NCBI GenBank assembly: GCA_947473305.1
Contig: CANJCB010000006.1
Location: forward strand, 1-64,000
Reading direction: 5' to 3'
DNA length: 64,000 bases
From: Rhodospirillales bacterium
GTDB taxonomy: Bacteria; Pseudomonadota; Alphaproteobacteria; ATCC43930; CGMCC-115725
The stretch's first letter is position 1. Each line of letters begins with the position of its first letter. Shown here one piece after another: positions 1-64,000 of the stretch. Under the pieces are notes generated by a model. That model made no database searches. It saw only the letters and a list, made by a program, of their open reading frames with translations, and was not told the origin of the DNA. The position numbers and the translations under genes were made by a program.

Positions 1-2691
1 CCGCGCAACGATCGCAGAGGCGAGGCTGGTGCTCGAACTTCCCGCGACGACAGAGCTTGTGCCCGTGACGGTGATCGCTCCGGCAGCGCCGCCGGACGCG
101 GTGCCGAACAAGGCGTCGCCGCCCCGGCTTACGATGCCGGTCGTCACGCTGACAGTCTGGCCGGAGAGGGTGATCGCGCCGCCGTTGCCCGCCGTCTGGC
201 CGGTTCCGGTAATGTCGAAGCCCCGGGTCTGGATTGCCGGCGTCCCGGTCAGGCTCCCCGAGTTCTGACCGCCGACGGAAATGCTGGCGCCCGCCATCAG
301 CGTCACCGCGCCACCGTTCCCGCCCACCAGGGTATTGGAGGTCGAGCCGCCGCTCGCGAAAACGCCCTGCTGGATCGTGATATTGCCGGAGGTGGTGATC
401 GAGACATTGCCCGCGTTGAACAAGTTTGCCGTCGAGACGGAGGAGACGATACCGGAAGTGTCGATCCCCGCGGCCGCACTGAAGGAGCCCGCGACGATAT
501 CGCCGACGATCAGAGACCTGCCGAAGAAATCGTCGTTGAGTGCAATCGTCCCGCCGTCGATGACGAGACTTCCGAGTCTGCCCGAACCGCCATTGCCGAT
601 CCTGCCGGACATCGTGACGTTGCTGAGCCCCGCCTTGATGGTGAGGGAGCGGGTTCCCGCCGATGCGCCTTTGACAAAGCCCGAGAAACTGACCGCTCCA
701 CCATTGGAGAAAGCTCCACCACCGGTGGTATCGATGGTGACGCTGTTGGTGAGGATCGTATCGCCGAAAAAGTCCACCGTCCCGCCGGTGGTGGTCAGAT
801 TTCCGCCGAGATTGATCGTCTGGACAGCACTGACTGTGACCGTACCGGCGTTGATCGACCCGTTTACGGTAACGCTGCCGTTGAGGCCGGACGCGATCAC
901 CAGATCGCCCCCGGAAAGGCTGATCGTGCCGCTGCTGTTGATCGTCACCGAGCCGGTTAAATTCCCGCCCGAGCCGGCGCCTGCGAAGAGGGTGAGGTTC
1001 AGACCGGAGGAATTCGAGGAAATCGGGGCGTTGATGATGATGTTGTTGGCAGCATCAAGTTCCAGGGTCGCGAGCGAGGTGCCCCCCTTCGCGATCGCGG
1101 CGGCGACGGTGATATTGCCGGCTTGGCTTCCTGTGTTGCCGGTCGTGATTTTGACGTCGGTGCCGCCATTCAGCGCGTTGACGATATTGGCGACATCGAT
1201 GACGGGATCATTTTCGTTTGGCGTGAAGGTGTCCGGGGTCCCGTGGTCTTCATTGACAGTCCCGGACTGAGTGGCGCTGTCGATCGTGACATTGAACGGA
1301 TCGAGGAGCCAGGTTCCCGCCTTGCCGTGCTTTGCCGAGGCATCGACCTTCGCCTGATTGGCGATGACGAGAGTACCCTTGGACGATGTCTCGACAAGGC
1401 CGCCGTCGCCGGAGAGCGCGCCGCCGGTCGCCTTGGCGGTACCGGCAAAGCGCGTGAACTTGTCCGACCAGGCGACGACCAAGCCGCCGTTGCCCGTGGT
1501 GATCGCGCTGGCGTCCAGCACCGCCCCCGCCGCGACGAAGGTCACATCCGCATGGGCCTCGGAGCCCGAGCCCTGCTTGTTGCCGCCGACCAGGATCGTC
1601 CCGCCACCCGCGTCCCCCGAGGCGTCGAGCTTCGCCCCATCGGCAAGCGCAACGCCCTTGCCCAGCACCTTGATCGTGCCGCCGGTCTCGCCCGAACCCT
1701 TGCCCGAGGCGTCGACCGTGCCCGCGACCGTGACACCACCCGCGCCCCCGTCGAAGACGATCTCCCCGTTCACACTCCGCGCCGTCGTCGCCTCGATGAT
1801 CCCCGTCGTGTTGATCACATTGTCGATGACGTCCCGCGCCGCGCGCGCCGTCATCAAGACCTTGCCGCCCTTCGCCTCGATCGTCCCGCTGTTCTCGACC
1901 AGCGCCCCCGCAGGGCCGTCCTCGACCGGCGCCGTCACCGCAAAGCGCAGCAACTTGTCCCCATGGAGGTCCATCGCGAAGGTCCGGCCCCCGCCCAAGA
2001 CGACCTCGCCCATCTCCGCCCGGATCACGCCCCGGTTCTTCACCCGCAGACCCGCTAGCACGATCGACCCGCCGTCACTCGCCGTCAGCGACCCGTCGTT
2101 CTCGATCGACGCGTTCAAATCCCGCGGCGCGATCCCGAAATTATACCGCCCGTTGAGGAAGTCCTGGTCCCGGATGTCCGAGGTGCTGGCCAGGAGGCCG
2201 CTCACATTGACCTGGGCGCCGGCCCCGAAGATCACGCCGCTCGGGTTCACCAGCCAGACCTGACCGTTCGCCAGAAGCGACCCGTCGATCTTTGAAATCG
2301 CCCCCCCGGTCACCCGGTTCAGCGCGATCGAGCCCGAACCCGGCTGCACGAATTGGACGATGTTCCCCGTCGGTATCGAGAACTGCTGCCAGTTCAGGAT
2401 CGCCTTGTTCGTCGTCTGGTTGATGATCGTCTTGTTCGCCGAGGGGTTCGAGACCGTCGCCTGGCCCGCGCCGACCGTCAGTCCCGAAAGCTGCGCCGAG
2501 GCCCCGCCGGAGAAGCCTACCGTCACCGCAAGGCAGGTCGTCGCCAGCAGCGCATCGCGCAGCCGGCGCCCCTGGCCCGATCCTAGCCGTAGGCTCGGAC
2601 GCGGCGGCGGAAGCAGCAGGACCGAGGCCTCAAGCGCGCTGGCCCGGCGGGTCCGGCGAATGGAACGGGAAGAAATGCGGCGAGACAACAT
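1..2691 (-). CDS. Filamentous-haemagglutinin-type exoprotein (two-partner secretion), 3' end beyond window
   Basis: An open frame of 897 codons runs from an ATG at 2691 to the window edge with no stop, so the C-terminus is missing. The first 66 residues are Arg-rich and end in a hydrophobic stretch and GGASA, which looks like a long signal peptide with cleavage near residue 66. The mature start carries the two-partner secretion domain: the W-Q-F-I region at residues 100-106 and the family hallmark NPSG at 149-152, inside VWLVNPSGVIFGAG. The rest is Gly/Thr/Asn/Val-rich repeats expected of a right-handed beta-helix. The gene starts 12 nt after the stop of its presumed transporter gene, so the two form an operon. 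The Shine-Dalgarno is weak, so translation may be coupled. Role inferred from the family: secreted surface adhesin or other large exoprotein. The activity cannot be told because the C-terminus is not visible. Confidence 0.9.
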   Translation of the reverse strand, partial: MLSRRISSRSIRRTRRASALEASVLLLPPPRPSLRLGSGQGRRLRDALLATTCLAVTVGFSGGASAQLSGLTVGAGQATVSNPSANKTIINQTTNKAILNWQQFSIPTGNIVQFVQPGSGSIALNRVTGGAISKIDGSLLANGQVWLVNPSGVIFGAGAQVNVSGLLASTSDIRDQDFLNGRYNFGIAPRDLNASIENDGSLTASDGGSIVLAGLRVKNRGVIRAEMGEVVLGGGRTFAMDLHGDKLLRFAVTAPVEDGPAGALVENSGTIEAKGGKVLMTARAARDVIDNVINTTGIIEATTARSVNGEIVFDGGAGGVTVAGTVDASGKGSGETGGTIKVLGKGVALADGAKLDASGDAGGGTILVGGNKQGSGSEAHADVTFVAAGAVLDASAITTGNGGLVVAWSDKFTRFAGTAKATGGALSGDGGLVETSSKGTLVIANQAKVDASAKHGKAGTWLLDPFNVTIDSATQSGTVNEDHGTPDTFTPNENDPVIDVANIVNALNGGTDVKITTGNTGSQAGNITVAAAIAKGGTSLATLELDAANNIIINAPISSNSSGLNLTLFAGAGSGGNLTGSVTINSSGTISLSGGDLVIASGLNGSVTVNGSINAGTVTVSAVQTINLGGNLTTTGGTVDFFGDTILTNSVTIDTTGGGAFSNGGAVSFSGFVKGASAGTRSLTIKAGLSNVTMSGRIGNGGSGRLGSLVIDGGTIALNDDFFGRSLIVGDIVAGSFSAAAGIDTSGIVSSVSTANLFNAGNVSITTSGNITIQQGVFASGGSTSNTLVGGNGGAVTLMAGASISVGGQNSGSLTGTPAIQTRGFDITGTGQTAGNGGAITLSGQTVSVTTGIVSRGGDALFGTASGGAAGAITVTGTSSVVAGSSSTSLASAIVAR

Positions 2692-2703
2692 AACGGTCAC
2701 CAA

Positions 2704-4419
2704 TCAATAACGAACCGCGGCATTGAAAAGAATTCGCGACCCGGTCCGACCGCTGTCGTTAGTGGGAAGCGAAATGAGCGTGCGGGCATATTCGACGCCG
2801 AGCAGCCAACCGCGAGGGAAGGTCATGCGGACGCCGATGCCCGTCGAAGCGAGCACGTTATTCGTGCCCGTGTCCCCAAGCCGGCTCCAGACCTTGCCGG
2901 CATCCAAGAAGGAATAGTACTGGACGCTATCGAGGTAATAATCGGGATAGCGGTCGTCGTAACGCAGCTCAAAGGAACCCGCGACGCCATGGTCCCCGGT
3001 CAGCACCGAGGCGTCGTAGCCGCGTCCGAACTGGGCGCCGCCCATGCTGATCTGCTCGCCGGAAAGGAGGGCGCTGAAGGCGTATTGGCCCTGCATGGTC
3101 ACCACCGCGCTGAGATCGCCGACGATGGGCTGCGACCGATTGGCGCTCAGGGTGAGCTTGGTGAAGTCGGCCTGGGCGCCTTGGCGGGACAGACCCGGAC
3201 CCGCCGAGGTCAAGGTGCCGGTGCCGGTCGTCGGCCGGGTGGCGCCCAGATAGGGGAGGCCTTTGGCGATGCCGAAGGCGCCGCCGGTCACGCCATCGAG
3301 GAAGCCCGTGTGGGTGAAGTTGATCGCCGCATCCACGACCCGCCATTCGTCATGGCTGAAGGGCGTCGTGACGAAGGTATGGGTGTCGGCCGACTGCCAG
3401 GTGAAACCGCCTTCCAGCCCGATCTTGAGCTCGCGGCTGGCTACGAGCGGATAGGCGACGCGGGGACCGACCGAATAGCTCTTGGTCCGGATGCCCTGGT
3501 TGGCGCCATTGAGCTGAATATCGGGCTCGCTGGTGGAATAGAGGCCGCTCATGCTGAGCGTCGCGCCCTCGCTGCCGATCGGGATGATGTATTTGCCGGA
3601 AAGCGTCTTGCGTTCGGTGAATTCCGGCGTGCCGTTCGCCGTCAGCAGGATTTGCCCGCCGTCGTTGAAGGGCGAATTGATCGTCAGATCGGCTTCCAGC
3701 GAGGTCTGGCCGGTGTTGCGCGCGCCGCGATTGTCGGAGAGCACGGCGATCTGGTACGGCTGGCGGGTGAGGCTTACCACCAGATCCGATGCGCCGGGCT
3801 CGGTCGGCGAGGGACGCAAGAGGCCGGCCGCCTGCAGGCCGGGCAGGCCGTTGGCGAGGAGAAGCGAGCGCTCCAGACGGCTCAATTGCGCGGGCCGCGC
3901 ATCCAATACGGGCTGCAGCATCCGCTCGATCCGCTTGCGGTCGCCCTCGCTGCCGCCATCGACCGAGATGGCCTTCACATAGCCTTCGACAACGGTGATC
4001 TGGAAAACGCCGTCCGCGACGCGCTGGGGGGGTACGAAGGCGCGGCTCAGGACATAGCCGTCGGCGTGGTATTTTTCCTCGATCTGCTCGGCCAGGGCGA
4101 TGATGTCGGAAAGACCGACCTCGGTGCCGATCTGGCCCTCGTAAAGCGCGCGGAAAACCTCGGGGGGATAGGCCGAAGCGCCGCTGATCTTGATGTCCTT
4201 GAGGCTGAATTTAAGCTCGTCCACGGCGCGGGGGACCGGGGCGCGACGCGGCGATTGGATTGAGAAGTCGAAATTGGCTTCGGGCGGCGGGGCGACAGGG
4301 ATCGGGCGATCCCGGCCCGGCTGGGCTTGAGGGGGAATGACGACCGCCTGGGCCACCGCATCGAGTGCAAGCGGTCCCGCGAAGACGCTCAAAACAGCGA
4401 GCGTAGCCGCCGATTTCAT
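2704..4419 (-). CDS. ShlB/FhaC/HecB-family outer-membrane transporter (TpsB)
   Basis: This Omp85-superfamily beta-barrel exports the neighbouring exoprotein across the outer membrane. From the ATG at 4419 it is 571 aa, normal for the family. Residues 1-25 form a signal peptide ending AVAQA. A Pro-rich linker follows, and a POTRA_2 domain at about 72-148 contains ISGASAYPPEVFRAL and ends ITVVEGYV. The remainder is the ShlB barrel, with the loop-6 motif RGYD in FGRGYDASVL and a terminal aromatic residue in NAAVRY. The frame stays open to an ATG at 4749. That start would lie upstream of the predicted promoter at 4638-4667 and adds no signal-peptide-like sequence, so 4419 is preferred although its Shine-Dalgarno is poor. 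First gene of the operon with the exoprotein. Confidence 0.92.
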   Translation of the reverse strand: MKSAATLAVLSVFAGPLALDAVAQAVVIPPQAQPGRDRPIPVAPPPEANFDFSIQSPRRAPVPRAVDELKFSLKDIKISGASAYPPEVFRALYEGQIGTEVGLSDIIALAEQIEEKYHADGYVLSRAFVPPQRVADGVFQITVVEGYVKAISVDGGSEGDRKRIERMLQPVLDARPAQLSRLERSLLLANGLPGLQAAGLLRPSPTEPGASDLVVSLTRQPYQIAVLSDNRGARNTGQTSLEADLTINSPFNDGGQILLTANGTPEFTERKTLSGKYIIPIGSEGATLSMSGLYSTSEPDIQLNGANQGIRTKSYSVGPRVAYPLVASRELKIGLEGGFTWQSADTHTFVTTPFSHDEWRVVDAAINFTHTGFLDGVTGGAFGIAKGLPYLGATRPTTGTGTLTSAGPGLSRQGAQADFTKLTLSANRSQPIVGDLSAVVTMQGQYAFSALLSGEQISMGGAQFGRGYDASVLTGDHGVAGSFELRYDDRYPDYYLDSVQYYSFLDAGKVWSRLGDTGTNNVLASTGIGVRMTFPRGWLLGVEYARTLISLPTNDSGRTGSRILFNAAVRY

Positions 4420-4637
4420 AAGTGCATGACGGGTCGATCTGCCCTTCGCTCCGATTGCGAAGACATAACCGATACGCCCTACCCCCGCGTAGGACGCGTC
4501 CCTGATCCCCAAAGCTTTACCGCCTCTCGAACCGGCAGACCTCCTATAGGCGTTCGCGCGTTGCCCGTTGAAGATCCCGCCCATTGCCGATGCGCACCAA
4601 AAAGAAGAACTACACCCGCCAGTCGAGCACGCGGAGA

Positions 4638-4667
4638 TATATAAAACTTCAGGGGGATTATTGTCAA
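4638..4667 (-). promoter_or_regulatory. Sigma70-type promoter of the two-partner secretion operon
   Basis: On the minus strand a perfect -35 hexamer TTGACA (4667-4662) is followed after 18 nt by TATATA (4643-4638); a 17-nt spacing to TTATAT is also possible. Transcription would start near 4630, giving a leader of about 210 nt before the ATG at 4419. Prediction from sequence only. Confidence 0.6.
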
Positions 4668-4674
4668 ACCGGAC

Positions 4675-4709
4675 GTGGCAAAAAAAGGTCATATTGGAGT
4701 ATTTGCCAC
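4675..4709. promoter_or_regulatory. Operator-like inverted repeat GTGGCAAA-N19-TTTGCCAC
   Basis: Perfect 8-bp arms at 4675-4682 and 4702-4709 are separated by 19 bp. The repeat sits immediately upstream of the -35 box of the minus-strand promoter, roughly 45-80 bp before the predicted start of transcription, where activators commonly bind. The binding protein is unknown. It also lies upstream of the plus-strand SMP-30-like gene, so it could act on either side. Confidence 0.4.
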
Positions 4710-4844
4710 AGTCGCTCGAGATGAACGAATCTGCGGGTTGTAAAATCATTTCATAGTTAATTTTTCGTTAAAATATGAAAAGGCGAAGATCGCTGTTAAT
4801 ATTTTTCGAGAATCGATAGTAAACCGGGGATCGGGATCAGGCCG

Positions 4845-5690
4845 ATGACGCTGCGACAACTGGGAAAGACACGCGATATTCTGGGGGAGAGCCCGGTCTG
4901 GTGCGATCGCCTGAAAGCGCTGTGGTGGGTTGACATCCTCGCGCCGTCCGTCCGTCGCTTAATTCTTGCCACGGGCGAAGTCGAAAGCTGGCAGATGCCG
5001 GAACCGGTCGGCTCGCTCGCCCTGAGCGAGAACGGCGGGCTGGTCGTGGCGCTGAGCACGGGGCTCGCAGCCTTCGATCCCGGGACGGCTAAGCTCGACT
5101 GGATTGCCCGCCTCCATGAGGACCGGGAAGACCTGCGCCTCAACGACGGGCGAACCGATCGGGCGGGGCGCTTTTGGGTGGGGTCCATGCGCCGGGCTGA
5201 CTACGAAGCGGAGGGCCGGCTTTATCGGATGGGGCGGGCGCTGGAGCCGGTCCGGGACGGAATCCAGGTTCCCAACAGCCTGGCCTGGAGCCCCGATGGC
5301 CGCCGGATCTACTTCGCGGATTCACCCACGCGCCGGATCGAGGTGGCGGATTACGACGCGGCGGCGGGCACCCCTGGACCCTGGCGCGCCTTCGCCGCCA
5401 CCGAGCCGCCGGGTTTTCCCGACGGTTCCGCCGTCGACCGGGAGGGCTTTCTCTGGAACGCCGAATATGGCGGCAGCCGCCTCACCCGCTATGCGCCCGA
5501 CGGCACCGTGGACCGGCATGTGGTCCTGCCGGTCCGCTATCCGACCTGTTGCGCCTTTGGCGGGCCGGACTACGCGACGCTTTTCGTGACCTCCGGATCC
5601 CAGGAAAACCGGGAAGAGCCCGGACAGGGCGTGCTGCTCGCCCTGGAACCGGGGGTCCAGGGACTGCCAGAAGCGCGCGTCCGCCTATGA
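4845..5690 (+). CDS. SMP-30/gluconolactonase/LRE-like lactonase
   Basis: A 281-aa six-bladed beta-propeller of the SMP-30/gluconolactonase family, whose members hydrolyse sugar lactones using one divalent metal ion. The family signatures are present: GESPVW at the N-terminus, whose Glu is a metal ligand, VPNSLAWSPDG in the middle (Asn ligand) and FPDGSAVDREG (Asp ligand). No signal peptide is seen, so it is probably cytosolic. It is transcribed alone, and its stop overlaps by 6 nt the stop of the convergent permease gene. The true substrate (gluconolactone or another aldonolactone) cannot be derived from the sequence, and no sugar dehydrogenase lies next to it. Confidence 0.85.
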   Translation: MTLRQLGKTRDILGESPVWCDRLKALWWVDILAPSVRRLILATGEVESWQMPEPVGSLALSENGGLVVALSTGLAAFDPGTAKLDWIARLHEDREDLRLNDGRTDRAGRFWVGSMRRADYEAEGRLYRMGRALEPVRDGIQVPNSLAWSPDGRRIYFADSPTRRIEVADYDAAAGTPGPWRAFAATEPPGFPDGSAVDREGFLWNAEYGGSRLTRYAPDGTVDRHVVLPVRYPTCCAFGGPDYATLFVTSGSQENREEPGQGVLLALEPGVQGLPEARVRL

Positions 5691-6908
5691 AAGCCAGAAG
5701 ATTCCCAGGGCGATGGTGATGAGCGTGACGGGCGCGCCGACCCGGAAATAGGGCCAGAAGCCGATCTCGATCCTTTGGCTGCGGGCGCTTTGCACCACGA
5801 TCAGGTTCGCGACCGATCCCAGGATCGTGAAATTGCCGGCGAGCGTCGAGGCCATGGCGAGCGCGAGCCAGCCTGTCGTCGCGTCCGGCAGGGCGGTGAT
5901 GAAGGGCCGGAGCACCAGCACGGCCGGCACGTTGCTGAGGATATTGGAGAGGACGGCGGCCACCCCGGCCAGGACTGGCACGCTCTGAAGATGCAGCGAA
6001 CCCGCCCGCGCGACGAGATCCGGGCTCAGCACCGCCTTTTCGAGCCCGGCGACCACGATGAAAAGCCCCGCGAAAAGCACCAGCAGGGACCAGTCGATCT
6101 CGCGGTAGACCCGCGCGGGCTTGAGGCGCCGGGTCACAAGCAGCAGGGCGCCGGCGACGATCGCCACCTTTGCGGGAGGCTGTCCCAGGAAGAAGGCGGC
6201 GATCATGCCCCCGGTCGCAACCAGCGATTTCCAGAGCATTCCGGGTCGGATCGCCGGTTGAGGCGGTGACGCGTCGAGCCTGCCGCCCCGCAGGAACTCC
6301 CCGGGAAAAGCCAGCGCCAGCGCCGCGACCAGCACCGCCAGCCCCATCGCGGAGATCGGCGTCAGGGCTTCCGCGAAACGCAGATAAGGGATCTGCGAGA
6401 AGCTCCCGATCATGATGTTCTGCGGATTGCCGGTGATGGTGGCCGTCGATCCGATGTTGGAGGCCATGGCCACGGCCAGAAGATAGGGCACGGGGTTGCG
6501 CCGCTGATCCTTGGCGAGCTGTGCCACCAGAGGCGTCAGCATCAGGCAGACCGTGTCGTTGACCAGGACCGCCGACAGGACGCCCGACACCAGGGTCACG
6601 CCCAGGAGGAGCGTCAGGGGGCGATGCGCCCGCTTTGCGACCCAGGCGTTGGCGAGCGCGAAGAAGCCGGAGAGCTTCAAATTCGCCACCACGATCATCA
6701 TGCCGAGAAGCAGGACGATGGTGTCGAGGTTGATGGCGCCATAGGCCTCTTCGAGGGTGAGCGGGCCGAAGGCCACCATGAGGCTCGCGCCGAGCAGCGC
6801 AGCACCCGCGCGGTCGAGCCGGAAGCCCGGCAGATGTCCGACCGCCACGACGAAATAGGTGAGGCAGAAGATGAGGGCCGCGATCACGGCGCCGCCGGGG
6901 TCAGCCAC
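5685..6908 (-). CDS. ArsB/SLC13-type ion transporter (citrate-transporter-like superfamily)
   Basis: An integral inner-membrane protein of about 407 aa with roughly ten hydrophobic segments. The two halves carry related signatures, TGNPQNIMIG and SNILSNVPAVLVLRP, typical of the ion-transporter superfamily that includes ArsB, NhaD and DASS/SLC13 permeases. The substrate is therefore an anion or a cation/H+ exchange that cannot be decided here. The open frame extends to 6965, but a GTG at 6908 overlaps the stop of the upstream exported hydrolase (GTGGCTGA), suggesting translational coupling. A second GTG at 6887 is an alternative. The 3' end overlaps the convergent SMP-30-like gene by 6 nt. Confidence 0.8.
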   Translation of the reverse strand: MADPGGAVIAALIFCLTYFVVAVGHLPGFRLDRAGAALLGASLMVAFGPLTLEEAYGAINLDTIVLLLGMMIVVANLKLSGFFALANAWVAKRAHRPLTLLLGVTLVSGVLSAVLVNDTVCLMLTPLVAQLAKDQRRNPVPYLLAVAMASNIGSTATITGNPQNIMIGSFSQIPYLRFAEALTPISAMGLAVLVAALALAFPGEFLRGGRLDASPPQPAIRPGMLWKSLVATGGMIAAFFLGQPPAKVAIVAGALLLVTRRLKPARVYREIDWSLLVLFAGLFIVVAGLEKAVLSPDLVARAGSLHLQSVPVLAGVAAVLSNILSNVPAVLVLRPFITALPDATTGWLALAMASTLAGNFTILGSVANLIVVQSARSQRIEIGFWPYFRVGAPVTLITIALGIFWLS

Positions 6909-7683
6909 CCTTGATCCAGCGCCCGATCCCGGCGACGACCTCATGCTCGATGCCGAGATAGCCATGCCGGGACAAGGCCTCGCAGGGGTCGCTCTTGGGC
7001 GGGTCGCCCCCGGAGAACGCCAGAAGCTCCTTGCGCGGCGCGTGGGTGAAACCCTCGATCAGCACGCCGATGCTGTCGAAGGGACAGAGCTGGCAAGCGT
7101 CCTCGCGGTTGTGAACGAAGAGCGTCGGCAGGGTGATGGTGGAGACATCGACGCTGGCCCGCACCGAGCCTTCGCGGCGCGAGGGAACGATGATGCTCGA
7201 GGTCAGCACGAGCCCGTCCGGGCCTCCGGTCTTCAGCCGCGCCGCCGCATTGGCGGCCGAGATGGTCCCGAGGCTGGTGCCGATGAGCCAGACCGGCGCG
7301 GGGCTCTTCTGCCTGAGCCAGGCGATGACCGCGGCCAGATCCGTCGCATGGTCCGCCGATCCCCGGAAGCCCGTCAGGCCCGAGGGCTGGTCCGACGGCA
7401 CGTCCGGGATGGCGACTAGAAAGCCCTGGGCGGCGAAAAGATCGCGGCTCCGGGACAGGAAATTCCCGCGCTGGAGGACCGGCGGCAACCGATTGACGAG
7501 ACCGTTTCCTCCGACCAGGAGGACGACGCTGGCAACCGGCGGCTCGGAAGGTTCGACGACCCAGAAGGATTGCGAGACGCCGGGGCGGGTGACGAGTTGG
7601 ACCTGCTGCTGCGCCTCGGCAGGCCCGCCCAAAGCCGCTATCGTGAGGAGCGCCAAGACGCCCGCTGCCAATCGTCCGAACAT
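6901..7683 (-). CDS. Exported alpha/beta hydrolase
   Basis: A 260-aa protein with a cleavable signal peptide (residues 1-24, ending PAEAQ), so probably periplasmic. An alpha/beta-hydrolase fold is indicated by the LLVGGNG strand-turn (oxyanion region), the nucleophile elbow GTSLG, an acid candidate in HNREDAC and a candidate His in SRHGYLGIE. Two Cys in EDACQLCPF could form a disulfide in the periplasm. The start is the ATG at 7683. The gene precedes and overlaps the ion permease and follows the VWA lipoprotein gene by 36 nt, so the three are likely co-transcribed. The substrate is unknown. Confidence 0.75.
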   Translation of the reverse strand: MFGRLAAGVLALLTIAALGGPAEAQQQVQLVTRPGVSQSFWVVEPSEPPVASVVLLVGGNGLVNRLPPVLQRGNFLSRSRDLFAAQGFLVAIPDVPSDQPSGLTGFRGSADHATDLAAVIAWLRQKSPAPVWLIGTSLGTISAANAAARLKTGGPDGLVLTSSIIVPSRREGSVRASVDVSTITLPTLFVHNREDACQLCPFDSIGVLIEGFTHAPRKELLAFSGGDPPKSDPCEALSRHGYLGIEHEVVAGIGRWIKGG

Positions 7684-7719
7684 CGGACCATCATAGCGGC
7701 GGACGTCCTGGCTGACGAT

Positions 7720-9429
7720 TCAATAGCGGATCTGGTCGCGCGCCTGCTGGGCCCGCATGACGAGGTCCAGGAAGTCGTGGCGGAAGGGATCGCCGCCCAA
7801 AGCACCTTCCGCGAGGCCCGCCGCATCCTCGAAGCGCCAGGACCCGACGGCGGGATCCCGCCGCAGGATCTGGGCGAAGCCCGCCACCGCCGCGGCGAAG
7901 CGGGCGTCGGCCGGGGTCTGGCCGAGATCCCGATAGCGGTCCCGGACCGTCACCGGCCTTTCGACCAATGCACTGTCCGCCGCACCCGGGCGCTTGTAGC
8001 GGATATGCAGCACCGCGAATTCATCGCCATGCTCGCCCGTTCTCGCGGCGGGCGGGACCGCCGCGCCATAGCGCGAAGGCTCCAGCCGTTGCGAGGCCCC
8101 TTCGGCCGTGGTGATCTCATAGAGCGCGGTCACCACATGGCCGGGACCGATATCGCCGCCCGCGACCTTGTCGTTCCTGAAGGCCTCCGGCGGCAGCTCC
8201 CGGCTCTCGTAGCCGATGAGGCGGTATTCGGCGACAACCGCAGGATTGAATTCGACCTGGAGCTTCAGGTCGTCGGCCAAGGCACCCAAGGTCGGCGCCA
8301 TGCGGTCGAGGAGCGCGCGCCGCGCCTCGGTGATCGTATCGACATAGGTGGCATTGCCCTTGCCGGCTGCCGCGAGCTTATGGGCCAGGGCGTCGTTGTA
8401 ATTGCCGCGCCCCACGCCCAGCACGCTCAGATGGATGCCGAGCGACTGCTTCCCGTGCACGAAGTCCGCCAGCTTGTCGGGATCGCTGATGCCGAGGTTG
8501 AAGTCCCCGTCGGTCGCCAGCACGATCCGGCTGGTCGCCTCGCGGTCGAGATTTTTCTCGGCTTGTTGATAGGCCATGGCGAGGCCCGCCGCGCCATAGG
8601 TGCCTCCGTCGGCCTTGAGGCCCGCCAGTGCTGAGCGGATCTTCCCCTTGTCCGAGGTCGAGGAGAGCACCAGCCGGGTGTCGTTGGCATAGCTCACGAT
8701 GGACACGCGGTCCCTCGGGCGCAGGATCTCGCTCAATTCGGTGAAGACCTGCTGCACGAGCGGCAAGCGGTCGGGCGATCCCATCGATCCGGAGACATCG
8801 ACCAGGAGAACGAGGTTGAGCGGCGGCAGTTCGCTCAGCGGCTGGGCATAGCCCTTGATCCCGATCTGCAGGATTTCCGCGCCCTTGGTCCAGGGCGAGG
8901 GATAGACCATGACGGTCGGCCGGAACCTTTCCTCCAGGTCGCGCGGCTTTGCGTAATCGTAGTCGAAGTAATTGACCATCTCCTCGACCCGGACCGCTTC
9001 GGCGGGCGGCAGCCGCTTCGCCTCGCGCAGGAAGCGGCGGACATTGCTGTAGGAGGCGGTATCGACGCTCGCGGCGAAGGTAGAAAGCGGCGTTTCGGCG
9101 ACCCTCTGCACCTTATTGGTCGGAAGGCGCTGATAGATCTCGTAACCGGGGAAAGGTGTAGGATATGGAGCCGATGATGCGCCGGTTACAGCCGAGGCTA
9201 TTGCACCGTGCCTTAGATCGATTTTCAGTTTGGAGCGTGCCTCGGGGGAGGGTTGGGCGGATCCGGGCAACGGGATAGAAGAGATAGTTGGGGCTGCTGC
9301 ACTCGCTGTTGGGACGGAATAGGTCGTTGCCAATCCATAGGAAACGGTGGTGGACTTGGCACCCTCCTCGCAGCCTGCAACCAACAACGCCCCGCAAAGG
9401 GCGAGGCAAAAGCGGAATCTGATGTTCAT
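7720..9429 (-). CDS. YfbK-like von Willebrand factor type A lipoprotein
   Basis: From the ATG at 9429 the product is 569 aa. It begins with a lipoprotein signal ending LLVAGC, so Cys20 would be lipidated; Glu at +2 favours the outer membrane. The layout matches YfbK-type proteins: an N-terminal VWA-associated domain (about 100-190), a VWA domain with the full MIDAS set (DVSGS, the conserved Thr in the GGTYG region, and ATDGD), and a C-terminal domain after residue 400. VWA domains bind metal and mediate protein contacts; the precise role of this family is not settled. The frame is open upstream to 10044, but that part has no signal sequence and runs into the divergent AEC gene, so it is excluded. 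Confidence 0.85.
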   Translation of the reverse strand: MNIRFRFCLALCGALLVAGCEEGAKSTTVSYGLATTYSVPTASAAAPTISSIPLPGSAQPSPEARSKLKIDLRHGAIASAVTGASSAPYPTPFPGYEIYQRLPTNKVQRVAETPLSTFAASVDTASYSNVRRFLREAKRLPPAEAVRVEEMVNYFDYDYAKPRDLEERFRPTVMVYPSPWTKGAEILQIGIKGYAQPLSELPPLNLVLLVDVSGSMGSPDRLPLVQQVFTELSEILRPRDRVSIVSYANDTRLVLSSTSDKGKIRSALAGLKADGGTYGAAGLAMAYQQAEKNLDREATSRIVLATDGDFNLGISDPDKLADFVHGKQSLGIHLSVLGVGRGNYNDALAHKLAAAGKGNATYVDTITEARRALLDRMAPTLGALADDLKLQVEFNPAVVAEYRLIGYESRELPPEAFRNDKVAGGDIGPGHVVTALYEITTAEGASQRLEPSRYGAAVPPAARTGEHGDEFAVLHIRYKRPGAADSALVERPVTVRDRYRDLGQTPADARFAAAVAGFAQILRRDPAVGSWRFEDAAGLAEGALGGDPFRHDFLDLVMRAQQARDQIRY

Positions 9430-9594
9430 GAAGGGCCTCCCATATCGCGCCGAGCCCTGAAGCGAGGCCGACGCATGGGACGGTTGGAGTAGGCAGGGAT
9501 CGCGGCGCTTTCCGGGCAAACCACGCTCGAAGTCGCGGCGTTCCGGTGGAATTCTGCGGCATGGCGGGTAAGTGCCTGATATACCGCGACTCCC

Positions 9595-10530
9595 ATGGAA
9601 GCGGTTCTCAACGCGGCGCTGCCGATTTTCGCGCTCATCCTCGCGGGCTATGTCGCCGCGCGGCGACGGCTGCTCGGCCCCGCGGCGACCGACAGCCTCA
9701 ACCGCTTCGTGGTCTGGCTGGCCTTGCCCGCTCTCCTGTTCCAGGCCATGGCGCGGACGAATTGGGAGGAGCTCGACCATCCGGGTTTCGCCGTCGCCTA
9801 TGGCGGAGGGATTGTCGGGATTTTCGCGCTGGTCTTCCTGATGCAGCGGGGGAAAGGCCGTCGGCTTGCCGATCTCGCTATCGAGGGCCTCGATGGGGCC
9901 TATGCCAACGCGGGCTATATGGGCGTCCCGCTCATGGTCCTCTCCTTCGGCGAGGCAGAGCTGGGACCCGCGGTCATCGGCATGATCCTGACCGCTTGCG
10001 TCCTCTATGGCTTTGCCATCGTGCTCATCGAATTCGATCTGCAACGGGCGCCGGGACTGGGGCGAACGCTTCTGAAGGCGGGCTGGTCCCTCGCCCGAAA
10101 TCCGCTGCTGATTTCACCGGTAGCGGGCCTTGCCGTGGCGGCCTTGGGCTGGAGGCTGCCGGTTTCGGCGGCCAATTTCGTCGGGCTTCTGGCGGGGGCG
10201 GCGAGCCCCTGCGCGCTCGTCACCATCGGGCTTTTCCTGGCGCAGGAGCATGGCGCGCAGGATCTCCGCCTGGTCGGCCGGCTGGTCGCGCTGAAGCTCC
10301 TGGTGCAGCCGGCGATCACCGCCTTTCTGGCCTTCTGGGTCTTCGACCTGCCGCCGCTCTGGTCCCATTCGGCGCTTCTGCTGTCGGCCCTTCCGACGGG
10401 CACGGGACCTTTCATGCTGGCGAAGCTCTACGACCGGGAGCCCGGGGTCACGGCGCGGGCGATTCTGGTCTCGACCTTGGGTTCCGTCGTGACCGTCTCG
10501 CTGCTGGTGGCCTGGTTCGGCAAGATCTGA
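9595..10530 (+). CDS. AEC-family (auxin efflux carrier-like) transporter
   Basis: A 311-aa integral membrane protein with about ten hydrophobic segments in two five-helix halves, typical of the AEC family in which bacterial members move malonate, malate or other small anions. Characteristic stretches are the start MEAVLNAALPIFALILAGY, the N-rich ANAGYMGVPLM and the C-terminal PTGTGPFMLA. It is transcribed divergently from the VWA lipoprotein gene and followed 79 nt later by an ABC binding-protein gene. The substrate cannot be assigned. Confidence 0.85.
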   Translation: MEAVLNAALPIFALILAGYVAARRRLLGPAATDSLNRFVVWLALPALLFQAMARTNWEELDHPGFAVAYGGGIVGIFALVFLMQRGKGRRLADLAIEGLDGAYANAGYMGVPLMVLSFGEAELGPAVIGMILTACVLYGFAIVLIEFDLQRAPGLGRTLLKAGWSLARNPLLISPVAGLAVAALGWRLPVSAANFVGLLAGAASPCALVTIGLFLAQEHGAQDLRLVGRLVALKLLVQPAITAFLAFWVFDLPPLWSHSALLLSALPTGTGPFMLAKLYDREPGVTARAILVSTLGSVVTVSLLVAWFGKI

Positions 10531-10609
10531 AGCGCGCAAGCCTTGCGGCCCTTGATAAAGCCGCCGTTCGACCGTCATACTGTCGACAATTATTCCAGGG
10601 AGAGAAGTC

Positions 10610-12121
10610 ATGGTCGATCGTCGCGGACCCGTCCTGTCTCGCCGCCAAGCCGGCATCCTCGCGGCCTCGGCCGCCGCTCTTGCCGCCTGGGGACCAGGCG
10701 CGAGCTTCGCGGCCGACGGGGTCCTCAACGTGGCCCAGGGCTCGGACGTGCCGACGCTCGATCCGACCGTCGATACCTCTCCCATCGGGCTCAACGTCCG
10801 GAAGAACATCTTCAGCCAGCTCACCAATGTGAACCGCAAGGGCGTGGTGGTCCCGGAACTGGCCACGGCCTGGTCCTCGGCGGAGAACACCACGGTCTGG
10901 ACCTTCACGATCCGCAAGAACGCGAAGTTCCACGACGGCTCGCCGGTGCTGATCGACGACATCCTCTGGACCTACAAGAAGATCATGGAGGACAAGAAGT
11001 CCCCCGTGAACAGCTACCTCTCGAAGATCAAGACCATCGAGAAGGAGGGGGACGACAAGGTCAAGATCACCCTGACCGAACCCTTCGCGCCTTTCGACCG
11101 GCAGGTGACGCTGATCGGGATCGCGCCCCAGAAGGCCTATGAGGCGATGGGGCCGGCGCAATTCGCCCAGACCCCGGTGGGATCGGGTCCCTATAAGGTG
11201 TTGCGCTGGGTCAAGGACGACCGGGTCGAGCTTGAGGCCTTCGACGCCTATTTCGAAGGCGCGCCGAAGATCAAGCGGGTCAATTTCAAGCCGGTGCCGA
11301 CCGATGCCTCCCGCGTCGCGGCGCTGATTTCCGGCGAACTCGACGTGGTGCCGCTGCTGCCGCCGGCCATGATCGACCGGCTTTCGAAGGCCGCGGGGAT
11401 CAAGGTCGTGAAGGTCGAGAGCTACAAGGCGGTCTACATGGGCCTCGACATCCTCGATCCGGTTTTGAGCGATCTGCGCCTGCGGCAGGCGATCGACATG
11501 GCCATCGACCGGGAAAGCATCACCACGAAGCTGCTCAGGGGCATGGGCAAGCCGGTGGGCCAGGTCGTGACGCCCGTGACCTTCGGCTATGACGCGACGA
11601 TAGCGCCCACGGCCTATGACGCCGAAAAGGCCAAGGCGCTGATAAAGGAAGCGGGCTACAAGGGCGACAAGATCCCCTTGGAATATCCCATCGCCAATTT
11701 TGCCTCCGCCGACGAAGTGGCCCAGGCGGTGGCGGGCTATCTTTCAGCGGTCGGCATCAATGTCGAGCTGAAGCCCCTGGAATATTCCGCCTTCTTCGGC
11801 ATGTGGGCGACGGCGAAGCTGCCGGGCATCCATCTCTTCACCTATGGGCCGACGGCGCTCGACGCCGACCTGCCGATCTCCAGCCTCTACGAGAGCGGCC
11901 GGGCGCGCACCAAATGGGTCGATCCCAAGATCGACGAGCTTTGCCGCGCCCAGCGGGCGGAAGGCGATCCCGTCAAGCGCAAGGCGCTCATCGGCCAGAT
12001 CTGGCGCTTGAGCAAGGAGAAAATCCCCTACATCACGCTCTACAGCGAGATCCAGGCCTATGGCGTGCGCGACACCCTCGCCTGGGAGCCCTGGCCCAAC
12101 GCCATGCTGATCTTCAACTGA
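10610..12121 (+). CDS. Family 5 ABC substrate-binding protein (peptide/nickel type)
   Basis: A 503-aa extracytoplasmic solute-binding protein of the DppA/OppA class. The N-terminus has an SRRQAGIL stretch and a hydrophobic segment ending SFAAD, compatible with a twin-arginine signal. The mature protein starts with the family pattern LNVAQGSDVPTLDPT, continues with VVPELATAW and TWTFTIRKNAKFHDGSPV, and ends LAWEPWPNAMLIFN. A strong Shine-Dalgarno (AGGGAGAG) precedes the ATG. No permease or ATPase genes are adjacent, so it must use components encoded elsewhere. Its stop overlaps the convergent VOC gene by 8 nt. The ligand may be a peptide or another small molecule. Confidence 0.88.
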   Translation: MVDRRGPVLSRRQAGILAASAAALAAWGPGASFAADGVLNVAQGSDVPTLDPTVDTSPIGLNVRKNIFSQLTNVNRKGVVVPELATAWSSAENTTVWTFTIRKNAKFHDGSPVLIDDILWTYKKIMEDKKSPVNSYLSKIKTIEKEGDDKVKITLTEPFAPFDRQVTLIGIAPQKAYEAMGPAQFAQTPVGSGPYKVLRWVKDDRVELEAFDAYFEGAPKIKRVNFKPVPTDASRVAALISGELDVVPLLPPAMIDRLSKAAGIKVVKVESYKAVYMGLDILDPVLSDLRLRQAIDMAIDRESITTKLLRGMGKPVGQVVTPVTFGYDATIAPTAYDAEKAKALIKEAGYKGDKIPLEYPIANFASADEVAQAVAGYLSAVGINVELKPLEYSAFFGMWATAKLPGIHLFTYGPTALDADLPISSLYESGRARTKWVDPKIDELCRAQRAEGDPVKRKALIGQIWRLSKEKIPYITLYSEIQAYGVRDTLAWEPWPNAMLIFN

Positions 12122-12509
12122 GATCGGGCGGGTTTTTGCGAGGGAAGGCGGCGGCTTCGAGCTTGTTGCCGTCGGGGTCGAGAATGAAGGCGCCGTAATA
12201 GGCCGTCCGTTCGGCGCGGCGGATGCCGGGCTCGCCCGCGCTGGCGCCGCCGCCGGCCAGGGCCGCCTCGTGGAACGCGCGGACCGCCTCGTCGTCGGCC
12301 GCGCGCAGGCAGAGGTGAGCGCCCGTATCAGAGGGAAGCGCCGGCATCTCGGGACGGGCATTGAGCCAGAGTTCCGGATACTTCCGGCCGAAACCGACCG
12401 TGGCCGGCCGCTCCACGAGCCGGATATAGCCCAAGGGCGCCAGCAACCTTTCATAGAAGTCGCCGCTTGTACGGAGGTCGCGCACAGCGATAGAGACATG
12501 GTCGATCAT
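12114..12509 (-). CDS. VOC/glyoxalase-fold protein
   Basis: A 131-aa single-domain protein starting MIDHVSIAVRDL and ending with the usual DPDGNKLEAAAF, both typical of the vicinal-oxygen-chelate superfamily. Candidate metal ligands are His4, His66 (in GAHLCL) and the late Glu in NKLEA. Such proteins include glyoxalases, dioxygenases and resistance proteins; nothing here narrows the choice. It is convergent with the solute-binding protein gene. No signal peptide, presumably cytosolic. Confidence 0.8.
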   Translation of the reverse strand: MIDHVSIAVRDLRTSGDFYERLLAPLGYIRLVERPATVGFGRKYPELWLNARPEMPALPSDTGAHLCLRAADDEAVRAFHEAALAGGGASAGEPGIRRAERTAYYGAFILDPDGNKLEAAAFPRKNPPDLS

Positions 12510-12683
12510 GAAGGTCCGCCAATGAAAGCCTGGCCGTGAAATTACCTTCGATCCTATTCTTGTCTTCCGGGCGCTGCCTCACCATTTCGGTCCTGCGTCG
12601 AAATGACTCCTGCGGATCGCCGCAATCCCGCCGTTTTTCCGCGCTATCCCCCGACCTGTCGAAGCAGCGAGCATATTGAGGTC

Positions 12684-14780
12684 ATGGCGGAACGAGGCCC
12701 TCCGGAATTGCGTATCGATCCCGAAGATCGTCTTCGTTCCTCGTCCGCGCCGCCGCGCAAGCCGCCCCCCAAACCTCCCGCAAAATCCCCCAAACGCCCG
12801 CGCAGATCCCCCGGTCGGGGATGGCGGCGGTTTTTCGGCTGGGGCCTGGCGAAATGGGGGCTGCTCGCCGCCGCCTGGGTCGTGATCCTCGCCATCGGCG
12901 CGATCGCCTGGTTCGCCCTGACCTTGCCGCCGACCGGCGACCTGATGACCGCTTCCAGGCGGCCGAGCGTGACCCTCCTCGCGGCGGACGGGTCGCTGAT
13001 CGCCACCTTCGGCGATCTTTTCGGCGAGCCCCTGCCGGTGAAGGCCCTGCCGCCCTATCTGCCGGAGGCGCTGATCGCCACGGAGGACCGGCGCTTCTAC
13101 CAGCATTTCGGCGTCGATCCGATCGGTCTTCTCCGGGCGATCTATGTGAATCTGCGCGCCGGTCATACCGTCCAGGGCGGCAGCACCTTGACCCAACAGC
13201 TGGCCAAGAACCTGTTCCTGACACCGGAACGGACCCTGGGCCGCAAGGTCCAGGAAGTTCTGCTCGCCTTCTGGCTGGAGCATAAGTTCACCAAGGACCA
13301 GCTCCTTGAGATCTATCTCAACCGGGTCTATTTCGGCGCGGGCACTTATGGCATCGACGCCGCGGCCCGCCGTTACTTCGACAAGTCGGCGCGTGACGTC
13401 ACGCTTTACGAATCGGCGGTTCTCGCAGGCCTCCTGAAGGCGCCCACCCGGTACAGCCCGGCCCGGGACAAGGAGCGCTCGGCGGGGCGGGCGAGCCAGG
13501 TTCTCGCCAATATGGTCGCCGCGGGCTTCCTCACCGAGGCCCAGGCCCAGACCGCCATGCGCCAGAGTACCCAACTCGCCCAGGTCCAGATCGCGCGGCC
13601 CGCCAGTCGCTATTTCGCCGATTGGGTGGCGGAGCAGGCGGCGGGCTATGGCGGCACGGCCAATCGCGACATTGTCGTGACGACGACCTTCGACCCCAAG
13701 GTCCAGGCTGCCGCCGAGGCTTCCGTGGCCGAGGTGCTGACGAAGGACGGCCCCAAGGCGGCGGCTTCCCAGGCGGCTCTGGTCGCTATGTCGCCGGACG
13801 GCGCGGTCCGCGCCATGGTCGGCGGCAAGGACTATGGCGAGAGCCAGTTCAACCGCGCGACCCAGGCCCTGCGGCAGCCCGGTTCCTCCTTCAAGCCTTT
13901 CGTCTATCTCGCCGCCCTCGAAAACGGGATGAGCCCCTACGAGCGTTTTGTCGATGGGCCGATCGATTTCGGCGGCTGGAAGCCGCGCAACTACGGCAAC
14001 AAATACTATGGCGACGTGAGCGTCGCCGATGCCGTCGCGGAATCCATGAACACGGTGGCGGTCCAGGTGCTGCGCCGGACGGGCGTCGACAAGGTCATCG
14101 CAACCGCCCATCGGCTGGGCATCACCTCGGATCTGGGGCGCGACATGAGCTTGGCGCTCGGCACCAGCGAGGTTTCGCTGCTCGAATTGACCTCGGCCTA
14201 TTGCGCCTTCGCTTCGGGCGGGCTCGGGGCCTGGCCCTATGGGATCACCGAGATCAAGGACAATCGCGGGCAGGTACTGTACCGGCGTGAGGGCTCAGGC
14301 CCCGGCGAGGTGATCGATCCCGGCATCGCGGCGCAGATGACCCAGCTCCTGACCGGGGTCATCCAGCGCGGGACAGGCAAGTCCGCGACGCTCGACCGGC
14401 CGGCGGCGGGGAAGACGGGTACGACGCAGGACTCCCGCGACGCGCTTTTTGTCGGCTACACGGCCGATCTGGTGGCAGGTGTCTGGCTCGGCAACGACGA
14501 CAACTCGCCGATGATGCGGGTGACCGGCGGGACCTTGCCGGCGAAGGCGTGGCGCGGCTTCATGCTGGCGGCGGAAAAGGGTCGGCCGATCCAGCCGCTC
14601 ATCCAGCGGCCCTCGGCTCCCGCCATCGCGATGGCGGCGCCGCAACAGCGTCCGCCGGAATCCTCCGATTGGCTGGGTGGGTTGATCGCCCGGCTGACGG
14701 GTGGGGGTTCGTCCCCGCCGCCCGCGCGGGAAGCCTATCGGCCCCGCGAGATGTATCAATACGAGGACAGCAAGCAGTAG
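12684..14780 (+). CDS. Class A penicillin-binding protein (1A family)
   Basis: A bifunctional peptidoglycan synthase of 698 aa from the ATG at 12684, which has GAGG upstream; the frame is open to 12603. It has a cytosolic Pro/Arg/Lys-rich tail (about 20-45), one membrane anchor (about 57-78), a GT51 glycosyltransferase domain with EDRRFYQHFGVD (catalytic Glu about 134) and GGSTLTQQLAKNLF, and a transpeptidase domain with SSFK (Ser401), SMN (454-456) and KTG (577-579). All catalytic motifs are intact. The C-terminus is a short Pro-rich tail. The ODD/OB insert of long 1A proteins is not evident, so it is a compact member. It acts at the periplasmic face of the inner membrane. Confidence 0.93.
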   Translation: MAERGPPELRIDPEDRLRSSSAPPRKPPPKPPAKSPKRPRRSPGRGWRRFFGWGLAKWGLLAAAWVVILAIGAIAWFALTLPPTGDLMTASRRPSVTLLAADGSLIATFGDLFGEPLPVKALPPYLPEALIATEDRRFYQHFGVDPIGLLRAIYVNLRAGHTVQGGSTLTQQLAKNLFLTPERTLGRKVQEVLLAFWLEHKFTKDQLLEIYLNRVYFGAGTYGIDAAARRYFDKSARDVTLYESAVLAGLLKAPTRYSPARDKERSAGRASQVLANMVAAGFLTEAQAQTAMRQSTQLAQVQIARPASRYFADWVAEQAAGYGGTANRDIVVTTTFDPKVQAAAEASVAEVLTKDGPKAAASQAALVAMSPDGAVRAMVGGKDYGESQFNRATQALRQPGSSFKPFVYLAALENGMSPYERFVDGPIDFGGWKPRNYGNKYYGDVSVADAVAESMNTVAVQVLRRTGVDKVIATAHRLGITSDLGRDMSLALGTSEVSLLELTSAYCAFASGGLGAWPYGITEIKDNRGQVLYRREGSGPGEVIDPGIAAQMTQLLTGVIQRGTGKSATLDRPAAGKTGTTQDSRDALFVGYTADLVAGVWLGNDDNSPMMRVTGGTLPAKAWRGFMLAAEKGRPIQPLIQRPSAPAIAMAAPQQRPPESSDWLGGLIARLTGGGSSPPPAREAYRPREMYQYEDSKQ

Positions 14781-14786
14781 CCGCCG

Positions 14787-15539
14787 TCAGGTCGTATAGG
14801 CGCGCAGGAAGAAAGCGGCGGTCATACCGATCGTCAGCACGATGACGCCGATCCGGATATGGCGCGGATCCATGCGCCGGGCGACCCTGGCACCCACGTA
14901 GCCGCCGATCGCCGCACCCACCAGCATCACGAGGGTCTCCGGCCAGGACACCTTGTCGGCGATGATGAAGCAGACGACCGCCACCAGATTGGTGGCCCCG
15001 ACCACCAGGGCCTTGGCGGGCATCATCGCCTTGAGCTCGGCGGTGCGCAGCAGGTTCCAGGCGGCCATCATCATGAGGCCCGCAGCCCCGCCGAAATAGC
15101 CGCAATAGACCGCCAGCACGAATTGCGCGACGACGAGGGTACCGGGGCCGATCTGAACCACCCGCCGCAGAGCGTTGCCGGCCTGACGCCCGAAAATCAG
15201 GGCAAAGGTCGCCAGCAGCAGAAGCCAGGGAACTACCCAGTCGAAGGTCCGCGACGGCGTCCAGAGCAGCAGCATCGCGCCCGCGATGCCTCCGACGACG
15301 CTCGTCCAGATGAGGGTGCGCAGCGAGACGCCGCCGAAGTCCGTGAAGTCCGTCCGGAACGCCCAGACCGAGGCGACCGCGCCCGGAAAGAGCGCCACCG
15401 TGCTCGATGCATTGGCGGCGACCGAGGGAAGGCCTGCGAAAACCATGGCCGGAAAAGAAACGAAGGAGCCGCCGCCCGCGCCCGCATTGAGCGCGCCGGC
15501 GACGAGCCCAGCCAGGAACAGCAGCATCAAGGTGCTCAT
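14787..15539 (-). CDS. TauE/SafE-family permease
   Basis: A 250-aa inner-membrane protein with about eight hydrophobic segments and the two family signatures: GALNAGAGGGSFVSFPAM near the N-terminus and CGYFGGAAGLMMMAAW in the second half. Family members export or import sulfite, sulfoacetate and related organosulfur anions, but many have no known substrate. It converges with the penicillin-binding protein gene, 6 nt apart. It is followed by another minus-strand membrane-protein gene upstream with a gap of 73 nt. Confidence 0.87.
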   Translation of the reverse strand: MSTLMLLFLAGLVAGALNAGAGGGSFVSFPAMVFAGLPSVAANASSTVALFPGAVASVWAFRTDFTDFGGVSLRTLIWTSVVGGIAGAMLLLWTPSRTFDWVVPWLLLLATFALIFGRQAGNALRRVVQIGPGTLVVAQFVLAVYCGYFGGAAGLMMMAAWNLLRTAELKAMMPAKALVVGATNLVAVVCFIIADKVSWPETLVMLVGAAIGGYVGARVARRMDPRHIRIGVIVLTIGMTAAFFLRAYTT

Positions 15540-15612
15540 GGGGTAAGCTTGGCCGCAGGGGCATCGGGATGCAACGAATGCCGTCGCATTCCTGAATTGC
15601 CGCCAGCGCGAG

Positions 15613-16380
15613 CTAGATCAGGCGGTCGGTCCGCATGATGCGGCGATAGAAGACCGCGACGAGGGAGGCTGAAAGGGCAAGCAGCAGGTAGCCGACGATT
15701 CCCTGGGCCGCCTGGGCGACCAGGAGCATGCCGATGTTGGTCTGGCCTCCCGTCCCCATGCCCCGCATCGTGAGGCGGATCACGAGGCCATAGACCAGGA
15801 TCGCGGGGATGCCGCAGAGCATCATGGCCCCGAAGAGCCGCCAGAAATTACCCTTGAGGCTGCCCCAGGCTTCGCGCAGGCTCATCGGGAAGCCGCAGGC
15901 TGCGGCGGCCGGCGCCAGGGAGAAACGAACCGCTACGAGCAGCAGGCCCAGCGCTCCGATCGAGGCGAGCAGGGCGCTGACGTTGTCCGGACTGGGGCCT
16001 GAAATGAGAGCGACTTCCGTTCCCGCTACGAGGGTTGGGGGCAGGAAAAGCAGGAGCACCAGCCCGAGATAGCGCAGGAAACCCGGCCCGAAAAGCGTGG
16101 GCGACGGTTCTTTCAGGAGAATGAAGCGATACCAACGTACTGAAAAGGCCATCGACAGGAGCGTCGAGCCTATCGTCGCCAGGGCGAGAGAGAGTTGGTG
16201 GGGGATGAGATCGAAACGAGGCCCCAGGCTCTCCGGCACGCCGAGGATGAGGCCCAGGACAAGCGGCACCGCCGCCAGCCTGAGGAAGCGTTCGCTCTGA
16301 CCGAAGACCTCGATATAGGCCCTGCCCACGCTGTCGAGGACTGGGACCTTTATCGGGACGGAGGGCTCGTCGAACGCCAC
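15613..16380 (-). CDS. Integral membrane protein of unknown function
   Basis: A 255-aa protein with about six hydrophobic segments, a short N-terminal cytosolic stretch and a basic C-terminus (YRRIMRTDRLI). No catalytic motif was recognised; the layout is like other uncharacterised membrane proteins with a glycerophosphoryl-phosphodiesterase-type membrane domain, but that is only a resemblance. The start at 16380 lies 13 nt after the typA stop, so it is probably co-transcribed with typA. Confidence 0.6.
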   Translation of the reverse strand: MAFDEPSVPIKVPVLDSVGRAYIEVFGQSERFLRLAAVPLVLGLILGVPESLGPRFDLIPHQLSLALATIGSTLLSMAFSVRWYRFILLKEPSPTLFGPGFLRYLGLVLLLFLPPTLVAGTEVALISGPSPDNVSALLASIGALGLLLVAVRFSLAPAAAACGFPMSLREAWGSLKGNFWRLFGAMMLCGIPAILVYGLVIRLTMRGMGTGGQTNIGMLLVAQAAQGIVGYLLLALSASLVAVFYRRIMRTDRLI

Positions 16381-16393
16381 CCGCGCGAGCCTG

Positions 16394-18226
16394 TCAGCCC
16401 GCCTCGGCGGCGCGGCTGGCGCGCTTGCGGTCGTTGGGGTCGAGAAGGCGCTTGCGCAGGCGGACCGACTTCGGCGTCACCTCGACCAGCTCGTCGTCGG
16501 CGATATAGGCGATGGCCTGCTCCAGGGTCATGATGATCGGCGTCGTGAGCCTGACCGCCTCGTCCTTGGACGTGGTGCGGATATTGGTGAGCTGCTTGCC
16601 CTTCAACGGATTGACGTCGAGGTCGTTGTCCCGCGTGTGCTGCCCGATGATCATGCCCTCGTAGACTGCGGCACCCGGGACGATGAACATCGGACCCCGA
16701 TCTTCGAGGTTCCAGAGGGCATAGGCAACCGCCGCGCCGCCGCCGTTCGAGATCAGCACGCCGGTGCGGCGGCCCTCGATGGTGCCGCGGAAGGGGGCGT
16801 AGCCGTGGAAGAGGCGGCTCATGATGCCCGTGCCGCGGGTATCGGTCATGAACTCGCCCTGGTAGCCGATCAGGCCGCGGGTGGGTGCGAGGAAAGTCAG
16901 GCGCTGTTTGCCGCCGCCCGAGGGCCGCATGTCCTTGAGCTCGCCCTTGCGGAGGCTCATCTTCTCGACGACGACACCGGAATATTCCTCGTCCACGTCG
17001 ATCTGGATTTCTTCCAGCGGCTCCTGGCGCTGCCCGGTGGCGGGGTCGGACTTGTAGAGGACGCGGGGGCGGGAGATCGCGAGCTCGAAGCCTTCGCGCC
17101 GCATGGTCTCGATCAGCACGCCGAGCTGGAGTTCGCCGCGACCGGCGACCTCGACGGCATCCTTGTCCTCGCTCTCGCGGACCTGGATCGCGACATTGCC
17201 TTCGGCTTCCCGCCGCAAGCGCTCGACGATCATGCGGGAGGTGACCTTGGTGCCCTCGCGCCCGGCGAGCGGGCTGTCGTTGACCGAGAAAGTCATGGCC
17301 AGGGTCGGCGGATCGATCGGCTGGCCGGCGATCGGCTCGGAGACTTCCGGCGCGCAGATCGTATCGGCGACCGTCGTCTCGCCAAAGCCGGCGATGGCGA
17401 TGATGTCGCCCGCGAAGGCTTCCTCGATCGGACGGCGCTCCAGGCCCCGGAAGGCGAGCAGCTTCGAGAGGCGGGCCTGCTCGATGACCTTGCCGTCGCG
17501 GTGGAGCGACTTGACCGGCATGTTGAGACGCGCGGCACCGGTCAGGATGCGGCCGGTCAGGATGCGGCCGAGATAGGGGTCGCTTTCGAGCGTCGTCACC
17601 AGCATGGAGAAGGGCAGCGTGGGATCCCCGACCGGCGCCTTCACATGGCTGACGATAAGGTCGAAGAGCACCTTGAGGTTCTCGCGCGGATCGTTGAGGT
17701 CGGCAACCGCCCAGCCGGCGCGGCCCGAGGCGTAGAGCGTCGGAAAGTCGAGCTGGTCGTCGGTGGCGTCGAGCGCCGCGAAAAGGTCGAAGACCTCGTT
17801 GTGGACTTCCTGAACGCGGGCGTCCGGCCGATCCACCTTGTTGATGATCACGATCGGCTTCAGCCCTTGGCGCAGCGCCTTGGTGACCACGAATTTGGTC
17901 TGGGGCATCGGACCCTCGGCGGCGTCCACCAGCACGACCACGCCGTCGACCATGCTTAGGATGCGCTCGACCTCGCCGCCGAAATCGGCATGGCCGGGGG
18001 TGTCGACGATGTTGATGCGGATGTCGTCCCAGGTGACCGAGGTGCATTTCGCCAGGATGGTGATCCCGCGCTCGCGCTCCAGGTCGTTGGAGTCCATCGC
18101 GCGTTCCATCACCTGCTGATTGGTGCGGAAAGCCCCGCTCTGCCGCAGGAGTGCGTCCACCAATGTGGTCTTGCCATGATCGACGTGGGCGATGATGGCG
18201 ATGTTACGAATATCCATGGGATGCAC
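16394..18226 (-). CDS. typA: Translational GTPase TypA/BipA
   Basis: A 610-aa ribosome-associated GTPase of the elongation-factor family involved in 50S assembly, stress and low-temperature growth. G1 is AHVDHGKTT near residue 15, the switch region is [13 protein letters not shown]3 is [10 protein letters not shown] and G4 is NKVDR. The C-terminal TypA-specific part contains [18 protein letters not shown] and [12 protein letters not shown]. Full length for the family. The start ATG at 18226 gives the standard [15 protein letters not shown] after three residues. Confidence 0.97.
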
Positions 18227-18304
18227 TCTATGACGGCAAAAGGTTACGGAACGGCGTCAGCGCGCCTTAAATGGGGACGCTGACCCGCTTCGGCAATGAA
18301 CGCT

Positions 18305-19300
18305 TCAGGCGAGCTTGGCCTCGCGGGCAAGCTCGGCGAGCGATTTTTCGGGTCGCGCGCCAAAATGACTGATGACCTCGGCCGCACAAAGGCTGCCGAG
18401 CTTTCCACAATTTACAAGGTCGCGGCCATGGGTGAGGCCGTAGAGAAATCCTGCCGCGTAAAGGTCGCCGGCGCCGGTCGTGTCGATGAGCTGGGTGATC
18501 GGCGCGGGCGGTACGGTCTCGATGTTCGAGGCGGTCACGACGACCGAGCCTTTTTCGCTCAAGGTGAGCGCCGCGATCTCGCAATGGCCGCGTACGGCGG
18601 CGGCGGCTTCGGCGAAATTGTCGGTCTCATAGAGCGAACAGATCTCCGCCTCGTTGGCGAAAAGGATGTCGATATGGCCCTTCACGAGCTCGCGGAAGTC
18701 GTCGCGATGGCGGTTGACCACGAAAGGATCCGACAGCGACAGCGCGACTTTGCGGCCGGCGTTATGGGCGATGGTCGAAGCCTTGCGGAAGGCCTCCTGG
18801 GCGCGCGGCGGATCGAAGAGATAGCCTTCGAGATAGGTCACCTGGGCGGAGGCGACGAGCTTCTCGTCGATATCCTCGGGCCCGAGGTCGACGCATGCGC
18901 CGAGAAAGGTGTTCATGGTGCGTTGCGCATCCGGCGTCACCAGGATGAGGCAGCGCGCGGTGCCGGGGCCGGTCGTCGCGGCCGGGGTCTCGAACTTGAC
19001 GCCGATGGCGGTCAGGTCGTGGCGAAAGACATCGCCCAGCTGGTCGTCGCGGACCTTGCCGATATAGGCGCCCTGGCCGCCGAGCGAGGCGATTCCGGCC
19101 ATGCTGTTGCCGACGGAGCCGCCCGAAGCCTCGATGGCGGAGCCCATGAGCTTATAGAGCGCCTCAGCGCGCTCTGCGTCGATCAGCGTCATGGCACCCT
19201 TGGGGAGACCCTCCGTTTTAAGGAAGGCGTCGTCCGCATGGGCGAGGACGTCGACAATGGCATTGCCGATGCCGACGACATCGAGGGTATGGGCCGTCAT
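18305..19300 (-). CDS. PfkB-family carbohydrate/adenosine kinase
   Basis: A 331-aa ribokinase-like kinase. The N-terminus has DVVGIGNAIVDV, followed by the substrate-binding GGSVGNSMAGIASLG. The C-terminal PfkB signature DTTGAGDLYAAGFL carries the catalytic Asp and the anion hole GAGD. The gene is of the type commonly annotated as adenosine kinase in alphaproteobacteria, but sugar specificity cannot be proven. It lies 78 nt upstream of typA on the same strand. The intervening spacer contains 7-bp inverted arms GTCAGCG/CGCTGAC at 18256-18262 and 18278-18284. Confidence 0.88.
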   Translation of the reverse strand: MTAHTLDVVGIGNAIVDVLAHADDAFLKTEGLPKGAMTLIDAERAEALYKLMGSAIEASGGSVGNSMAGIASLGGQGAYIGKVRDDQLGDVFRHDLTAIGVKFETPAATTGPGTARCLILVTPDAQRTMNTFLGACVDLGPEDIDEKLVASAQVTYLEGYLFDPPRAQEAFRKASTIAHNAGRKVALSLSDPFVVNRHRDDFRELVKGHIDILFANEAEICSLYETDNFAEAAAAVRGHCEIAALTLSEKGSVVVTASNIETVPPAPITQLIDTTGAGDLYAAGFLYGLTHGRDLVNCGKLGSLCAAEVISHFGARPEKSLAELAREAKLA

Positions 19301-19404
19301 TCCGTTTTCCGGGCTTTTGATCGAAGGGCGCGGAGTATAGGAAAATTTCTTGAGATATCAAGCATGACAGCCATTGCGGTCGCGGGAATAGAGTCGCACC
19401 CTGT

Positions 19405-19422
19405 CCCGATAAAAATATCGGG
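19405..19422 (+). promoter_or_regulatory. Hairpin in the 5' leader of the interrupted hydrolase gene
   Basis: CCCGATA-AAAA-TATCGGG forms a perfect 7-bp stem with a four-A loop, ending a few bases before the Shine-Dalgarno (GGGG) of the ATG at 19437. It could modulate translation, stabilise the mRNA, or be a DNA operator. No T-tract follows, so it is not an obvious terminator. Confidence 0.4.
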
Positions 19423-19436
19423 GTAGGGGAAACGGC

Positions 19437-20513
19437 ATGAAAAGCTTCGATGCGCCCTTCCGCGCGGCAATCGCCGCGATGTTCTATTTTGTCCTGGCTG
19501 CGACCGCCTCGGCTGCGGATTATCCAGTGCCGAAGGAAGGCGACTGGGTCGCCACGAACTTCAAATTCCATACCGGCGAGACGATGGCGGAACTCCGCCT
19601 CCATTATACGACGGTGGGCGCGCCTTCCGGACAACCGGTGCTGATGCTGCACGGCACCGGGGGGACCGGAGCAAGCATGCTGACGGGACCCTTTGCCGGT
19701 GAGCTTTTCGGCCCGGGGCAACCGCTCGACGCCAGCACCCATTTCATCATCCTGCCGGATGCCATCGGGCACGGGAAATCCTCCAAGCCCTCCGACGGGA
19801 TGCGGATGAAGTTTCCGGAGTACGATTATGGCGATGTGGTCGAGGCGCAATAGCGACTCCTGACGGAAGGGCTGGGCATCCGGCATCTCCGTGTCGTCAT
19901 GGGCAATTCCATGGGCGGCATGGTGACCTGGCTCTGGGGGGAGGCCCATCCCGATTTCATGGATGCCTTGGTGCCCATGGCGTCTCAGCCGAGCGCCATG
20001 GCGAGCCGGAATTGGATGCTGCGCCGGATGCTGATCGAATCGATCCGCAACGATCCCGCCTGGAACAACGGCAATTACACGACCCAGCCGGGATCTCTGC
20101 GCCTGGCGAATGTTTTCTTCGGCATCGCGACCTCCGGCGGAACCCTGGCCTATCAAAGCCTGGCGCCGACGCGGGAGAAGGCCGACAAGCTGGTCGAGGA
20201 GCGATTGGCCGCGCCCATGACGGCGGATGCCAACGACTTCCTTTATCAATGGGGTTCGTCAGGCGACTTCGATCCATCTGCGGGTCTCGAGCGCATCCAG
20301 GCGCAGGTCTTGGCGATCAATGCCGCGGATGACGAGCGCAATCCTCCCGAAACCGGTGTTACGGAGCGGGAGTTGAAGCGGATCAAGAGCGCCCGGCTCC
20401 TTCTCATTCCGGCCAGCTCCGAGACGCGCGGCCACGGCACCACGGGAACCGCGAAATTCTATACGAAACAGCTCGGCGAATTTCTCCAGGGCGTGCCCAG
20501 GCGGCCGATGTGA
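19437..20513 (+). pseudogene. Exported alpha/beta hydrolase (MetX-like) interrupted by an in-frame TAG
   Basis: The reading frame encodes a 358-residue alpha/beta-hydrolase of the homoserine-acetyltransferase-like type but is cut by TAG at 19851-19853 (codon 139). The first part (138 aa) has a signal peptide ending ASAAD and the oxyanion motif LHGTGGTG. The second part, in the same frame, contains GNSMGGM (nucleophile Ser), an acid candidate in AADDERN and His in RGHGTTG. Homologues would be expected to have VEAQYRLLTEGLG at the junction, so one base change of a Tyr codon (TAT or TAC to TAG) explains the stop. Neither piece alone holds the full triad. Either a recent pseudogene, a sequencing error or an amber codon that is read through. 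An internal ATG at 19899 could start the second part but would not restore function. Confidence 0.8.
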
Positions 20514-20519
20514 CCCGGC

Positions 20520-20756
20520 CTAGCCGAGGCCCTGCTGCTTCTTCCAGGCGGCGAAGAGATCGGCAACCGGCACGCCGTCGATCCGCATGCCCGCGAAATT
20601 GCAGTTCCCGGTGATTTCCGCATCGCTGAAATTGATGTCGTCGAAACGCGATCCCGCGAGATTGATATCGGTGAAGCGGGCATCCCGCAGCGACACGTCC
20701 CGGAACGTCGCCCCGGCGAGATTGAGATTGATGAAGGCGCTCTTCTCGTCGGCCAA
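20520..20756 (-). CDS. Small pentapeptide-repeat protein (TTG start)
   Basis: A 78-aa protein whose centre is a run of pentapeptide repeats of the A(N/D)LXX type, for example NLAGATFRDVSLRDARF and NLAGSRFDDINFSDAEI, which form a right-handed beta-helix. A short non-repeat C-terminus ends AAWKKQQGLG. There is no ATG or GTG in the frame. A TTG at 20756 is preceded by GGGAGAAAG at good spacing, only 14 nt after the stop of the upstream MFS gene, so co-translation with it is likely. The function of such small repeat proteins is not known. Confidence 0.7.
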   Translation of the reverse strand: MADEKSAFINLNLAGATFRDVSLRDARFTDINLAGSRFDDINFSDAEITGNCNFAGMRIDGVPVADLFAAWKKQQGLG

Positions 20757-20770
20757 GGGCTTTCTCCCGG

Positions 20771-21937
20771 TCAGCTTCGGCGGCCCCAGATGAGGTCGAG
20801 GACGAAGGCTAGCACAAGCGCGCCCGACCCGATCGCGAAGAGAAACCCGTAGCCGCCTGTCTGGCCATAGAGATAAGAGAAGAAATAGGCGGAACTCGCC
20901 TGACCTACTGCCCAAGCCACCGTGGTCAAGCCCCAGGCGGCGCGTTGGGCGGAGGGATCTCCCGGCAGCAATTCCTGAACCCGGCCCAAGGCGAGCGCCA
21001 CCACGCCCGGCACGAAGGCCCCGATAACCACGCTCGATAGGACCAGCGCCCAGGGTCCGGTGGCGAAGATCGGCAGCGCCACGGCCGCAGCCTGGAGGAG
21101 ATAGGCGCCCCGCATCGCCGCGCGGAAGCCGATCCGGTCGGCGACGAAGCCCGCGAGAAGCGACCCAATCAGCGCCCCGCCGCCGAAGATCACCCAATAG
21201 CTCGCCCCGACATGGATGCCCTGGCCGAGGCCGCGCGCCACGAAATCCACGAGGAAGACCATATGGGGCACGATCCCCACCGCGTTGAGCGCATATTCCC
21301 CATAGAAGACCTTGAGGACGATCCCGCCCGAGGGGCGGCTGGCGGAGGGCGTCGCATCCGGCAGGGCGGAAGGCCAGGCCCGCCAGGCCAGGAGGGTCAA
21401 AACGGCGGAAACCGCGCCGAGCCCATACCAGGTCCAGGCCAACCCTTCCTGGAGGAGCGGCGGCACGATGGTCCCCGAGGCGGCGACGCCGAGCCCGACG
21501 CCTGTGAAGATCGCCCCGCTTGCAAGTCCCCGCCGCGCCGCCGGGACGTGAGGCAGGACGGTGGGCGCGGCGAGCGCCATGAGGAGGCCTCCCGTGACGC
21601 CCGAAACGAAACGCCAGCCGAAGAACCAGAGGAAGGACAGCGGCGAGGCGCAGGCGACGAAGGCGAGCGCTGTCAACGCCATGGCGGCCCGCAGGATGGC
21701 GGCAGCCGGCAGCCTTGCCGCGAGAGGCCGCGCGGCGAGTGCCCCGCCGAGATATCCCGCGAGATTGGCGGCTCCGAGATAGGCGGCGTCGCTGGCCTGG
21801 AACCACTGGCCCTCGATCAGGGCGGGCAGCAGCGGCGTATAGGCGAAGCGGGCGAGGCCGATGCCGACGAGGCTCGCCGAAAGCCCGGCGAAGATCGCGC
21901 CCCAGGGAGTGGCGGACGGGTTATTGACCTGGGGCAT
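20771..21937 (-). CDS. MFS transporter, YbfB/YjiJ-like (downstream copy)
   Basis: A 388-aa major-facilitator protein with about twelve membrane segments. The start ATG at 21937 follows GGGGAGG; the frame is open to 21991. It overlaps the upstream MFS gene by 17 nt, so the two are translationally coupled. The N-terminal region (SASLVGIGLARFAYTPLLPAL, then AAYLGAANLAGYLGGALAARPLAARL) is nearly the same as in the upstream copy, which shows they arose by duplication. The substrate is unknown. Sugar or drug efflux is common in the superfamily, but nothing here decides. Confidence 0.87.
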   Translation of the reverse strand: MPQVNNPSATPWGAIFAGLSASLVGIGLARFAYTPLLPALIEGQWFQASDAAYLGAANLAGYLGGALAARPLAARLPAAAILRAAMALTALAFVACASPLSFLWFFGWRFVSGVTGGLLMALAAPTVLPHVPAARRGLASGAIFTGVGLGVAASGTIVPPLLQEGLAWTWYGLGAVSAVLTLLAWRAWPSALPDATPSASRPSGGIVLKVFYGEYALNAVGIVPHMVFLVDFVARGLGQGIHVGASYWVIFGGGALIGSLLAGFVADRIGFRAAMRGAYLLQAAAVALPIFATGPWALVLSSVVIGAFVPGVVALALGRVQELLPGDPSAQRAAWGLTTVAWAVGQASSAYFFSYLYGQTGGYGFLFAIGSGALVLAFVLDLIWGRRS

Positions 21938-23108
21938 GGCCTCCCCTGTTCGCGAGGATATGGACGAGGGTACAGAGCACCAGCGCGCCAAGGCCGATCC
22001 CGAAGATCAGGGGGTAGTTGCCGGTCTGGGCATAAATGAACGAATAAAAATAGGCGCAAGCCGCCTGGCCGACGGAGAAGCAAAGGGTGGCCATGCCCCA
22101 ACTCGCCTGCTGGCCAACCGGGTCTCCCGGTAGGAGTTCCCGAATCCGGCCCAGCACGAGCGCGATCGTTCCCGGCGCGCAGATGCCGACGACCAGCATG
22201 GCGCCCGCCATCAGGCCGGGAAGCGGCAGAAAGGTCGGTACGGCAAGCGCCGGGATCTGGATGAAATAGGCAACCTTGAGCGCGGGGCCGAAGCCGATCC
22301 GGTCGGCCAGATAGCCCGCGATCACCGATCCGACAAGGCCGCCCGCCCCCACCAGACCCCAGTGATAGCCACCCGAATCGAGGCCCCAGCCAAGCCCGCG
22401 CGCCACATAATCCGAGAGAAAGATCACGAAGGGCACCATGCCCAAGGCCTGAAGGGTATATTCCGCATAAAGCGCCAGGAGCCGCCGGCCGGGCCGGACC
22501 CGCAGCGCTGGCTCGACGCTCTTCAGCGGCGCAACGGAAGGCCAGCCGCCCCAGGAGACGACCGCCAGGAAGATCGAGAGCGCGCCGAGCCCGATCCAGG
22601 CCTCGGCGACACCGCCGCGCAGGAGCAGCGGGACAAGTGTGCCCGAACCGGCGATGCCGAAGCCCACGCCGGTGAAGATGACCCCGCTCGCAAGCCCGCG
22701 CCGGTTCGCCGGCACATGGGCCAGGACGATGGGTGCGGCGAGCACCATGAGCACCGCGCCCGAGAAGCCCGAGGCGAAGCGCCAGAAGAAGAACCAGGCG
22801 AAGGACAAGGGCCAGGCGCAGGCGAGAATCCCCACCGCGGTCAGCGCCATCATGGCCTTGAGGATGACGGTGGGTGAAAGACGCGCCGCCAGCGGCCGGG
22901 CGGCCACCGCCCCCAAGAGATAGCCGACGAGGTTGGCCGCGCCCAGATAGGCCACCGCGCCGGCCGAGAACCAGCCCGCCTCGATGATCGCGGGCACCAG
23001 CGGCGTATAGGCGAAACGTGCGAAACCGATGCCGACGAGGCTTGCCGAAAAGGCTGCGACCGTCGCCCACCAGTAGTTCGCCTTGATGCCTGTCTCCGCC
23101 CCGACCAT
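21921..23108 (-). CDS. MFS transporter, YbfB/YjiJ-like (upstream copy)
   Basis: A 395-aa major-facilitator protein with about twelve membrane segments, beginning MVGAETGIKANYWW and sharing SASLVGIGFARFAYTPLVPA and the LADRIGFGPALKVAY loop with the downstream copy. An AGGGGAAG Shine-Dalgarno precedes the ATG at 23108. It is the first gene of a probable operon: MFS, MFS, pentapeptide-repeat protein. Separated from the glnD stop by 96 nt. Substrate unknown. Confidence 0.87.
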   Translation of the reverse strand: MVGAETGIKANYWWATVAAFSASLVGIGFARFAYTPLVPAIIEAGWFSAGAVAYLGAANLVGYLLGAVAARPLAARLSPTVILKAMMALTAVGILACAWPLSFAWFFFWRFASGFSGAVLMVLAAPIVLAHVPANRRGLASGVIFTGVGFGIAGSGTLVPLLLRGGVAEAWIGLGALSIFLAVVSWGGWPSVAPLKSVEPALRVRPGRRLLALYAEYTLQALGMVPFVIFLSDYVARGLGWGLDSGGYHWGLVGAGGLVGSVIAGYLADRIGFGPALKVAYFIQIPALAVPTFLPLPGLMAGAMLVVGICAPGTIALVLGRIRELLPGDPVGQQASWGMATLCFSVGQAACAYFYSFIYAQTGNYPLIFGIGLGALVLCTLVHILANRGGHAPGQ

Positions 23109-23204
23109 CGCTTCCCCTGTTCCTAGATCGGCTGGAGACTAGGCGTGGCTTCCCGGGAGCGGAAGCGCGTTTACGGGATGGGTGCCATGGTGGGGCTTAT
23201 GCTC

Positions 23205-25988
23205 TCATTCCGCCGCGGACCGGGTCCTCGCGGGGCGGCGGCGGGGCGGGGCTTCTGCCTCGGGCTGGGGTTCGGTCAAGGCTGTGGTCAGCGTCTCGCG
23301 GATCGACTGGAGTTTTTTGTCGTGGCGGACCTGATGGCCGAAGATGTCCTTCACATAGAAGACGTCCACGACCTTCTCGCCATAGGTCGAGATCTTGGCG
23401 CTGGAGATCTGGAGGTTGAGGCTCGTCAGTGCCCGTGTGACCTCGAACAGGAGGCCGGGCCGGTCGCGGCCGTTGACCTCGATCACCGTATGGGTGGCGC
23501 TGGCCTCGTTGTCGATGATGACCCGGGGCGGCACGGTGAAGACCCGCGTGCGGCTCGGGATGGCGGCGGGACGGGCCAGCTCAATATGCGGCTTCACGCG
23601 GCCCGAGAGCACATTCTCGAACAGGACGGCGAGTTTCGCGAGCTTGTCGCGACGGGCGAAGGCGCCGCCCGAGGCGTCCTGGATCGAGAAGACATCGAGG
23701 GCCATGCCGTTGGTCATGGTCAGGATCTTGGCGTCCACGATATTGGCGCCCGCCAGCGCCAGCGCCCCGGCCATGCGGGAAAAGAGCCCGGCGTGATCGG
23801 CGGTATAGACCGTGACTTCGGTCACCGCGCGGTTCGCGTCCACCCGCGTATCGACCGTCAGGGGTGCTCCGCCGCGTTGGGCCTCGCGCATGAGCCGGGC
23901 ATGGCGGGCATGGGTCGCCGCGTCGAAGGAAAGCCAATAGGCCGGATAGCCCAGGCCTGTGAATTCGGCGATGTCGCCTTCGGAGAAATCCGCCAGATGC
24001 AGTCGGGCGGCGGCTTGTGCCGCCTCGATCCGCGCCTCGCGTCCATCAGGGGCCAGACCGCCCGACATGACATGGATGGCGCGATGATAAAGCTCGCGCA
24101 GAAGGGTCGCCTTCCAGCCGTTCCAGACCGTGGGTCCCACGGCCCGGATATCGGCGCAGGTCAGCGACAGGAGGAGCCGCAGCCGTTCCGGCGACTGCAC
24201 CTTCTCGACGAAGTCCGCGATGGTCTGGGGATCGTCGATGTCCCGCTTGAAGGCGGTGTTGCTCATCAGGAGATGCCAGCGCACCAGCCAGGAGACGGTC
24301 TCGGTCTCTTCCTCGGTGAGGCCAAGGCGGGGACCCAGCTTCAAGGCCAGCTTGGCGCCCAGTTCCGAATGGTCGCCCGCGCGGCCCTTGGCGATGTCGT
24401 GGAGCAGCACGGCGAGATAGAGCGCGCGCCGCGACACCACCTTGTCGATGATCGAGGAGGTGACGGGCAGCTCCTCCTTGAGGTCACCCGCCTCGATATG
24501 ATGCAGGATGCCGATCGCGATGATCGTGTGCTCGTCCACCGTATAGACATGGTACATGTCGTATTGCATCTGGGCGACGACCCGCCCGAAATCCGGCAGG
24601 AACTTCCCGAAAAGTCCCGATTCGTTCATCCGCCGGAGCGTCGCTTCCGGTCCCTTGCGCGAGGTCAGGATCTCCATGAAGAGGCGGTTCGCCTCGGGAT
24701 CCGCGCGCAGCTTGTCGTCGACCAGCTTCAGGGAGCGGTTGACCGCCCGCATCGCCTGGGGATGGATGTCGAGCCCGTTCTCCTGGGCCGCATGGAAGAG
24801 CCGCAACAGGTTCACCGGATCGTCCCGCAGGAACTTGGGGTCGGGCAGCTCGATGCGCCCGCCCTCCACCGGGAAGCCTTCGACCGAACGCTTGAGGAAC
24901 CCCCAGCGGCGCCAGCCGAAACGCGGCTTCCCCTTCTGCTCGACTTCCAGTTCCGCGCAGAAGATGCGGGTGAGGTCGCCAACGTCCTTGGCCACGAGGA
25001 AGTAATGTTTCATGAAGCGCTCGACGCCGCGGGTCCCGGCATGATCGGTATAGCCCATGCGGCCTCCGATCTCGGTCTGCACGTCGAAGGTCAGCCGATC
25101 TTCGGCGCGGCCGGTCAGGAAGTGGAGGTGGCAGCGCACGGTCCAGAGGAAGTTCTCCGCGCGGTCGAAGCGGGCGGCCTCCTCGGCGGAGATGACCTTG
25201 AGGTTGACCAGCTCCTCGACCTTTTCGACCCGGTAGATGTATTTCGCGATCCAATAGAGGCTCTGGAGATCGCGCAGGCCGCCTTTGCCCTCCTTGACGT
25301 TGGGTTCGACCTGGTAGCGGGAATCGCCCATCCGCTCGTGCCGCTTGTCGCGCTCGGCAAGCTTCGCTTCCAGGAATTCGGGCTTCGAGCCGCCGATTTC
25401 CTTTTCAAAGCGCCTCATCAGCTTGCGACAGAGATCCTGGTCGCCCGAGATGCAGCGGCTTTCCAGAAGTGCTGTGCGGATCGTCATGTCGGCGCGAAGC
25501 TGCCGGATCGTTTCTTCGATGGATCGCGCCGCCTGTCCCACCTTGAGGCCCAGGTCCCAGAGCGTATAGAGCAGGTATTCGACGACCTGCTCTGTATTGG
25601 GCGTTTCCTTATAGGGAAAGAGGAACAGGAGATCGATGTCGGAGCCGGGCGCCAGCTGGCCTCGCCCATAACCACCGACCGCCATGATCGCCAGCCGTTC
25701 ACCCTCGGTCGGATTGGGCAGCGGATAGATGCGCTCGGCCACGAACTCATGGAGGGTCCGGATGATCTGATCCATGAGGAAGCTCAGTTCCTGGACCGTC
25801 TCGCCGCCCAGATTATTGGCCTCGAAACGGCTTTGGATCTCGGCGCGGCCGGCAACCAGGGTCTCGCGCAGCACTTCGGTCACGCGCGCGCGCTCAGGTA
25901 CGCCCGTCTCGGCAAGCGCTTCCAGGCGCGCCGCGAGCTGGCGGCGGCCGATGATCTCGCGGGGGCGGGCGATCGACGACATGCCCAT
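23205..25988 (-). CDS. glnD: Bifunctional [protein-PII] uridylyltransferase/uridylyl-removing enzyme
   Basis: The 927-aa nitrogen-status sensor that uridylylates and deuridylylates PII proteins in response to glutamine. Domains in order: nucleotidyltransferase with GGYGRGQLAPGSDIDLLF (105-122, catalytic Asp pair), a helical domain, an HD hydrolase domain with LLHDIAKGR at about 525, and two C-terminal ACT domains (about 720-790, VYTADHAGLFSRMAGAL; about 835-905, VNGRDRPGLLFEVTRAL) that bind glutamine. A Lys/Arg/Pro-rich tail ends the protein. All motifs are intact and the length is normal. The start at 25988 is an ATG; a second ATG two codons later is possible. Confidence 0.97.
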   Translation of the reverse strand: MGMSSIARPREIIGRRQLAARLEALAETGVPERARVTEVLRETLVAGRAEIQSRFEANNLGGETVQELSFLMDQIIRTLHEFVAERIYPLPNPTEGERLAIMAVGGYGRGQLAPGSDIDLLFLFPYKETPNTEQVVEYLLYTLWDLGLKVGQAARSIEETIRQLRADMTIRTALLESRCISGDQDLCRKLMRRFEKEIGGSKPEFLEAKLAERDKRHERMGDSRYQVEPNVKEGKGGLRDLQSLYWIAKYIYRVEKVEELVNLKVISAEEAARFDRAENFLWTVRCHLHFLTGRAEDRLTFDVQTEIGGRMGYTDHAGTRGVERFMKHYFLVAKDVGDLTRIFCAELEVEQKGKPRFGWRRWGFLKRSVEGFPVEGGRIELPDPKFLRDDPVNLLRLFHAAQENGLDIHPQAMRAVNRSLKLVDDKLRADPEANRLFMEILTSRKGPEATLRRMNESGLFGKFLPDFGRVVAQMQYDMYHVYTVDEHTIIAIGILHHIEAGDLKEELPVTSSIIDKVVSRRALYLAVLLHDIAKGRAGDHSELGAKLALKLGPRLGLTEEETETVSWLVRWHLLMSNTAFKRDIDDPQTIADFVEKVQSPERLRLLLSLTCADIRAVGPTVWNGWKATLLRELYHRAIHVMSGGLAPDGREARIEAAQAAARLHLADFSEGDIAEFTGLGYPAYWLSFDAATHARHARLMREAQRGGAPLTVDTRVDANRAVTEVTVYTADHAGLFSRMAGALALAGANIVDAKILTMTNGMALDVFSIQDASGGAFARRDKLAKLAVLFENVLSGRVKPHIELARPAAIPSRTRVFTVPPRVIIDNEASATHTVIEVNGRDRPGLLFEVTRALTSLNLQISSAKISTYGEKVVDVFYVKDIFGHQVRHDKKLQSIRETLTTALTEPQPEAEAPPRRRPARTRSAAE

Positions 25989-26045
25989 AGTTTACATCGA
26001 GAGATCGCCGCTGTCGCGGGACGCGGCTTTCATTAAAGATTTCGA

Positions 26046-26073
26046 TTGTGTTATGTCAAAATTTAGATAAAAT
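26046..26073 (+). promoter_or_regulatory. Candidate promoter of the small secreted protein gene
   Basis: TTGTGT (26046-26051) and TAAAAT (26068-26073) with a 16-bp spacer lie in an AT-rich island about 50 nt before the ATG at 26122. The -35 box is a partial match and the spacer is short, so this is a modest prediction. Confidence 0.35.
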
Positions 26074-26121
26074 GTGAATAATTATGGTCCCCCGGCTTCT
26101 TGAGGGACTGAGGAGATAGGG

Positions 26122-26631
26122 ATGCCGCTCAAAGGCAATCTTGCGACAATCGCTCTTCTAGCGAGCGCGGGGATGTTATTTGCCGCCGGCTCCAGCCGGG
26201 CCGAAGGCAACAATTCCATTGGTCTCACCGGCACGGTCCCGACGCGATGCGACCTCGCGGTCAAACCCCGCGATGCGGCTTCCAGCCTCGGGTTTGCCTC
26301 CCGTTCCAGTATCGACGTGGCGACCGTTCGCGAGGTCTGCCAGAACCGCAGCGGCTATACGATCAAGCTCTTCACCAAGAACGGCGCACGCTCAGGTGCT
26401 GAAAACGGCGTCCTGGCTTCGGACGAGGGGCAAGGCGGCGTTCCCTATACGGTGACCTATGGCGGAGCGCCTGTCCGTTTCGTGGACGGGGCCGCGGTCG
26501 TCCAGATCGCCCACGGCAAGACCGGGCTTGGAGGGATCGACCGCATTCTGTCGGTTTCGGTCAACGGCACGCCGAATAGGGCCGACGCGGCCTATACGGA
26601 TATCCTGGTGATTGCGATCACCGGGAATTAG
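26122..26631 (+). CDS. Small secreted protein, spore-coat-U/fimbrial-adhesin-like
   Basis: A 169-aa protein with a clear signal peptide (cleavage near residue 27, SSRAEG) and a strong GAGGAGATAGGG upstream of the ATG. The mature part is rich in beta-strand residues and has two Cys (43 and 73) placed as in SCPU/pilin-like immunoglobulin-fold domains, where they form a disulfide. The C-terminus [12 protein letters not shown] resembles the final donor-strand-type beta strand of such proteins (YTDTLTVTV is common). No chaperone or usher gene is adjacent, so its assembly route is unclear. The 3' end overlaps the convergent mutS by 14 nt. Confidence 0.65.
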
Positions 26632-29329
26632 CCAGCAGTCCTTTCAGTTTATAGACCAGCTCCAGGGCATCCCGGGGGCTGAGCTCGTCGGGCTGCACCT
26701 CGTGCAGTGCTGCATCGAGCGGTGAGGGTTTCGGCGGTTCCGGCGCCGGCCGTCGCGCGGCGCTGAAGAGCGGGAGATCCTCCGCCAGCCGGGCCAGCGC
26801 TCCGCCCTGTTCCCCTTTCTCCAGGATCGCCAGGACTTCTTCGGCGCGGCCGATGACCGAGGACGGAAGGCCCGCGAGCTTCGCCACATGGATGCCATAG
26901 GATCGATCCGCCGAGCCCTGGGCGACTTCATGCAGGAAAACGACGTCGCCCTGCCATTCCTTCACCCGCATGGTGTGACAGGCAAGGTCTGGCAGCTTCG
27001 AAGCGAGCGGGGTCAGCTCGTGGTAATGGGTGGCGAAGAGCGCACGGCAGCGATTTCTATCGTGGAGATGCTCGACCGCGGCCCAGGCGATCGAGAGCCC
27101 GTCATAGGTCGCCGTCCCGCGCCCGATCTCGTCCAGGATGACGAGCGCCCGGGGTCCGGCCTGGTTCAGGATCGCGGCGGTTTCAACCATTTCGACCATG
27201 AAGGTCGACCGCCCCCGCGCCAAGTCGTCGGCGGCCCCGACCCGGCTGAAGAGGCGATCGATGACGCCGATGGTCGCCTGCTCCGCCGGAACGAAGGAAC
27301 CCGCCTGGGCGAGGATGGCGATCAGGGCGTTCTGGCGCAGGAAGGTGCTCTTGCCGGCCATATTGGGGCCGGTCAGAAGCCAGACCCGCTGTCCCGTCTT
27401 CAACTCGCAATCGTTGCCGACGAAGCCGCCGCCCCGTCCTGAAGCGAGAGCCGCCTCGACCACAGGATGCCGGCCGCCCCGGACCTCGAAGGCAAAACCG
27501 TCGTCGATCGCCGGGCGGCAATAGCGCTGCGTAACGGCAAGTTCAGCAAGGGCGGCCGCCACGTCGAGCGAGGCCAGCGCTCCCGCCGCCTTCGCGATTG
27601 CGGCTCCCCGCGACGTGGCTTCCGCCACGAGGTCCTCGAAAAACCGGAGTTCCATGGCCAAGGCCCGGTCGGCCGCGGTGGCGATCTTGCTCTCGAGTTC
27701 GCCCAGTTCGACGGTGGTGTAGCGCGCCGCGCTCGCCATGGTCTGGCGGTGGATGAAGCCCTCGCCCATCTTGCCGGAATGGGTCGTCGTCACTTCGATG
27801 TAATAGCCCAGCACATTGTTGTGCCGGATCTTGAGGGTCGGGATGCCGGTTTCGCCGGCATAGCGCGCCTGGAGCGCCGCCACCATGCGGCGGCTTTCGT
27901 CGCGCAGACCGCGCAGCTCGTCGAGTTCCGGCGCGTAGCCGGGGGCGATGAAGCCCCCATCCCGGGTCAGCAGGGGCAGTTCCAGGGCCAGCGCGGCGGA
28001 CAGCCGGCCGACGATCTCCCCGTGGTCGCCAAGGTCGCGTTCGGCCTCGCCGACGACAGGCGGCGGTGGAGCGAGCCCGCCGCTCGCGAGCAGGCGGCGC
28101 AACCCCGCGGTCTCGCCCAGCGCGTCACGCAGGGCCGCCAGGTCGCGCGGCCCGCCCCGGCCCAGCGCCAGCCGGGTCATCGCGCGCTCGATATCCGGGC
28201 AGCGGCGCAGGATCGCCCGGATCTCCTCCCGCAATCGCTCGTCGCGGGCAAAGAATTCGACGGCGTCGAGCCGGGCGGAAATTTCCGCTGGATCGGTAAG
28301 GGGGGCGGCGAGCCGATCCGCCAGCAAACGCGCGCCCGAACCGCCGACCGTGCGGTCGATGGTGGCAAGCAGACTGCCCTTGCGATCTCCGCTGAGGGTT
28401 TGCGACAGTTCCAAATTCCGCCGGGTCGCCGCGTCGATTTCCATGAGCGCGCCCTGGGCGACGCGCCTCGGAGGAAGCAGCTGCGGCAGCTTTCCCTGCT
28501 GGGTGTGGACGATGTAATCGACGATGGCCCCGCCGGCCGAAAGCTCGCCGCGCTCGAAACTGCCGAAGCCGTCGAGCGACCGGACGCCGTAAAGGCTTTC
28601 CAAGCGCTTGCGCCCGCCCTCGCTGTCGAAGCGCGGGTTGGCGAGCGGCGTCAGCACCGATTTCCAATCCGCCAGAAGATCCTGGAAATCCGGCCGCTGA
28701 AGGAGGCGCTCCGGCAGCAGAAGCTCGCCCGGATCGAGCCGCGCCAGGGCGGCGGGCAGGGCCGGTCGGTCGACCGCCTGCAGCGCGAAGTCTCCGGTCG
28801 AGAGGTCGAGCCAGGCGAGCCCGAAGCCTCCGGCGGTCTCGCCGAGCGCCACGAGGTAATTGTGGCGGCGTGCGTCGAGCAGTCCGTCCTCGGTCAAGGT
28901 GCCGGGGGTAACGACCCGCACCACCCCGCGCCGCACCGGTGCCTTGCCGCCCCGCTTCTTGGCGAGGGCGGGGTCCTCCATCTGCTCGCAGACCGCGACC
29001 CGGAAGCTCTGGCGGATGAGCCTTGAGAGATAGGCCTCGGCCGCATGGACCGGCACGCCGCACATCGGAATGTCGCCGCCGTCGTGCTTGCCGCGCTTGG
29101 TCAACGTGATGTCGAGCGCCGCCGAAGCCTGGACCGCGTCGTCGAAGAAAAGCTCGTAGAAATCCCCCATCCGATAGAACAAGAGGCAGTCGGGATGGGC
29201 GCGCTTGATCTCCAGATATTGCGCCATCATCGGCGTCGTCGCCTCGCCGCCGGGTCCTTCGTGACGGGGACCATGGTCGAATGCGGGCGCAGCGCTGGGA
29301 TTATCGCGATCGGGGCTTATGTCATTCAT
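26618..29329 (-). CDS. mutS: DNA mismatch repair protein MutS
   Basis: A 903-aa mismatch-recognition ATPase. The N-terminal mismatch-binding motif is MGDFYELF, with Phe57 and Glu59 as the Phe-x-Glu pair that stacks on and contacts the mispair. Connector, lever and clamp domains follow. The ATPase domain has Walker [10 protein letters not shown] at about 653-661, Walker [12 protein letters not shown] and the H-loop [10 protein letters not shown] basic/Pro linker leads to a C-terminal helical part (residues about 850-903) needed for tetramers in other species. Normal length. Lies on the same strand as glnD, separated by the small secreted-protein gene. Confidence 0.98.
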
Positions 29330-29418
29330 GACTGGAAGGACGAGCGGGTTCCGGCTCGGCGGGAGCGTCGGGCCAACCTAGCACGGCCCTTCCGCCCGTG
29401 AAACGAGCGAGAATCCTC

Positions 29419-29940
29419 ATGGCAGAAGAGATGCAGAGAACGAAGATCATCCGCGAGGCGGTAGGATCCTTTGCCGACCGCGCGCATTTCAGGACGGCGG
29501 TGGCGCGGCTTCTTGCCGCCGGCTTCAAGCCCGACGACCTTTCGGTCCTGGCATCCCACGATTCGCTGGAGGTCGCGGGCAGTCTCCCCGATTACCCCGG
29601 CACGCCCGCCGAGACCGAACGTAACGGCCTCGTCAGCGAAATCCCCTATATCGCGCCGCTGACCATCGCGGGGATCATCATGATCTCGGGAGGACCGATT
29701 GCCGCAGCCCTCGCGGCCCTGGTCGGCGTCGGCGTGGGCAGCGCCGCGGTCAAGGAATTGCTCGACCACTATGCCGCCAATCAGCATACGGACGAGTTCG
29801 CCGCCGCTCTGAAGGCTGGCGCCGTGCTGCTTTGGGCGCGGGTGGACGACCGCGCCCTCGAAGCGACCGCCACCCGTATTCTGGAGGAGGCCGGCGGCCG
29901 GCATGTCCATATCCATGGCCGCTCGGTCCCGCTGTCTTGA
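29419..29940 (+). CDS. Small protein with central Gly-rich membrane-like segment (general-stress-17M-like)
   Basis: A 173-aa protein from the ATG at 29419; a GTG at 29398 gives seven more residues. The N-terminal 60 residues (FADRAHFRTAVARLLAAGFKPDDLSVL) look like the domain of general stress protein 17M/YflT, which folds as a small alpha/beta unit. A Gly/Ala/Ile-rich hydrophobic stretch at about 75-110 suggests membrane association, followed by a soluble C-terminus (VLLWARVDDRALEATATRIL). The function is unknown. It lies between mutS (divergent) and maeB, with its own start region in the short gap. Confidence 0.6.
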   Translation: MAEEMQRTKIIREAVGSFADRAHFRTAVARLLAAGFKPDDLSVLASHDSLEVAGSLPDYPGTPAETERNGLVSEIPYIAPLTIAGIIMISGGPIAAALAALVGVGVGSAAVKELLDHYAANQHTDEFAAALKAGAVLLWARVDDRALEATATRILEEAGGRHVHIHGRSVPLS

Positions 29941-29961
29941 TAGGTTAATAATCTCGGGGCT

Positions 29962-29989
29962 TTGACGGCCGCCGCGCAACTTCTATACA
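29962..29989 (+). promoter_or_regulatory. Sigma70-type promoter of maeB
   Basis: TTGACG (29962-29967) and TATACA (29984-29989) with a 16-bp spacer lie about 60 nt upstream of the preferred maeB start. Transcription would start near 29996. The transcript may continue into phoR, which starts 21 nt after maeB. Confidence 0.5.
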
Positions 29990-30051
29990 CTCCGCCCGCA
30001 CCACGAAGCGGACCGGCATAATGCCGGGTCATGTTGGGGGGAGTAATAAGG

Positions 30052-32331
30052 TTGTCGTCGCTCATTGAAAAAGGCGCGGTCCGCGTGACCGAGGAAGAAA
30101 CCCTTCATTTTCATACGATGGGTGGGCGGCCCGGCAAGCTCGAAATCGTGGCGACGAAGCCGCTCACCACGGCGCACGATCTCTCTCTCGCCTATTCGCC
30201 CGGCGTGGCCTACCCCTGCATTCATATCGCGCGGGATCCGGCGACGGCCTATGATTACACCGTCAAGGGCAATCTGGTGGCGGTGATCTCCAACGGCACG
30301 GCCGTGCTTGGCCTGGGCGATCTCGGCGCGCTCGCGTCGAAGCCGGTGATGGAAGGGAAGTCTGTCCTTTTCAAGCGTTTCGCCGGGATCGATTCGATCG
30401 ATCTCGAAGTCGATACCTCCGATGTGGACGAATTCATCAATTGTGTGCGCTACCTCCACCCTACCTTCGGCGGGATCAATCTGGAGGACATCAAAGCGCC
30501 GGAATGCTTCATCATCGAGCAGCGCCTGCGCGAATTGCTCGACATCCCGGTTTTCCATGACGACCAGCATGGCACGGCGATCATCGCGGCGGCGGGTCTC
30601 ATCAACGCGCTGCATCTCACCGGCCGCGACTTGAAGGACATCAAGCTGGTGGTAAACGGCGCCGGGGCGGCCTCCATTGCCTGCGTCGAGCTTCTGAAGG
30701 CCATGGGCATGCCCCATAACGCGGCGATCCTCTGCGACACCAAGGGCGTGATCTACCAGGGCCGCACCGAGGGCATGAACCAGTGGAAGTCGGCCCATGC
30801 GGTGCCGACCAAGGCCCGCACCCTGGCCGAAGCCATGGAAGGCGCGGATGTCTTCTTCGGTCTCTCCGTCAAGGGAGCCGTGACCCAGGAAATGGTCAAG
30901 TCCATGGCGCCGCGCCCCATCATCGCGGCCATGGCGAACCCCGATCCGGAGATCACGCCGGAAGACGCCAAGGCGGTGCGGCCCGACGCCATCGTCGCCA
31001 CCGGCCGGTCGGACTATCCGAACCAGATCAACAATGTGCTGGGTTTCCCCTTCATCTTCCGGGGCGCGCTCGACGTGCGGGCTTCCACGATCAACGATGC
31101 GATGAAGATCGCCGCCGTCCACGCCCTGGCGGAACTGGCGCGGGCCGATGTCCCCGACGAAGTCGCCGCCGCCTATCTGGGTCAGCAGCTTCAATACGGC
31201 CCCGACTACATCATTCCGACCCCTTTCGATCCTCGCCTGATCTGGACGGTGCCGGTAGCTGTCGCCAAGGCGGCGATGGAGAGCGGCGTCGCCCGCAAGC
31301 CCGTCGATCTCGACGCCTATAGGAAGTCCCTGCGCGGCCGGCTCGACCCGACGGCAGCCAGTCTGGAAGCGATCTTCGAGACCGTTCGCTCCCACCCCAA
31401 GCGCGTCGTTTTCGCCGAGGGCGAGGAGGAGAAGGTCATCCGGGCCGCGATTTCCTTCCAGAACAACGGCTATGGCCAGGCGGTGCTGATCGGCCGCGAG
31501 GACCGGATCCAGGCTTCGATGAAGGCCATGGGAATCGCGTCGGGCACTGACCTTGAAATCCACAATGCGCGTGTCTCGACCCATAATCAGAAGTACCGCG
31601 ACTTCCTCTACAAGAAGCTGCAGCGCCAGGGTGCGCTGGAGCGCGATTGTCAGCGCATGGTGAACCAGGACCGCAACGTCTTCGCGGCTTGCATGGTTGC
31701 CTGCGGCGATGCGGACGCCATGGTGACCGGCGCCACCCGCAATTACTTCGCCGCCTTCGACGAAGTGCGCCGCGCCATCGATCCCAAGGCGGGCTGCCGG
31801 GTCTTCGGCCTCGCGGTCATGATTTCCCATGAACGGACGGTTTTCATCGCCGATACCACGGCCCATGAGATCCCGACCGCCGAGGAACTGGCGGATATCG
31901 CCATCCAGTCCGCCGCCAAGGCGCGCCAGATGGGTCATGAGCCCCGGGTGGCTCTGTTGTCCTTCGCGAATTTCGGCCATCCCAACCGGCCGGAGGACGA
32001 GCGTGTCCGCAAAGCTGTGGCGATCCTCGACGAACGCCAGCCGGGTTTCGAATACGATGGGGAGATGACCCCGGACGTGGCGCTCAATCACGCACTGATG
32101 CGGGAACGCTATCCCTTCTCCAGACTGTCGGGCGCGGCCAATGTGCTGATCATGCCGGGTCTTCAGACGGCCACGATCGCGACCCAGCTGCTGGAGCAGC
32201 TCGGCGGCGGCACCCAGATCGGGCCGCTGCTGATGGGCCTCGAACATCCGGCGCAGATCGCCGAGATGGGAGCCAATGTCTCCGACCTTGTGAACCTGGC
32301 GGCCCTGGCGGCGCACGAATCCATCGGCTGA
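30052..32331 (+). CDS. maeB: NADP-dependent malic enzyme with C-terminal phosphotransacetylase-like domain
   Basis: The enzyme decarboxylates malate to pyruvate and supplies NADPH. It has an N-terminal malic domain (SLAYSPGVAYPC), an NAD(P)-binding half (HDDQHGTAI, then VVNGAGAASIA) to about residue 420, and a C-terminal PTA_PTB domain (VFAEGEEEKVIRAA to PGLQTATIATQLL) that is regulatory in large MaeB enzymes. The start is unusual: the frame is open from an ATG at 30031, but a strong Shine-Dalgarno GGGGGGAG (30036-30043) lies inside that extension, 8 nt before a TTG at 30052. The TTG start gives 759 aa and the usual N-terminus. Close spacing to phoR suggests partial co-transcription. Confidence 0.93.
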   Translation: MSSLIEKGAVRVTEEETLHFHTMGGRPGKLEIVATKPLTTAHDLSLAYSPGVAYPCIHIARDPATAYDYTVKGNLVAVISNGTAVLGLGDLGALASKPVMEGKSVLFKRFAGIDSIDLEVDTSDVDEFINCVRYLHPTFGGINLEDIKAPECFIIEQRLRELLDIPVFHDDQHGTAIIAAAGLINALHLTGRDLKDIKLVVNGAGAASIACVELLKAMGMPHNAAILCDTKGVIYQGRTEGMNQWKSAHAVPTKARTLAEAMEGADVFFGLSVKGAVTQEMVKSMAPRPIIAAMANPDPEITPEDAKAVRPDAIVATGRSDYPNQINNVLGFPFIFRGALDVRASTINDAMKIAAVHALAELARADVPDEVAAAYLGQQLQYGPDYIIPTPFDPRLIWTVPVAVAKAAMESGVARKPVDLDAYRKSLRGRLDPTAASLEAIFETVRSHPKRVVFAEGEEEKVIRAAISFQNNGYGQAVLIGREDRIQASMKAMGIASGTDLEIHNARVSTHNQKYRDFLYKKLQRQGALERDCQRMVNQDRNVFAACMVACGDADAMVTGATRNYFAAFDEVRRAIDPKAGCRVFGLAVMISHERTVFIADTTAHEIPTAEELADIAIQSAAKARQMGHEPRVALLSFANFGHPNRPEDERVRKAVAILDERQPGFEYDGEMTPDVALNHALMRERYPFSRLSGAANVLIMPGLQTATIATQLLEQLGGGTQIGPLLMGLEHPAQIAEMGANVSDLVNLAALAAHESIG

Positions 32332-32352
32332 TAGGCAAAGGGACCGGCCGCC

Positions 32353-33765
32353 ATGCCGTCGCAAGGGCAAGGCGTCTGGTCCACCCGCTTCATCGCGGCG
32401 GCGCTGATCCTGGCGCTGCCATCGGTCCTCGTGCTGGCGGCGCTCGCGGTCCTGACCGATCTCTCTGTGCTGGATGCCGTCCTGGGTGCGGTGAGCGCCG
32501 CTATCCTCACCTTCCTGATGCTCCGCCCGTTGTTCAACGGATTGCGTTCCGTGCGCAGCGGCCTCGACGAGATGTCCGAGGATCCTGAAGCCACGCCGGT
32601 CCTGCGCAGCGCGAGCCCGCTGGCTCATGAGGTCTGGGCAGCCGGGACCCGCCTTGCCAGGGCCTCGCGGCAGCGGCTCAAGGCGCGGGAAGCTGAACTC
32701 GTTTCCGCCAGGGCGGTGCTGTCGGCCTTGCCGGACCCTCTCCTGCTGCTCGACGAGAAGCGGCGGATCGTCAGCGCCAACCTGGCTGCGGCCGAACTCC
32801 TCGGCCCGCGTCTCGCCGACCGCGACCTAGCGGCGGCCTTGCGCAATCCGACGATCCTGGCAGGCGCCGACGCGGTTCTGGCGGGCGCACCGGGCCGGGT
32901 CGTCGAGTTCGATCTGTCGGGCCCGGTGGAACGGCATCTTTCGGCCCGCATCGCGCCCTTGAACCCTCGCACGCCGGAAGGGGCGGTGGCGGTCCTGACC
33001 TTGCACGATTTCACCGCCCTGAAGCGGTCGGAGCAGATGCGCGCGGATTTCGTCGCCAATTCGAGCCACGAATTGCGGACGCCCCTGGCGAGCCTTATCG
33101 GCTTTATCGAGACCCTGCGCGGCCCGGCCGCCGACGATCCCCAGGCCCAGGCGCGGTTCCTCGCGATCATGGCGGAGCAGGCGGGCCGCATGGCGCGGCT
33201 GGTGGACGACCTGCTTTCTTTGTCCCGCATCGAGATGAACGAGCACCTGCCGCCCACGGGGCAGGTCGATCTCGCTTCCGTCCTGGCCTCGATCGCCGAT
33301 GCGCTCGAACAGCGGGCGGCTTCCCGGGGCATGCGGATCGAGCTGACGTTTCCGTCAGGAATGCCTCGCGTGGCCGGCGATGCGGACGAACTGTCGCAGG
33401 TCTTCCAGAACCTCTTCGACAATGCGATCAAATACGGTCGGCTGAATACCTCCATCGAGGTCCGGGTCGCCTCCTCGCCGCGCATTCTGCCGGGCCGGCC
33501 GGCGGCCTTGGCGATTGCCGTGAGGGACCATGGGGAGGGCATCGCCCGCGAGCATCTGCCACGGCTCACCGAGCGTTTCTACCGGGTCGATGTGGCACGC
33601 TCGCGGGATCTGGGTGGAACCGGGCTCGGGCTCGCTATCGTGAAACACATCATCAACCGGCACCGGGGCTACCTCGATATCGACAGCGAGGTCGGCAAAG
33701 GCTCGGTTTTCACGGTGCATCTGCCGGTCGCAGCCTCTTCTCCCGCGGGCGTCACAAATCCGTAG
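32353..33765 (+). CDS. phoR: Phosphate regulon sensor histidine kinase PhoR
   Basis: A 470-aa membrane sensor kinase. Two hydrophobic segments lie at about 11-35 and 38-60 with almost no periplasmic loop, as in PhoR. A linker and PAS-like region (about 115-225) follows, then the HisKA motif SSHELRTPL (His239). The ATPase domain has N-box NLFDNAIKYG, G1 DHGEGI and G2 GTGLGLAIVKHI. It phosphorylates PhoB when phosphate is limiting and is held inactive by PstSCAB/PhoU. The order maeB-phoR-pstS...phoB puts kinase and regulator at opposite ends of the locus. A GTCACA half-site near its 3' end belongs to the Pho-box region. Confidence 0.95.
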   Translation: MPSQGQGVWSTRFIAAALILALPSVLVLAALAVLTDLSVLDAVLGAVSAAILTFLMLRPLFNGLRSVRSGLDEMSEDPEATPVLRSASPLAHEVWAAGTRLARASRQRLKAREAELVSARAVLSALPDPLLLLDEKRRIVSANLAAAELLGPRLADRDLAAALRNPTILAGADAVLAGAPGRVVEFDLSGPVERHLSARIAPLNPRTPEGAVAVLTLHDFTALKRSEQMRADFVANSSHELRTPLASLIGFIETLRGPAADDPQAQARFLAIMAEQAGRMARLVDDLLSLSRIEMNEHLPPTGQVDLASVLASIADALEQRAASRGMRIELTFPSGMPRVAGDADELSQVFQNLFDNAIKYGRLNTSIEVRVASSPRILPGRPAALAIAVRDHGEGIAREHLPRLTERFYRVDVARSRDLGGTGLGLAIVKHIINRHRGYLDIDSEVGKGSVFTVHLPVAASSPAGVTNP

Positions 33766-33798
33766 CCGTCACATATCGGTAACAAAACCGTAATATCC
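33766..33798 (+). promoter_or_regulatory. Pho box of the pst operon (three 11-bp repeats)
   Basis: Three direct repeats in exact 11-bp register lie between phoR and pstS: CCGTCACATAT, CGGTAACAAAA and CCGTAATATCC (33766-33776, 33777-33787, 33788-33798). The spacing and sequence match PhoB-binding sites, whose consensus half-site is close to CTGTCAT. PhoB bound here would activate transcription of pstS onward. No strong -35 is present, as expected for a PhoB-dependent promoter. Confidence 0.8.
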
Positions 33799-33887
33799 TT
33801 GACGCCCTGAAGCCCTAGGACTCGCGCTCAAGACCCGCGCCGGCATCCGCCGGTGAACGAGGGTCGAGACCGAAGGAGATAAGGCCC

Positions 33888-34961
33888 GTGATCATCAACC
33901 GCAGGACCCTGTTCGGAGCGCTGATGGGCGCTCTGACAATTGCGTCCCTCCCCGCTTTGACCGCCCCTGCCCAGGCCGCCGAAATTTCGGGCGCCGGCGC
34001 CACCTTCCCCTATCCGATCTACGCGAAGTGGGCCGAGGCCTATAAGGCCAAGACCGGGACCGCGATGAACTACCAGTCGATCGGCTCGGGCGGCGGCATC
34101 AAGCAGATCCAAAGCAAGACCGTCGATTTCGGCGCGTCCGACATGCCGCTGACCACGGCGGAACTCGACAAGTCCGGTCTGATGCAGTTCCCGATGATCA
34201 TGGGCGGCGTCGTGCCGGTCGTGAACATCGAAGGCGTGAAGCCCGGCGAGCTGAAGCTCGACGGCGAGACCCTCGCCAGCATCTATCTCGGCAAGATTTC
34301 CAAGTGGAACGATGCCGCCATCGCCAAGCTCAACCCCAGCCTCAAGCTGCCGAACCAGGCGATCGCCGTGGTGCAGCGCTCGGACGGATCGGGCACGACC
34401 TTCATCTTCACCAACTACCTCTCGAAGGTGAGCGCGGACTGGAAGTCCAAGGTCGGCGAGAACGCCTCCGTCGAATGGCCGGTGGGTCAGGGCGGCAAGG
34501 GCAATGAAGGCGTTTCCGCCATTACCAGCCGCACGGCGGGCGCGATCGGCTATGTCGAATACGCCTATGCCAAGCAGAACAAGATGACCTACGTCCTCTT
34601 GAAGAATAAGGACGGCGAGTTCGCCGCTCCCGAAAGCAAGGCCTTTCAGGCCGCCGCCGCCGGGGCCGATTGGGCGAAGGCGCCGGGCTTCTACCTCCTG
34701 CTGACCGATCAGCCCGGCAAGGACAGCTGGCCGATCACCGGCGCCAGTTTCATCCTGATGTACAAGACCCAGGACAAGCCCGCCATCGCCAAGGAAGTGC
34801 TCGACTTCTTCACCTGGTCCTATGCGAGCGGCGGGAAGATGGCCGACGATCTCGACTATGTCCCGATGCCCGAGGCTGTCGTGAAGATGGTCGAAGAGAC
34901 CTGGAAGAAGGACATCAAGGACGCGTCCGGCAAGCCGATCTGGACCGCCGCCAAGATGTAA
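33888..34961 (+). CDS. pstS: Phosphate-binding periplasmic protein PstS
   Basis: A 357-aa periplasmic receptor for high-affinity phosphate uptake. GTG start with GAAGGAGAT upstream. The signal peptide carries NRRTLFG and ends QAAE, so Tat or Sec export is possible. The mature protein begins ISGAGATFPYPIYAKW, and phosphate-contacting motifs are SIGSGGGIKQI, DFGASDMPL and QRSDGSGTTFIFTNYL. First gene of the pst operon behind the Pho box. A stable hairpin follows the gene before pstC. Confidence 0.97.
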   Translation: MIINRRTLFGALMGALTIASLPALTAPAQAAEISGAGATFPYPIYAKWAEAYKAKTGTAMNYQSIGSGGGIKQIQSKTVDFGASDMPLTTAELDKSGLMQFPMIMGGVVPVVNIEGVKPGELKLDGETLASIYLGKISKWNDAAIAKLNPSLKLPNQAIAVVQRSDGSGTTFIFTNYLSKVSADWKSKVGENASVEWPVGQGGKGNEGVSAITSRTAGAIGYVEYAYAKQNKMTYVLLKNKDGEFAAPESKAFQAAAAGADWAKAPGFYLLLTDQPGKDSWPITGASFILMYKTQDKPAIAKEVLDFFTWSYASGGKMADDLDYVPMPEAVVKMVEETWKKDIKDASGKPIWTAAKM

Positions 34962-35002
34962 CAAGGGCCTCTTCCCGGCCCAAGACGATACGTACCTGAT
35001 CC

Positions 35003-35029
35003 GGGGGAGGACGCTCGCCGCCCTCCCCC
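35003..35029 (+). promoter_or_regulatory. Intercistronic hairpin between pstS and pstC
   Basis: GGGGGAGG (35003-35010) and CCTCCCCC (35022-35029) form a perfect 8-bp GC stem with an 11-nt loop. There is no following T-tract, so partial termination or 3'-end protection of pstS mRNA is more likely than full termination. It would fit the usual excess of PstS over the permease. Confidence 0.55.
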
Positions 35030-35062
35030 ATCTTCCAAAGATAATCCGTTCAAGGAACCGCT

Positions 35063-36025
35063 GTGGCCGATATCGCTCTCAAGGAAACGCGCGGCAAGCC
35101 GTTTCAGAACCTCTTCGACAGAGTGTTCCACGGCACCACTTGGTTCTTCGCGATGCTGGTGCTGGCCATCCTCGGCGGCGTGATCGTCTCGCTGCTCGAT
35201 GGCGCGATCCCGGCTTTCAGAACCTTCGGCTGGAATTTCCTGGTCACGTCGAACTGGAACCCGGTCACCGAGAAATTCGGAGCGCTCCCGGCGATCTACG
35301 GCACCCTGGTCACCTCGGCGATTGCCATGGTTGTGGCCGTGCCTATCGCCTTCGGGATCACGATCTTCATCACCGAACTTTGCCCCCCCTGGCTCAAGCG
35401 GTCCTTGAGCACGGCGATAGAACTGCTGGCGGCGGTGCCGAGCATCATCTATGGCATCTGGGGCCTGTTCGTTTTCGCCCCCTTCCTGCAAGAGACACTG
35501 CAGCCTCTGTTGATTGAGACGCTCGGCGAGATCCCGGTGATCGGGGCTTTGTTCGACGGTCCCCCGCTCGGCATCGGCATCCTGACCGCCGGGCTCATCC
35601 TGGCCATCATGGTCCTGCCCTTCATCTCGGCGGTGATGCGGGACGTCTTCGAGACCGTGCCGCCGATGCTGAAGGAATCGGCCTATGGGCTTGGGTGCAC
35701 GACCTGGGAAGTCGTCTGGAACGTCGTCCTGCCTTTCACCCGCGTGGGCGTTATCGGCGCCGTCATGCTGGGCCTCGGCCGCGCGCTCGGCGAAACCATG
35801 GCGGTCACCTTCGTCATCGGTAACGCGCATCGCATCAAGGCCTCGCTTCTGGCGCCTGGAACCACTATTTCGGCGACCTTGGCCAATGAATTCACCGAGG
35901 CGACGGGAGAGGCCTATATCTCCACGCTTTTCGCCATCGGCTTCATCCTATTTGTGATTACCCTGATGGTCCTCGTGGTCGCCAAACTCATGTTGATGCG
36001 GCTCCAGAAGCAGGCGGGGAACTAG
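35063..36025 (+). CDS. pstC: Phosphate ABC transporter permease PstC
   Basis: A 320-aa inner-membrane permease with six main hydrophobic segments. GTG start preceded by CAAGGAACC. The binding-protein-dependent transport signature (EAA loop) is the stretch [20 protein letters not shown], which contacts PstB, and the later [16 protein letters not shown] is typical of PstC. Pairs with PstA, which follows 4 nt later. Confidence 0.96.
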
Positions 36026-36029
36026 GACG

Positions 36030-36872
36030 ATGAACCTCTACGCCCGCCGCCGCAGCACCAATACCCTGGTCCTGGCCCTATCCCTGGGCGCGACGGCCAT
36101 CGGCGTCATCGCGCTTGCGGCGATCCTCTGGACCCTGATCGGCGAGGGAATTGCCGGCATGAGTCTAGCGCTTTTCACCCAGACGACGCCCCCGCCCGGC
36201 AGCAAGGGGGGGCTGATGAATGCGATCTACGGCAGTTTGATTATGACCGGCCTCGCCACTTTGATCGGAACCCCCGTCGGCATCCTCGCAGGGACCTACC
36301 TTTCCGAATATGCCCGGCACAACAAGCTGGGCGAGGTGGTGCGTTTCATCAACGACCTCCTGTTGAGCGCGCCCTCGATCATCATCGGGCTTTTCGTCTA
36401 CGAGCTGATGGTGGTCCGCATGGGCCATTTCTCGGCCTGGGCGGGTAGTGTCGCCTTGGCGATCATCGTCATCCCGGTCGTCGTCCGTACCTCGGAGAAC
36501 ATGCTCAACCTCGTGCCGATCGCCCTGCGCGAAGCGGCGGCCGCTTTGGGCGCTCCTAAGTGGAAAGTCGTGGTGATGGTTTCCTACCGCGCCGCGCTTC
36601 AGGGGATGATCACGGGCGTCATGCTCGCGGTGGCGCGGATCGCCGGTGAAACCGCCCCCCTTCTTTTCACCGCGCTCAACAACCAGTTCTTCAGCACGAA
36701 CATGAACGCCCCGATGGCCAATCTCCCGGTCGTCATCTTCCAGTTCGCGTTGAGCCCCTATACCGACTGGCAGTCGCTGGCGCTTGCCGGAGCCCTGTTG
36801 ATTACGATCGCGATCCTCATCCTCAACATCCTCGCGCGGATGGTCGCAAGCTGGAGCAGCTTCACGAAATGA
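36030..36872 (+). CDS. pstA: Phosphate ABC transporter permease PstA
   Basis: A 280-aa inner-membrane permease, the partner of PstC. Signatures include [31 protein letters not shown], the EAA loop [19 protein letters not shown] and [17 protein letters not shown]. The last codons overlap the PstB start (ATGA type), indicating translational coupling. Normal length. Confidence 0.96.
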
Positions 36873-37720
36873 CAGACCTCTCGTCGCCGTCGGGCCAGAC
36901 CCGGCCTCTCACTTTCTCCTCCGTCACCACGAGCATGGCGCGGCCCGAAAAGGCCATCGATACCGCCAAGGTGAAGGTCGAGATCAAGGACCTGCACTTT
37001 CACTACAAGAAATTCCATGCGCTGAAGGGCATAAACCTGCCGCTTCGCGACAAGCGGGTGACGGCCTTCATCGGACCCTCGGGCTGCGGGAAATCCACCT
37101 TGCTGCGCGTGCTGAATCGTATCTACGGGCTCTACCCCGATCAGGTGGCGACGGGCCAAGTCCTGGTCGACGGCAAGAATATCCTGGACCCGGGCATCGA
37201 CCTCAATCTGCTGCGCGCCAAGATCGGCATGGTGTTTCAGAAGCCGACCCCTTTCCCCATGTCGATCTACGACAATGTGTCTTTCGGGATCCGGCTTTAC
37301 GAAAAGCTGAGCCCCAGCGACCTCGACGAGCGGGTGGAGCAGGCGCTGCGCCGGGCCGCGCTCTGGGACGAGGTGAAGGACAAGCTGCGCCAAAGCGGCT
37401 TGAGCCTCTCGGGCGGTCAGCAGCAGCGGCTCTGCATCGCGCGCGGTATCGCGGTGAAGCCCGAAATCCTGCTGCTCGACGAGCCCGCCTCGGCGCTCGA
37501 TCCGATTTCAACCCAGCGCATCGAAGAGCTGATCGCCGAGTTGAAGTCCGACTATTGCATCGCCATCGTCACCCACAACATGCAGCAGGCGGCGCGCAGC
37601 TCGGACTACACAGCCTTCATGTATCTCGGCGAGCTCATCGAGTTCGACGAGACCGAAGCGATCTTCACCCGCCCGAAAAAGAAGCAGACCGAAGACTACA
37701 TCACCGGCCGCTTCGGCTGA
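36869..37720 (+). CDS. pstB: Phosphate ABC transporter ATPase PstB
   Basis: A 283-aa ATPase. The first 35 residues are a non-conserved Ser/Thr-rich extension not found in short PstB proteins. The core has Walker [11 protein letters not shown]-loop [10 protein letters not shown], signature [16 protein letters not shown], Walker [14 protein letters not shown] and H-loop THNMQQA. It energises uptake and, with PhoU, relays phosphate status to PhoR. Start ATG overlaps pstA by 4 nt. Confidence 0.97.
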
Positions 37721-37734
37721 GCAGGATCACGCCC

Positions 37735-38460
37735 ATGGCATCCGAACACATCATCAAGAGCTACGACGAGGAACTTAAGCGCCTCAACGACACGATCTGC
37801 CAGATGGGTGGTCTCGCGGAGACGCAACTCTCCGCGGCAATGGAGGCGGTCACCAAGCGCGACACGGATCTCGCCGCCAAAGTCGTCGAGGGCGACCGTC
37901 AGGCCGATCAATACGAGCGCGAGGTTGAAGCTCTCGTGGTCCGGCTCCTGGCGCTTCGCCAACCGATGGGCCGCGATCTGCGCGAGATCCTGTCGGCGCT
38001 CAAGATCGCCAGCGATCTCGAACGCATGTGCGACTACGCCGCCAATGTGGCGAAGCGTTCCATCGTGCTGAGCCATGTCCCGCCGGTGCGCCCGGCCTTC
38101 GCGCTTCCCCGCATGGCCCGGCTCGCCGAGGTCATGACGAAGGACGTGGTGGACGCCTATGTCGAGCGCGACGCGGAACAGGCCATTGACGTCTGGATGC
38201 GCGACGAAGAGATCGACGAGATGTATTCGAGCCTCTTCCGCGAGCTTCTGACCTATATGATGGAGGATCCGCGGAACATCACCGCCTCCACCCATCTGCT
38301 CTTCATCGCCAAGAACATCGAGCGGATCGGCGATCACGCCACCAATATCGCCGAGACGATCTACTTCCTGGTGAACGGCAAGCCGCTCGACCAGATCCGG
38401 CCCAAGCGCGACCGTACCAGCCTGTCGGGCGGCCCCGACGCCGAGGGTGAAAAGACATGA
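37735..38460 (+). CDS. phoU: Phosphate signalling complex protein PhoU
   Basis: A 241-aa all-helical protein made of two three-helix bundles that links PstB to PhoR and represses the Pho response in high phosphate. Each half carries a metal-binding helix motif: ASDLERMCDYAANVAKR in the first and AKNIERIGDHATNIAE in the second. The ATG at 37735 follows GCAGGA and lies 14 nt after pstB; the frame is open further upstream through pstB, but that is a shadow. It overlaps phoB by 4 nt. Confidence 0.96.
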   Translation: MASEHIIKSYDEELKRLNDTICQMGGLAETQLSAAMEAVTKRDTDLAAKVVEGDRQADQYEREVEALVVRLLALRQPMGRDLREILSALKIASDLERMCDYAANVAKRSIVLSHVPPVRPAFALPRMARLAEVMTKDVVDAYVERDAEQAIDVWMRDEEIDEMYSSLFRELLTYMMEDPRNITASTHLLFIAKNIERIGDHATNIAETIYFLVNGKPLDQIRPKRDRTSLSGGPDAEGEKT

Positions 38461-39149
38461 AGCAAACCGTCCTGGTCGTCGAAGACGAGCCGGCGATCCT
38501 CACGCTCCTCCGCTATAATCTCGAGCGCGAGGGGTTTTCGGTCTCCGAGGCGCGCGACGGCGAGGAGGCGCTGACCCAGCTCGAAGAGCGCCGGCCCGAC
38601 GCTGTGCTGCTGGACTGGATGTTGCCACTGGTTTCCGGCATCGAGGTCTGCCGCCGCATCCGCCGCGCGCCGGCCTGGCGGGACCTGCCGGTTATCATGC
38701 TGACCGCCCGCACCGAGGAAGGCGACCGTATCCGCGGCCTCGACAGCGGCGCCGACGACTATGTGGTGAAGCCTTTCAGCCCCAACGAGCTGATCGCGCG
38801 GCTCCGGGCGGTGATCCGCCGGGCGCGTCCCGCCACGGCGGCGGAAACCCTGGAATTCGCCGATGTCTCGCTCGATCTCGCGGGGCACCGGGTGTCGCGG
38901 GGAGGGACTCCGATCCATCTCGGACCCACGGAATTCAGGTTGCTGCGCTATCTCATGGAGCGGCCGGGGCGCGTCTTCTCCCGCGAGCAGCTTTTGGATG
39001 CGGTCTGGGGCCATGACGCCTATGTCGAGCCGCGCACCGTCGATGTGCATATCCGGCGTCTGCGCAAGGCCATGAACGACGGGGACCGGACGGATCTCAT
39101 CCGCACGGTGCGGACCGCCGGCTATTCCCTCGACTTGTCCCAGGTCTGA
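38457..39149 (+). CDS. phoB: Phosphate regulon response regulator PhoB
   Basis: A 230-aa OmpR-family regulator. The receiver has acidic residues at 10-11, phospho-acceptor Asp53 in LLDWMLP, the conserved Thr in MLTAR and Lys in VVKPFSP. The C-terminal winged helix contains the PhoB-type GPTEFRLLRYLMERPGRVFSR and the recognition region RTVDVHIRRLRKAM. It binds 11-bp-spaced Pho boxes like those found at 33766 and 44166. Last gene of the pst operon. Confidence 0.97.
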   Translation: MKQTVLVVEDEPAILTLLRYNLEREGFSVSEARDGEEALTQLEERRPDAVLLDWMLPLVSGIEVCRRIRRAPAWRDLPVIMLTARTEEGDRIRGLDSGADDYVVKPFSPNELIARLRAVIRRARPATAAETLEFADVSLDLAGHRVSRGGTPIHLGPTEFRLLRYLMERPGRVFSREQLLDAVWGHDAYVEPRTVDVHIRRLRKAMNDGDRTDLIRTVRTAGYSLDLSQV

Positions 39150-39220
39150 TTTTCACTTCGCCTCTCTTTCATTGACCCAGCGCATGGGCTAAGGTCCCGC
39201 CGGTTTCGGCAAGCGGCAGG

Positions 39221-39781
39221 ATGAACATGCTCGGTCTGGCAAGAATTACGGCGTTTTTCTTCACGCTGGCTTTCCTCGGTGGAAGCGCCGCGCAGGCGGC
39301 GGATCTCGAAAACACCTTGTATCTCACCGTCCCGGCGGGCCGGGTCGTCATCGAGATGCGCCCCGATCTGGCGCCCAATCATGTGGCGCAGATCAAGGCG
39401 CTGACCCGGCGCGGCTTCTATGACGGATTGAAGTTCCACCGCGTCATCGACGGCTTCATGGCGCAGACCGGCGACCCCAAGGGGGACGGCTCGGGTGGAT
39501 CGGGCAAGAACATCAAGGCGGAATTCAGCCGCGAAATCCATGTGCGCGGAACCGTCTCGATGGCGCGCGCCAGCGATCCGGACAGCGCGGACAGCCAGTT
39601 CTTCATCTGCCTGGCGCCGGCGCCCAGTCTCAATGGAAAATATACGGTCTGGGGCAAGGTCGTCTCGGGCATGGAATTCATCGACGCCATCAAGAAGGGC
39701 GATGAGGCCCGGAACGGCAGCGTCGTCAATCCCGACCGCATCGTGAAGATGCAGGTCGCGGCCGACGCAGAGAAGAAATAG
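39221..39781 (+). CDS. ppiA: Exported cyclophilin-type peptidyl-prolyl isomerase
   Basis: A 186-aa cyclophilin with a signal peptide (residues 1-26, ending AQAAD), so it acts in the periplasm on protein folding. The core has the catalytic FHRVIDGFMAQTGDP, GKNIKAEF and SQFFICLAP, and GMEFIDAIKKGD at the end. Two ATGs (39221 and 39227) compete; AGGA is better placed for the second. It sits 9 nt before a second cyclophilin gene of closely similar sequence that lacks a signal peptide. Confidence 0.93.
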   Translation: MNMLGLARITAFFFTLAFLGGSAAQAADLENTLYLTVPAGRVVIEMRPDLAPNHVAQIKALTRRGFYDGLKFHRVIDGFMAQTGDPKGDGSGGSGKNIKAEFSREIHVRGTVSMARASDPDSADSQFFICLAPAPSLNGKYTVWGKVVSGMEFIDAIKKGDEARNGSVVNPDRIVKMQVAADAEKK

Positions 39782-39790
39782 GAGGCATCC

Positions 39791-40417
39791 TTGGCCAAGG
39801 CGGATCTCGAAAACACCCTTTACCTCGACGTGCCGGCCGGCCGCGTCGTCATCGAAATGCGGCCGGACGTGGCGCCCAATCATGTGGCCCAGATCAAGGC
39901 CTTGGCCCGCAAGGGCTTCTATGACGGCATCGTCTTCCACCGCGTGATCGAAGGCTTCATGGCGCAGACCGGCTGTCCGCAAGGCACCGGTACCGGCGGC
40001 TCCGGCAAGCACATCAAGGCCGAGTTCAACCGCGAGCCTCATGTGCGGGGCACCGCCTCCATGGCGCGGTCGCAAAACCCGGACAGCGCCGACAGCCAGT
40101 TCTTCATCTGCTTCGACGACGCCTCTTTCCTCGACGGCCAATATACCGTCTGGGGCAAGGTGACTTCGGGCATGGAGCACATCGACGCGGTCAAGAAGGG
40201 CAATCCGCGCGACAACGGCTCGGTGAGCAACCCGGACAAGATCGTCAAGATGCAGGTCGCGGCCGATGCCGTACCTGCGAAGAAGCCCGCGGCGGCCAAG
40301 CCAAAGGCCGCGGCGCAGCCGAAGGCAGAGGCCGTCAAGAAACCCGCCGCCAAGAAGCCGGCAGCCGCGAAGACCGAGGCCAAGCCCAAAAAGGCGACGG
40401 CGCCCAAGAAGAAGTAG
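39791..40417 (+). CDS. ppiB: Cytosolic cyclophilin with Lys/Ala/Pro-rich histone-H1-like tail
   Basis: A 208-aa protein. The TTG start is supported by GGAGG 6 nt upstream. Residues 1-155 are a cyclophilin domain (FHRVIEGFMAQTGCPQGTG, SQFFICFDDA) closely related to the exported copy just upstream. The last 50 residues are almost entirely Lys, Ala and Pro with AAKKPAA- and KPKAA-type repeats, like the tails of histone H1 and bacterial AlgR3/HU-type proteins. No signal peptide. The domain should isomerise prolines; the tail probably binds nucleic acid or ribosomes, which is inference from composition. Confidence 0.9.
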   Translation: MAKADLENTLYLDVPAGRVVIEMRPDVAPNHVAQIKALARKGFYDGIVFHRVIEGFMAQTGCPQGTGTGGSGKHIKAEFNREPHVRGTASMARSQNPDSADSQFFICFDDASFLDGQYTVWGKVTSGMEHIDAVKKGNPRDNGSVSNPDKIVKMQVAADAVPAKKPAAAKPKAAAQPKAEAVKKPAAKKPAAAKTEAKPKKATAPKKK

Positions 40418-40435
40418 CCCATCGGGCCGGGGTTC

Positions 40436-41743
40436 ATGACGGCCTGGTGGTCGAGGCTTCAGGGGTGGCGGGAACGGCGGCTTGTCGCCGTTCTGCTCAT
40501 GGGCTTTTCGAGTGGTCTGCCTTTGCCGCTCACGGTGGCGACGCTCAGCTTCTGGCTGGCTGAGGCGAAGGTCTCGCTGACGACCATCGGCCTCTTCGCG
40601 CTGATCGGCGTTCCCTATAGCATCAAGTTCATCTGGTCGCCGCTGATCGACCGCCTGCCGCTCCCCGGCCTCACCGCAAGCTTGGGTCGCCGGCGGAGCT
40701 GGGCGCTGGCGATCCAGGCGTTGCTCGCGCTGGCGATCCTGGCCCTCGGCGCGACGGATCCTGCGACGAGGCCCTTCCTCACGGCCCTCGCCGCCCTGTC
40801 CGTCGCCTTCCTGTCAGCGAGCCAGGACATCGTCATCGACGCCTTCCGGATCGAGCTTCTGGCGGTTGAAGACCAGGGTAATGGCGCGGCGGTCACGCAA
40901 TGGGGCTATCGGCTGGGGATGCTCGCGTCTTCGGCAGGGGCGCTCTATGCGGCCGAGTTCGGCGGATGGTTTTTCGCCTTCGCCCTGATGGCCGCCCTCA
41001 TGGGTGTCGGGATCGTCACCGTTTGGCTGGTCGAGGAACCGGATGTCCCGGGCGCGACGCTGGCTCCCTTGCAAGGCGAGTGGGGCGAGCGGGTCTGGCG
41101 CTGGCTCGGCGAGGCGGTGGTTGCGCCCTTCCTCGACCTGATCAAGCGGCAGGATTGCCTAGCGATCCTGCTCTTCATCCTCTTCTATAAGTTCGGCGAT
41201 GCGCTTGCCGGGCGCATGGCGAATCCGCTCTATGTGGAACTCGGTTTCAGCAAGAGCGAGGTTGCCAGCATCAGCAAGCTTTTCGGCCTGGTGGCGACGC
41301 TGGCAGGGCTGGGCGCGGGGGGGGCGCTGGTCTACCGGATCGGCATCTTCCGGAGCCTCCTTCTCTGCGGCTTGCTGCAGATCGGGTCGAACCTGACCTA
41401 TCTTCTCCAATATGAGGTCGGGCATCATCTCGGGGTCCTCACCCTGACGATCTTCATCGAGAATTTCGTCGGCGGCATGGAATCGGCGGCCTTCGTCGCC
41501 TACCTGTCCCAGTTGTGCAACCGCTCCTTCACCGCGACCCAATATGCGCTTCTCTCCTCCCTCGCCAGCGTGGGACGGACGATGCTTTCGGCCTCGGCGG
41601 GCGATCTTGTGGAGCGGTTGGGCTGGGAGCTGTTCTTCGTGACAGCCGCGACGGCGGCCGTGCCGGGACTTCTGCTTCTGGTTTGGCTCATCCACCGCAC
41701 GCCCGCGGAAACCGTCAGGATCGGTCCCGCGCTTCGTACCTAG
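40436..41743 (+). CDS. ampG: AmpG-like muropeptide permease
   Basis: A 435-aa MFS transporter with about twelve to fourteen hydrophobic segments. The N-terminus has LLMGFSSGLPLPLTVATLSFWL and IKFIWSPLIDRLPLP, and the second loop has SASQDIVIDAFRIELL, all hallmarks of AmpG, which imports anhydro-muropeptides during cell-wall recycling. Starts 18 nt after the cyclophilin stop, so they may be co-transcribed. The next gene follows 9 nt later. Confidence 0.9.
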   Translation: MTAWWSRLQGWRERRLVAVLLMGFSSGLPLPLTVATLSFWLAEAKVSLTTIGLFALIGVPYSIKFIWSPLIDRLPLPGLTASLGRRRSWALAIQALLALAILALGATDPATRPFLTALAALSVAFLSASQDIVIDAFRIELLAVEDQGNGAAVTQWGYRLGMLASSAGALYAAEFGGWFFAFALMAALMGVGIVTVWLVEEPDVPGATLAPLQGEWGERVWRWLGEAVVAPFLDLIKRQDCLAILLFILFYKFGDALAGRMANPLYVELGFSKSEVASISKLFGLVATLAGLGAGGALVYRIGIFRSLLLCGLLQIGSNLTYLLQYEVGHHLGVLTLTIFIENFVGGMESAAFVAYLSQLCNRSFTATQYALLSSLASVGRTMLSASAGDLVERLGWELFFVTAATAAVPGLLLLVWLIHRTPAETVRIGPALRT

Positions 41744-41752
41744 GGGACTGAA

Positions 41753-42211
41753 ATGACCAATCGCATCGACTATCGCACCGCCTCGCCCGAGGGCTACCAG
41801 GCCTTTGGCCGGGTCAGCCAATATGTGAAGACCTGCGGGCTCGACCCGGCTCTGATCGATCTGGTCTGGCTGCGGATCTCGCAGATCAACGGCTGCGCCT
41901 ATTGCGTCGATCTCCATTACCGCGATGCGTTGAAGGCGGGTGTCGATCCGCGCAAGATCAACAGCGTCATCACCTGGCGGGAAGCGCCCTTTTTCACCGA
42001 CCGTGAACAGGTAGCGCTGGGCTGGGCGGAGAGCCTGACCCATCTGCCGGCAACCGGCGCGCCCGACGCGGACTACCAGCCGCTGACCGGTCTTTTCACG
42101 GAAAAGGAAATCGCCGATCTCACTTTCGCGGTTGCTTTGATGAATGCCTTCAACCGCCTGGGCGTGGGTTTTCGTCAACAGCCTTCCCTGTCGACGTCTG
42201 TTTCGACGTAA
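41753..42211 (+). CDS. AhpD-like alkylhydroperoxidase (carboxymuconolactone decarboxylase family)
   Basis: A 152-aa protein with the AhpD active-site pattern CAYCVDLHYRDA: Cys48, Cys51 and His55 form the CxxC peroxide-reducing motif, and Glu/Asp partners lie nearby. The helical core and the ending TFAVALMNAFNRLGVGF are family-typical. No signal peptide. It directly follows ampG (9 nt) and is convergent with the metalloprotease gene. The physiological electron donor and substrate are unknown. Confidence 0.88.
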   Translation: MTNRIDYRTASPEGYQAFGRVSQYVKTCGLDPALIDLVWLRISQINGCAYCVDLHYRDALKAGVDPRKINSVITWREAPFFTDREQVALGWAESLTHLPATGAPDADYQPLTGLFTEKEIADLTFAVALMNAFNRLGVGFRQQPSLSTSVST

Positions 42212-42217
42212 CGCCGC

Positions 42218-42946
42218 CTAGCCGTATCGCATGAGCCTGACGCGGTTTCGCCGCAGCCAGGCTCGCTGCTTTTCCGCGCCTGGCGCCAGCTGTTCCACGA
42301 GACGCCAGAACCGGGCCCCATGGTTCATTTCCGCGAGATGAGCGACCTCATGGGCCACGAGATAATGCAGCACCGGTTCCGGGGCGAGGACGACGCGCCA
42401 GGAGAAGGCGAGGCTGCCGGTGGATGAACAACTGCCCCAGCGGCTTTTCATATCCCGGACCGTGACGCGCTCGACGGGTTTGCCGATGACGCTGGCGAGG
42501 TTTCGGGCGCGCTCCGAGAATTCCCGCAGCGCGAGCGCCTTCAGGTGATCGCGCACGCGGCGGGACAGATACGCCGGATCGCCCACCACCCTGATTTCAT
42601 TGTCCTCGATCCAAACCGCGCCTCGCCCGAGGCTTTTCACGCCCATATGGCGGATGAGGTGATCTTCGCCCAGGATGGGGACTTCCGAACCATCGGCAAA
42701 AAGATTGCGCGGGGGCAGCGCCTCCAGCCGGGCCTCGATCCAGCCCCGGTTGCGCTCGACGAAGTCGCGCGCGGTGGCGAGAGGCACACGCCGGGGCAGC
42801 ACCAGTTCGATCCCGTCCCCCGTGGCACTCAGCTTCAGAACGAGACGCTGCGCGCGTGGGCTGACGCGGACATGAAGGGGCACCTCGCCTGTCGAAAGAG
42901 CGAGCGAGGAAGGAAAACCGTCTACGAGCGTGCGAGGGGTGGCCAC
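42218..42946 (-). CDS. YgjP-like (SprT/M48-type) zinc metalloprotease
   Basis: A 242-aa protein with a GTG start. The C-terminal half holds MKSRWGSCSSTGSLAFSW and the zinc motif HEVAHLAEMNHG (HExxH with a further His), the arrangement of the YgjP/WLM-like metallopeptidase family. The N-terminal half is rich in short beta-strand segments. No signal peptide or membrane segment. The physiological substrate is unknown. It lies just downstream of ada on the same strand, with a 38-nt gap. Confidence 0.88.
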   Translation of the reverse strand: MATPRTLVDGFPSSLALSTGEVPLHVRVSPRAQRLVLKLSATGDGIELVLPRRVPLATARDFVERNRGWIEARLEALPPRNLFADGSEVPILGEDHLIRHMGVKSLGRGAVWIEDNEIRVVGDPAYLSRRVRDHLKALALREFSERARNLASVIGKPVERVTVRDMKSRWGSCSSTGSLAFSWRVVLAPEPVLHYLVAHEVAHLAEMNHGARFWRLVEQLAPGAEKQRAWLRRNRVRLMRYG

Positions 42947-42984
42947 CCGGCTTTGATAGCGCGGGCAGCTTCCGGCGGCAACGG

Positions 42985-44058
42985 TTAGGAAGCCTTCACT
43001 TTGCTCCTGGAGGCTTCCACGGCGAGAAGGTTCTCCTTCCGCCCGAGGCCCCAGCGATAACCGCCCAGCGTCCCATCCTCGCGAAGGACGCGGTGGCAGG
43101 GGATCGCCAGGGAGACCCTATTGCTGGCGCAGGCCCGCGCCACCGCGCGGATCGCGGTCTGCTGGCCGATCGCTCGGGCGATCTCGCTGTAGGTCGCCGT
43201 CTCGCCATAGGGGATGCGCTGGAGTTCCTGCCAGACCCGCCATTGGAAGGCGGTCGCCTGGAGGTCGAGCGGCAGGACGAGTTGCGGTTGCTTGCCTTCT
43301 ATATGGGCGACGATCGCCTCGACCGACGGCCCGAGCGCTTCGTCGTTGCGACGGATCGTGGCGGCGGAATACTCCTGATGCAGCGCCTTCTCCAAGGTGC
43401 CGGGATCGTCCCCCAAAGTCACCGCCGAGATGCCCCGGTTCGTTGCGGCCACCAGCATCAAGCCGAGGAAGGTGGGGGCGATTGTGAAAGCGATCTCCAT
43501 CCCCTTCCCATGCTTGGCATAGGTCGCGGGGGTCATTCCGAGTTGCGCATCCGACCGCTCGTAGAGCCGGGATGAAGATCCGTAGCCGGCTTCATAGAGC
43601 GAACCGGTGACGCCTTCGCCGTCCCGCAGCCGCTCCTTGACCAGGGCCAGGCGCTGCGCATCGGCATAACCCCGCGGCGAGATTCCGAGATGGCGCTTGA
43701 ACAGGCGCTGGAGATGAAAGGGGCTCGATCCCACCGCTTCTGCAAGCTCGACCAAAGTCGGCACGCCCGAGTCGCCGTCGCGAACAGCCGTTTCGATGAC
43801 CTGGCAAGCCGCTCTCACCTTCGCGACGGCGGGATCGGGGGTGGCCAGGTCCTTCGGCTTGCAGCGCTTGCAGGCCCGGAAGCCTGCCCGTTCCGCCGCC
43901 TCGGGCATGTCGAAGAAGCGCACGCCTTCGCGGCGCGGGCGGCGGCTGGGACAGGACGGCCGGCAATAGATCCCGGTGCTCTCGACGCCATAGAAGAAGG
44001 TTCCGTCGGCGCTTTGCGACCGGTCCAGAACCGCCTGCCAGCGTTGGTCTTCCGCCAT
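42985..44058 (-). CDS. ada: Bifunctional Ada: methylation-response regulator and O6-methylguanine-DNA methyltransferase
   Basis: A 357-aa full-length Ada. The N-terminal zinc-methylphosphotriester domain has Cys32, Cys36, Cys63 and Cys66 (YCRPSC and ACKRC). An AraC-type helix-turn-helix follows (FHLQRLFKRHLGISPRGYADAQR). The C-terminal methyltransferase has the active Cys321 in IPCHRV, the same position as in E. coli Ada. It repairs alkylated DNA and activates its own regulon after methylation. The ATG at 44058 follows GAGGAACG; the frame is open to 44109. It is divergent from the anion ABC operon, with 248 nt between. Confidence 0.96.
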   Translation of the reverse strand: MAEDQRWQAVLDRSQSADGTFFYGVESTGIYCRPSCPSRRPRREGVRFFDMPEAAERAGFRACKRCKPKDLATPDPAVAKVRAACQVIETAVRDGDSGVPTLVELAEAVGSSPFHLQRLFKRHLGISPRGYADAQRLALVKERLRDGEGVTGSLYEAGYGSSSRLYERSDAQLGMTPATYAKHGKGMEIAFTIAPTFLGLMLVAATNRGISAVTLGDDPGTLEKALHQEYSAATIRRNDEALGPSVEAIVAHIEGKQPQLVLPLDLQATAFQWRVWQELQRIPYGETATYSEIARAIGQQTAIRAVARACASNRVSLAIPCHRVLREDGTLGGYRWGLGRKENLLAVEASRSKVKAS

Positions 44059-44165
44059 GATCGTTCCTCTCCTCAGCATCATAGTGAGAGATAGGCAGGC
44101 CGGTGTCATGAGGCTATCCGATCCTTGCGGTCGAAGCGAAATGGGTCAATAGCCGGATGGGGCGG

Positions 44166-44187
44166 CCGTCACATCACGGTAACAAAG
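44166..44187 (+). promoter_or_regulatory. Pho-box-like site upstream of the anion ABC transporter operon
   Basis: CCGTCACATCA and CGGTAACAAAG are two 11-bp repeats in register. They match the first two repeats of the pst Pho box (33766-33787) at 19 of 22 positions. The third pst repeat is not conserved here. The site is 119 nt upstream of the permease ATG at 44307 and 108 nt from the divergent ada start. The resemblance is direct sequence evidence; regulation by PhoB is inference. Confidence 0.6.
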
Positions 44188-44306
44188 TCAGGCCATGGTG
44201 CTGCCCGCCAGGGACAGAGCGCTGAGGGCTCTTCTTTCCGCTTCGTCCCGGTCGCCCGATGGGGTAAACCTCGCGGCGTCTCGTACAACGTCAGCCGGAG
44301 AAGGGG

Positions 44307-46049
44307 ATGCAGCAGCGCTGGGGCTTGCCCATCGTCGCCTGGCCGGCTCGCCTGCGCCCGGGCCTTTGGGACGTCGTCGCCTTGCCCCTGGTGATCGGCG
44401 CGATCGTGCTGATCGGCTGGGCGATGAAGGAGATGAGCGTCCCCTATCAAGCCGGGGACGAGCTGCCGATCTCGCTCGATCCCTGGATGCTGCCCGAATA
44501 TGGCTTGCGGTCCGTGCTGCGCATGGGCATCGCGCTCTGCTTCTCGCTCGTCTTCAGCCTGGCCTATGCGGCCCTCGCGGCCAAGAGCCCGCGGGCGGAA
44601 AAATTGATGGTCCCGGTGCTCGACATCCTCCAGTCGGTGCCGATCCTGGGCTTCCTGTCGATCACGGTGACGGGCTTCATCGCGATCTTTCCGGGCAGCC
44701 TGCTCGGCTATGAATGCGCGGCGATCTTCGCGATCTTCACGTCCCAGGCCTGGAACATGACCTTCAGCCTCTACCAGTCCTTCCGGGCGGTGCCGGTCGA
44801 ACTGCGCGAGGCGGCGCGGATGTATCATCTTTCCGCCTGGGAGACTTTCTGGCGGCTGGAGGTCCCTTACGCCCTGCCGAACCTCGTCTGGAACATGATG
44901 ATGTCGGTTTCGGGCGGCTGGTTCTTCGTGGTCGCCTCGGAGGCGATCACGGTGGCGGGCCAGAATACCTCGCTGCCGGGCATCGGATCCTATATCGCCC
45001 TGGCGATCGACCAGCGCGACCTCGCCGCGGTGGGCTGGGCGATCATCGCCATGGGCGGCTTCATCCTGATCTACGACCAGCTCCTCTTCCGGCCGCTGCT
45101 GGCCTGGTCGCAGCGTTTCAAGGTCGAGGCGATCACCTCGGACGAAAGCGAGGATGCCTGGTTCCTGACCATGCTGCGGCGGGCGCAGGTCTTCCGCATC
45201 GTCACCTTCGTGACCGACATCGTCGTCGGGCGGATGAGCCGACTCTACCAACGTCTGGCGCCGCCGCGCAGGGTCCGGGCGCGCGAGGTTTCCCATACCT
45301 ATAGTCGCGGGATCGATATCGCCTGGGCGGCGGTATTGGTGTTAGGGGCCGCCTGGTCGCTCTACGAGGTGATCGTCTTCGCCACGACCGAGGTCGGCTG
45401 GAGCGAGGTGCTTCGCGTCGTCCTGCTGGGCTGCGCCACCATGGTCCGGGTCGTCGTGCTGGTCGCCTTGGCTTCGCTCGTCTGGGTGCCGATCGGCGTC
45501 TGGATCGGGTTGAGGCCCGCCGTCGCGCATCGCGCCCAGCCGATCGTCCAGTTCCTGGCGGCCTTCCCGGCAAATCTCTTTTTCCCCGTCGTCGTCTTCC
45601 TGATCGTTCAGTTCCACCTCAACGTCGAGATCTGGGTCAGCCCGCTGATGATCCTCGGGACCCAGTGGTACATCCTCTTCAACGTGGTCGCGGGGACCCT
45701 GGCGCTGCCCACCGACTACATATTGGTGGCGAGCAACTTGGGCGTCTCGCGCTGGCTCTGGTGGCGGCGGCTCATCCTGCCGGCGATCTTTCCGGCCTAT
45801 GTGACGGGGGCGGTGACGGCGTCGGGCGGATCCTGGAACGCGGCCATCGTTGCCGAGGTTGTGAAGTGGGGCGACACCAAGCTCGTCGCTACGGGCATCG
45901 GCGCCTATATCGCGGATAACACCCAGGCGGGCGATTTCCCGCGCATCGCGCTCGGCATCACGGTGCTGGCGCTCTTCGTGCTGGCTTTCAACGGCCTCGT
46001 GTGGCGGCGGCTCTATAACCTTGCCGAAGAACGGCTGCGGCTCGATTGA
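44307..46049 (+). CDS. ABC transporter permease with two fused permease domains (COG4986-like)
   Basis: A 580-aa inner-membrane protein containing two complete binding-protein-dependent permease domains. The first half spans about 20-270, with EAA loop LREAARMYHLSAWETFWRLE. The second spans about 335-575, with the loop containing ASNLGVSRWLWWRRLILPAI. A central hydrophilic linker is rich in Glu/Asp then Arg. This layout is that of the duplicated permease of anion ABC systems related to NitT/TauT. GGAGAAGGGG directly precedes the ATG. The ATPase gene follows 12 nt later and there is no binding-protein gene. Likely an importer of an inorganic or organic anion; the site at 44166 suggests phosphate-starvation control. 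Confidence 0.88.
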   Translation: MQQRWGLPIVAWPARLRPGLWDVVALPLVIGAIVLIGWAMKEMSVPYQAGDELPISLDPWMLPEYGLRSVLRMGIALCFSLVFSLAYAALAAKSPRAEKLMVPVLDILQSVPILGFLSITVTGFIAIFPGSLLGYECAAIFAIFTSQAWNMTFSLYQSFRAVPVELREAARMYHLSAWETFWRLEVPYALPNLVWNMMMSVSGGWFFVVASEAITVAGQNTSLPGIGSYIALAIDQRDLAAVGWAIIAMGGFILIYDQLLFRPLLAWSQRFKVEAITSDESEDAWFLTMLRRAQVFRIVTFVTDIVVGRMSRLYQRLAPPRRVRAREVSHTYSRGIDIAWAAVLVLGAAWSLYEVIVFATTEVGWSEVLRVVLLGCATMVRVVVLVALASLVWVPIGVWIGLRPAVAHRAQPIVQFLAAFPANLFFPVVVFLIVQFHLNVEIWVSPLMILGTQWYILFNVVAGTLALPTDYILVASNLGVSRWLWWRRLILPAIFPAYVTGAVTASGGSWNAAIVAEVVKWGDTKLVATGIGAYIADNTQAGDFPRIALGITVLALFVLAFNGLVWRRLYNLAEERLRLD

Positions 46050-46061
46050 CGGAGACGGGAA

Positions 46062-47366
46062 ATGATTGAACTCCCCCTGGTCGAGGCAAAGCAAGTCTCG
46101 AAGACCTATCAGACGCCGGACCACGCGGGCCGGCTTGTGCTGGACAGCATCGATTTCTCCCTCCGCGAGGGCGAGATCGTAGCCCTGCTCGGCAAGTCGG
46201 GCTCCGGCAAGTCCACCTTCCTGCGCACGATCGCCGGCCTGACGCAGCCGACCGGCGGGAGCGTCGTCTATCGGGGCCGGGACGTGCTGGGTCCGGCCCA
46301 CGGCATCGCCATGGTGTTCCAGAGCTTCGCGCTCTTTCCCTGGCTCACGGTGCTCGGCAACGTCGAATTGGGGCTCGAAGCCCAGGGCGTGCCGAAGCAG
46401 GAACGGCGCCAGCGCGCCTTGAAAGCCATCGATCTGATTGGACTTGACGGCTTCGAATCGGCCTATCCCAAGGAATTGTCGGGCGGCATGCGGCAGCGGG
46501 TGGGCTTCGCCCGGGCGCTCGTGGTCAATCCCGACGTGCTTCTCCTCGACGAGCCCTTCTCGGCGCTCGACGTGCTGACGGCGGAGACCCTGCGCGGCGA
46601 TCTCATGGATCTCTGGACCGAGCGGCGGGTGCCGACGAAGGGCATCATCCTGGTGTCCCATAACATCGAGGAGGCGGTGGAGATCGCCGACCGGATCATC
46701 GTCTTCGCGAGCGATCCCGGTCGCATCCGCGCGATCATTCCGATCAAGCTGCCCCATCCCCGCGACTATGCGAGCCCGGCCTTCCGCCAGATCGTCGACG
46801 AGGTCTATGGGTTGCTGACCACCGTCCCCGGTCGCGAAGGCGGCAAGCGGGGACAGAAGGCGGAGCCTCTGGGCTTGGGATATCGCCTGCCGAGCGCTTC
46901 GGTCCAGCAGTTGAACGGTCTTCTCGACACGCTGATGGAGCCGCCTTTCAAGGGCCGGGCCGACCTGCCCCATCTGGCGGAAGCGGTTTCCCTGAACGAC
47001 GACGATATGCTGGTGCTGATCGAAGCGGTCCAGATCATGGGCTTCGCCAATGTGGGCGGCGGCGATATCGAGGCGACCGCCTCCGGCCGGAAATTCGCCA
47101 ATGCCGACATGGAGGAGCGCAAGCAGCTCTTCGCCAAGGCGCTTCTGGCCCAGATCCCGCTCGCGGCGCATATCCGCCGGGTGCTCGACGAGCGGCCCGG
47201 CCATGCCGCGCCGGAAACCCGCTTCCTGCGCGAGTTGGAGGACTACCTCAGCGAGGAGGAGGCCGAGCGGGTCCTCGAGTCAGTCATCAACTGGGGCCGC
47301 TACGCCGAGATCTTCGCCTATGACTACGACCGCGGCGTCTTGAGCCTGGAAAATCCGGGAGCCTGA
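46062..47366 (+). CDS. ABC transporter ATPase with C-terminal AAA-associated domain
   Basis: A 434-aa ATPase of the NitT/TauT/SsuB type. Residues 1-260 hold Walker A GKSGSGKST, Q-loop MVFQSFALFPW, signature LSGGMRQRVGFARALV, Walker B VLLLDEPFSALD and H-loop SHNIEEA. A C-terminal half (about 280-434) has no transporter motifs and matches the AAA-associated C-terminal domain found with duplicated anion permeases. It may sense ligand or substrate status, which is inference. It converges with lysS, 8 nt apart. Confidence 0.9.
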   Translation: MIELPLVEAKQVSKTYQTPDHAGRLVLDSIDFSLREGEIVALLGKSGSGKSTFLRTIAGLTQPTGGSVVYRGRDVLGPAHGIAMVFQSFALFPWLTVLGNVELGLEAQGVPKQERRQRALKAIDLIGLDGFESAYPKELSGGMRQRVGFARALVVNPDVLLLDEPFSALDVLTAETLRGDLMDLWTERRVPTKGIILVSHNIEEAVEIADRIIVFASDPGRIRAIIPIKLPHPRDYASPAFRQIVDEVYGLLTTVPGREGGKRGQKAEPLGLGYRLPSASVQQLNGLLDTLMEPPFKGRADLPHLAEAVSLNDDDMLVLIEAVQIMGFANVGGGDIEATASGRKFANADMEERKQLFAKALLAQIPLAAHIRRVLDERPGHAAPETRFLRELEDYLSEEEAERVLESVINWGRYAEIFAYDYDRGVLSLENPGA

Positions 47367-47374
47367 ACCCGCAG

Positions 47375-48877
47375 CTATGCCTTGGGCCGCATGGTCGGGA
47401 AGGCGATGACGTCGCGGATCGAAGGGCTATCCGTCAGGATCATCACCAGCCGGTCGATCCCGATGCCGAGCCCGCCCGCCGGGGGCATGCCGTATTCCAG
47501 CGAAGTCACGAAGTCCTCGTCCATGAGTTGCGCTTCCTCGTCGCCGCGCTCGCGTTCCTTCATCTGGCCTTCGAAGCGGCTGCGCTGGTCGAGCGGGTCG
47601 TTGATCTCGGAGAAGGCATTCGCCACCTCCCAGCCGTTGATGTAGCTCTCGAAGCGCTCGGTCAGGCGCGGGTCGTGCCGGTCTCCCTTTGCCAGGGGAG
47701 AGATGTCGCGGGGGAAGCCCGTCACATGGATCGGTTGGATGAGGCCGGCCTCGACTTTTTCGCCAAAGGCGGCTTCCAAGGCATGGCCCCAGGATGCGCC
47801 CTTGGGCACGTCCGCGCCGATCCCGCGAGCGGCGTCCCGAGCCGCCTCGGGTGAACTGATCGCCAGGAAGTCGATCCCAGTCTTTTCCTGGACGAGTTCC
47901 GCCATGGTCTTGCGGGGCCAGGGACCGGCGAGTTCGATCTCCTTGTCGCCATAGGCGAGCTTGGTGGCTCCGCGCGCCGCCAGGGCCGCGCCGGAAATCA
48001 GCTCCTCGGTCAGGTCCATCATGGTGAGGTAGTCGGCGAAGGCCTGGTAAAGCTCGATCGAGGTGAATTCCGGATTGTGCCGGGGCGAGAGTCCCTCGTT
48101 GCGGAAGTTCCGGTTGATCTCGAAGAGCTTCTCCGAGAGCCCGCCGACCAGCAGCCGTTTCAGATGCAGTTCCGGCGCGATCCGGAGATAGAGCTGCATG
48201 TCGAGGGCGTTGTGATGGGTAACGAAGGGCTTGGCCGAGGCGCCGCCCGGGATCGTGTGCAGCATGGGCGTCTCGACTTCGAGAAAGCCCTTGTCGATGA
48301 GCATCCGCCGGATCGACGCGAGGATCAGGCTGCGGCGGCGCAGCGTCTCCCGGCTCTCCGGGTTCATGATGAGGTCGAGATAGCGCTGCCGGTAGCGGGT
48401 CTCGATATCGGCGAGGCCATGATACTTCTCGGGCAGCGGCAGCAGGGCCTTGGCCAGGACCGTGACCTCGTCGGCATTGATCGTGAGCTCGCCGCGCGGG
48501 GTCTTGCGGACGAGGCCCTTGACCCCGATGAGATCGCCGAGGTCCAACAGCTTCACGAGCTGGATCTGAGCCTCCGACAGATAATCCTTATGGGAAAAGA
48601 TCTGGATCTTGCCGGTCTGGTCGTGGAGATCGATGAAGAGACCGCTGTTGCGGATCGCCCTGATGCGGCCCGCGACCGCGACCCGGTCGGTACTCGTCTC
48701 GCCGGTGGCGAGCCCGCTATGGCGCTGCTCGATCTCCGCCGCCTCGGCCGTACGCTCGAAACCATAGGGATAGGGATTGACGCCCAGGGCCCGCATCTTC
48801 TCGAGCTTGTCGATCCGCGCCGCTCGGAACTGGTTTTCCTCTTCCGGCCGCGCGCTGTCCTGCCGATCTTCGGCCAT
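47375..48877 (-). CDS. lysS: Class II lysyl-tRNA synthetase
   Basis: A 500-aa enzyme. An N-terminal OB-fold anticodon-binding domain (about 40-170) is followed by a class II catalytic core with motif 2 FRNEGLSPRHNPEF and motif 3 GGLGIGIDRLVMIL. The lysine pocket includes the EVANAFSEINDP region. The start at the ATG 48877 gives MAEDRQDSARPEEENQFRAARIDKL, the usual short acidic N-terminus; the frame is open to 48979 without support. Normal length. Presumably constitutive. Confidence 0.97.
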   Translation of the reverse strand: MAEDRQDSARPEEENQFRAARIDKLEKMRALGVNPYPYGFERTAEAAEIEQRHSGLATGETSTDRVAVAGRIRAIRNSGLFIDLHDQTGKIQIFSHKDYLSEAQIQLVKLLDLGDLIGVKGLVRKTPRGELTINADEVTVLAKALLPLPEKYHGLADIETRYRQRYLDLIMNPESRETLRRRSLILASIRRMLIDKGFLEVETPMLHTIPGGASAKPFVTHHNALDMQLYLRIAPELHLKRLLVGGLSEKLFEINRNFRNEGLSPRHNPEFTSIELYQAFADYLTMMDLTEELISGAALAARGATKLAYGDKEIELAGPWPRKTMAELVQEKTGIDFLAISSPEAARDAARGIGADVPKGASWGHALEAAFGEKVEAGLIQPIHVTGFPRDISPLAKGDRHDPRLTERFESYINGWEVANAFSEINDPLDQRSRFEGQMKERERGDEEAQLMDEDFVTSLEYGMPPAGGLGIGIDRLVMILTDSPSIRDVIAFPTMRPKA

Positions 48878-49003
48878 GATATACCGTCTCCGCTCGATGC
48901 CTGGGCCGCTTCGCGGCGCGGCCCTTTTTAGTCGTTTGCTCCAAAAGCGCAACATGCGCGGGCAAGGACAAATCAACATATAATTATTGTATAATAAACA
49001 TTA

Positions 49004-49031
49004 TTGACATATGCCAGATGGTAAATTAAAT
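49004..49031 (+). promoter_or_regulatory. Promoter of the SAM-II controlled transporter operon
   Basis: A perfect TTGACA (49004-49009) is followed after 16 nt by TTAAAT (49026-49031). Transcription would begin near 49038, almost exactly at the 5' end of the riboswitch aptamer, which supports the assignment. The surrounding 48975-49030 is markedly AT-rich. Confidence 0.65.
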
Positions 49032-49037
49032 CTGACC

Positions 49038-49092
49038 CCAGCGCCGATTTGAGCTTCAGCTTGCGGGCGCTTTAAAAATGCGGCTAAAGCGA
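49038..49092 (+). ncRNA. SAM-II (SAM-alpha) riboswitch aptamer
   Basis: The aptamer runs AGCGCC (49040-49045), GATTTGA (49046-49052), GCTTCAGCTTGC (49053-49064), GGGCGCT (49065-49071), TTAAAAATG (49072-49080) and CGGCTAAAGCG (49081-49091). AGCGCC pairs with GGCGCT to form P1. The conserved GATTT loop, the TTGC before the P1 return strand, the A-rich linker and the terminal GCTAAA are the diagnostic positions of SAM-II, which forms a compact pseudoknot around S-adenosylmethionine. A terminator follows, so high SAM should reduce expression of the ssu-like operon. Recognised from motif order; no covariance search was run. Confidence 0.88.
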
Positions 49093-49099
49093 CGGGCAT

Positions 49100-49131
49100 A
49101 TCCGCCCAGCGTAGGCTGCGGCGGATTTTTT
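49100..49131 (+). terminator. Intrinsic terminator in the riboswitch leader
   Basis: ATCCGCCCAGC (49100-49110) pairs with GCTG-C-GGCGGAT (49115-49126) around a GTAG loop and is followed by six T (49126-49131). It lies 8 nt after the aptamer and 42 nt before the ATG at 49173. No other plus-strand gene precedes it, so it must act on this leader as an attenuator. The ligand probably decides between this hairpin and read-through. Confidence 0.85.
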
Positions 49132-49172
49132 ATTGCCCGTTCCGCCAGGGCTCCGAGACGAGGAGTTCGACG

Positions 49173-50150
49173 ATGAATACCCGGTTGCCACGCATTTTGG
49201 GCGCCGCTTTCGCAGCCGTCCTGGCCTGGGGCGCCACCGCCCAGGCCGCCGACGTGAAGCAGGTCCGCCTCGATTACGCCTATTACAATCCGGTCAGCCT
49301 CGTGCTGAAGGAAAAGGGCTGGTTCGAGGAAGAGTTCAAGAAGGACGGCATCGCCGTCGAATGGGTTTTGAGCCTCGGCAGCAACAAGGCGCTGGAATTC
49401 CTCAACGGGAACAGCATCGATCTGGGATCGACCGCCGGCTCCGCCGCCCTTCTCGCCAAGGCCAACGGCAACCCGATCAAGGCGGTTTATATCTATTCTA
49501 AGCCCGAATGGACCGCGCTCGTGACGGGCAAGAACTCCGCCATCAAGACGGTGCAGGACCTCAAGGGCAAGCGGATCGCGGTGACCCGGGGCACCGATCC
49601 TCATATCTTCCTGCTGCGCGCGCTGAGTGGCGCCGGTCTCGCGCCCAACGACGTGAAGATGGTGCTGCTCCAGCATCCCGACGGGAAGACCGCCTTGGAG
49701 AAGGGCGACGTGGACGCCTGGGCCGGGCTCGACCCCTATATGGCGCAGACCGAGCTTGAGGAGGGCTCCAAGCTCTTCTTCCGCAACGCCGATCTCAACA
49801 CCTATGGCTTCCTCAATGTCCGCGAGGACTTTGCCAAGGCCAATCCCGACCTCGTGGTCCGCGTCATCGCGACCTATGAGAAAGCCCGGAAGTGGTCCCT
49901 GGCGAATCCCGGTGAACTGAAGGCGATCATCGCCAAGGCGGCGAAGCTGACCGATGCGGTGGCGGCCAGGCAGCTGGAGCGCAACGACCTCTCCTCCGGC
50001 GTGATCGGCAAGACCCAACGGGATGCCATCGTCGCGGCGGGCGGCGTCTTGAAGGAAAGCGGCGTGGTGCCCGCGGACACCAATATTGCCGCGGTGGCGG
50101 ACTCGCTGATCGACCCGCAATACGTCACGCGGGCTGTGGCCCAGAAGTAA
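49173..50150 (+). CDS. ssuA: Aliphatic-sulfonate-type ABC substrate-binding protein
   Basis: A 325-aa periplasmic binding protein of the SsuA/TauA family. A signal peptide (1-25, ending AQAAD) precedes the mature start VKQVRLDYAYYNPVSLVLKEKGW. Family motifs are GSTAGSAALLAKANGNPIKAVYIY, LKGKRIAVTRGTDPHIFLLRAL and VDAWAGLDPYMAQTE. GAGGAG precedes the ATG. The ligand is most probably a sulfonate or other sulfur compound, supported by the SAM-II switch upstream. No SsuD-type monooxygenase gene is in the cluster. Confidence 0.9.
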   Translation: MNTRLPRILGAAFAAVLAWGATAQAADVKQVRLDYAYYNPVSLVLKEKGWFEEEFKKDGIAVEWVLSLGSNKALEFLNGNSIDLGSTAGSAALLAKANGNPIKAVYIYSKPEWTALVTGKNSAIKTVQDLKGKRIAVTRGTDPHIFLLRALSGAGLAPNDVKMVLLQHPDGKTALEKGDVDAWAGLDPYMAQTELEEGSKLFFRNADLNTYGFLNVREDFAKANPDLVVRVIATYEKARKWSLANPGELKAIIAKAAKLTDAVAARQLERNDLSSGVIGKTQRDAIVAAGGVLKESGVVPADTNIAAVADSLIDPQYVTRAVAQK

Positions 50151-50172
50151 GCCAAGAGTGGAGGAGAGCACG

Positions 50173-51012
50173 ATGAAGGCCTTGGCTTTTCTCGGACGGG
50201 GTATCAAGCGGAGCGGTCTGCTCGGCTTCGTGTTCCCAGTTCTCCTCCTCCTCGTCTGGGAAAGCCTCTCGCGCTTCGGTATCGTGCGGGCGAGCCTGCT
50301 CCCGCCGCCCTCGGCCGTGGCCTTGACGCTTCGCGATCTCGCCCGTTCCGGCGAGCTTCTGGGACATATCGAGGTCACGCTGATGCGGGTGGCCTTCGGC
50401 TTTGCCGGGGGCACGCTGGCGGCGACGGTGCTGGGGGCGCTCACCGGCTATTCCGATCTTTGGCGGCGGCTGCTCGATCCCCTGCTCCAGGCGATCCGCA
50501 GCATTCCCTCCATCGCCTGGGTGCCGCTTTTCGTCCTCTGGCTCGGGATTTTCGAGGCGTCGAAGGATACGCTGATCGCGGTCGGCGTCTTCTTCCCCGT
50601 CTATCTCAACCTGATGGCGGGCATCCAGCAGGTCGATCGCAAGCTGGTGGAGGTAGCCCGGGTCCATGGCTATCGCGGTGTGGCGCTGGTTCGCTATGTC
50701 CTGCTGCCGGCGACCTTGCCGACCTATATCACCGGCTTGCGCGGCGGACTTGGCCTCGGTTGGATGTTCGTGATCGCCGCCGAACTCATGGGTGCCAGCG
50801 AGGGCCTGGGCTTCCTGCTGATCGACGGGCAGCAGACCGGCCGACCCGCCATCATCATCGCCAGCATCCTGCTGTTCGGCTGCTTCGGGAAATTGAGCGA
50901 CATGGCACTGGCCCGGATCGGGCAGCGGTTCACCGGCTGGCAGGATTCCTTCAAGGCCGCCAAGGAGAAAGAAGCCAATGCTTCGGATCGATCGGGTCTC
51001 CAAGCGATTTGA
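50173..51012 (+). CDS. ssuC: ABC transporter permease (SsuC-like)
   Basis: A 279-aa inner-membrane permease with about six hydrophobic segments and the EAA loop VEVARVHGYRGVALVRYVLLP. The ATG at 50173 follows GTGGAGGAGAGC; a GTG at 50158 is in frame but overlaps this Shine-Dalgarno. It starts 22 nt after ssuA and its end overlaps the ATPase gene by 35 nt. Confidence 0.9.
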   Translation: MKALAFLGRGIKRSGLLGFVFPVLLLLVWESLSRFGIVRASLLPPPSAVALTLRDLARSGELLGHIEVTLMRVAFGFAGGTLAATVLGALTGYSDLWRRLLDPLLQAIRSIPSIAWVPLFVLWLGIFEASKDTLIAVGVFFPVYLNLMAGIQQVDRKLVEVARVHGYRGVALVRYVLLPATLPTYITGLRGGLGLGWMFVIAAELMGASEGLGFLLIDGQQTGRPAIIIASILLFGCFGKLSDMALARIGQRFTGWQDSFKAAKEKEANASDRSGLQAI

Positions 51013-51709
51013 GAACGGGCTCGCCGCCCTCTCGCCGGTCGATCTGACGATCGAGCGGGGCGAGATCGTCGGGCTCGTCGGCACCAGCGGCTGCGGCAAG
51101 AGCACGCTCCTGCGGATCGCCTGCGGACTGGAGACGCCCACCACCGGCGAGGTGATCCTCGACGGCGAGCCGGTTACCGAGCCGCGCTCGGAAGTCGGCA
51201 TCGTCTTCCAGGAGCCGCGCCTGATGCCCTGGCTCACCGTCCGGCAGAACGTGGGCTTCGCGCTGTCAAAATTCTCGAAGTCCCGCCGGGGGCCGCTGAT
51301 CGACGCGGCGCTTCACAAGGTCGGGCTCACCGCCTTCGCCGATGCGCTGCCGCAGCAATTGTCCGGCGGCATGGCCCAGCGCGCCGCCATCGCCCGCGCG
51401 CTCGTGGCCCGGCCTTCGGTGCTGCTCCTCGACGAGCCCTTCAGCGCGCTCGATGCCTTTACCCGGCTCGGGCTTCAGGACCATCTCCTGGACATCTGGC
51501 GCGAGGACAAGCCGACCCTTCTCTTCGTCACCCACGACATCGAGGAAGCGCTGGTTCTTAGCGACCGGATCGTCGTCATGCGCGCCAAGCCCGGTCGGAT
51601 CCACGCGCAATACGAGATCGACCTGCCCCGCCCGCGCCGCCGCGCCGATCCGCGCCTCCAGGTCTGGAAGGAGCGGCTGCTGCAGGACCTGGATCTCGTC
51701 GCCGCTTAG
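50978..51709 (+). CDS. ssuB: ABC transporter ATPase (SsuB-like)
   Basis: A 243-aa ATPase with Walker A GTSGCGKST, Q-loop IVFQEPRLMPW, signature LSGGMAQRAAIARALV, Walker B VLLLDEPFSALD and H-loop THDIEEA. The last part, YEIDLPRPRRR, is typical of nitrate/sulfonate transporters. It overlaps ssuC by 35 nt and the convergent SbmA-like gene by 4 nt. Part of the SAM-II-controlled unit. Confidence 0.92.
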   Translation: MLRIDRVSKRFENGLAALSPVDLTIERGEIVGLVGTSGCGKSTLLRIACGLETPTTGEVILDGEPVTEPRSEVGIVFQEPRLMPWLTVRQNVGFALSKFSKSRRGPLIDAALHKVGLTAFADALPQQLSGGMAQRAAIARALVARPSVLLLDEPFSALDAFTRLGLQDHLLDIWREDKPTLLFVTHDIEEALVLSDRIVVMRAKPGRIHAQYEIDLPRPRRRADPRLQVWKERLLQDLDLVAA

Positions 51710-53415
51710 GCCGCTGGAGCCAATTCGAAAACCTTGTCGTGGAATTCCCGCAGGGTGGACCGGTGGCCGACGCTGACGAGGGTAGGATGCCAGGGCGCGT
51801 CGCGAAGGAGTTTATAGAGACGGGCCTCCGCCGGTTCATCCAAGGCCGAACTCGCCTCGTCGAGAAAAACGAGCGACGGCCGCAGCAGGAGCACGCGAGC
51901 GAAAGCGAGCCTCTGTTGCTCGCCGAGCGAAAGCCGCAAGGACCAGTTGTCCTCCGTGTCGAGCTCGCTCCCGATTGCTCCCATCCCCACGCTGTCCAAC
52001 GCCTCGGCAAGCTCGTGGTCCGCGACCGTATCGGCGGCGTTCGGATAAAGGATCGCGTTCCGCAGGGTGCCCAGGGGCAGATAGGGTTTCTGCGGCAGGA
52101 AGAGCGCCGTTCCCGATCCCAGTCGGATCCGCCCCTTGCCGAAAGGCCAGAGGCCCGAAACCGCGCGCAGGAATGTGCTCTTGCCCGATCCGGTCGGGCC
52201 TGAGATCAGCACTGCCGATTGTGGTTCGACATCGAGCGTAACATCCGAACGAAGTCTCGTCCCGTCAGGTAGGTCGAGCGCCAAGTTCTCGACCGAGAGG
52301 CCTTCACCCGATCGATCGATGTCGATGGCCTGCGGTTCCTCCGCACGGGTTGCGATTTCGCGCGCCCTCTCCTCGAAGGTCGTCAGGCGCTGAACTACCG
52401 ACTGAAACTCTGCGATCTCGGCGTAGTTGTTGACGATGAAGGATAGCGACGTTTGAAGCTGGTTGAAGGTATTCCCGATCTGAACCAAATCGCCCATCTG
52501 GATTTCCTTGGCGAAATAGCGGGGCGCTGCCACAAAATAGGGAAAGATGATCGCTATCTGGCCATAGCTGCTGCTGAACCAGTTGATCAGCTTCTGGCGC
52601 TTCATGATCCGCCAGAAATTCTCAAGCAACTGGCCGAAACGGGTGTCGAAGATCCCGTGCTCGCGCGCCTCGCCCCGATAAAAGGCGATGCTTTCGGTGT
52701 TCTCCCGCAGCCGCACCAGACTGAAGCGGAAATTCGCCTCAAAACGCTGCTGGGCGAAACTCAAGGGCACCAGGGGCCGGCCGATCTTCAGGGTGAGCCA
52801 GGTGCCGCCGACCGCATAGATCAGCGCCACCCAGACCATATAGCCGGGAATGGTGATCGACCCCAGGCTGCCCAAGGGAATGTCCAAGGATCCCGAGATC
52901 GTCCACAGCACAGTCAGAAACGAGAAAAAGGTGACGATCGCGCTCATGAAGCTGCTGGGGCCGACGCTGAGCGCCAGGGACTGCCGGGTGAAGCGCTCAA
53001 GATCGTCCGAGATACGCTGGTCGGGGTTGTCGGTCGCATTGGCGTCGAGTTGCATGCGGTAATAGGCGCGATGCGACAGCCAGGCGTCGAGATAACGCCG
53101 GGTGAGCCAACGCCGCCACCGGATCTGCAGCATCTGGGTGAGGTAGACCTGGTAGACTCCTACCCCGATATTGACGGCGGCGAGCCCGGAAAAGATTGCG
53201 ATCTGCTTCCAAAACTCGTGCTCGTCGAGGTTCTGCAGGGCGTCGTAGAATTCCTTGTACCAGGTGTTGAAGCGTACATTGAGCGCGACCGAGAGCAGGC
53301 TCAGAACGATCACCGCCGTGAGCAATCCCCGCGCGACCCAGCGTTCCTCCGACTTGAAATAGGGCCAGGCCAGCCGCCAGGCATCGCGCAGGAACCGCTG
53401 CTTTCCATCTGCCAT
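51706..53415 (-). CDS. SbmA/BacA-like ABC transporter, membrane and ATPase domains fused (copy 1)
   Basis: A 569-aa protein. The N-terminal 320 residues are an ABC_membrane_2 domain (start MADGKQRFLRDAWRLAWPYFKSEERW, with TQMLQIRWRRWLTRRYL and the conserved QRISDDLERFTRQSL). The C-terminal ATPase has Walker A GPTGSGKST, signature LSLGEQQRLAFARVLL (LSLGE replacing LSGGQ, as in this family) and Walker B LVFLDEASSALDE. Relatives import antimicrobial peptides or very-long-chain lipids and vitamin B12-like solutes. Its close paralogue lies upstream on the same strand, with 77 nt between them. Confidence 0.9.
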   Translation of the reverse strand: MADGKQRFLRDAWRLAWPYFKSEERWVARGLLTAVIVLSLLSVALNVRFNTWYKEFYDALQNLDEHEFWKQIAIFSGLAAVNIGVGVYQVYLTQMLQIRWRRWLTRRYLDAWLSHRAYYRMQLDANATDNPDQRISDDLERFTRQSLALSVGPSSFMSAIVTFFSFLTVLWTISGSLDIPLGSLGSITIPGYMVWVALIYAVGGTWLTLKIGRPLVPLSFAQQRFEANFRFSLVRLRENTESIAFYRGEAREHGIFDTRFGQLLENFWRIMKRQKLINWFSSSYGQIAIIFPYFVAAPRYFAKEIQMGDLVQIGNTFNQLQTSLSFIVNNYAEIAEFQSVVQRLTTFEERAREIATRAEEPQAIDIDRSGEGLSVENLALDLPDGTRLRSDVTLDVEPQSAVLISGPTGSGKSTFLRAVSGLWPFGKGRIRLGSGTALFLPQKPYLPLGTLRNAILYPNAADTVADHELAEALDSVGMGAIGSELDTEDNWSLRLSLGEQQRLAFARVLLLRPSLVFLDEASSALDEPAEARLYKLLRDAPWHPTLVSVGHRSTLREFHDKVFELAPAA

Positions 53416-53492
53416 ATCGATCGTCTCCGCTGTTCGCCGCCATCATATCGATAGGCGGCGGCGGACCCCAATCATCCATGGGGGGCGGGAAA

Positions 53493-55217
53493 CTATTCCG
53501 CGGCGGGGACGACGATATTCACGACCTCGTCGTGGAATTCGTTGAGGGTGGAGCGATGCCCGACGCTGATGATGGTCGGACGCCAACTCGCCTCGCGCAG
53601 GAGCTTATAAAGCGCCGCCTCGCTGGGCTCGTCGAGCGCCGAGGTTGCCTCGTCCAGGAAGACGACCGTGGGGCGGGTCAGGAGGATGCGTGCGAAGGCC
53701 ACGCGCTGCTGCTCGCCAAGCGACATCCGATGCGCCCAATGCTCGATCTCATCGAGCTTGTCCCCGAGCGAGGCCAATCCGACCTGCTTCAAGGCCTCGA
53801 CGATCTCTTCGTCCTCGACGTCGTTGGTTTCCCGGGGATAGAGGATCGCATTGCGCAAAGTGCCGAGCGGCAGATAGGGCTTTTGCGGGAGGAACAGCAC
53901 GACGCCTTGGCCGAGCCGCACCCGCCCCTGCCCATAGGGCCAGAGACCGGCGATCGCGCGCAGGATCGTGCTTTTGCCGGAGCCCGAGGGGCCGGAAATC
54001 AGCATGGCGGATTGCGGCACCACGTCCATGATGACGCCTTCCCGCAACGGTGCGCCGTCGGGGAGCGTGAGCGAGAGGTCCTTGACCGACAGCCCTTCGC
54101 CTTCCCGCTCCACCACGATGAGCTGCTGGCCGCGCGCCTGTTCGCCGAGTTCCTGCGCCTTCTCCTCGAAGGTGGCGAGCCGCTGAACCACGGACTGGAA
54201 CTCGGCGATGTCGGCATAGGCGCTGACAATGAAGGAGAGCGAGCTTTGCACCTGGCCGAAGGCGCTGGCGATCTGCATCAACTCGCCGAGCTGGATCTGC
54301 TTGTTGAAGAAGCGGGGGGCGGCGACCAGATAGGGAAAGACCACCGCGACTTGGCCATAGCCGTAGCCGAACCAGTTGATGATGCGCTGGCGTTGCATCA
54401 CCTGGCGGAAATTGATGAAGAGACGGGCGAAATGACGGCTGAAGGCGTCGCGCTCGCGCACTTCGCCGCCGTAAAAGGCGACGCTCTCGGTGTTCTCCCG
54501 GAGGCGCATGAGGCTGAAGCGGAAATCGGCCTCGTAGCGCTGCTGGTTGAAGTTGAGCGCCACCAGCGGCCGCCCGATGTTGAACACGATCCAGGTGCCG
54601 CAGATCGCGTAGATGATCGCGACCCAGACAAGATACCCCGGGATCGAAACCGAACCATAGCTGCCGAAAGGCACGACGAGACTTCCGGACAGGTTCCAGA
54701 GGATCGCGAGGAAGGAAACGAAGGTGACGACCGAGCTCATGATCCCGCTCAAGCCGACAGACAGGACCAGCGACTGGCGGGTGAAACGCTCCAAGTCCTC
54801 TGAAATACGCTGGTCGGGATTGTCGGCGGCCTCGCCGGCGAGCTGCATCCGGTAATAGGTGCGGTCGGTGAGCCAGACCCCGAGATAACGATTAGTGAGC
54901 CAACGCCGCCACCGGATCTGCAGCATCTGCGTCAGGTAGATCTGATAGACCGCCACCGCGATATAGACGGCGGCTAGTCCCGCGAAGATGCCGATCTGGC
55001 GAAAGAATTCGTCGCTGTCCAGGTTCTGGAGGGCGTTGTAGAAGTCCTTGTTCCAGATGTTGAAACGGACATTGAAGGCGACGGAGGCGAGGCTCAAGGA
55101 AACCACGCCCGCCAATAGCCCGCAGGCGATCCAGCGTTCCTCGGAAGCGAAATAGGGCCAGGCGAGCCGCCAGGCATCCCGCAAAAAATGTCGCTTCCGA
55201 TAGTGTGCGTCTGACAT
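53493..55217 (-). CDS. SbmA/BacA-like ABC transporter, membrane and ATPase domains fused (copy 2)
   Basis: A 574-aa paralogue of the gene at 51706, with the same order of domains and long identical stretches (RDAWRLAWPYF, YQIYLTQMLQIRWRRWLT, QRISEDLERFTRQSL, MSLGEQQRVAFARILL). Walker A is GPSGSGKST and Walker B VVFLDEATSALDE. Both copies are intact. As the upstream gene it is likely the first of a two-gene unit. Heterodimer formation by the two proteins is possible but unproved; substrates are unknown. Confidence 0.9.
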   Translation of the reverse strand: MSDAHYRKRHFLRDAWRLAWPYFASEERWIACGLLAGVVSLSLASVAFNVRFNIWNKDFYNALQNLDSDEFFRQIGIFAGLAAVYIAVAVYQIYLTQMLQIRWRRWLTNRYLGVWLTDRTYYRMQLAGEAADNPDQRISEDLERFTRQSLVLSVGLSGIMSSVVTFVSFLAILWNLSGSLVVPFGSYGSVSIPGYLVWVAIIYAICGTWIVFNIGRPLVALNFNQQRYEADFRFSLMRLRENTESVAFYGGEVRERDAFSRHFARLFINFRQVMQRQRIINWFGYGYGQVAVVFPYLVAAPRFFNKQIQLGELMQIASAFGQVQSSLSFIVSAYADIAEFQSVVQRLATFEEKAQELGEQARGQQLIVVEREGEGLSVKDLSLTLPDGAPLREGVIMDVVPQSAMLISGPSGSGKSTILRAIAGLWPYGQGRVRLGQGVVLFLPQKPYLPLGTLRNAILYPRETNDVEDEEIVEALKQVGLASLGDKLDEIEHWAHRMSLGEQQRVAFARILLTRPTVVFLDEATSALDEPSEAALYKLLREASWRPTIISVGHRSTLNEFHDEVVNIVVPAAE

Positions 55218-55287
55218 TCTGGGCTCTCTGGGTCGCCAATGGCGGCCGCTTAAAGGTTCCTGCGCAACTTGTTACGTTGATTGAGAT

Positions 55288-55737
55288 ATGTCGGACGCTC
55301 GGGAAATCCCGCTCTTGCTGGCGCGTGGCGTTTCACGCGCCTTCGCGCATCTTGGATATGCGACGCTGCTGGAGGTCTCGCTTGCCAACGGCCGGCGGGC
55401 GGATGTCATGGCGCTGGGACGTGTCGGAGAATTTGCCATTGTCGAGGTCAAATCTTCGATCGCCGACTTTCGTTCCGACCGTAAGTGGCCGGAGTATCGG
55501 GATTTTTGCGACCGGCTCTATTTCGCGGTGCCGGACGGCTTTCCGCATGAGCTGATCCCGGAAGATTGCGGGCTTATCGCCGCCGATCCCTTTGGCGCGG
55601 CGATCCTGCGCGAGGCGCCGTTGCTGCCCTTGAACGCCGCCCGGCGCAAGGCGGTGACGCTCCGCTTCGCCCAGGTCGCCGCGACGCGGCTCCGGCGGCT
55701 GACGGACCCGGTGGCCGAGGAGCCGAACCTTTACTGA
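55288..55737 (+). CDS. mmcB: MmcB-family DNA repair protein
   Basis: A 149-aa protein matching the alphaproteobacterial MmcB family, which has a PD-(D/E)xK nuclease-like core. The strand-acid arrangement is RRADVMALGRVGEFAIVEVKSS, followed by DFRSDRKWPEYRDFCDRLYFA and FPHELIPEDCGLIAADPFGA. In Caulobacter mmcB is involved in mitomycin C resistance with the ImuABC error-prone system. Transcribed divergently from the SbmA-like pair. No catalytic residue is obviously missing. Confidence 0.85.
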   Translation: MSDAREIPLLLARGVSRAFAHLGYATLLEVSLANGRRADVMALGRVGEFAIVEVKSSIADFRSDRKWPEYRDFCDRLYFAVPDGFPHELIPEDCGLIAADPFGAAILREAPLLPLNAARRKAVTLRFAQVAATRLRRLTDPVAEEPNLY

Positions 55738-55742
55738 CCAGA

Positions 55743-55766
55743 GCGTTTCCATCTTGATGGAAACGC
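55743..55766. terminator. Palindrome between convergent mmcB and hldE
   Basis: GCGTTTCCATC (55743-55753) and GATGGAAACGC (55756-55766) are perfect inverted repeats of 11 bp separated by two bases; in RNA a 10-bp stem with a CTTG loop would form. It starts 6 nt after the mmcB stop and lies before the hldE stop (55808) on the opposite strand. No T-tract, so it may be a bidirectional barrier or a dispersed palindromic repeat. Confidence 0.5.
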
Positions 55767-55807
55767 GACAAGCCCAGGCGGCGCCTGAGCGGCCGAAGGC
55801 CTATTAT

Positions 55808-57265
55808 CTAGCGCGCGAGCTTCGCGATCGTGGCCGTGGTGCTGTGACCCGGCAGGATGCTGGCGAGGACCACCTTGCCGCCCCAGCTTTCAACAAGATC
55901 GCCGCCCACGACCTGGTCGCGGCGATAGTCGGCGCCCTTGACCAGGACATCCGGCCGGATGAGGCCGATGAGGTCGAGGGGTGTATCTTCGTCGAAGACC
56001 ATGACGAGATCGACCGAGGCAAGAGAAGCGAGCACGGCCGCTCTCGCGGCCTCCGACTGCACCGGGCGGGTGGGTCCCTTGAGACGGGCCACCGACCCAT
56101 CGCTGTTGAGCCCGACGACCAGCCGGTCGCAGGCTTTCCGGGCTTCGGCAAGCAGCGAGACATGGCCGGGATGAAGCAGGTCGAAACAGCCGTTGGTGAA
56201 GCCGACCTTCAGCCCGTTGCGGCGCCACCGCGCGATCTGATCCAGTGCCGCCGGGCGGGCGGGCGCCTTGTCGTCGAGCGCGCCCTCGATGCCGGCGAGC
56301 GCCTGGCTCAGTTCTTCCCGGTAGACGACCGCCGTGCCGACCTTGCCGACGACGATCCCGGCCGCCAGGTTCGCGAGACGCGCCGCATCGCCCAGATCAG
56401 CACCCGCGCCTAGCGCGGTCGCAAGGGTCGCGATCACCGTGTCCCCCGCTCCGGAGACGTCATAGACCTCGCGCGCGGCGGCGAGCATGCGTCGGGGTTC
56501 GCCTTCGGCCTCGACCAGCATCATCCCGTCGCGGCCCAGGGAAACGAGAACCGCGCCGAATTCATGGGCGTCGATGAGCCCCCGCGCGGCGGCCACGACC
56601 TCCGCTTCCGTTGCGACGCTTGAGCCGGTAGCGATGGCAAGCTCGCGGCGATTGGGCTTCAGGACGCTCGCGCCGGCATAGCGGCTGTAGTCGGTCGATT
56701 TGGGATCGACGATCACCCGCGCCCCGGCATTCCTGGCCGCGGCGATAGCGGCGCCGGCGACACCGTCCGACAGCGCGCCCTTGGCGTAGTCGGAGACGAT
56801 GACGACCGGATAATCGCTCAGCGATTGGTTTACGAGTTGCAGCAGTTCGTCCCTGAGTTCCTTGCCGAGGGCGGTGACGCTTTCCCGGTCGGCGCGCAGG
56901 AGTTGCTGGGTTTCCGCCACATAGCGGGTCTTGACGGTTGTCACGCGGCCGCGCTCGACGAGCATATGGGCCTCGGAGCCTTCGAGCTCGCCGATGAGAT
57001 GGCTTACCTGACGACCCGCCCGGTCGTTGCCGACGACGGAAATGAAGGCCGCCTGTGCGCCGAGCGCATGGAGGTTTGCCAGTACATTGCCTGCCCCGCC
57101 GAGCCGGCTTACCTCGCGCTCGACCTGCAGCACGGGGATCGGCGCCTCGGGCGAAACCCGGTCGACCGAGCCATAGACATAATTGTCGAGCATCACGTCG
57201 CCGATGCAAAGCACGCGAGCCTGATGCAGGGTTTCGACGAGGGGGGCGAGGTCCGAATTGGCCAT
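55808..57265 (-). CDS. hldE: Bifunctional ADP-heptose synthase (kinase plus adenylyltransferase)
   Basis: A 485-aa enzyme of ADP-L-glycero-D-manno-heptose synthesis for lipopolysaccharide core. The N-terminal PfkB-type kinase (1-320) has VLCIGDVMLDNYVYG, GGAGNVLANLHALG and the GAGDTVIATLA signature. The C-terminal cytidylyltransferase-like domain (about 350-485) has FTNGCFDLLHPGHVSLL and ends SWGGKVVLASILPGHSTT. Both parts are intact. It is the last gene of the minus-strand run with the glycosyltransferase and the degenerate EAL protein, which fits envelope-glycan synthesis. Confidence 0.95.
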   Translation of the reverse strand: MANSDLAPLVETLHQARVLCIGDVMLDNYVYGSVDRVSPEAPIPVLQVEREVSRLGGAGNVLANLHALGAQAAFISVVGNDRAGRQVSHLIGELEGSEAHMLVERGRVTTVKTRYVAETQQLLRADRESVTALGKELRDELLQLVNQSLSDYPVVIVSDYAKGALSDGVAGAAIAAARNAGARVIVDPKSTDYSRYAGASVLKPNRRELAIATGSSVATEAEVVAAARGLIDAHEFGAVLVSLGRDGMMLVEAEGEPRRMLAAAREVYDVSGAGDTVIATLATALGAGADLGDAARLANLAAGIVVGKVGTAVVYREELSQALAGIEGALDDKAPARPAALDQIARWRRNGLKVGFTNGCFDLLHPGHVSLLAEARKACDRLVVGLNSDGSVARLKGPTRPVQSEAARAAVLASLASVDLVMVFDEDTPLDLIGLIRPDVLVKGADYRRDQVVGGDLVESWGGKVVLASILPGHSTTATIAKLAR

Positions 57266-57307
57266 GTCGCCTATTAGTGCGGTTTCACCCGACCTGGCAA
57301 GCGGAGA

Positions 57308-58645
57308 TCACCGCTCCCTGGGGGGCTCCCTGGGGGGCTCCCTGGGGGCAAGCGGAAAACGAGGGGCGAAGCGCGCGTAAAGGTCGGTTTCGAGCCGGCG
57401 GAGCACGCGCTCCTTTTCATAGTAATCGAGCGCCCATTGTCGCGCGGCGCGGCCATAGCGCAATTGATCGATCGGCGATGCGGCGAGCCGGACCACGGCG
57501 GCGGCTACGGCAGCACCCCCTTCCGGCGGAACCACTGTTCCCACCGGCTCGACGATCCGTCCGAGCGTGCTCCCCAACTGCGCGACTGCGATGATGGGAC
57601 GGCCACTGGCGAGCAGGGTGCCGAACTCCGCCGGCACCTCGGGTCCGGCGGCATCGCCTTGCGGCCAGACGAGGTGGACGTCGGCCAGATTCAGGACGTC
57701 GTTGAGGTTCGCGGCGTGGTGCAGCGGCAGAAACAGAAGACGGGGCGGACGCCCGGCCCGCTTGATCCGCTTCCAGGCTTTGTCGCTGCCGCAAAGCACG
57801 AAGGTGACGATGCCCCGTTCCGGCACGAGGGAGGCTGCTTCGAGGAGCGCGTCGACCGCCCGGTCTTCGCCGGAAGGTCCCATGCAGAGCGCCACGAAAT
57901 CGTCGGATCCGATATTGAGCAGGGCGCGCAGCGGGCTCGGGTCGCGCATCGGGAAAACCGCCCGGGTATCGACCCAATTCGGCAGCATCAGCTGTCGCGG
58001 CACAGGCACGCCCCGTTCCGCAAGCTGGTCCTGAAGATCCTCCGATGGGGCCGATACCATGTCGAAACGCCTGAAAAGAACGCGTTCCGCCTGCTGCGAA
58101 AATGGCGGTTGGTTGCGCGTCCCGTAGATATCGTCCTCGATTTCGGCATGAAGCGCGCCGGTCTCGAAGCGCTGAAGATGGAGCCAGGCGGGCGCCCCGG
58201 CTGCACGGGCAGCGAGAAGCGCGGCTGGCGCGGCCATCAGGGCCGGGGCCATCGAGAGCACGAGGTTCGGCTTGAAGGACAAGGTTTCGGCGATGAGCGC
58301 CGGCGCGCTGGTCAGGGCGAAGGAGGCCTGGTGGAGAAAGCGCGATATGCGCCGGGGCCGGCGCGGAAGAAATGTCGGGCAGCGAAGCACCGGCACGCCG
58401 CCGATGCTTTCCCGCCGCCAGCGCCAATTGCCGCGTCCGCCGGAGATTGCGCGCCAATCGGGTTGATAGGGCGGGGTGGAAATTGCCCGCACCTGATGGC
58501 CGCGTTTCAGGAACCAGCTTGCCAACTCGCCGCTGTAGCGTCCGGGGCCCATGGGTTCCGGTGCGAAATTCGAAGCATGCAGCAAGAGGCGCAGGGGCCG
58601 GTAATATCCCTGAAGCGGTAGAGAGGGGGAGGAAAACGGGACCAC
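57308..58645 (-). CDS. WcaI-like glycosyltransferase
   Basis: A 445-aa glycosyltransferase of the GT4 type resembling colanic acid enzyme WcaI. The N-terminus RLLLHASNFAPEPMGPGRYSGELASW is the donor-domain start typical of WcaI, and the second domain contains EVPAEFGTLLASGRPIIAVA near residue 345. GTG start, 7 nt after the stop of the upstream gene. The C-terminus consists of PREPPREPPRER, encoded by a 12-bp tandem repeat. Likely adds a sugar to an extracellular or LPS-linked polysaccharide; substrate unknown. Coupled to the EAL protein and hldE. Confidence 0.83.
   Translation of the reverse strand: MVPFSSPSLPLQGYYRPLRLLLHASNFAPEPMGPGRYSGELASWFLKRGHQVRAISTPPYQPDWRAISGGRGNWRWRRESIGGVPVLRCPTFLPRRPRRISRFLHQASFALTSAPALIAETLSFKPNLVLSMAPALMAAPAALLAARAAGAPAWLHLQRFETGALHAEIEDDIYGTRNQPPFSQQAERVLFRRFDMVSAPSEDLQDQLAERGVPVPRQLMLPNWVDTRAVFPMRDPSPLRALLNIGSDDFVALCMGPSGEDRAVDALLEAASLVPERGIVTFVLCGSDKAWKRIKRAGRPPRLLFLPLHHAANLNDVLNLADVHLVWPQGDAAGPEVPAEFGTLLASGRPIIAVAQLGSTLGRIVEPVGTVVPPEGGAAVAAAVVRLAASPIDQLRYGRAARQWALDYYEKERVLRRLETDLYARFAPRFPLAPREPPREPPRER
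57313..57348. repeat. Three exact 12-bp tandem repeats at the 3' end of the glycosyltransferase gene
   Basis: GCTCCCTGGGGG is repeated three times without a gap just inside the stop codon (57308-57310). On the coding strand it encodes a REPP unit in tandem. The unit length is a multiple of three, so repeat-number changes by slippage would keep the frame. Confidence 0.85.
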
Positions 58646-58652
58646 GCGGCCG

Positions 58653-59939
58653 CTAGCGCCGCGCGGTCAGGGTGCCCTGGAGGAGCGAGTTGCGCGGACG
58701 CTCGAAGGGCGTGCCGGAACTCAGGAGCCGGTCGATATAGCGGCCCTGGAAGAGGTTCACACCCATGGAAAGACCGTGATTGACGGCCTCCTCGGTGTCG
58801 CAGCGCGCCAGTATGGTGCGCGCCTTGCCGATCTTGTCGAGCGCCGCGCGGATCGCGCTCGCCCGTTCGGCGCGGGCCGGGTTGCCCATGTCCGGATGCC
58901 AGAAGATCTTGATGAGGTCGAGGCCCAGGCCCTCGCGGTCGATGAAGGGGATGGCGATATCGGTCACGCCGTCGAGACAGATGCGGTAGCCGCGTTCCTT
59001 GACGAAATCCCGGGCGAAGACATAAGCACCGAGGTCCGCGAAGATATCCGCCTTCTGAAGCTCGATGACGATGGTGCCCCGGGTTCCGGCCCGGAGGCTG
59101 GTATCGAAGGCCAGGAATTCCGGCGACAGCAGGGTCTGGATATTGAGATTGAGGCTGAAGGACGCGGAGATCGCCGTGTCGTCGTTCTTCTTCAGCATCG
59201 CCAGCATCCGCTTGTCGAGCGTCTGCGTCAGATAGAAGAAGAGCCATTTGTCGGCCGTCAGATCGTTGCGCGGCATGAGCGTGTCGCGCAGGTCCGGGAT
59301 CGAGATGTAGATCTCGCGGAAGATGGGCTTCGGCACTTCGCCGGGGCTGATCGCGCAGACCGCCTGGCGGCGCAGGAGATTGGAAAGATCGGCGCGCGAA
59401 ATCGAATCGACGAGGGCGCCCAGACCTTGGGGATCGAGGGGACGGCGATCCCCCACGGGCTGGCCGACGCCGGCCTGGGCCGATCCGGCGAGCGCCGCCA
59501 GCCGGCGGGATCGCTTCAGCTCTTCCTGAGCGTAACGATCGGCCTGCTGGATGAAGCTGTCGTAGGCACGTTCGAGGTCGAACCAGGTCGCGAAGCGGTC
59601 GAGGCTCGGGTCCTCGCTGTCGGCTGTCAGGGGATCTTCGCTGAAGAGGTAGCGCAGGCGCATGATCGCATCGTCGATCATCGCGATGCTGGCGCCCTTG
59701 CAGATGAACACGATGTCGTGATTGGTCAGCAGAAAGATCTGTCCGTCGAACTGCTTGACCAGATTCTCGAAAGTGTTGACCGCGACCCGGATGTGATGCT
59801 CACGCCGGTTGTTCGGGCTGAGGCGCGAGAGATGGATGATGATCCCGCGCCGTCCGGACGTATAGCGCTCCAGCCGCTGCGCATATTCCAGCAGCAGTTG
59901 TTCGGGGCTCGCGCTCTTTTCTTCGATCGAGTATTTCAC
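58653..59939 (-). CDS. Degenerate EAL-domain protein
   Basis: A 428-aa protein with no signal peptide or membrane segment. The N-terminal 150 residues are unassigned. The C-terminal half (about 200-428) follows the order of an EAL (cyclic-di-GMP phosphodiesterase) domain: NLNIQTLLSPEFLAFD, TIVIELQKADIF, GYRICLDGVTD and LDLIKIFWHP. The EAL signature itself and the DDFG-type metal site are replaced (for example LDGV where a metal-binding DDFG-like motif is expected), so catalysis is unlikely. The protein could bind cyclic-di-GMP or act as a scaffold. First gene of the unit with the glycosyltransferase and hldE. Confidence 0.7.
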   Translation of the reverse strand: MKYSIEEKSASPEQLLLEYAQRLERYTSGRRGIIIHLSRLSPNNRREHHIRVAVNTFENLVKQFDGQIFLLTNHDIVFICKGASIAMIDDAIMRLRYLFSEDPLTADSEDPSLDRFATWFDLERAYDSFIQQADRYAQEELKRSRRLAALAGSAQAGVGQPVGDRRPLDPQGLGALVDSISRADLSNLLRRQAVCAISPGEVPKPIFREIYISIPDLRDTLMPRNDLTADKWLFFYLTQTLDKRMLAMLKKNDDTAISASFSLNLNIQTLLSPEFLAFDTSLRAGTRGTIVIELQKADIFADLGAYVFARDFVKERGYRICLDGVTDIAIPFIDREGLGLDLIKIFWHPDMGNPARAERASAIRAALDKIGKARTILARCDTEEAVNHGLSMGVNLFQGRYIDRLLSSGTPFERPRNSLLQGTLTARR

Positions 59940-60122
59940 AGTTTACGTCGACCTCGCGCCACGCGCGTCATGCGCTGGACTGCCGAGCATTTCATAAGAA
60001 GCGTTACAAATCCCTTAAATACCGCGTCACGGGGCGCCTGCCAAGAGATTGTGATATTTTTAGGACTCGCGTGATCATTGGAAGAAGTGGTGCTCCGACC
60101 TTGCCGATACCATAGTTGAATT

Positions 60123-60884
60123 ATGCTGAAGCGATTTTTCGGCGCCGGTCGCAAACCCGCCGCTGCCCTCCCGAAAGCGCCCGAGAACAGCCGGATCTAT
60201 GCGGTTGGCGACATCCATGGCCGCCTCGATCTCCTGCGCCGCCTTCACGGATTGATCAGCGATGATGCGGCGCGCCATCCCGCGACCCGCCGGGTCGTCG
60301 TCTATCTGGGTGATTATGTCGATCGCGGCGAGGATTCCGCGGGGGTGATCGACCTGCTGCTCGGGGACCCGCTGCCCGGTTTCGAGAGCGTCTATCTTCT
60401 GGGCAACCACGAGGAGATGATGCTCGACTTCTTCGAGGATATTTCGATCGCGCGGAGCTGGATGACGAACGGTGGGGCCGATACGCTCATGAGCTACCGC
60501 GTCTCGCCGCCGATGATCTTCGCCGATGAAGCGGTGGTGACGCAGGTTCAACAGGATCTTGCGGGCCGGCTGCCCGAGCCGCATCGCGCCTTCCTGGAGG
60601 GGCTCTCGCTCAGTCATCAGGAGGGCGATTACTTCTTCGCCCATGCCGGGATCAGGCCCGGCGTTCCCCTGGAAAAGCAAGAGAAGCGGGACCTCATCTG
60701 GATCCGCAATCCCTTTCTGGAGTCCGAGCAGGCGCATGGGAAGGTGATCGTCCATGGCCATACGATCACCGACGAGCCGGACTTTCGCCGTAACCGCATC
60801 GGCATCGACACCGGCGCCTATGCCACCGGGCGGCTTACCTGCCTGCTCCTCGAGGGCTCCAACCGGGAGTTCCTGCAGACTTAA
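60123..60884 (+). CDS. PPP-type metallophosphoesterase (serine/threonine phosphatase-like)
   Basis: A 253-aa protein with the complete phosphoprotein-phosphatase motif set: GDIHGR, GDYVDRG, GNHEEM and VHGHT, with the metal ligands in place. No signal peptide. Substrate could be phosphoproteins, diadenosine tetraphosphate or other phosphoesters; nothing decides. It is divergent from the EAL-type gene and converges with regA, overlapping its stop by 4 nt. No Shine-Dalgarno is evident before the ATG. Confidence 0.88.
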   Translation: MLKRFFGAGRKPAAALPKAPENSRIYAVGDIHGRLDLLRRLHGLISDDAARHPATRRVVVYLGDYVDRGEDSAGVIDLLLGDPLPGFESVYLLGNHEEMMLDFFEDISIARSWMTNGGADTLMSYRVSPPMIFADEAVVTQVQQDLAGRLPEPHRAFLEGLSLSHQEGDYFFAHAGIRPGVPLEKQEKRDLIWIRNPFLESEQAHGKVIVHGHTITDEPDFRRNRIGIDTGAYATGRLTCLLLEGSNREFLQT

Positions 60885-61456
60885 TTCCGGGGGGCGTGCT
60901 TGCCGAGAATGCGCTGCAGGGTCCGGCGGTGCATCTTCAGCCGCCGCGCGGTCTCCGAGACATTCCGGTCGCATTGCTCGAAGACGCGTTGGATATGCTC
61001 CCAGCGCACCCGATCGGCGGACATGGGATCCTCGGGCGGGGGCGGCAGCGACGAATCGCTCATCAGCAGCGCCCGCTCCACCTGATCCGCATCGGCGGGC
61101 TTGGGCAGATAGTCGATGGCGCCGGCCTTCACCGCCGCAACCGCTGTGGCGATATTGCCGTAGCCGGTCATCATGACGATGCGGGCGCCGGGGCGAGCCG
61201 CCCTGAGGGCGCTCACCACTTCAAGGCCGCTGCCGTCGGAGAGGCGGAGGTCCACAACGGCGAAAGCGGGCGGCTTTTCGGTCGCGGCCCGGATGCCGCT
61301 GGCGACGCTGTCGGCGGTGCTCACGACAAAGCCGCGACGCTCCATGGCGCGGGCCAGCCGCTGGCAGAGCGGGGCGTCGTCATCGACGATCATCAAGGTG
61401 CGCTCGGTCTCCGGCAATCCGTCGAGCTGCGTCTTTCCGGTGGTTTCCTCGGTCAT
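60881..61456 (-). CDS. regA: Redox response regulator RegA/ActR/PrrA
   Basis: A 191-aa two-component regulator. The receiver has the acidic pocket VDDD (24-27), phospho-acceptor Asp69 in VVDLRLSDGSG, MMTGYG and KPAD. A Pro-rich linker (PPPPED) leads to a C-terminal Fis-type helix-turn-helix (ETARRLKMHRRTLQRIL). The ATG at 61456 overlaps the regB stop (ATGA), so the pair is translationally coupled; the frame is open to 61516. Family members control redox, respiration and nitrogen or carbon fixation genes. Confidence 0.93.
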   Translation of the reverse strand: MTEETTGKTQLDGLPETERTLMIVDDDAPLCQRLARAMERRGFVVSTADSVASGIRAATEKPPAFAVVDLRLSDGSGLEVVSALRAARPGARIVMMTGYGNIATAVAAVKAGAIDYLPKPADADQVERALLMSDSSLPPPPEDPMSADRVRWEHIQRVFEQCDRNVSETARRLKMHRRTLQRILGKHAPRN

Positions 61457-62781
61457 CCCGCGGCCTCTCGCGCAAGGGGCTTCATCTCTGGCGTCTCCAG
61501 TACAGCACGTTTCCACTCCACCGCAACCTGCGCGCCACCTTCCGGCAGGTTCGAGAAGGCAAGTTCCGCCCCTGTGCGCTCCAGAAGGCTATGGGCGATG
61601 AAGATGCCGAGGCCCATGTGATCGCCGCCCCGGCTTGAGATATAGGGCTCGCCGATGCGGCTCAGGACGGAGACGGGAAAGCCCGGCCCGTCGTCCGAAA
61701 CCTCGACCGTCACGATGTCCTTGCGCCAGGAGGTCGCGACCGAAACCTCGCGGCGGGCGAATTGGGTCGCGTTCTGAATGAGGTTGCCGAGGCCATGAAG
61801 GATCTCGGGGCTGCGCGCCACGAGCGGCTCCTCGCCGGCCTGGGCGCCGGTGCTGTAGATGACCCGGACACCGCGCTGGACATGGGGCTCGCCGGCAGCC
61901 TCCACGAGGGCCGAGATCGGCAGCCGTTCGAAGGGCGAGGCACCTTCGCCGCCCCGATGCCGCGACAGTCCCGCAAGGATGGTCCGGCACCGCTCGCTCT
62001 GGCTCAGGAGCAGGGCGGCGTCCTCGGCATAGGGGCTGTCCGCCGGGACGTCGCGGACCAGTTCCTTGGCGATGACGGCGATGGTGGCGAGCGGGCTGCC
62101 GAGCTCATGGGCGGCGGCGGCGGCGAGGCCGCCCACGGCCGAGACCCGCTGCTCCCGGGCGAGCGCCAGCTGCGTCGCGGCGAAGGCATCGCGCATCCGG
62201 CGGGCTTCCTCGGCCACGATCCAGGCATAGCCCGCCATGAAGAGGGCGGAGGAGACCAATGCCGTCCAGACCCCCAGAATATAGGGGAAGGGGAAGTCCG
62301 GCGGGGGGCCGGGCCAGGGCAAGGGCTGGTGGAGCACGATCAGGATGCTTGCCGCCGCCACCGTCAGCGCGCAAAGCCCGATGATGCTGCGCAAGGACAG
62401 GATGGTCGCCGCCACCGAGACCGGCGCCAGCATGAGAAGGGCGAAGGGATTGACGATCCCGCCGGTCAGGAAAAGCAGCAATCCCAGTTGCAGGATGTCG
62501 TAGCCGAGATAGAAGGCGGCTTCGCGCTCGCCCAGCCGCGCCCGCGTCGGACGGGGCAATCCCACCACGATATTGACCAGGGCCGAAGCGGCCACCACCG
62601 CGAGCGCCAATCCGATCGGCAGGTTATAGCCCAAGCCGAAGTGGACGATGAGCAGGGTCGCCGCCTGGCCGGTCACGCCGATCCAGCGGATCAGCACGAG
62701 CATCCGCAGGCTGACCGAGACTGCTCGCCCCGATTTTCGTGTCCCGGCTTTGGCCGCCGGGATTGAACTTGCCTCCTCCAT
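61453..62781 (-). CDS. regB: Redox sensor histidine kinase RegB/ActS/PrrB
   Basis: A 442-aa membrane kinase. About six hydrophobic segments (25-190) include the ubiquinone-binding motif GGIVNPF (107-113). The H-box is AAAAHELGSPLATI with His225. The redox-active cysteine is Cys265 in SERCRTIL, the same residue number as in Rhodobacter RegB. The ATPase domain has NLIQNATQF and DDGPGF. It phosphorylates RegA when the quinone pool and cysteine are reduced. Forms an overlapping unit with regA. Confidence 0.94.
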   Translation of the reverse strand: MEEASSIPAAKAGTRKSGRAVSVSLRMLVLIRWIGVTGQAATLLIVHFGLGYNLPIGLALAVVAASALVNIVVGLPRPTRARLGEREAAFYLGYDILQLGLLLFLTGGIVNPFALLMLAPVSVAATILSLRSIIGLCALTVAAASILIVLHQPLPWPGPPPDFPFPYILGVWTALVSSALFMAGYAWIVAEEARRMRDAFAATQLALAREQRVSAVGGLAAAAAHELGSPLATIAVIAKELVRDVPADSPYAEDAALLLSQSERCRTILAGLSRHRGGEGASPFERLPISALVEAAGEPHVQRGVRVIYSTGAQAGEEPLVARSPEILHGLGNLIQNATQFARREVSVATSWRKDIVTVEVSDDGPGFPVSVLSRIGEPYISSRGGDHMGLGIFIAHSLLERTGAELAFSNLPEGGAQVAVEWKRAVLETPEMKPLAREAAG

Positions 62782-62840
62782 TGGGCGCCCCTTCCGGGTC
62801 TGATTATAGACTACTGTGATCCGGCTGGAAGAAGTGCCGT

Positions 62841-63623
62841 TTGCACGCCATATTCCTTTGCGTGACCTCCCCCATCCCGAACCCCGTCATCCAAGTCACG
62901 GCGCTGACCAAGCGCTATCGCGAGACGCTGGCCGTCGACGCGATCGATTTCTCCGTGGCGCGCGGGGCGACGGCAGCCATCCTGGGCGGCAACGGGGCGG
63001 GGAAAACCACGACCTTGTCGATGCTCCTGGGTCTGTTGCTCCCGACCTCGGGGCAGATCCGGATCTTCGACGAAGACATGCTGCGCCATCGCTACCGGGT
63101 GCTGCCGCGCATGAATTTCTCCTCGCCCTATGTGGAGCTGCCCCACCGACTGACGGTTCGGGAGAACCTGCGGATCTATGGCCGGCTTTATGGGTTGCGC
63201 CGGGTCGAGGACCGGATCGCCATGCTCGCCGAGGATCTGCAGATCGGTGATTTTCTCGACCGGCCGACGGGCAGGCTCAGCGCCGGGCAGAAAACCCGCG
63301 TCGGGCTCGCCAAGGCGCTCATCAACGAGCCGGAGCTGCTGCTGCTCGACGAGCCCACGGCCTCCCTCGATCCCGATACCGGCGATTGGGTCCGCAGCTA
63401 CCTCGAAGCCTATCGCGCCCGCGTCAATGCCACGATCCTGCTCGCCTCCCACAATATGGCGGAGGTCGAGCGGCTGGCGAGCGACGTCATGATGATGCGC
63501 CAGGGAAAGATCGTGGACCGCGGCGCCCCCAATACCTTGGTGGCGCGCTATGGCCGGACGAACCTGGAGGAGGTCTTTCTCCATATCGCTCGCAGCGGCG
63601 CGGTCGAGCAGATGCCCGCATGA
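62841..63623 (+). CDS. ABC-2 exporter ATPase
   Basis: A 260-aa ATPase of the multidrug/polysaccharide (CcmA/NodI) type. Walker A is GGNGAGKTT, the signature LSAGQKTRVGLAKALI and Walker B LLLLDEPTASLDP, with SHNMAEV as H-loop. The start is uncertain: TTG at 62841 with GGAAGAAG upstream, or GTG at 62862. The permease gene overlaps its stop (ATGA), so the two form one exporter. Substrate unknown. Confidence 0.85.
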   Translation: MHAIFLCVTSPIPNPVIQVTALTKRYRETLAVDAIDFSVARGATAAILGGNGAGKTTTLSMLLGLLLPTSGQIRIFDEDMLRHRYRVLPRMNFSSPYVELPHRLTVRENLRIYGRLYGLRRVEDRIAMLAEDLQIGDFLDRPTGRLSAGQKTRVGLAKALINEPELLLLDEPTASLDPDTGDWVRSYLEAYRARVNATILLASHNMAEVERLASDVMMMRQGKIVDRGAPNTLVARYGRTNLEEVFLHIARSGAVEQMPA

Positions 63624-64000
63624 GCCTCGCGGCCTCCTCTCGTCACCCGATGCGCGTGGGGTTCTCCTTCTCCCGCGTCTGGACCATGATGCTGCGCTAT
63701 CTCTATCTTTTGCGCAGTTCCTGGCCCCGGACGGTGGAATTGGCCTATTGGCCGACGCTCCAGATGATCATCTGGGGCTTCATGAGCCAGTTCCTGATGA
63801 CCAACAGCAGCTGGGTCGCCCGCGCTTTCGGTGTGTTCCTGGCGGCGGTGCTGCTCTGGGACGTGCTGTTCCGCGGCCAGCTCGGGCTCTCAATGTCCTT
63901 CCTGGAGGAGCTCTGGTCGCGCAACCTGGGCCATCTTTTCGTGAGCCCGCTGAGGCCATCGGAATGGATGGTCTCGCTCGTCGCCATGAGCCTGGTGCGG
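63620..64000 (+). CDS. ABC-2 exporter permease, 3' end beyond window
   Basis: The first 127 residues of an ABC-2 type permease, with a basic cytosolic start, the family-typical RTVELAYWPTLQMIIWGF and hydrophobic segments from about residue 45. The ATG overlaps the ATPase gene stop. The gene continues past the window, so its length and the substrate are unknown. Confidence 0.8.
   Translation, partial: MSLAASSRHPMRVGFSFSRVWTMMLRYLYLLRSSWPRTVELAYWPTLQMIIWGFMSQFLMTNSSWVARAFGVFLAAVLLWDVLFRGQLGLSMSFLEELWSRNLGHLFVSPLRPSEWMVSLVAMSLVR

Follow-up and report, generated by a model that had tools for sequence, protein, structure and literature searches.

A predicted Pho box upstream of an orphan ABC transporter operon with a duplicated permease in a Rhodospirillales bacterium

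When is an ABC transporter made, if neither a substrate nor an inducer has become known since its type was described? The type is widespread, and one of its operons lies in the window, as we call the whole stretch of 64,000 nucleotides from a Rhodospirillales bacterium that was analysed here. The original prediction had pointed to a short element in front of this operon, resembling the Pho box of the pst genes in the same window, and had raised the possibility that the operon belongs to the PhoB regulon. The features around the element are listed below.

42985 to 44109, reverse strand: divergent ada (Ada methyltransferase/regulator)
44166 to 44187, forward strand: predicted Pho box, two 11-bp direct repeats, CCGTCACATCA and CGGTAACAAAG, facing the ABC operon
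44194 to 44199, forward strand: candidate -10, CATGGT, a weak match, 10 nt past the second heptamer
44297 to 44306, forward strand: putative ribosome-binding site GGAGAAGGGG, assigned by eye, 5' of the ATG at 44307
44307 to 46049, forward strand: fused (duplicated) ABC permease, 580 aa, NtrB-like
46062 to 47366, forward strand: ABC ATPase, 434 aa, with an NrtD/CmpD-like ATPase domain and a C-terminal AAA_assoc_C domain (PF09821)

The transporter had been described as having a fused permease and a modified ATPase, and this is what we find. The permease holds two BPD_transp_1 domains, and the ATPase carries an extra C-terminal domain, matched by PF09821 with an E-value of 5.7e-42 (143.5 bits vs a cut-off of 27.6). 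The operon consists of these two genes, with no binding-protein gene, and the PF09821 ATPase and its transporter are present in a single copy in the genome. In an AlphaFold2 model of the ATPase (with 44 relatives; mean pLDDT 85.6), the C-terminal region shows helices and short strands, ordered much as in a winged helix. A fold search with the model, up to residue 318 or so, placed the ATPase domain nearest to the solved structures of the nitrate and bicarbonate transporters NrtD/CmpD (VIA-align Z 30.0-31.6 over about 250 residues, rmsd 1.9-2.6, 34-37% identity). Against the NrtB nitrate permease model TIGR01183 the permease scored 80.8 bits, under the equivalog cut-off of 209.

Judged by its sequence, the window operon is a member of the duplicated-permease, Nrt/Ssu/Tau-like type. 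Li et al. 2012 described CLIBASIA_02415/02420 of Ca. Liberibacter asiaticus as a “possible novel ABC system” of this kind, with a winged-helix ATPase tail, no binding protein and no known substrate (PMC3688454). The two systems share the tandem transmembrane domains in one protein, the PF09821 tail of the ATPase and the lack of a binding-protein gene, and they differ in the predicted Pho box of the window operon, a promoter comparison that covers the window side only. The cyanobacterial nitrate and bicarbonate transporters NrtBCD and CmpBCD resemble the window system in the fold of the ATPase domain and in the NtrB-like permease halves. Unlike in these transporters, the window permease is duplicated in one chain, the ATPase has the PF09821 tail and the operon is without a binding protein; the NtrB score far under the equivalog cut-off further separates it from NrtBCD. 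The Ca. L. asiaticus system has also been named “ABC-type anion transport system, duplicated permease component”, and its homolog is in the essential-gene set of Liberibacter crescens (PMC4837290). In the same study, the Ca. L. asiaticus homolog was listed as 7.24-fold up in planta, in a table that gives 7.28 for pstB, a parallel rise that is suggestive only. The papers found on PF09821 or the Liberibacter genes give no substrate.

The regulator that the element would call for is encoded in the same window, where the phoR-pst-phoB locus is intact, with both phoR and phoB present.

32353 to 33765, forward strand: phoR, sensor kinase
33766 to 33798, forward strand: reference pst Pho box, three 11-bp repeats, CCGTCACATAT, CGGTAACAAAA and CCGTAATATCC, between phoR and pstS
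33888 to 34961, forward strand: pstS
35063 to 38460, forward strand: remaining pst operon, assigned, as are its genes, by position and sequence
Starts at 35063 and 36030, forward strand: two pst permease genes
Start at 36869, forward strand: pst ATPase gene
Within the open reading frame ending at 38460, forward strand: phoU-like gene
38457 to 39149, forward strand: phoB, exceeding the TIGR02154 equivalog cut-off

The predicted recognition helix of this PhoB, RTVDVHIRRLRKA, does not differ from the one in E. coli PhoB (1gxp). The same genome has a second pst locus on contig C16 (L188; pstS at 12239), with a Pho box of its own (CTGTCGCGAGT, TTGTCACAAGG and CAGTAACGTCC), whose final heptamer is followed at ten bases by TAGTCT.

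How closely does the element match the pst box? The letters at 44166-44187 on the forward strand are exactly CCGTCACATCACGGTAACAAAG, 119 bp 5' of the ATG of the 580-aa gene, and they form Pho-box-like repeats with TGTCA-like heptamers. The identity of 19 of 22 positions to the first two pst repeats (33766-33787), in a common 11-bp register, is exact as it had been given, with two repeats in the predicted box and three in the pst box. Throughout the 4.7-Mb genome, only pst and this site match the pst box repeats with at most three mismatches, while a reversed control pattern had no matches in the same search. Within the 64-kb window these two matches compare with none expected from 100 dinucleotide shuffles, and a looser pattern, CNGTNAYANNNCNGTNAYA, has exact matches only at pst (in two registers) and at 44166-44187. 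The E. coli consensus CTGTCATAWWWCTGTCAT, tried as a probe, had no window match with up to three mismatches, and the local Pho box was therefore learned from pstS promoters of the GTDB family.

For this purpose, 26 Pho boxes from pstS promoters of the family were turned into a position matrix. Our own genome was excluded, which avoids testing the site against the sequence that first drew notice to it. In the window, the matrix ranked the pst sites highest (21.4 and 19.5), followed by 44166-44187 at 15.4; the next-best score, 14.3, was inside a pst permease gene on the opposite strand. The 220-bp upstream region of the operon reached p = 0.0005, the floor of 2000 dinucleotide shuffles. CGGTCTT-type repeats were found within pst promoters of the family as well. 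In about 61 kb of real sequence, from five loci around these operons, sites scoring at least 8.5 were rare, approximately nine besides those of the operons themselves. Similar 19-bp matrix scores are also reached by other sequences genome-wide, some of them within genes, so the matrix score by itself is not specific. A de novo dyad search placed TGTC/TGT pairs with an 11-bp period in its top ten, and because unrelated dyads were found there too, it does not stand alone.

The proposed check was conservation of the site in front of orthologous operons, and its outcome is divided. Permease orthologs are present in most genomes of the GTDB family, and extending the search from family to order gave no additional ones. 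Close orthologs, defined by a permease identity of at least 70%, come from the genera g4, g6, g8 and g10, besides our own genome. In all of them, the best site is on the forward strand, toward the operon, 66 to 188 bp 5' of the start codon, and the minus strand scored at most 3.6 in 12 of 12 upstream regions. Dinucleotide-shuffle p-values were 0.0005 for L004, L005 and L011, 0.002 for L013, 0.006 for L007, 0.0095 for L216, a modest 0.017 for L006, and 0.02-0.08 for L008-L010 and L012, all of one genus. Combined by Fisher's method, with one median per genus and our own genome excluded, they gave p = 4.8e-6. The scores of genus g10, whose four members are near relatives, are marginal. Orthologs with 60-68% permease identity had no site (Fisher p 0.75), and 80 named relatives (Burkholderia, Pandoraea, Cupriavidus, Pseudomonas, Rouxiella, Bradyrhizobium and others) had no convincing one upstream. 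Among these wider relatives, p was below 0.05 in 12 of 75 and below 0.01 in three, the best being L039 (Rhodospirillales) and L041/L046. Conservation thus stands for the close-ortholog clade, marginally so for g10, and fails for the 60-68% orthologs and most wider relatives; distant orthologs, paralogs and beta- and gammaproteobacterial relatives are mostly without a site.

In the permease tree, all box-bearing operons, including those of g10, belong to one clade (support 99/98), which makes a single gain the simplest history. Pho-box control was thus probably gained once, in the ancestor of five related genera. When the 250-bp upstream regions of two species of the same genus were compared by blastn (L011 vs L013 in g4, L004 vs L216 in g6), the sole match, 39-42 bp long, covered the box together with the -10 position. 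The upstream neighbours, named from their sequence and, for the binding protein gene, by Pfam, vary from ada to a nitronate monooxygenase, an SCP2-like gene or a binding protein gene, which indicates that the box goes with the transporter.

The sites outside the clade are isolated exceptions, which may be due to chance or to separate recruitment. A paralogous operon with 54% identity (L213, G018 contig C456) has a site, CTGCCATAGGG CTGTAACACTT, at -112 with a score of 15.2, so that Pho control may have more than one origin. Further sites are CTGTCATTCGC CCGTCATCTAG at -124 in L207 (G107; score 11.4) and an upstream site scoring 14.2 in L195 (G085). Another paralogous operon (L192, G002 contig C571) lies approximately 3 kb from a pstS whose own Pho box scores 20.4. 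Strong Pho-box-like sites on the minus strand are present at -37 in L014 (G038), toward a divergent glycosyltransferase-like gene, and near -130 in L030 and L031, with the common sequence TGTCACATAA facing away from the operon.

The position of the predicted box suggests how it might work. CATGGT, although weak as a -10, starts at an offset of 28 from the box, which is 6 mod 11, the same phase as in the family pst promoters, where 12 of 18 TAnnnT motifs are found at 6 mod 11 relative to the box. A main TAnnnT phase in pst promoters is expected if PhoB replaces the -35 contact. At the offset of CATGGT, the relatives carry TAAACC (L011, L013) or TACACC (L004, L216). For E. coli, it has been emphasised that the distance from pho box to core promoter is strict (PMC10294691). 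The PhoB-activated promoters reviewed in PMC4415409, pstS for example, have the same traits: two 11-nt direct repeats with a conserved heptamer in head to tail orientation, and a box 5' of a -10 in helical register, for which the window has the weak candidate CATGGT. The window also resembles them in having phoR-pst-phoB nearby and the same PhoB recognition helix. Unlike promoters of the pstS type, the window operon has only two repeats, predicted from sequence, and a weak -10.

Conserved, operon-facing sites before orthologs in five genera make PhoB control of the transporter operon likely in this clade. We also consider it probable that 44166-44187 is a PhoB site that serves as activator of the promoter of the two-gene operon at 44307-47366. 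At low phosphate, PhoR would phosphorylate PhoB, and two PhoB molecules in head-to-tail arrangement would occupy the pair of 11-bp repeats. PhoB would then bring sigma70-RNA polymerase to the weak -10, ten bases further on, and the duplicated permease and the winged-helix-tailed ATPase would be made together with Pst. For the window operon we infer that PhoB binds, that it activates and does not repress, and that this -10 is used. Membership of the PhoB regulon, as originally proposed, is accordingly supported by the ortholog conservation, the register of box and candidate -10, and the E. coli-identical PhoB helix. The literature searched does not list the transporter operon as a Pho member, and it is likely a new predicted member of the regulon, in which the mechanism is ordinary and the transporter an orphan.

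Other readings of the element are less probable. It is unlikely to be a chance TGTCA-like direct repeat, to which PhoB either does not bind in the cell or binds without effect, even though many of the PhoB sites mapped in E. coli are transcriptionally inert (PMC10294691), the genome offers similar 19-bp scores elsewhere and the -10 is weak. Those inert sites lie mostly within genes and lack conservation (PMC10294691), whereas this one is intergenic, oriented, kept before orthologous operons and the only match in the genome, next to pst itself, with at most three mismatches to the pst box.

OmpR-family regulators have the recognition of tandem direct repeats in common, and a different response regulator of the OmpR/PhoB family could use a similar TGTCA repeat here. 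Several sites do deviate from CTGTCAT, with CTGTCTT in L011 and L013 and GTGCCAC in L216. Yet these sites are picked by a matrix built from pstS promoters only, CGGTCTT-type repeats belong to the family pst promoters too, and the register of box and candidate -10 is the one of pst promoters; we regard such a regulator as quite improbable. That the box serves ada is conceivable from its position in the intergenic region common to ada and the operon, but the box faces the other way. Relatives have different genes where the window has ada, and they keep the box, invariably toward the transporter; it does not travel with ada, whose control by this box is highly improbable. The preferred reading thus remains a PhoB site for the transporter operon.

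What, then, is transported? A phosphorus- or phosphonate-related anion had been deduced from regulon membership, and this deduction is not upheld. In S. meliloti, a Pho-box operon is predicted to encode iron transport (PMC8829014). The C-P lyase gene PhnJ is found in 5 of 39 family genomes; our own genome carries it on another contig, and it is absent from G012, G013, G016 and G019, all of which have good boxes at the operon. A role as phosphonate transporter is not supported, as PhnJ occurrence does not track the boxed operon. With non-phosphorus transporters in Pho regulons, and with PhnJ not following the box, a phosphorus substrate does not follow from membership, and the ATPase is nitrate/bicarbonate-like. 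Among 80 wider loci, the ATPase was the sole neighbour family recurring across genera at the operon, and none named a substrate. We tentatively put forward, as a rather doubtful reading, a dedicated phosphate-starvation uptake system, recruited once into the Pho regulon in the ancestor of these genera, with binding proteins encoded elsewhere. It would take up a phosphorus oxyanion or a phosphate-sparing anion, for example sulfonate for phosphorus-free lipids.

The search for a partner binding protein found a divergent NMT1-type gene adjoining the operon in G012 and G013 only. In these two genomes (L189, L190; query L013:3463-4479), a single NMT1/SsuA-like binding-protein family numbers 34 and 35 genes, against none or one in the other genomes of the GTDB family. 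Their divergent copy, in a common Pho-box intergenic region with the operon, is a candidate partner binding protein. In the window itself, an ABC operon of the SsuA type (49173-51709), complete with binding protein, permease and ATPase, lies close to the orphan operon and has no matrix site of 10 or more.

The element had further been expected to give the first functional lead for this type of transporter, which is too strong. The essential-gene set of Liberibacter crescens (PMC4837290) is an earlier lead, and more distant orthologs and most paralogs lack the box. A Pho box names no substrate, and most of the sampled distant orthologs are without one. For one clade of a widespread transporter type, however, a conserved Pho box would make phosphate starvation a concrete growth condition to try and would single out a promoter for study.
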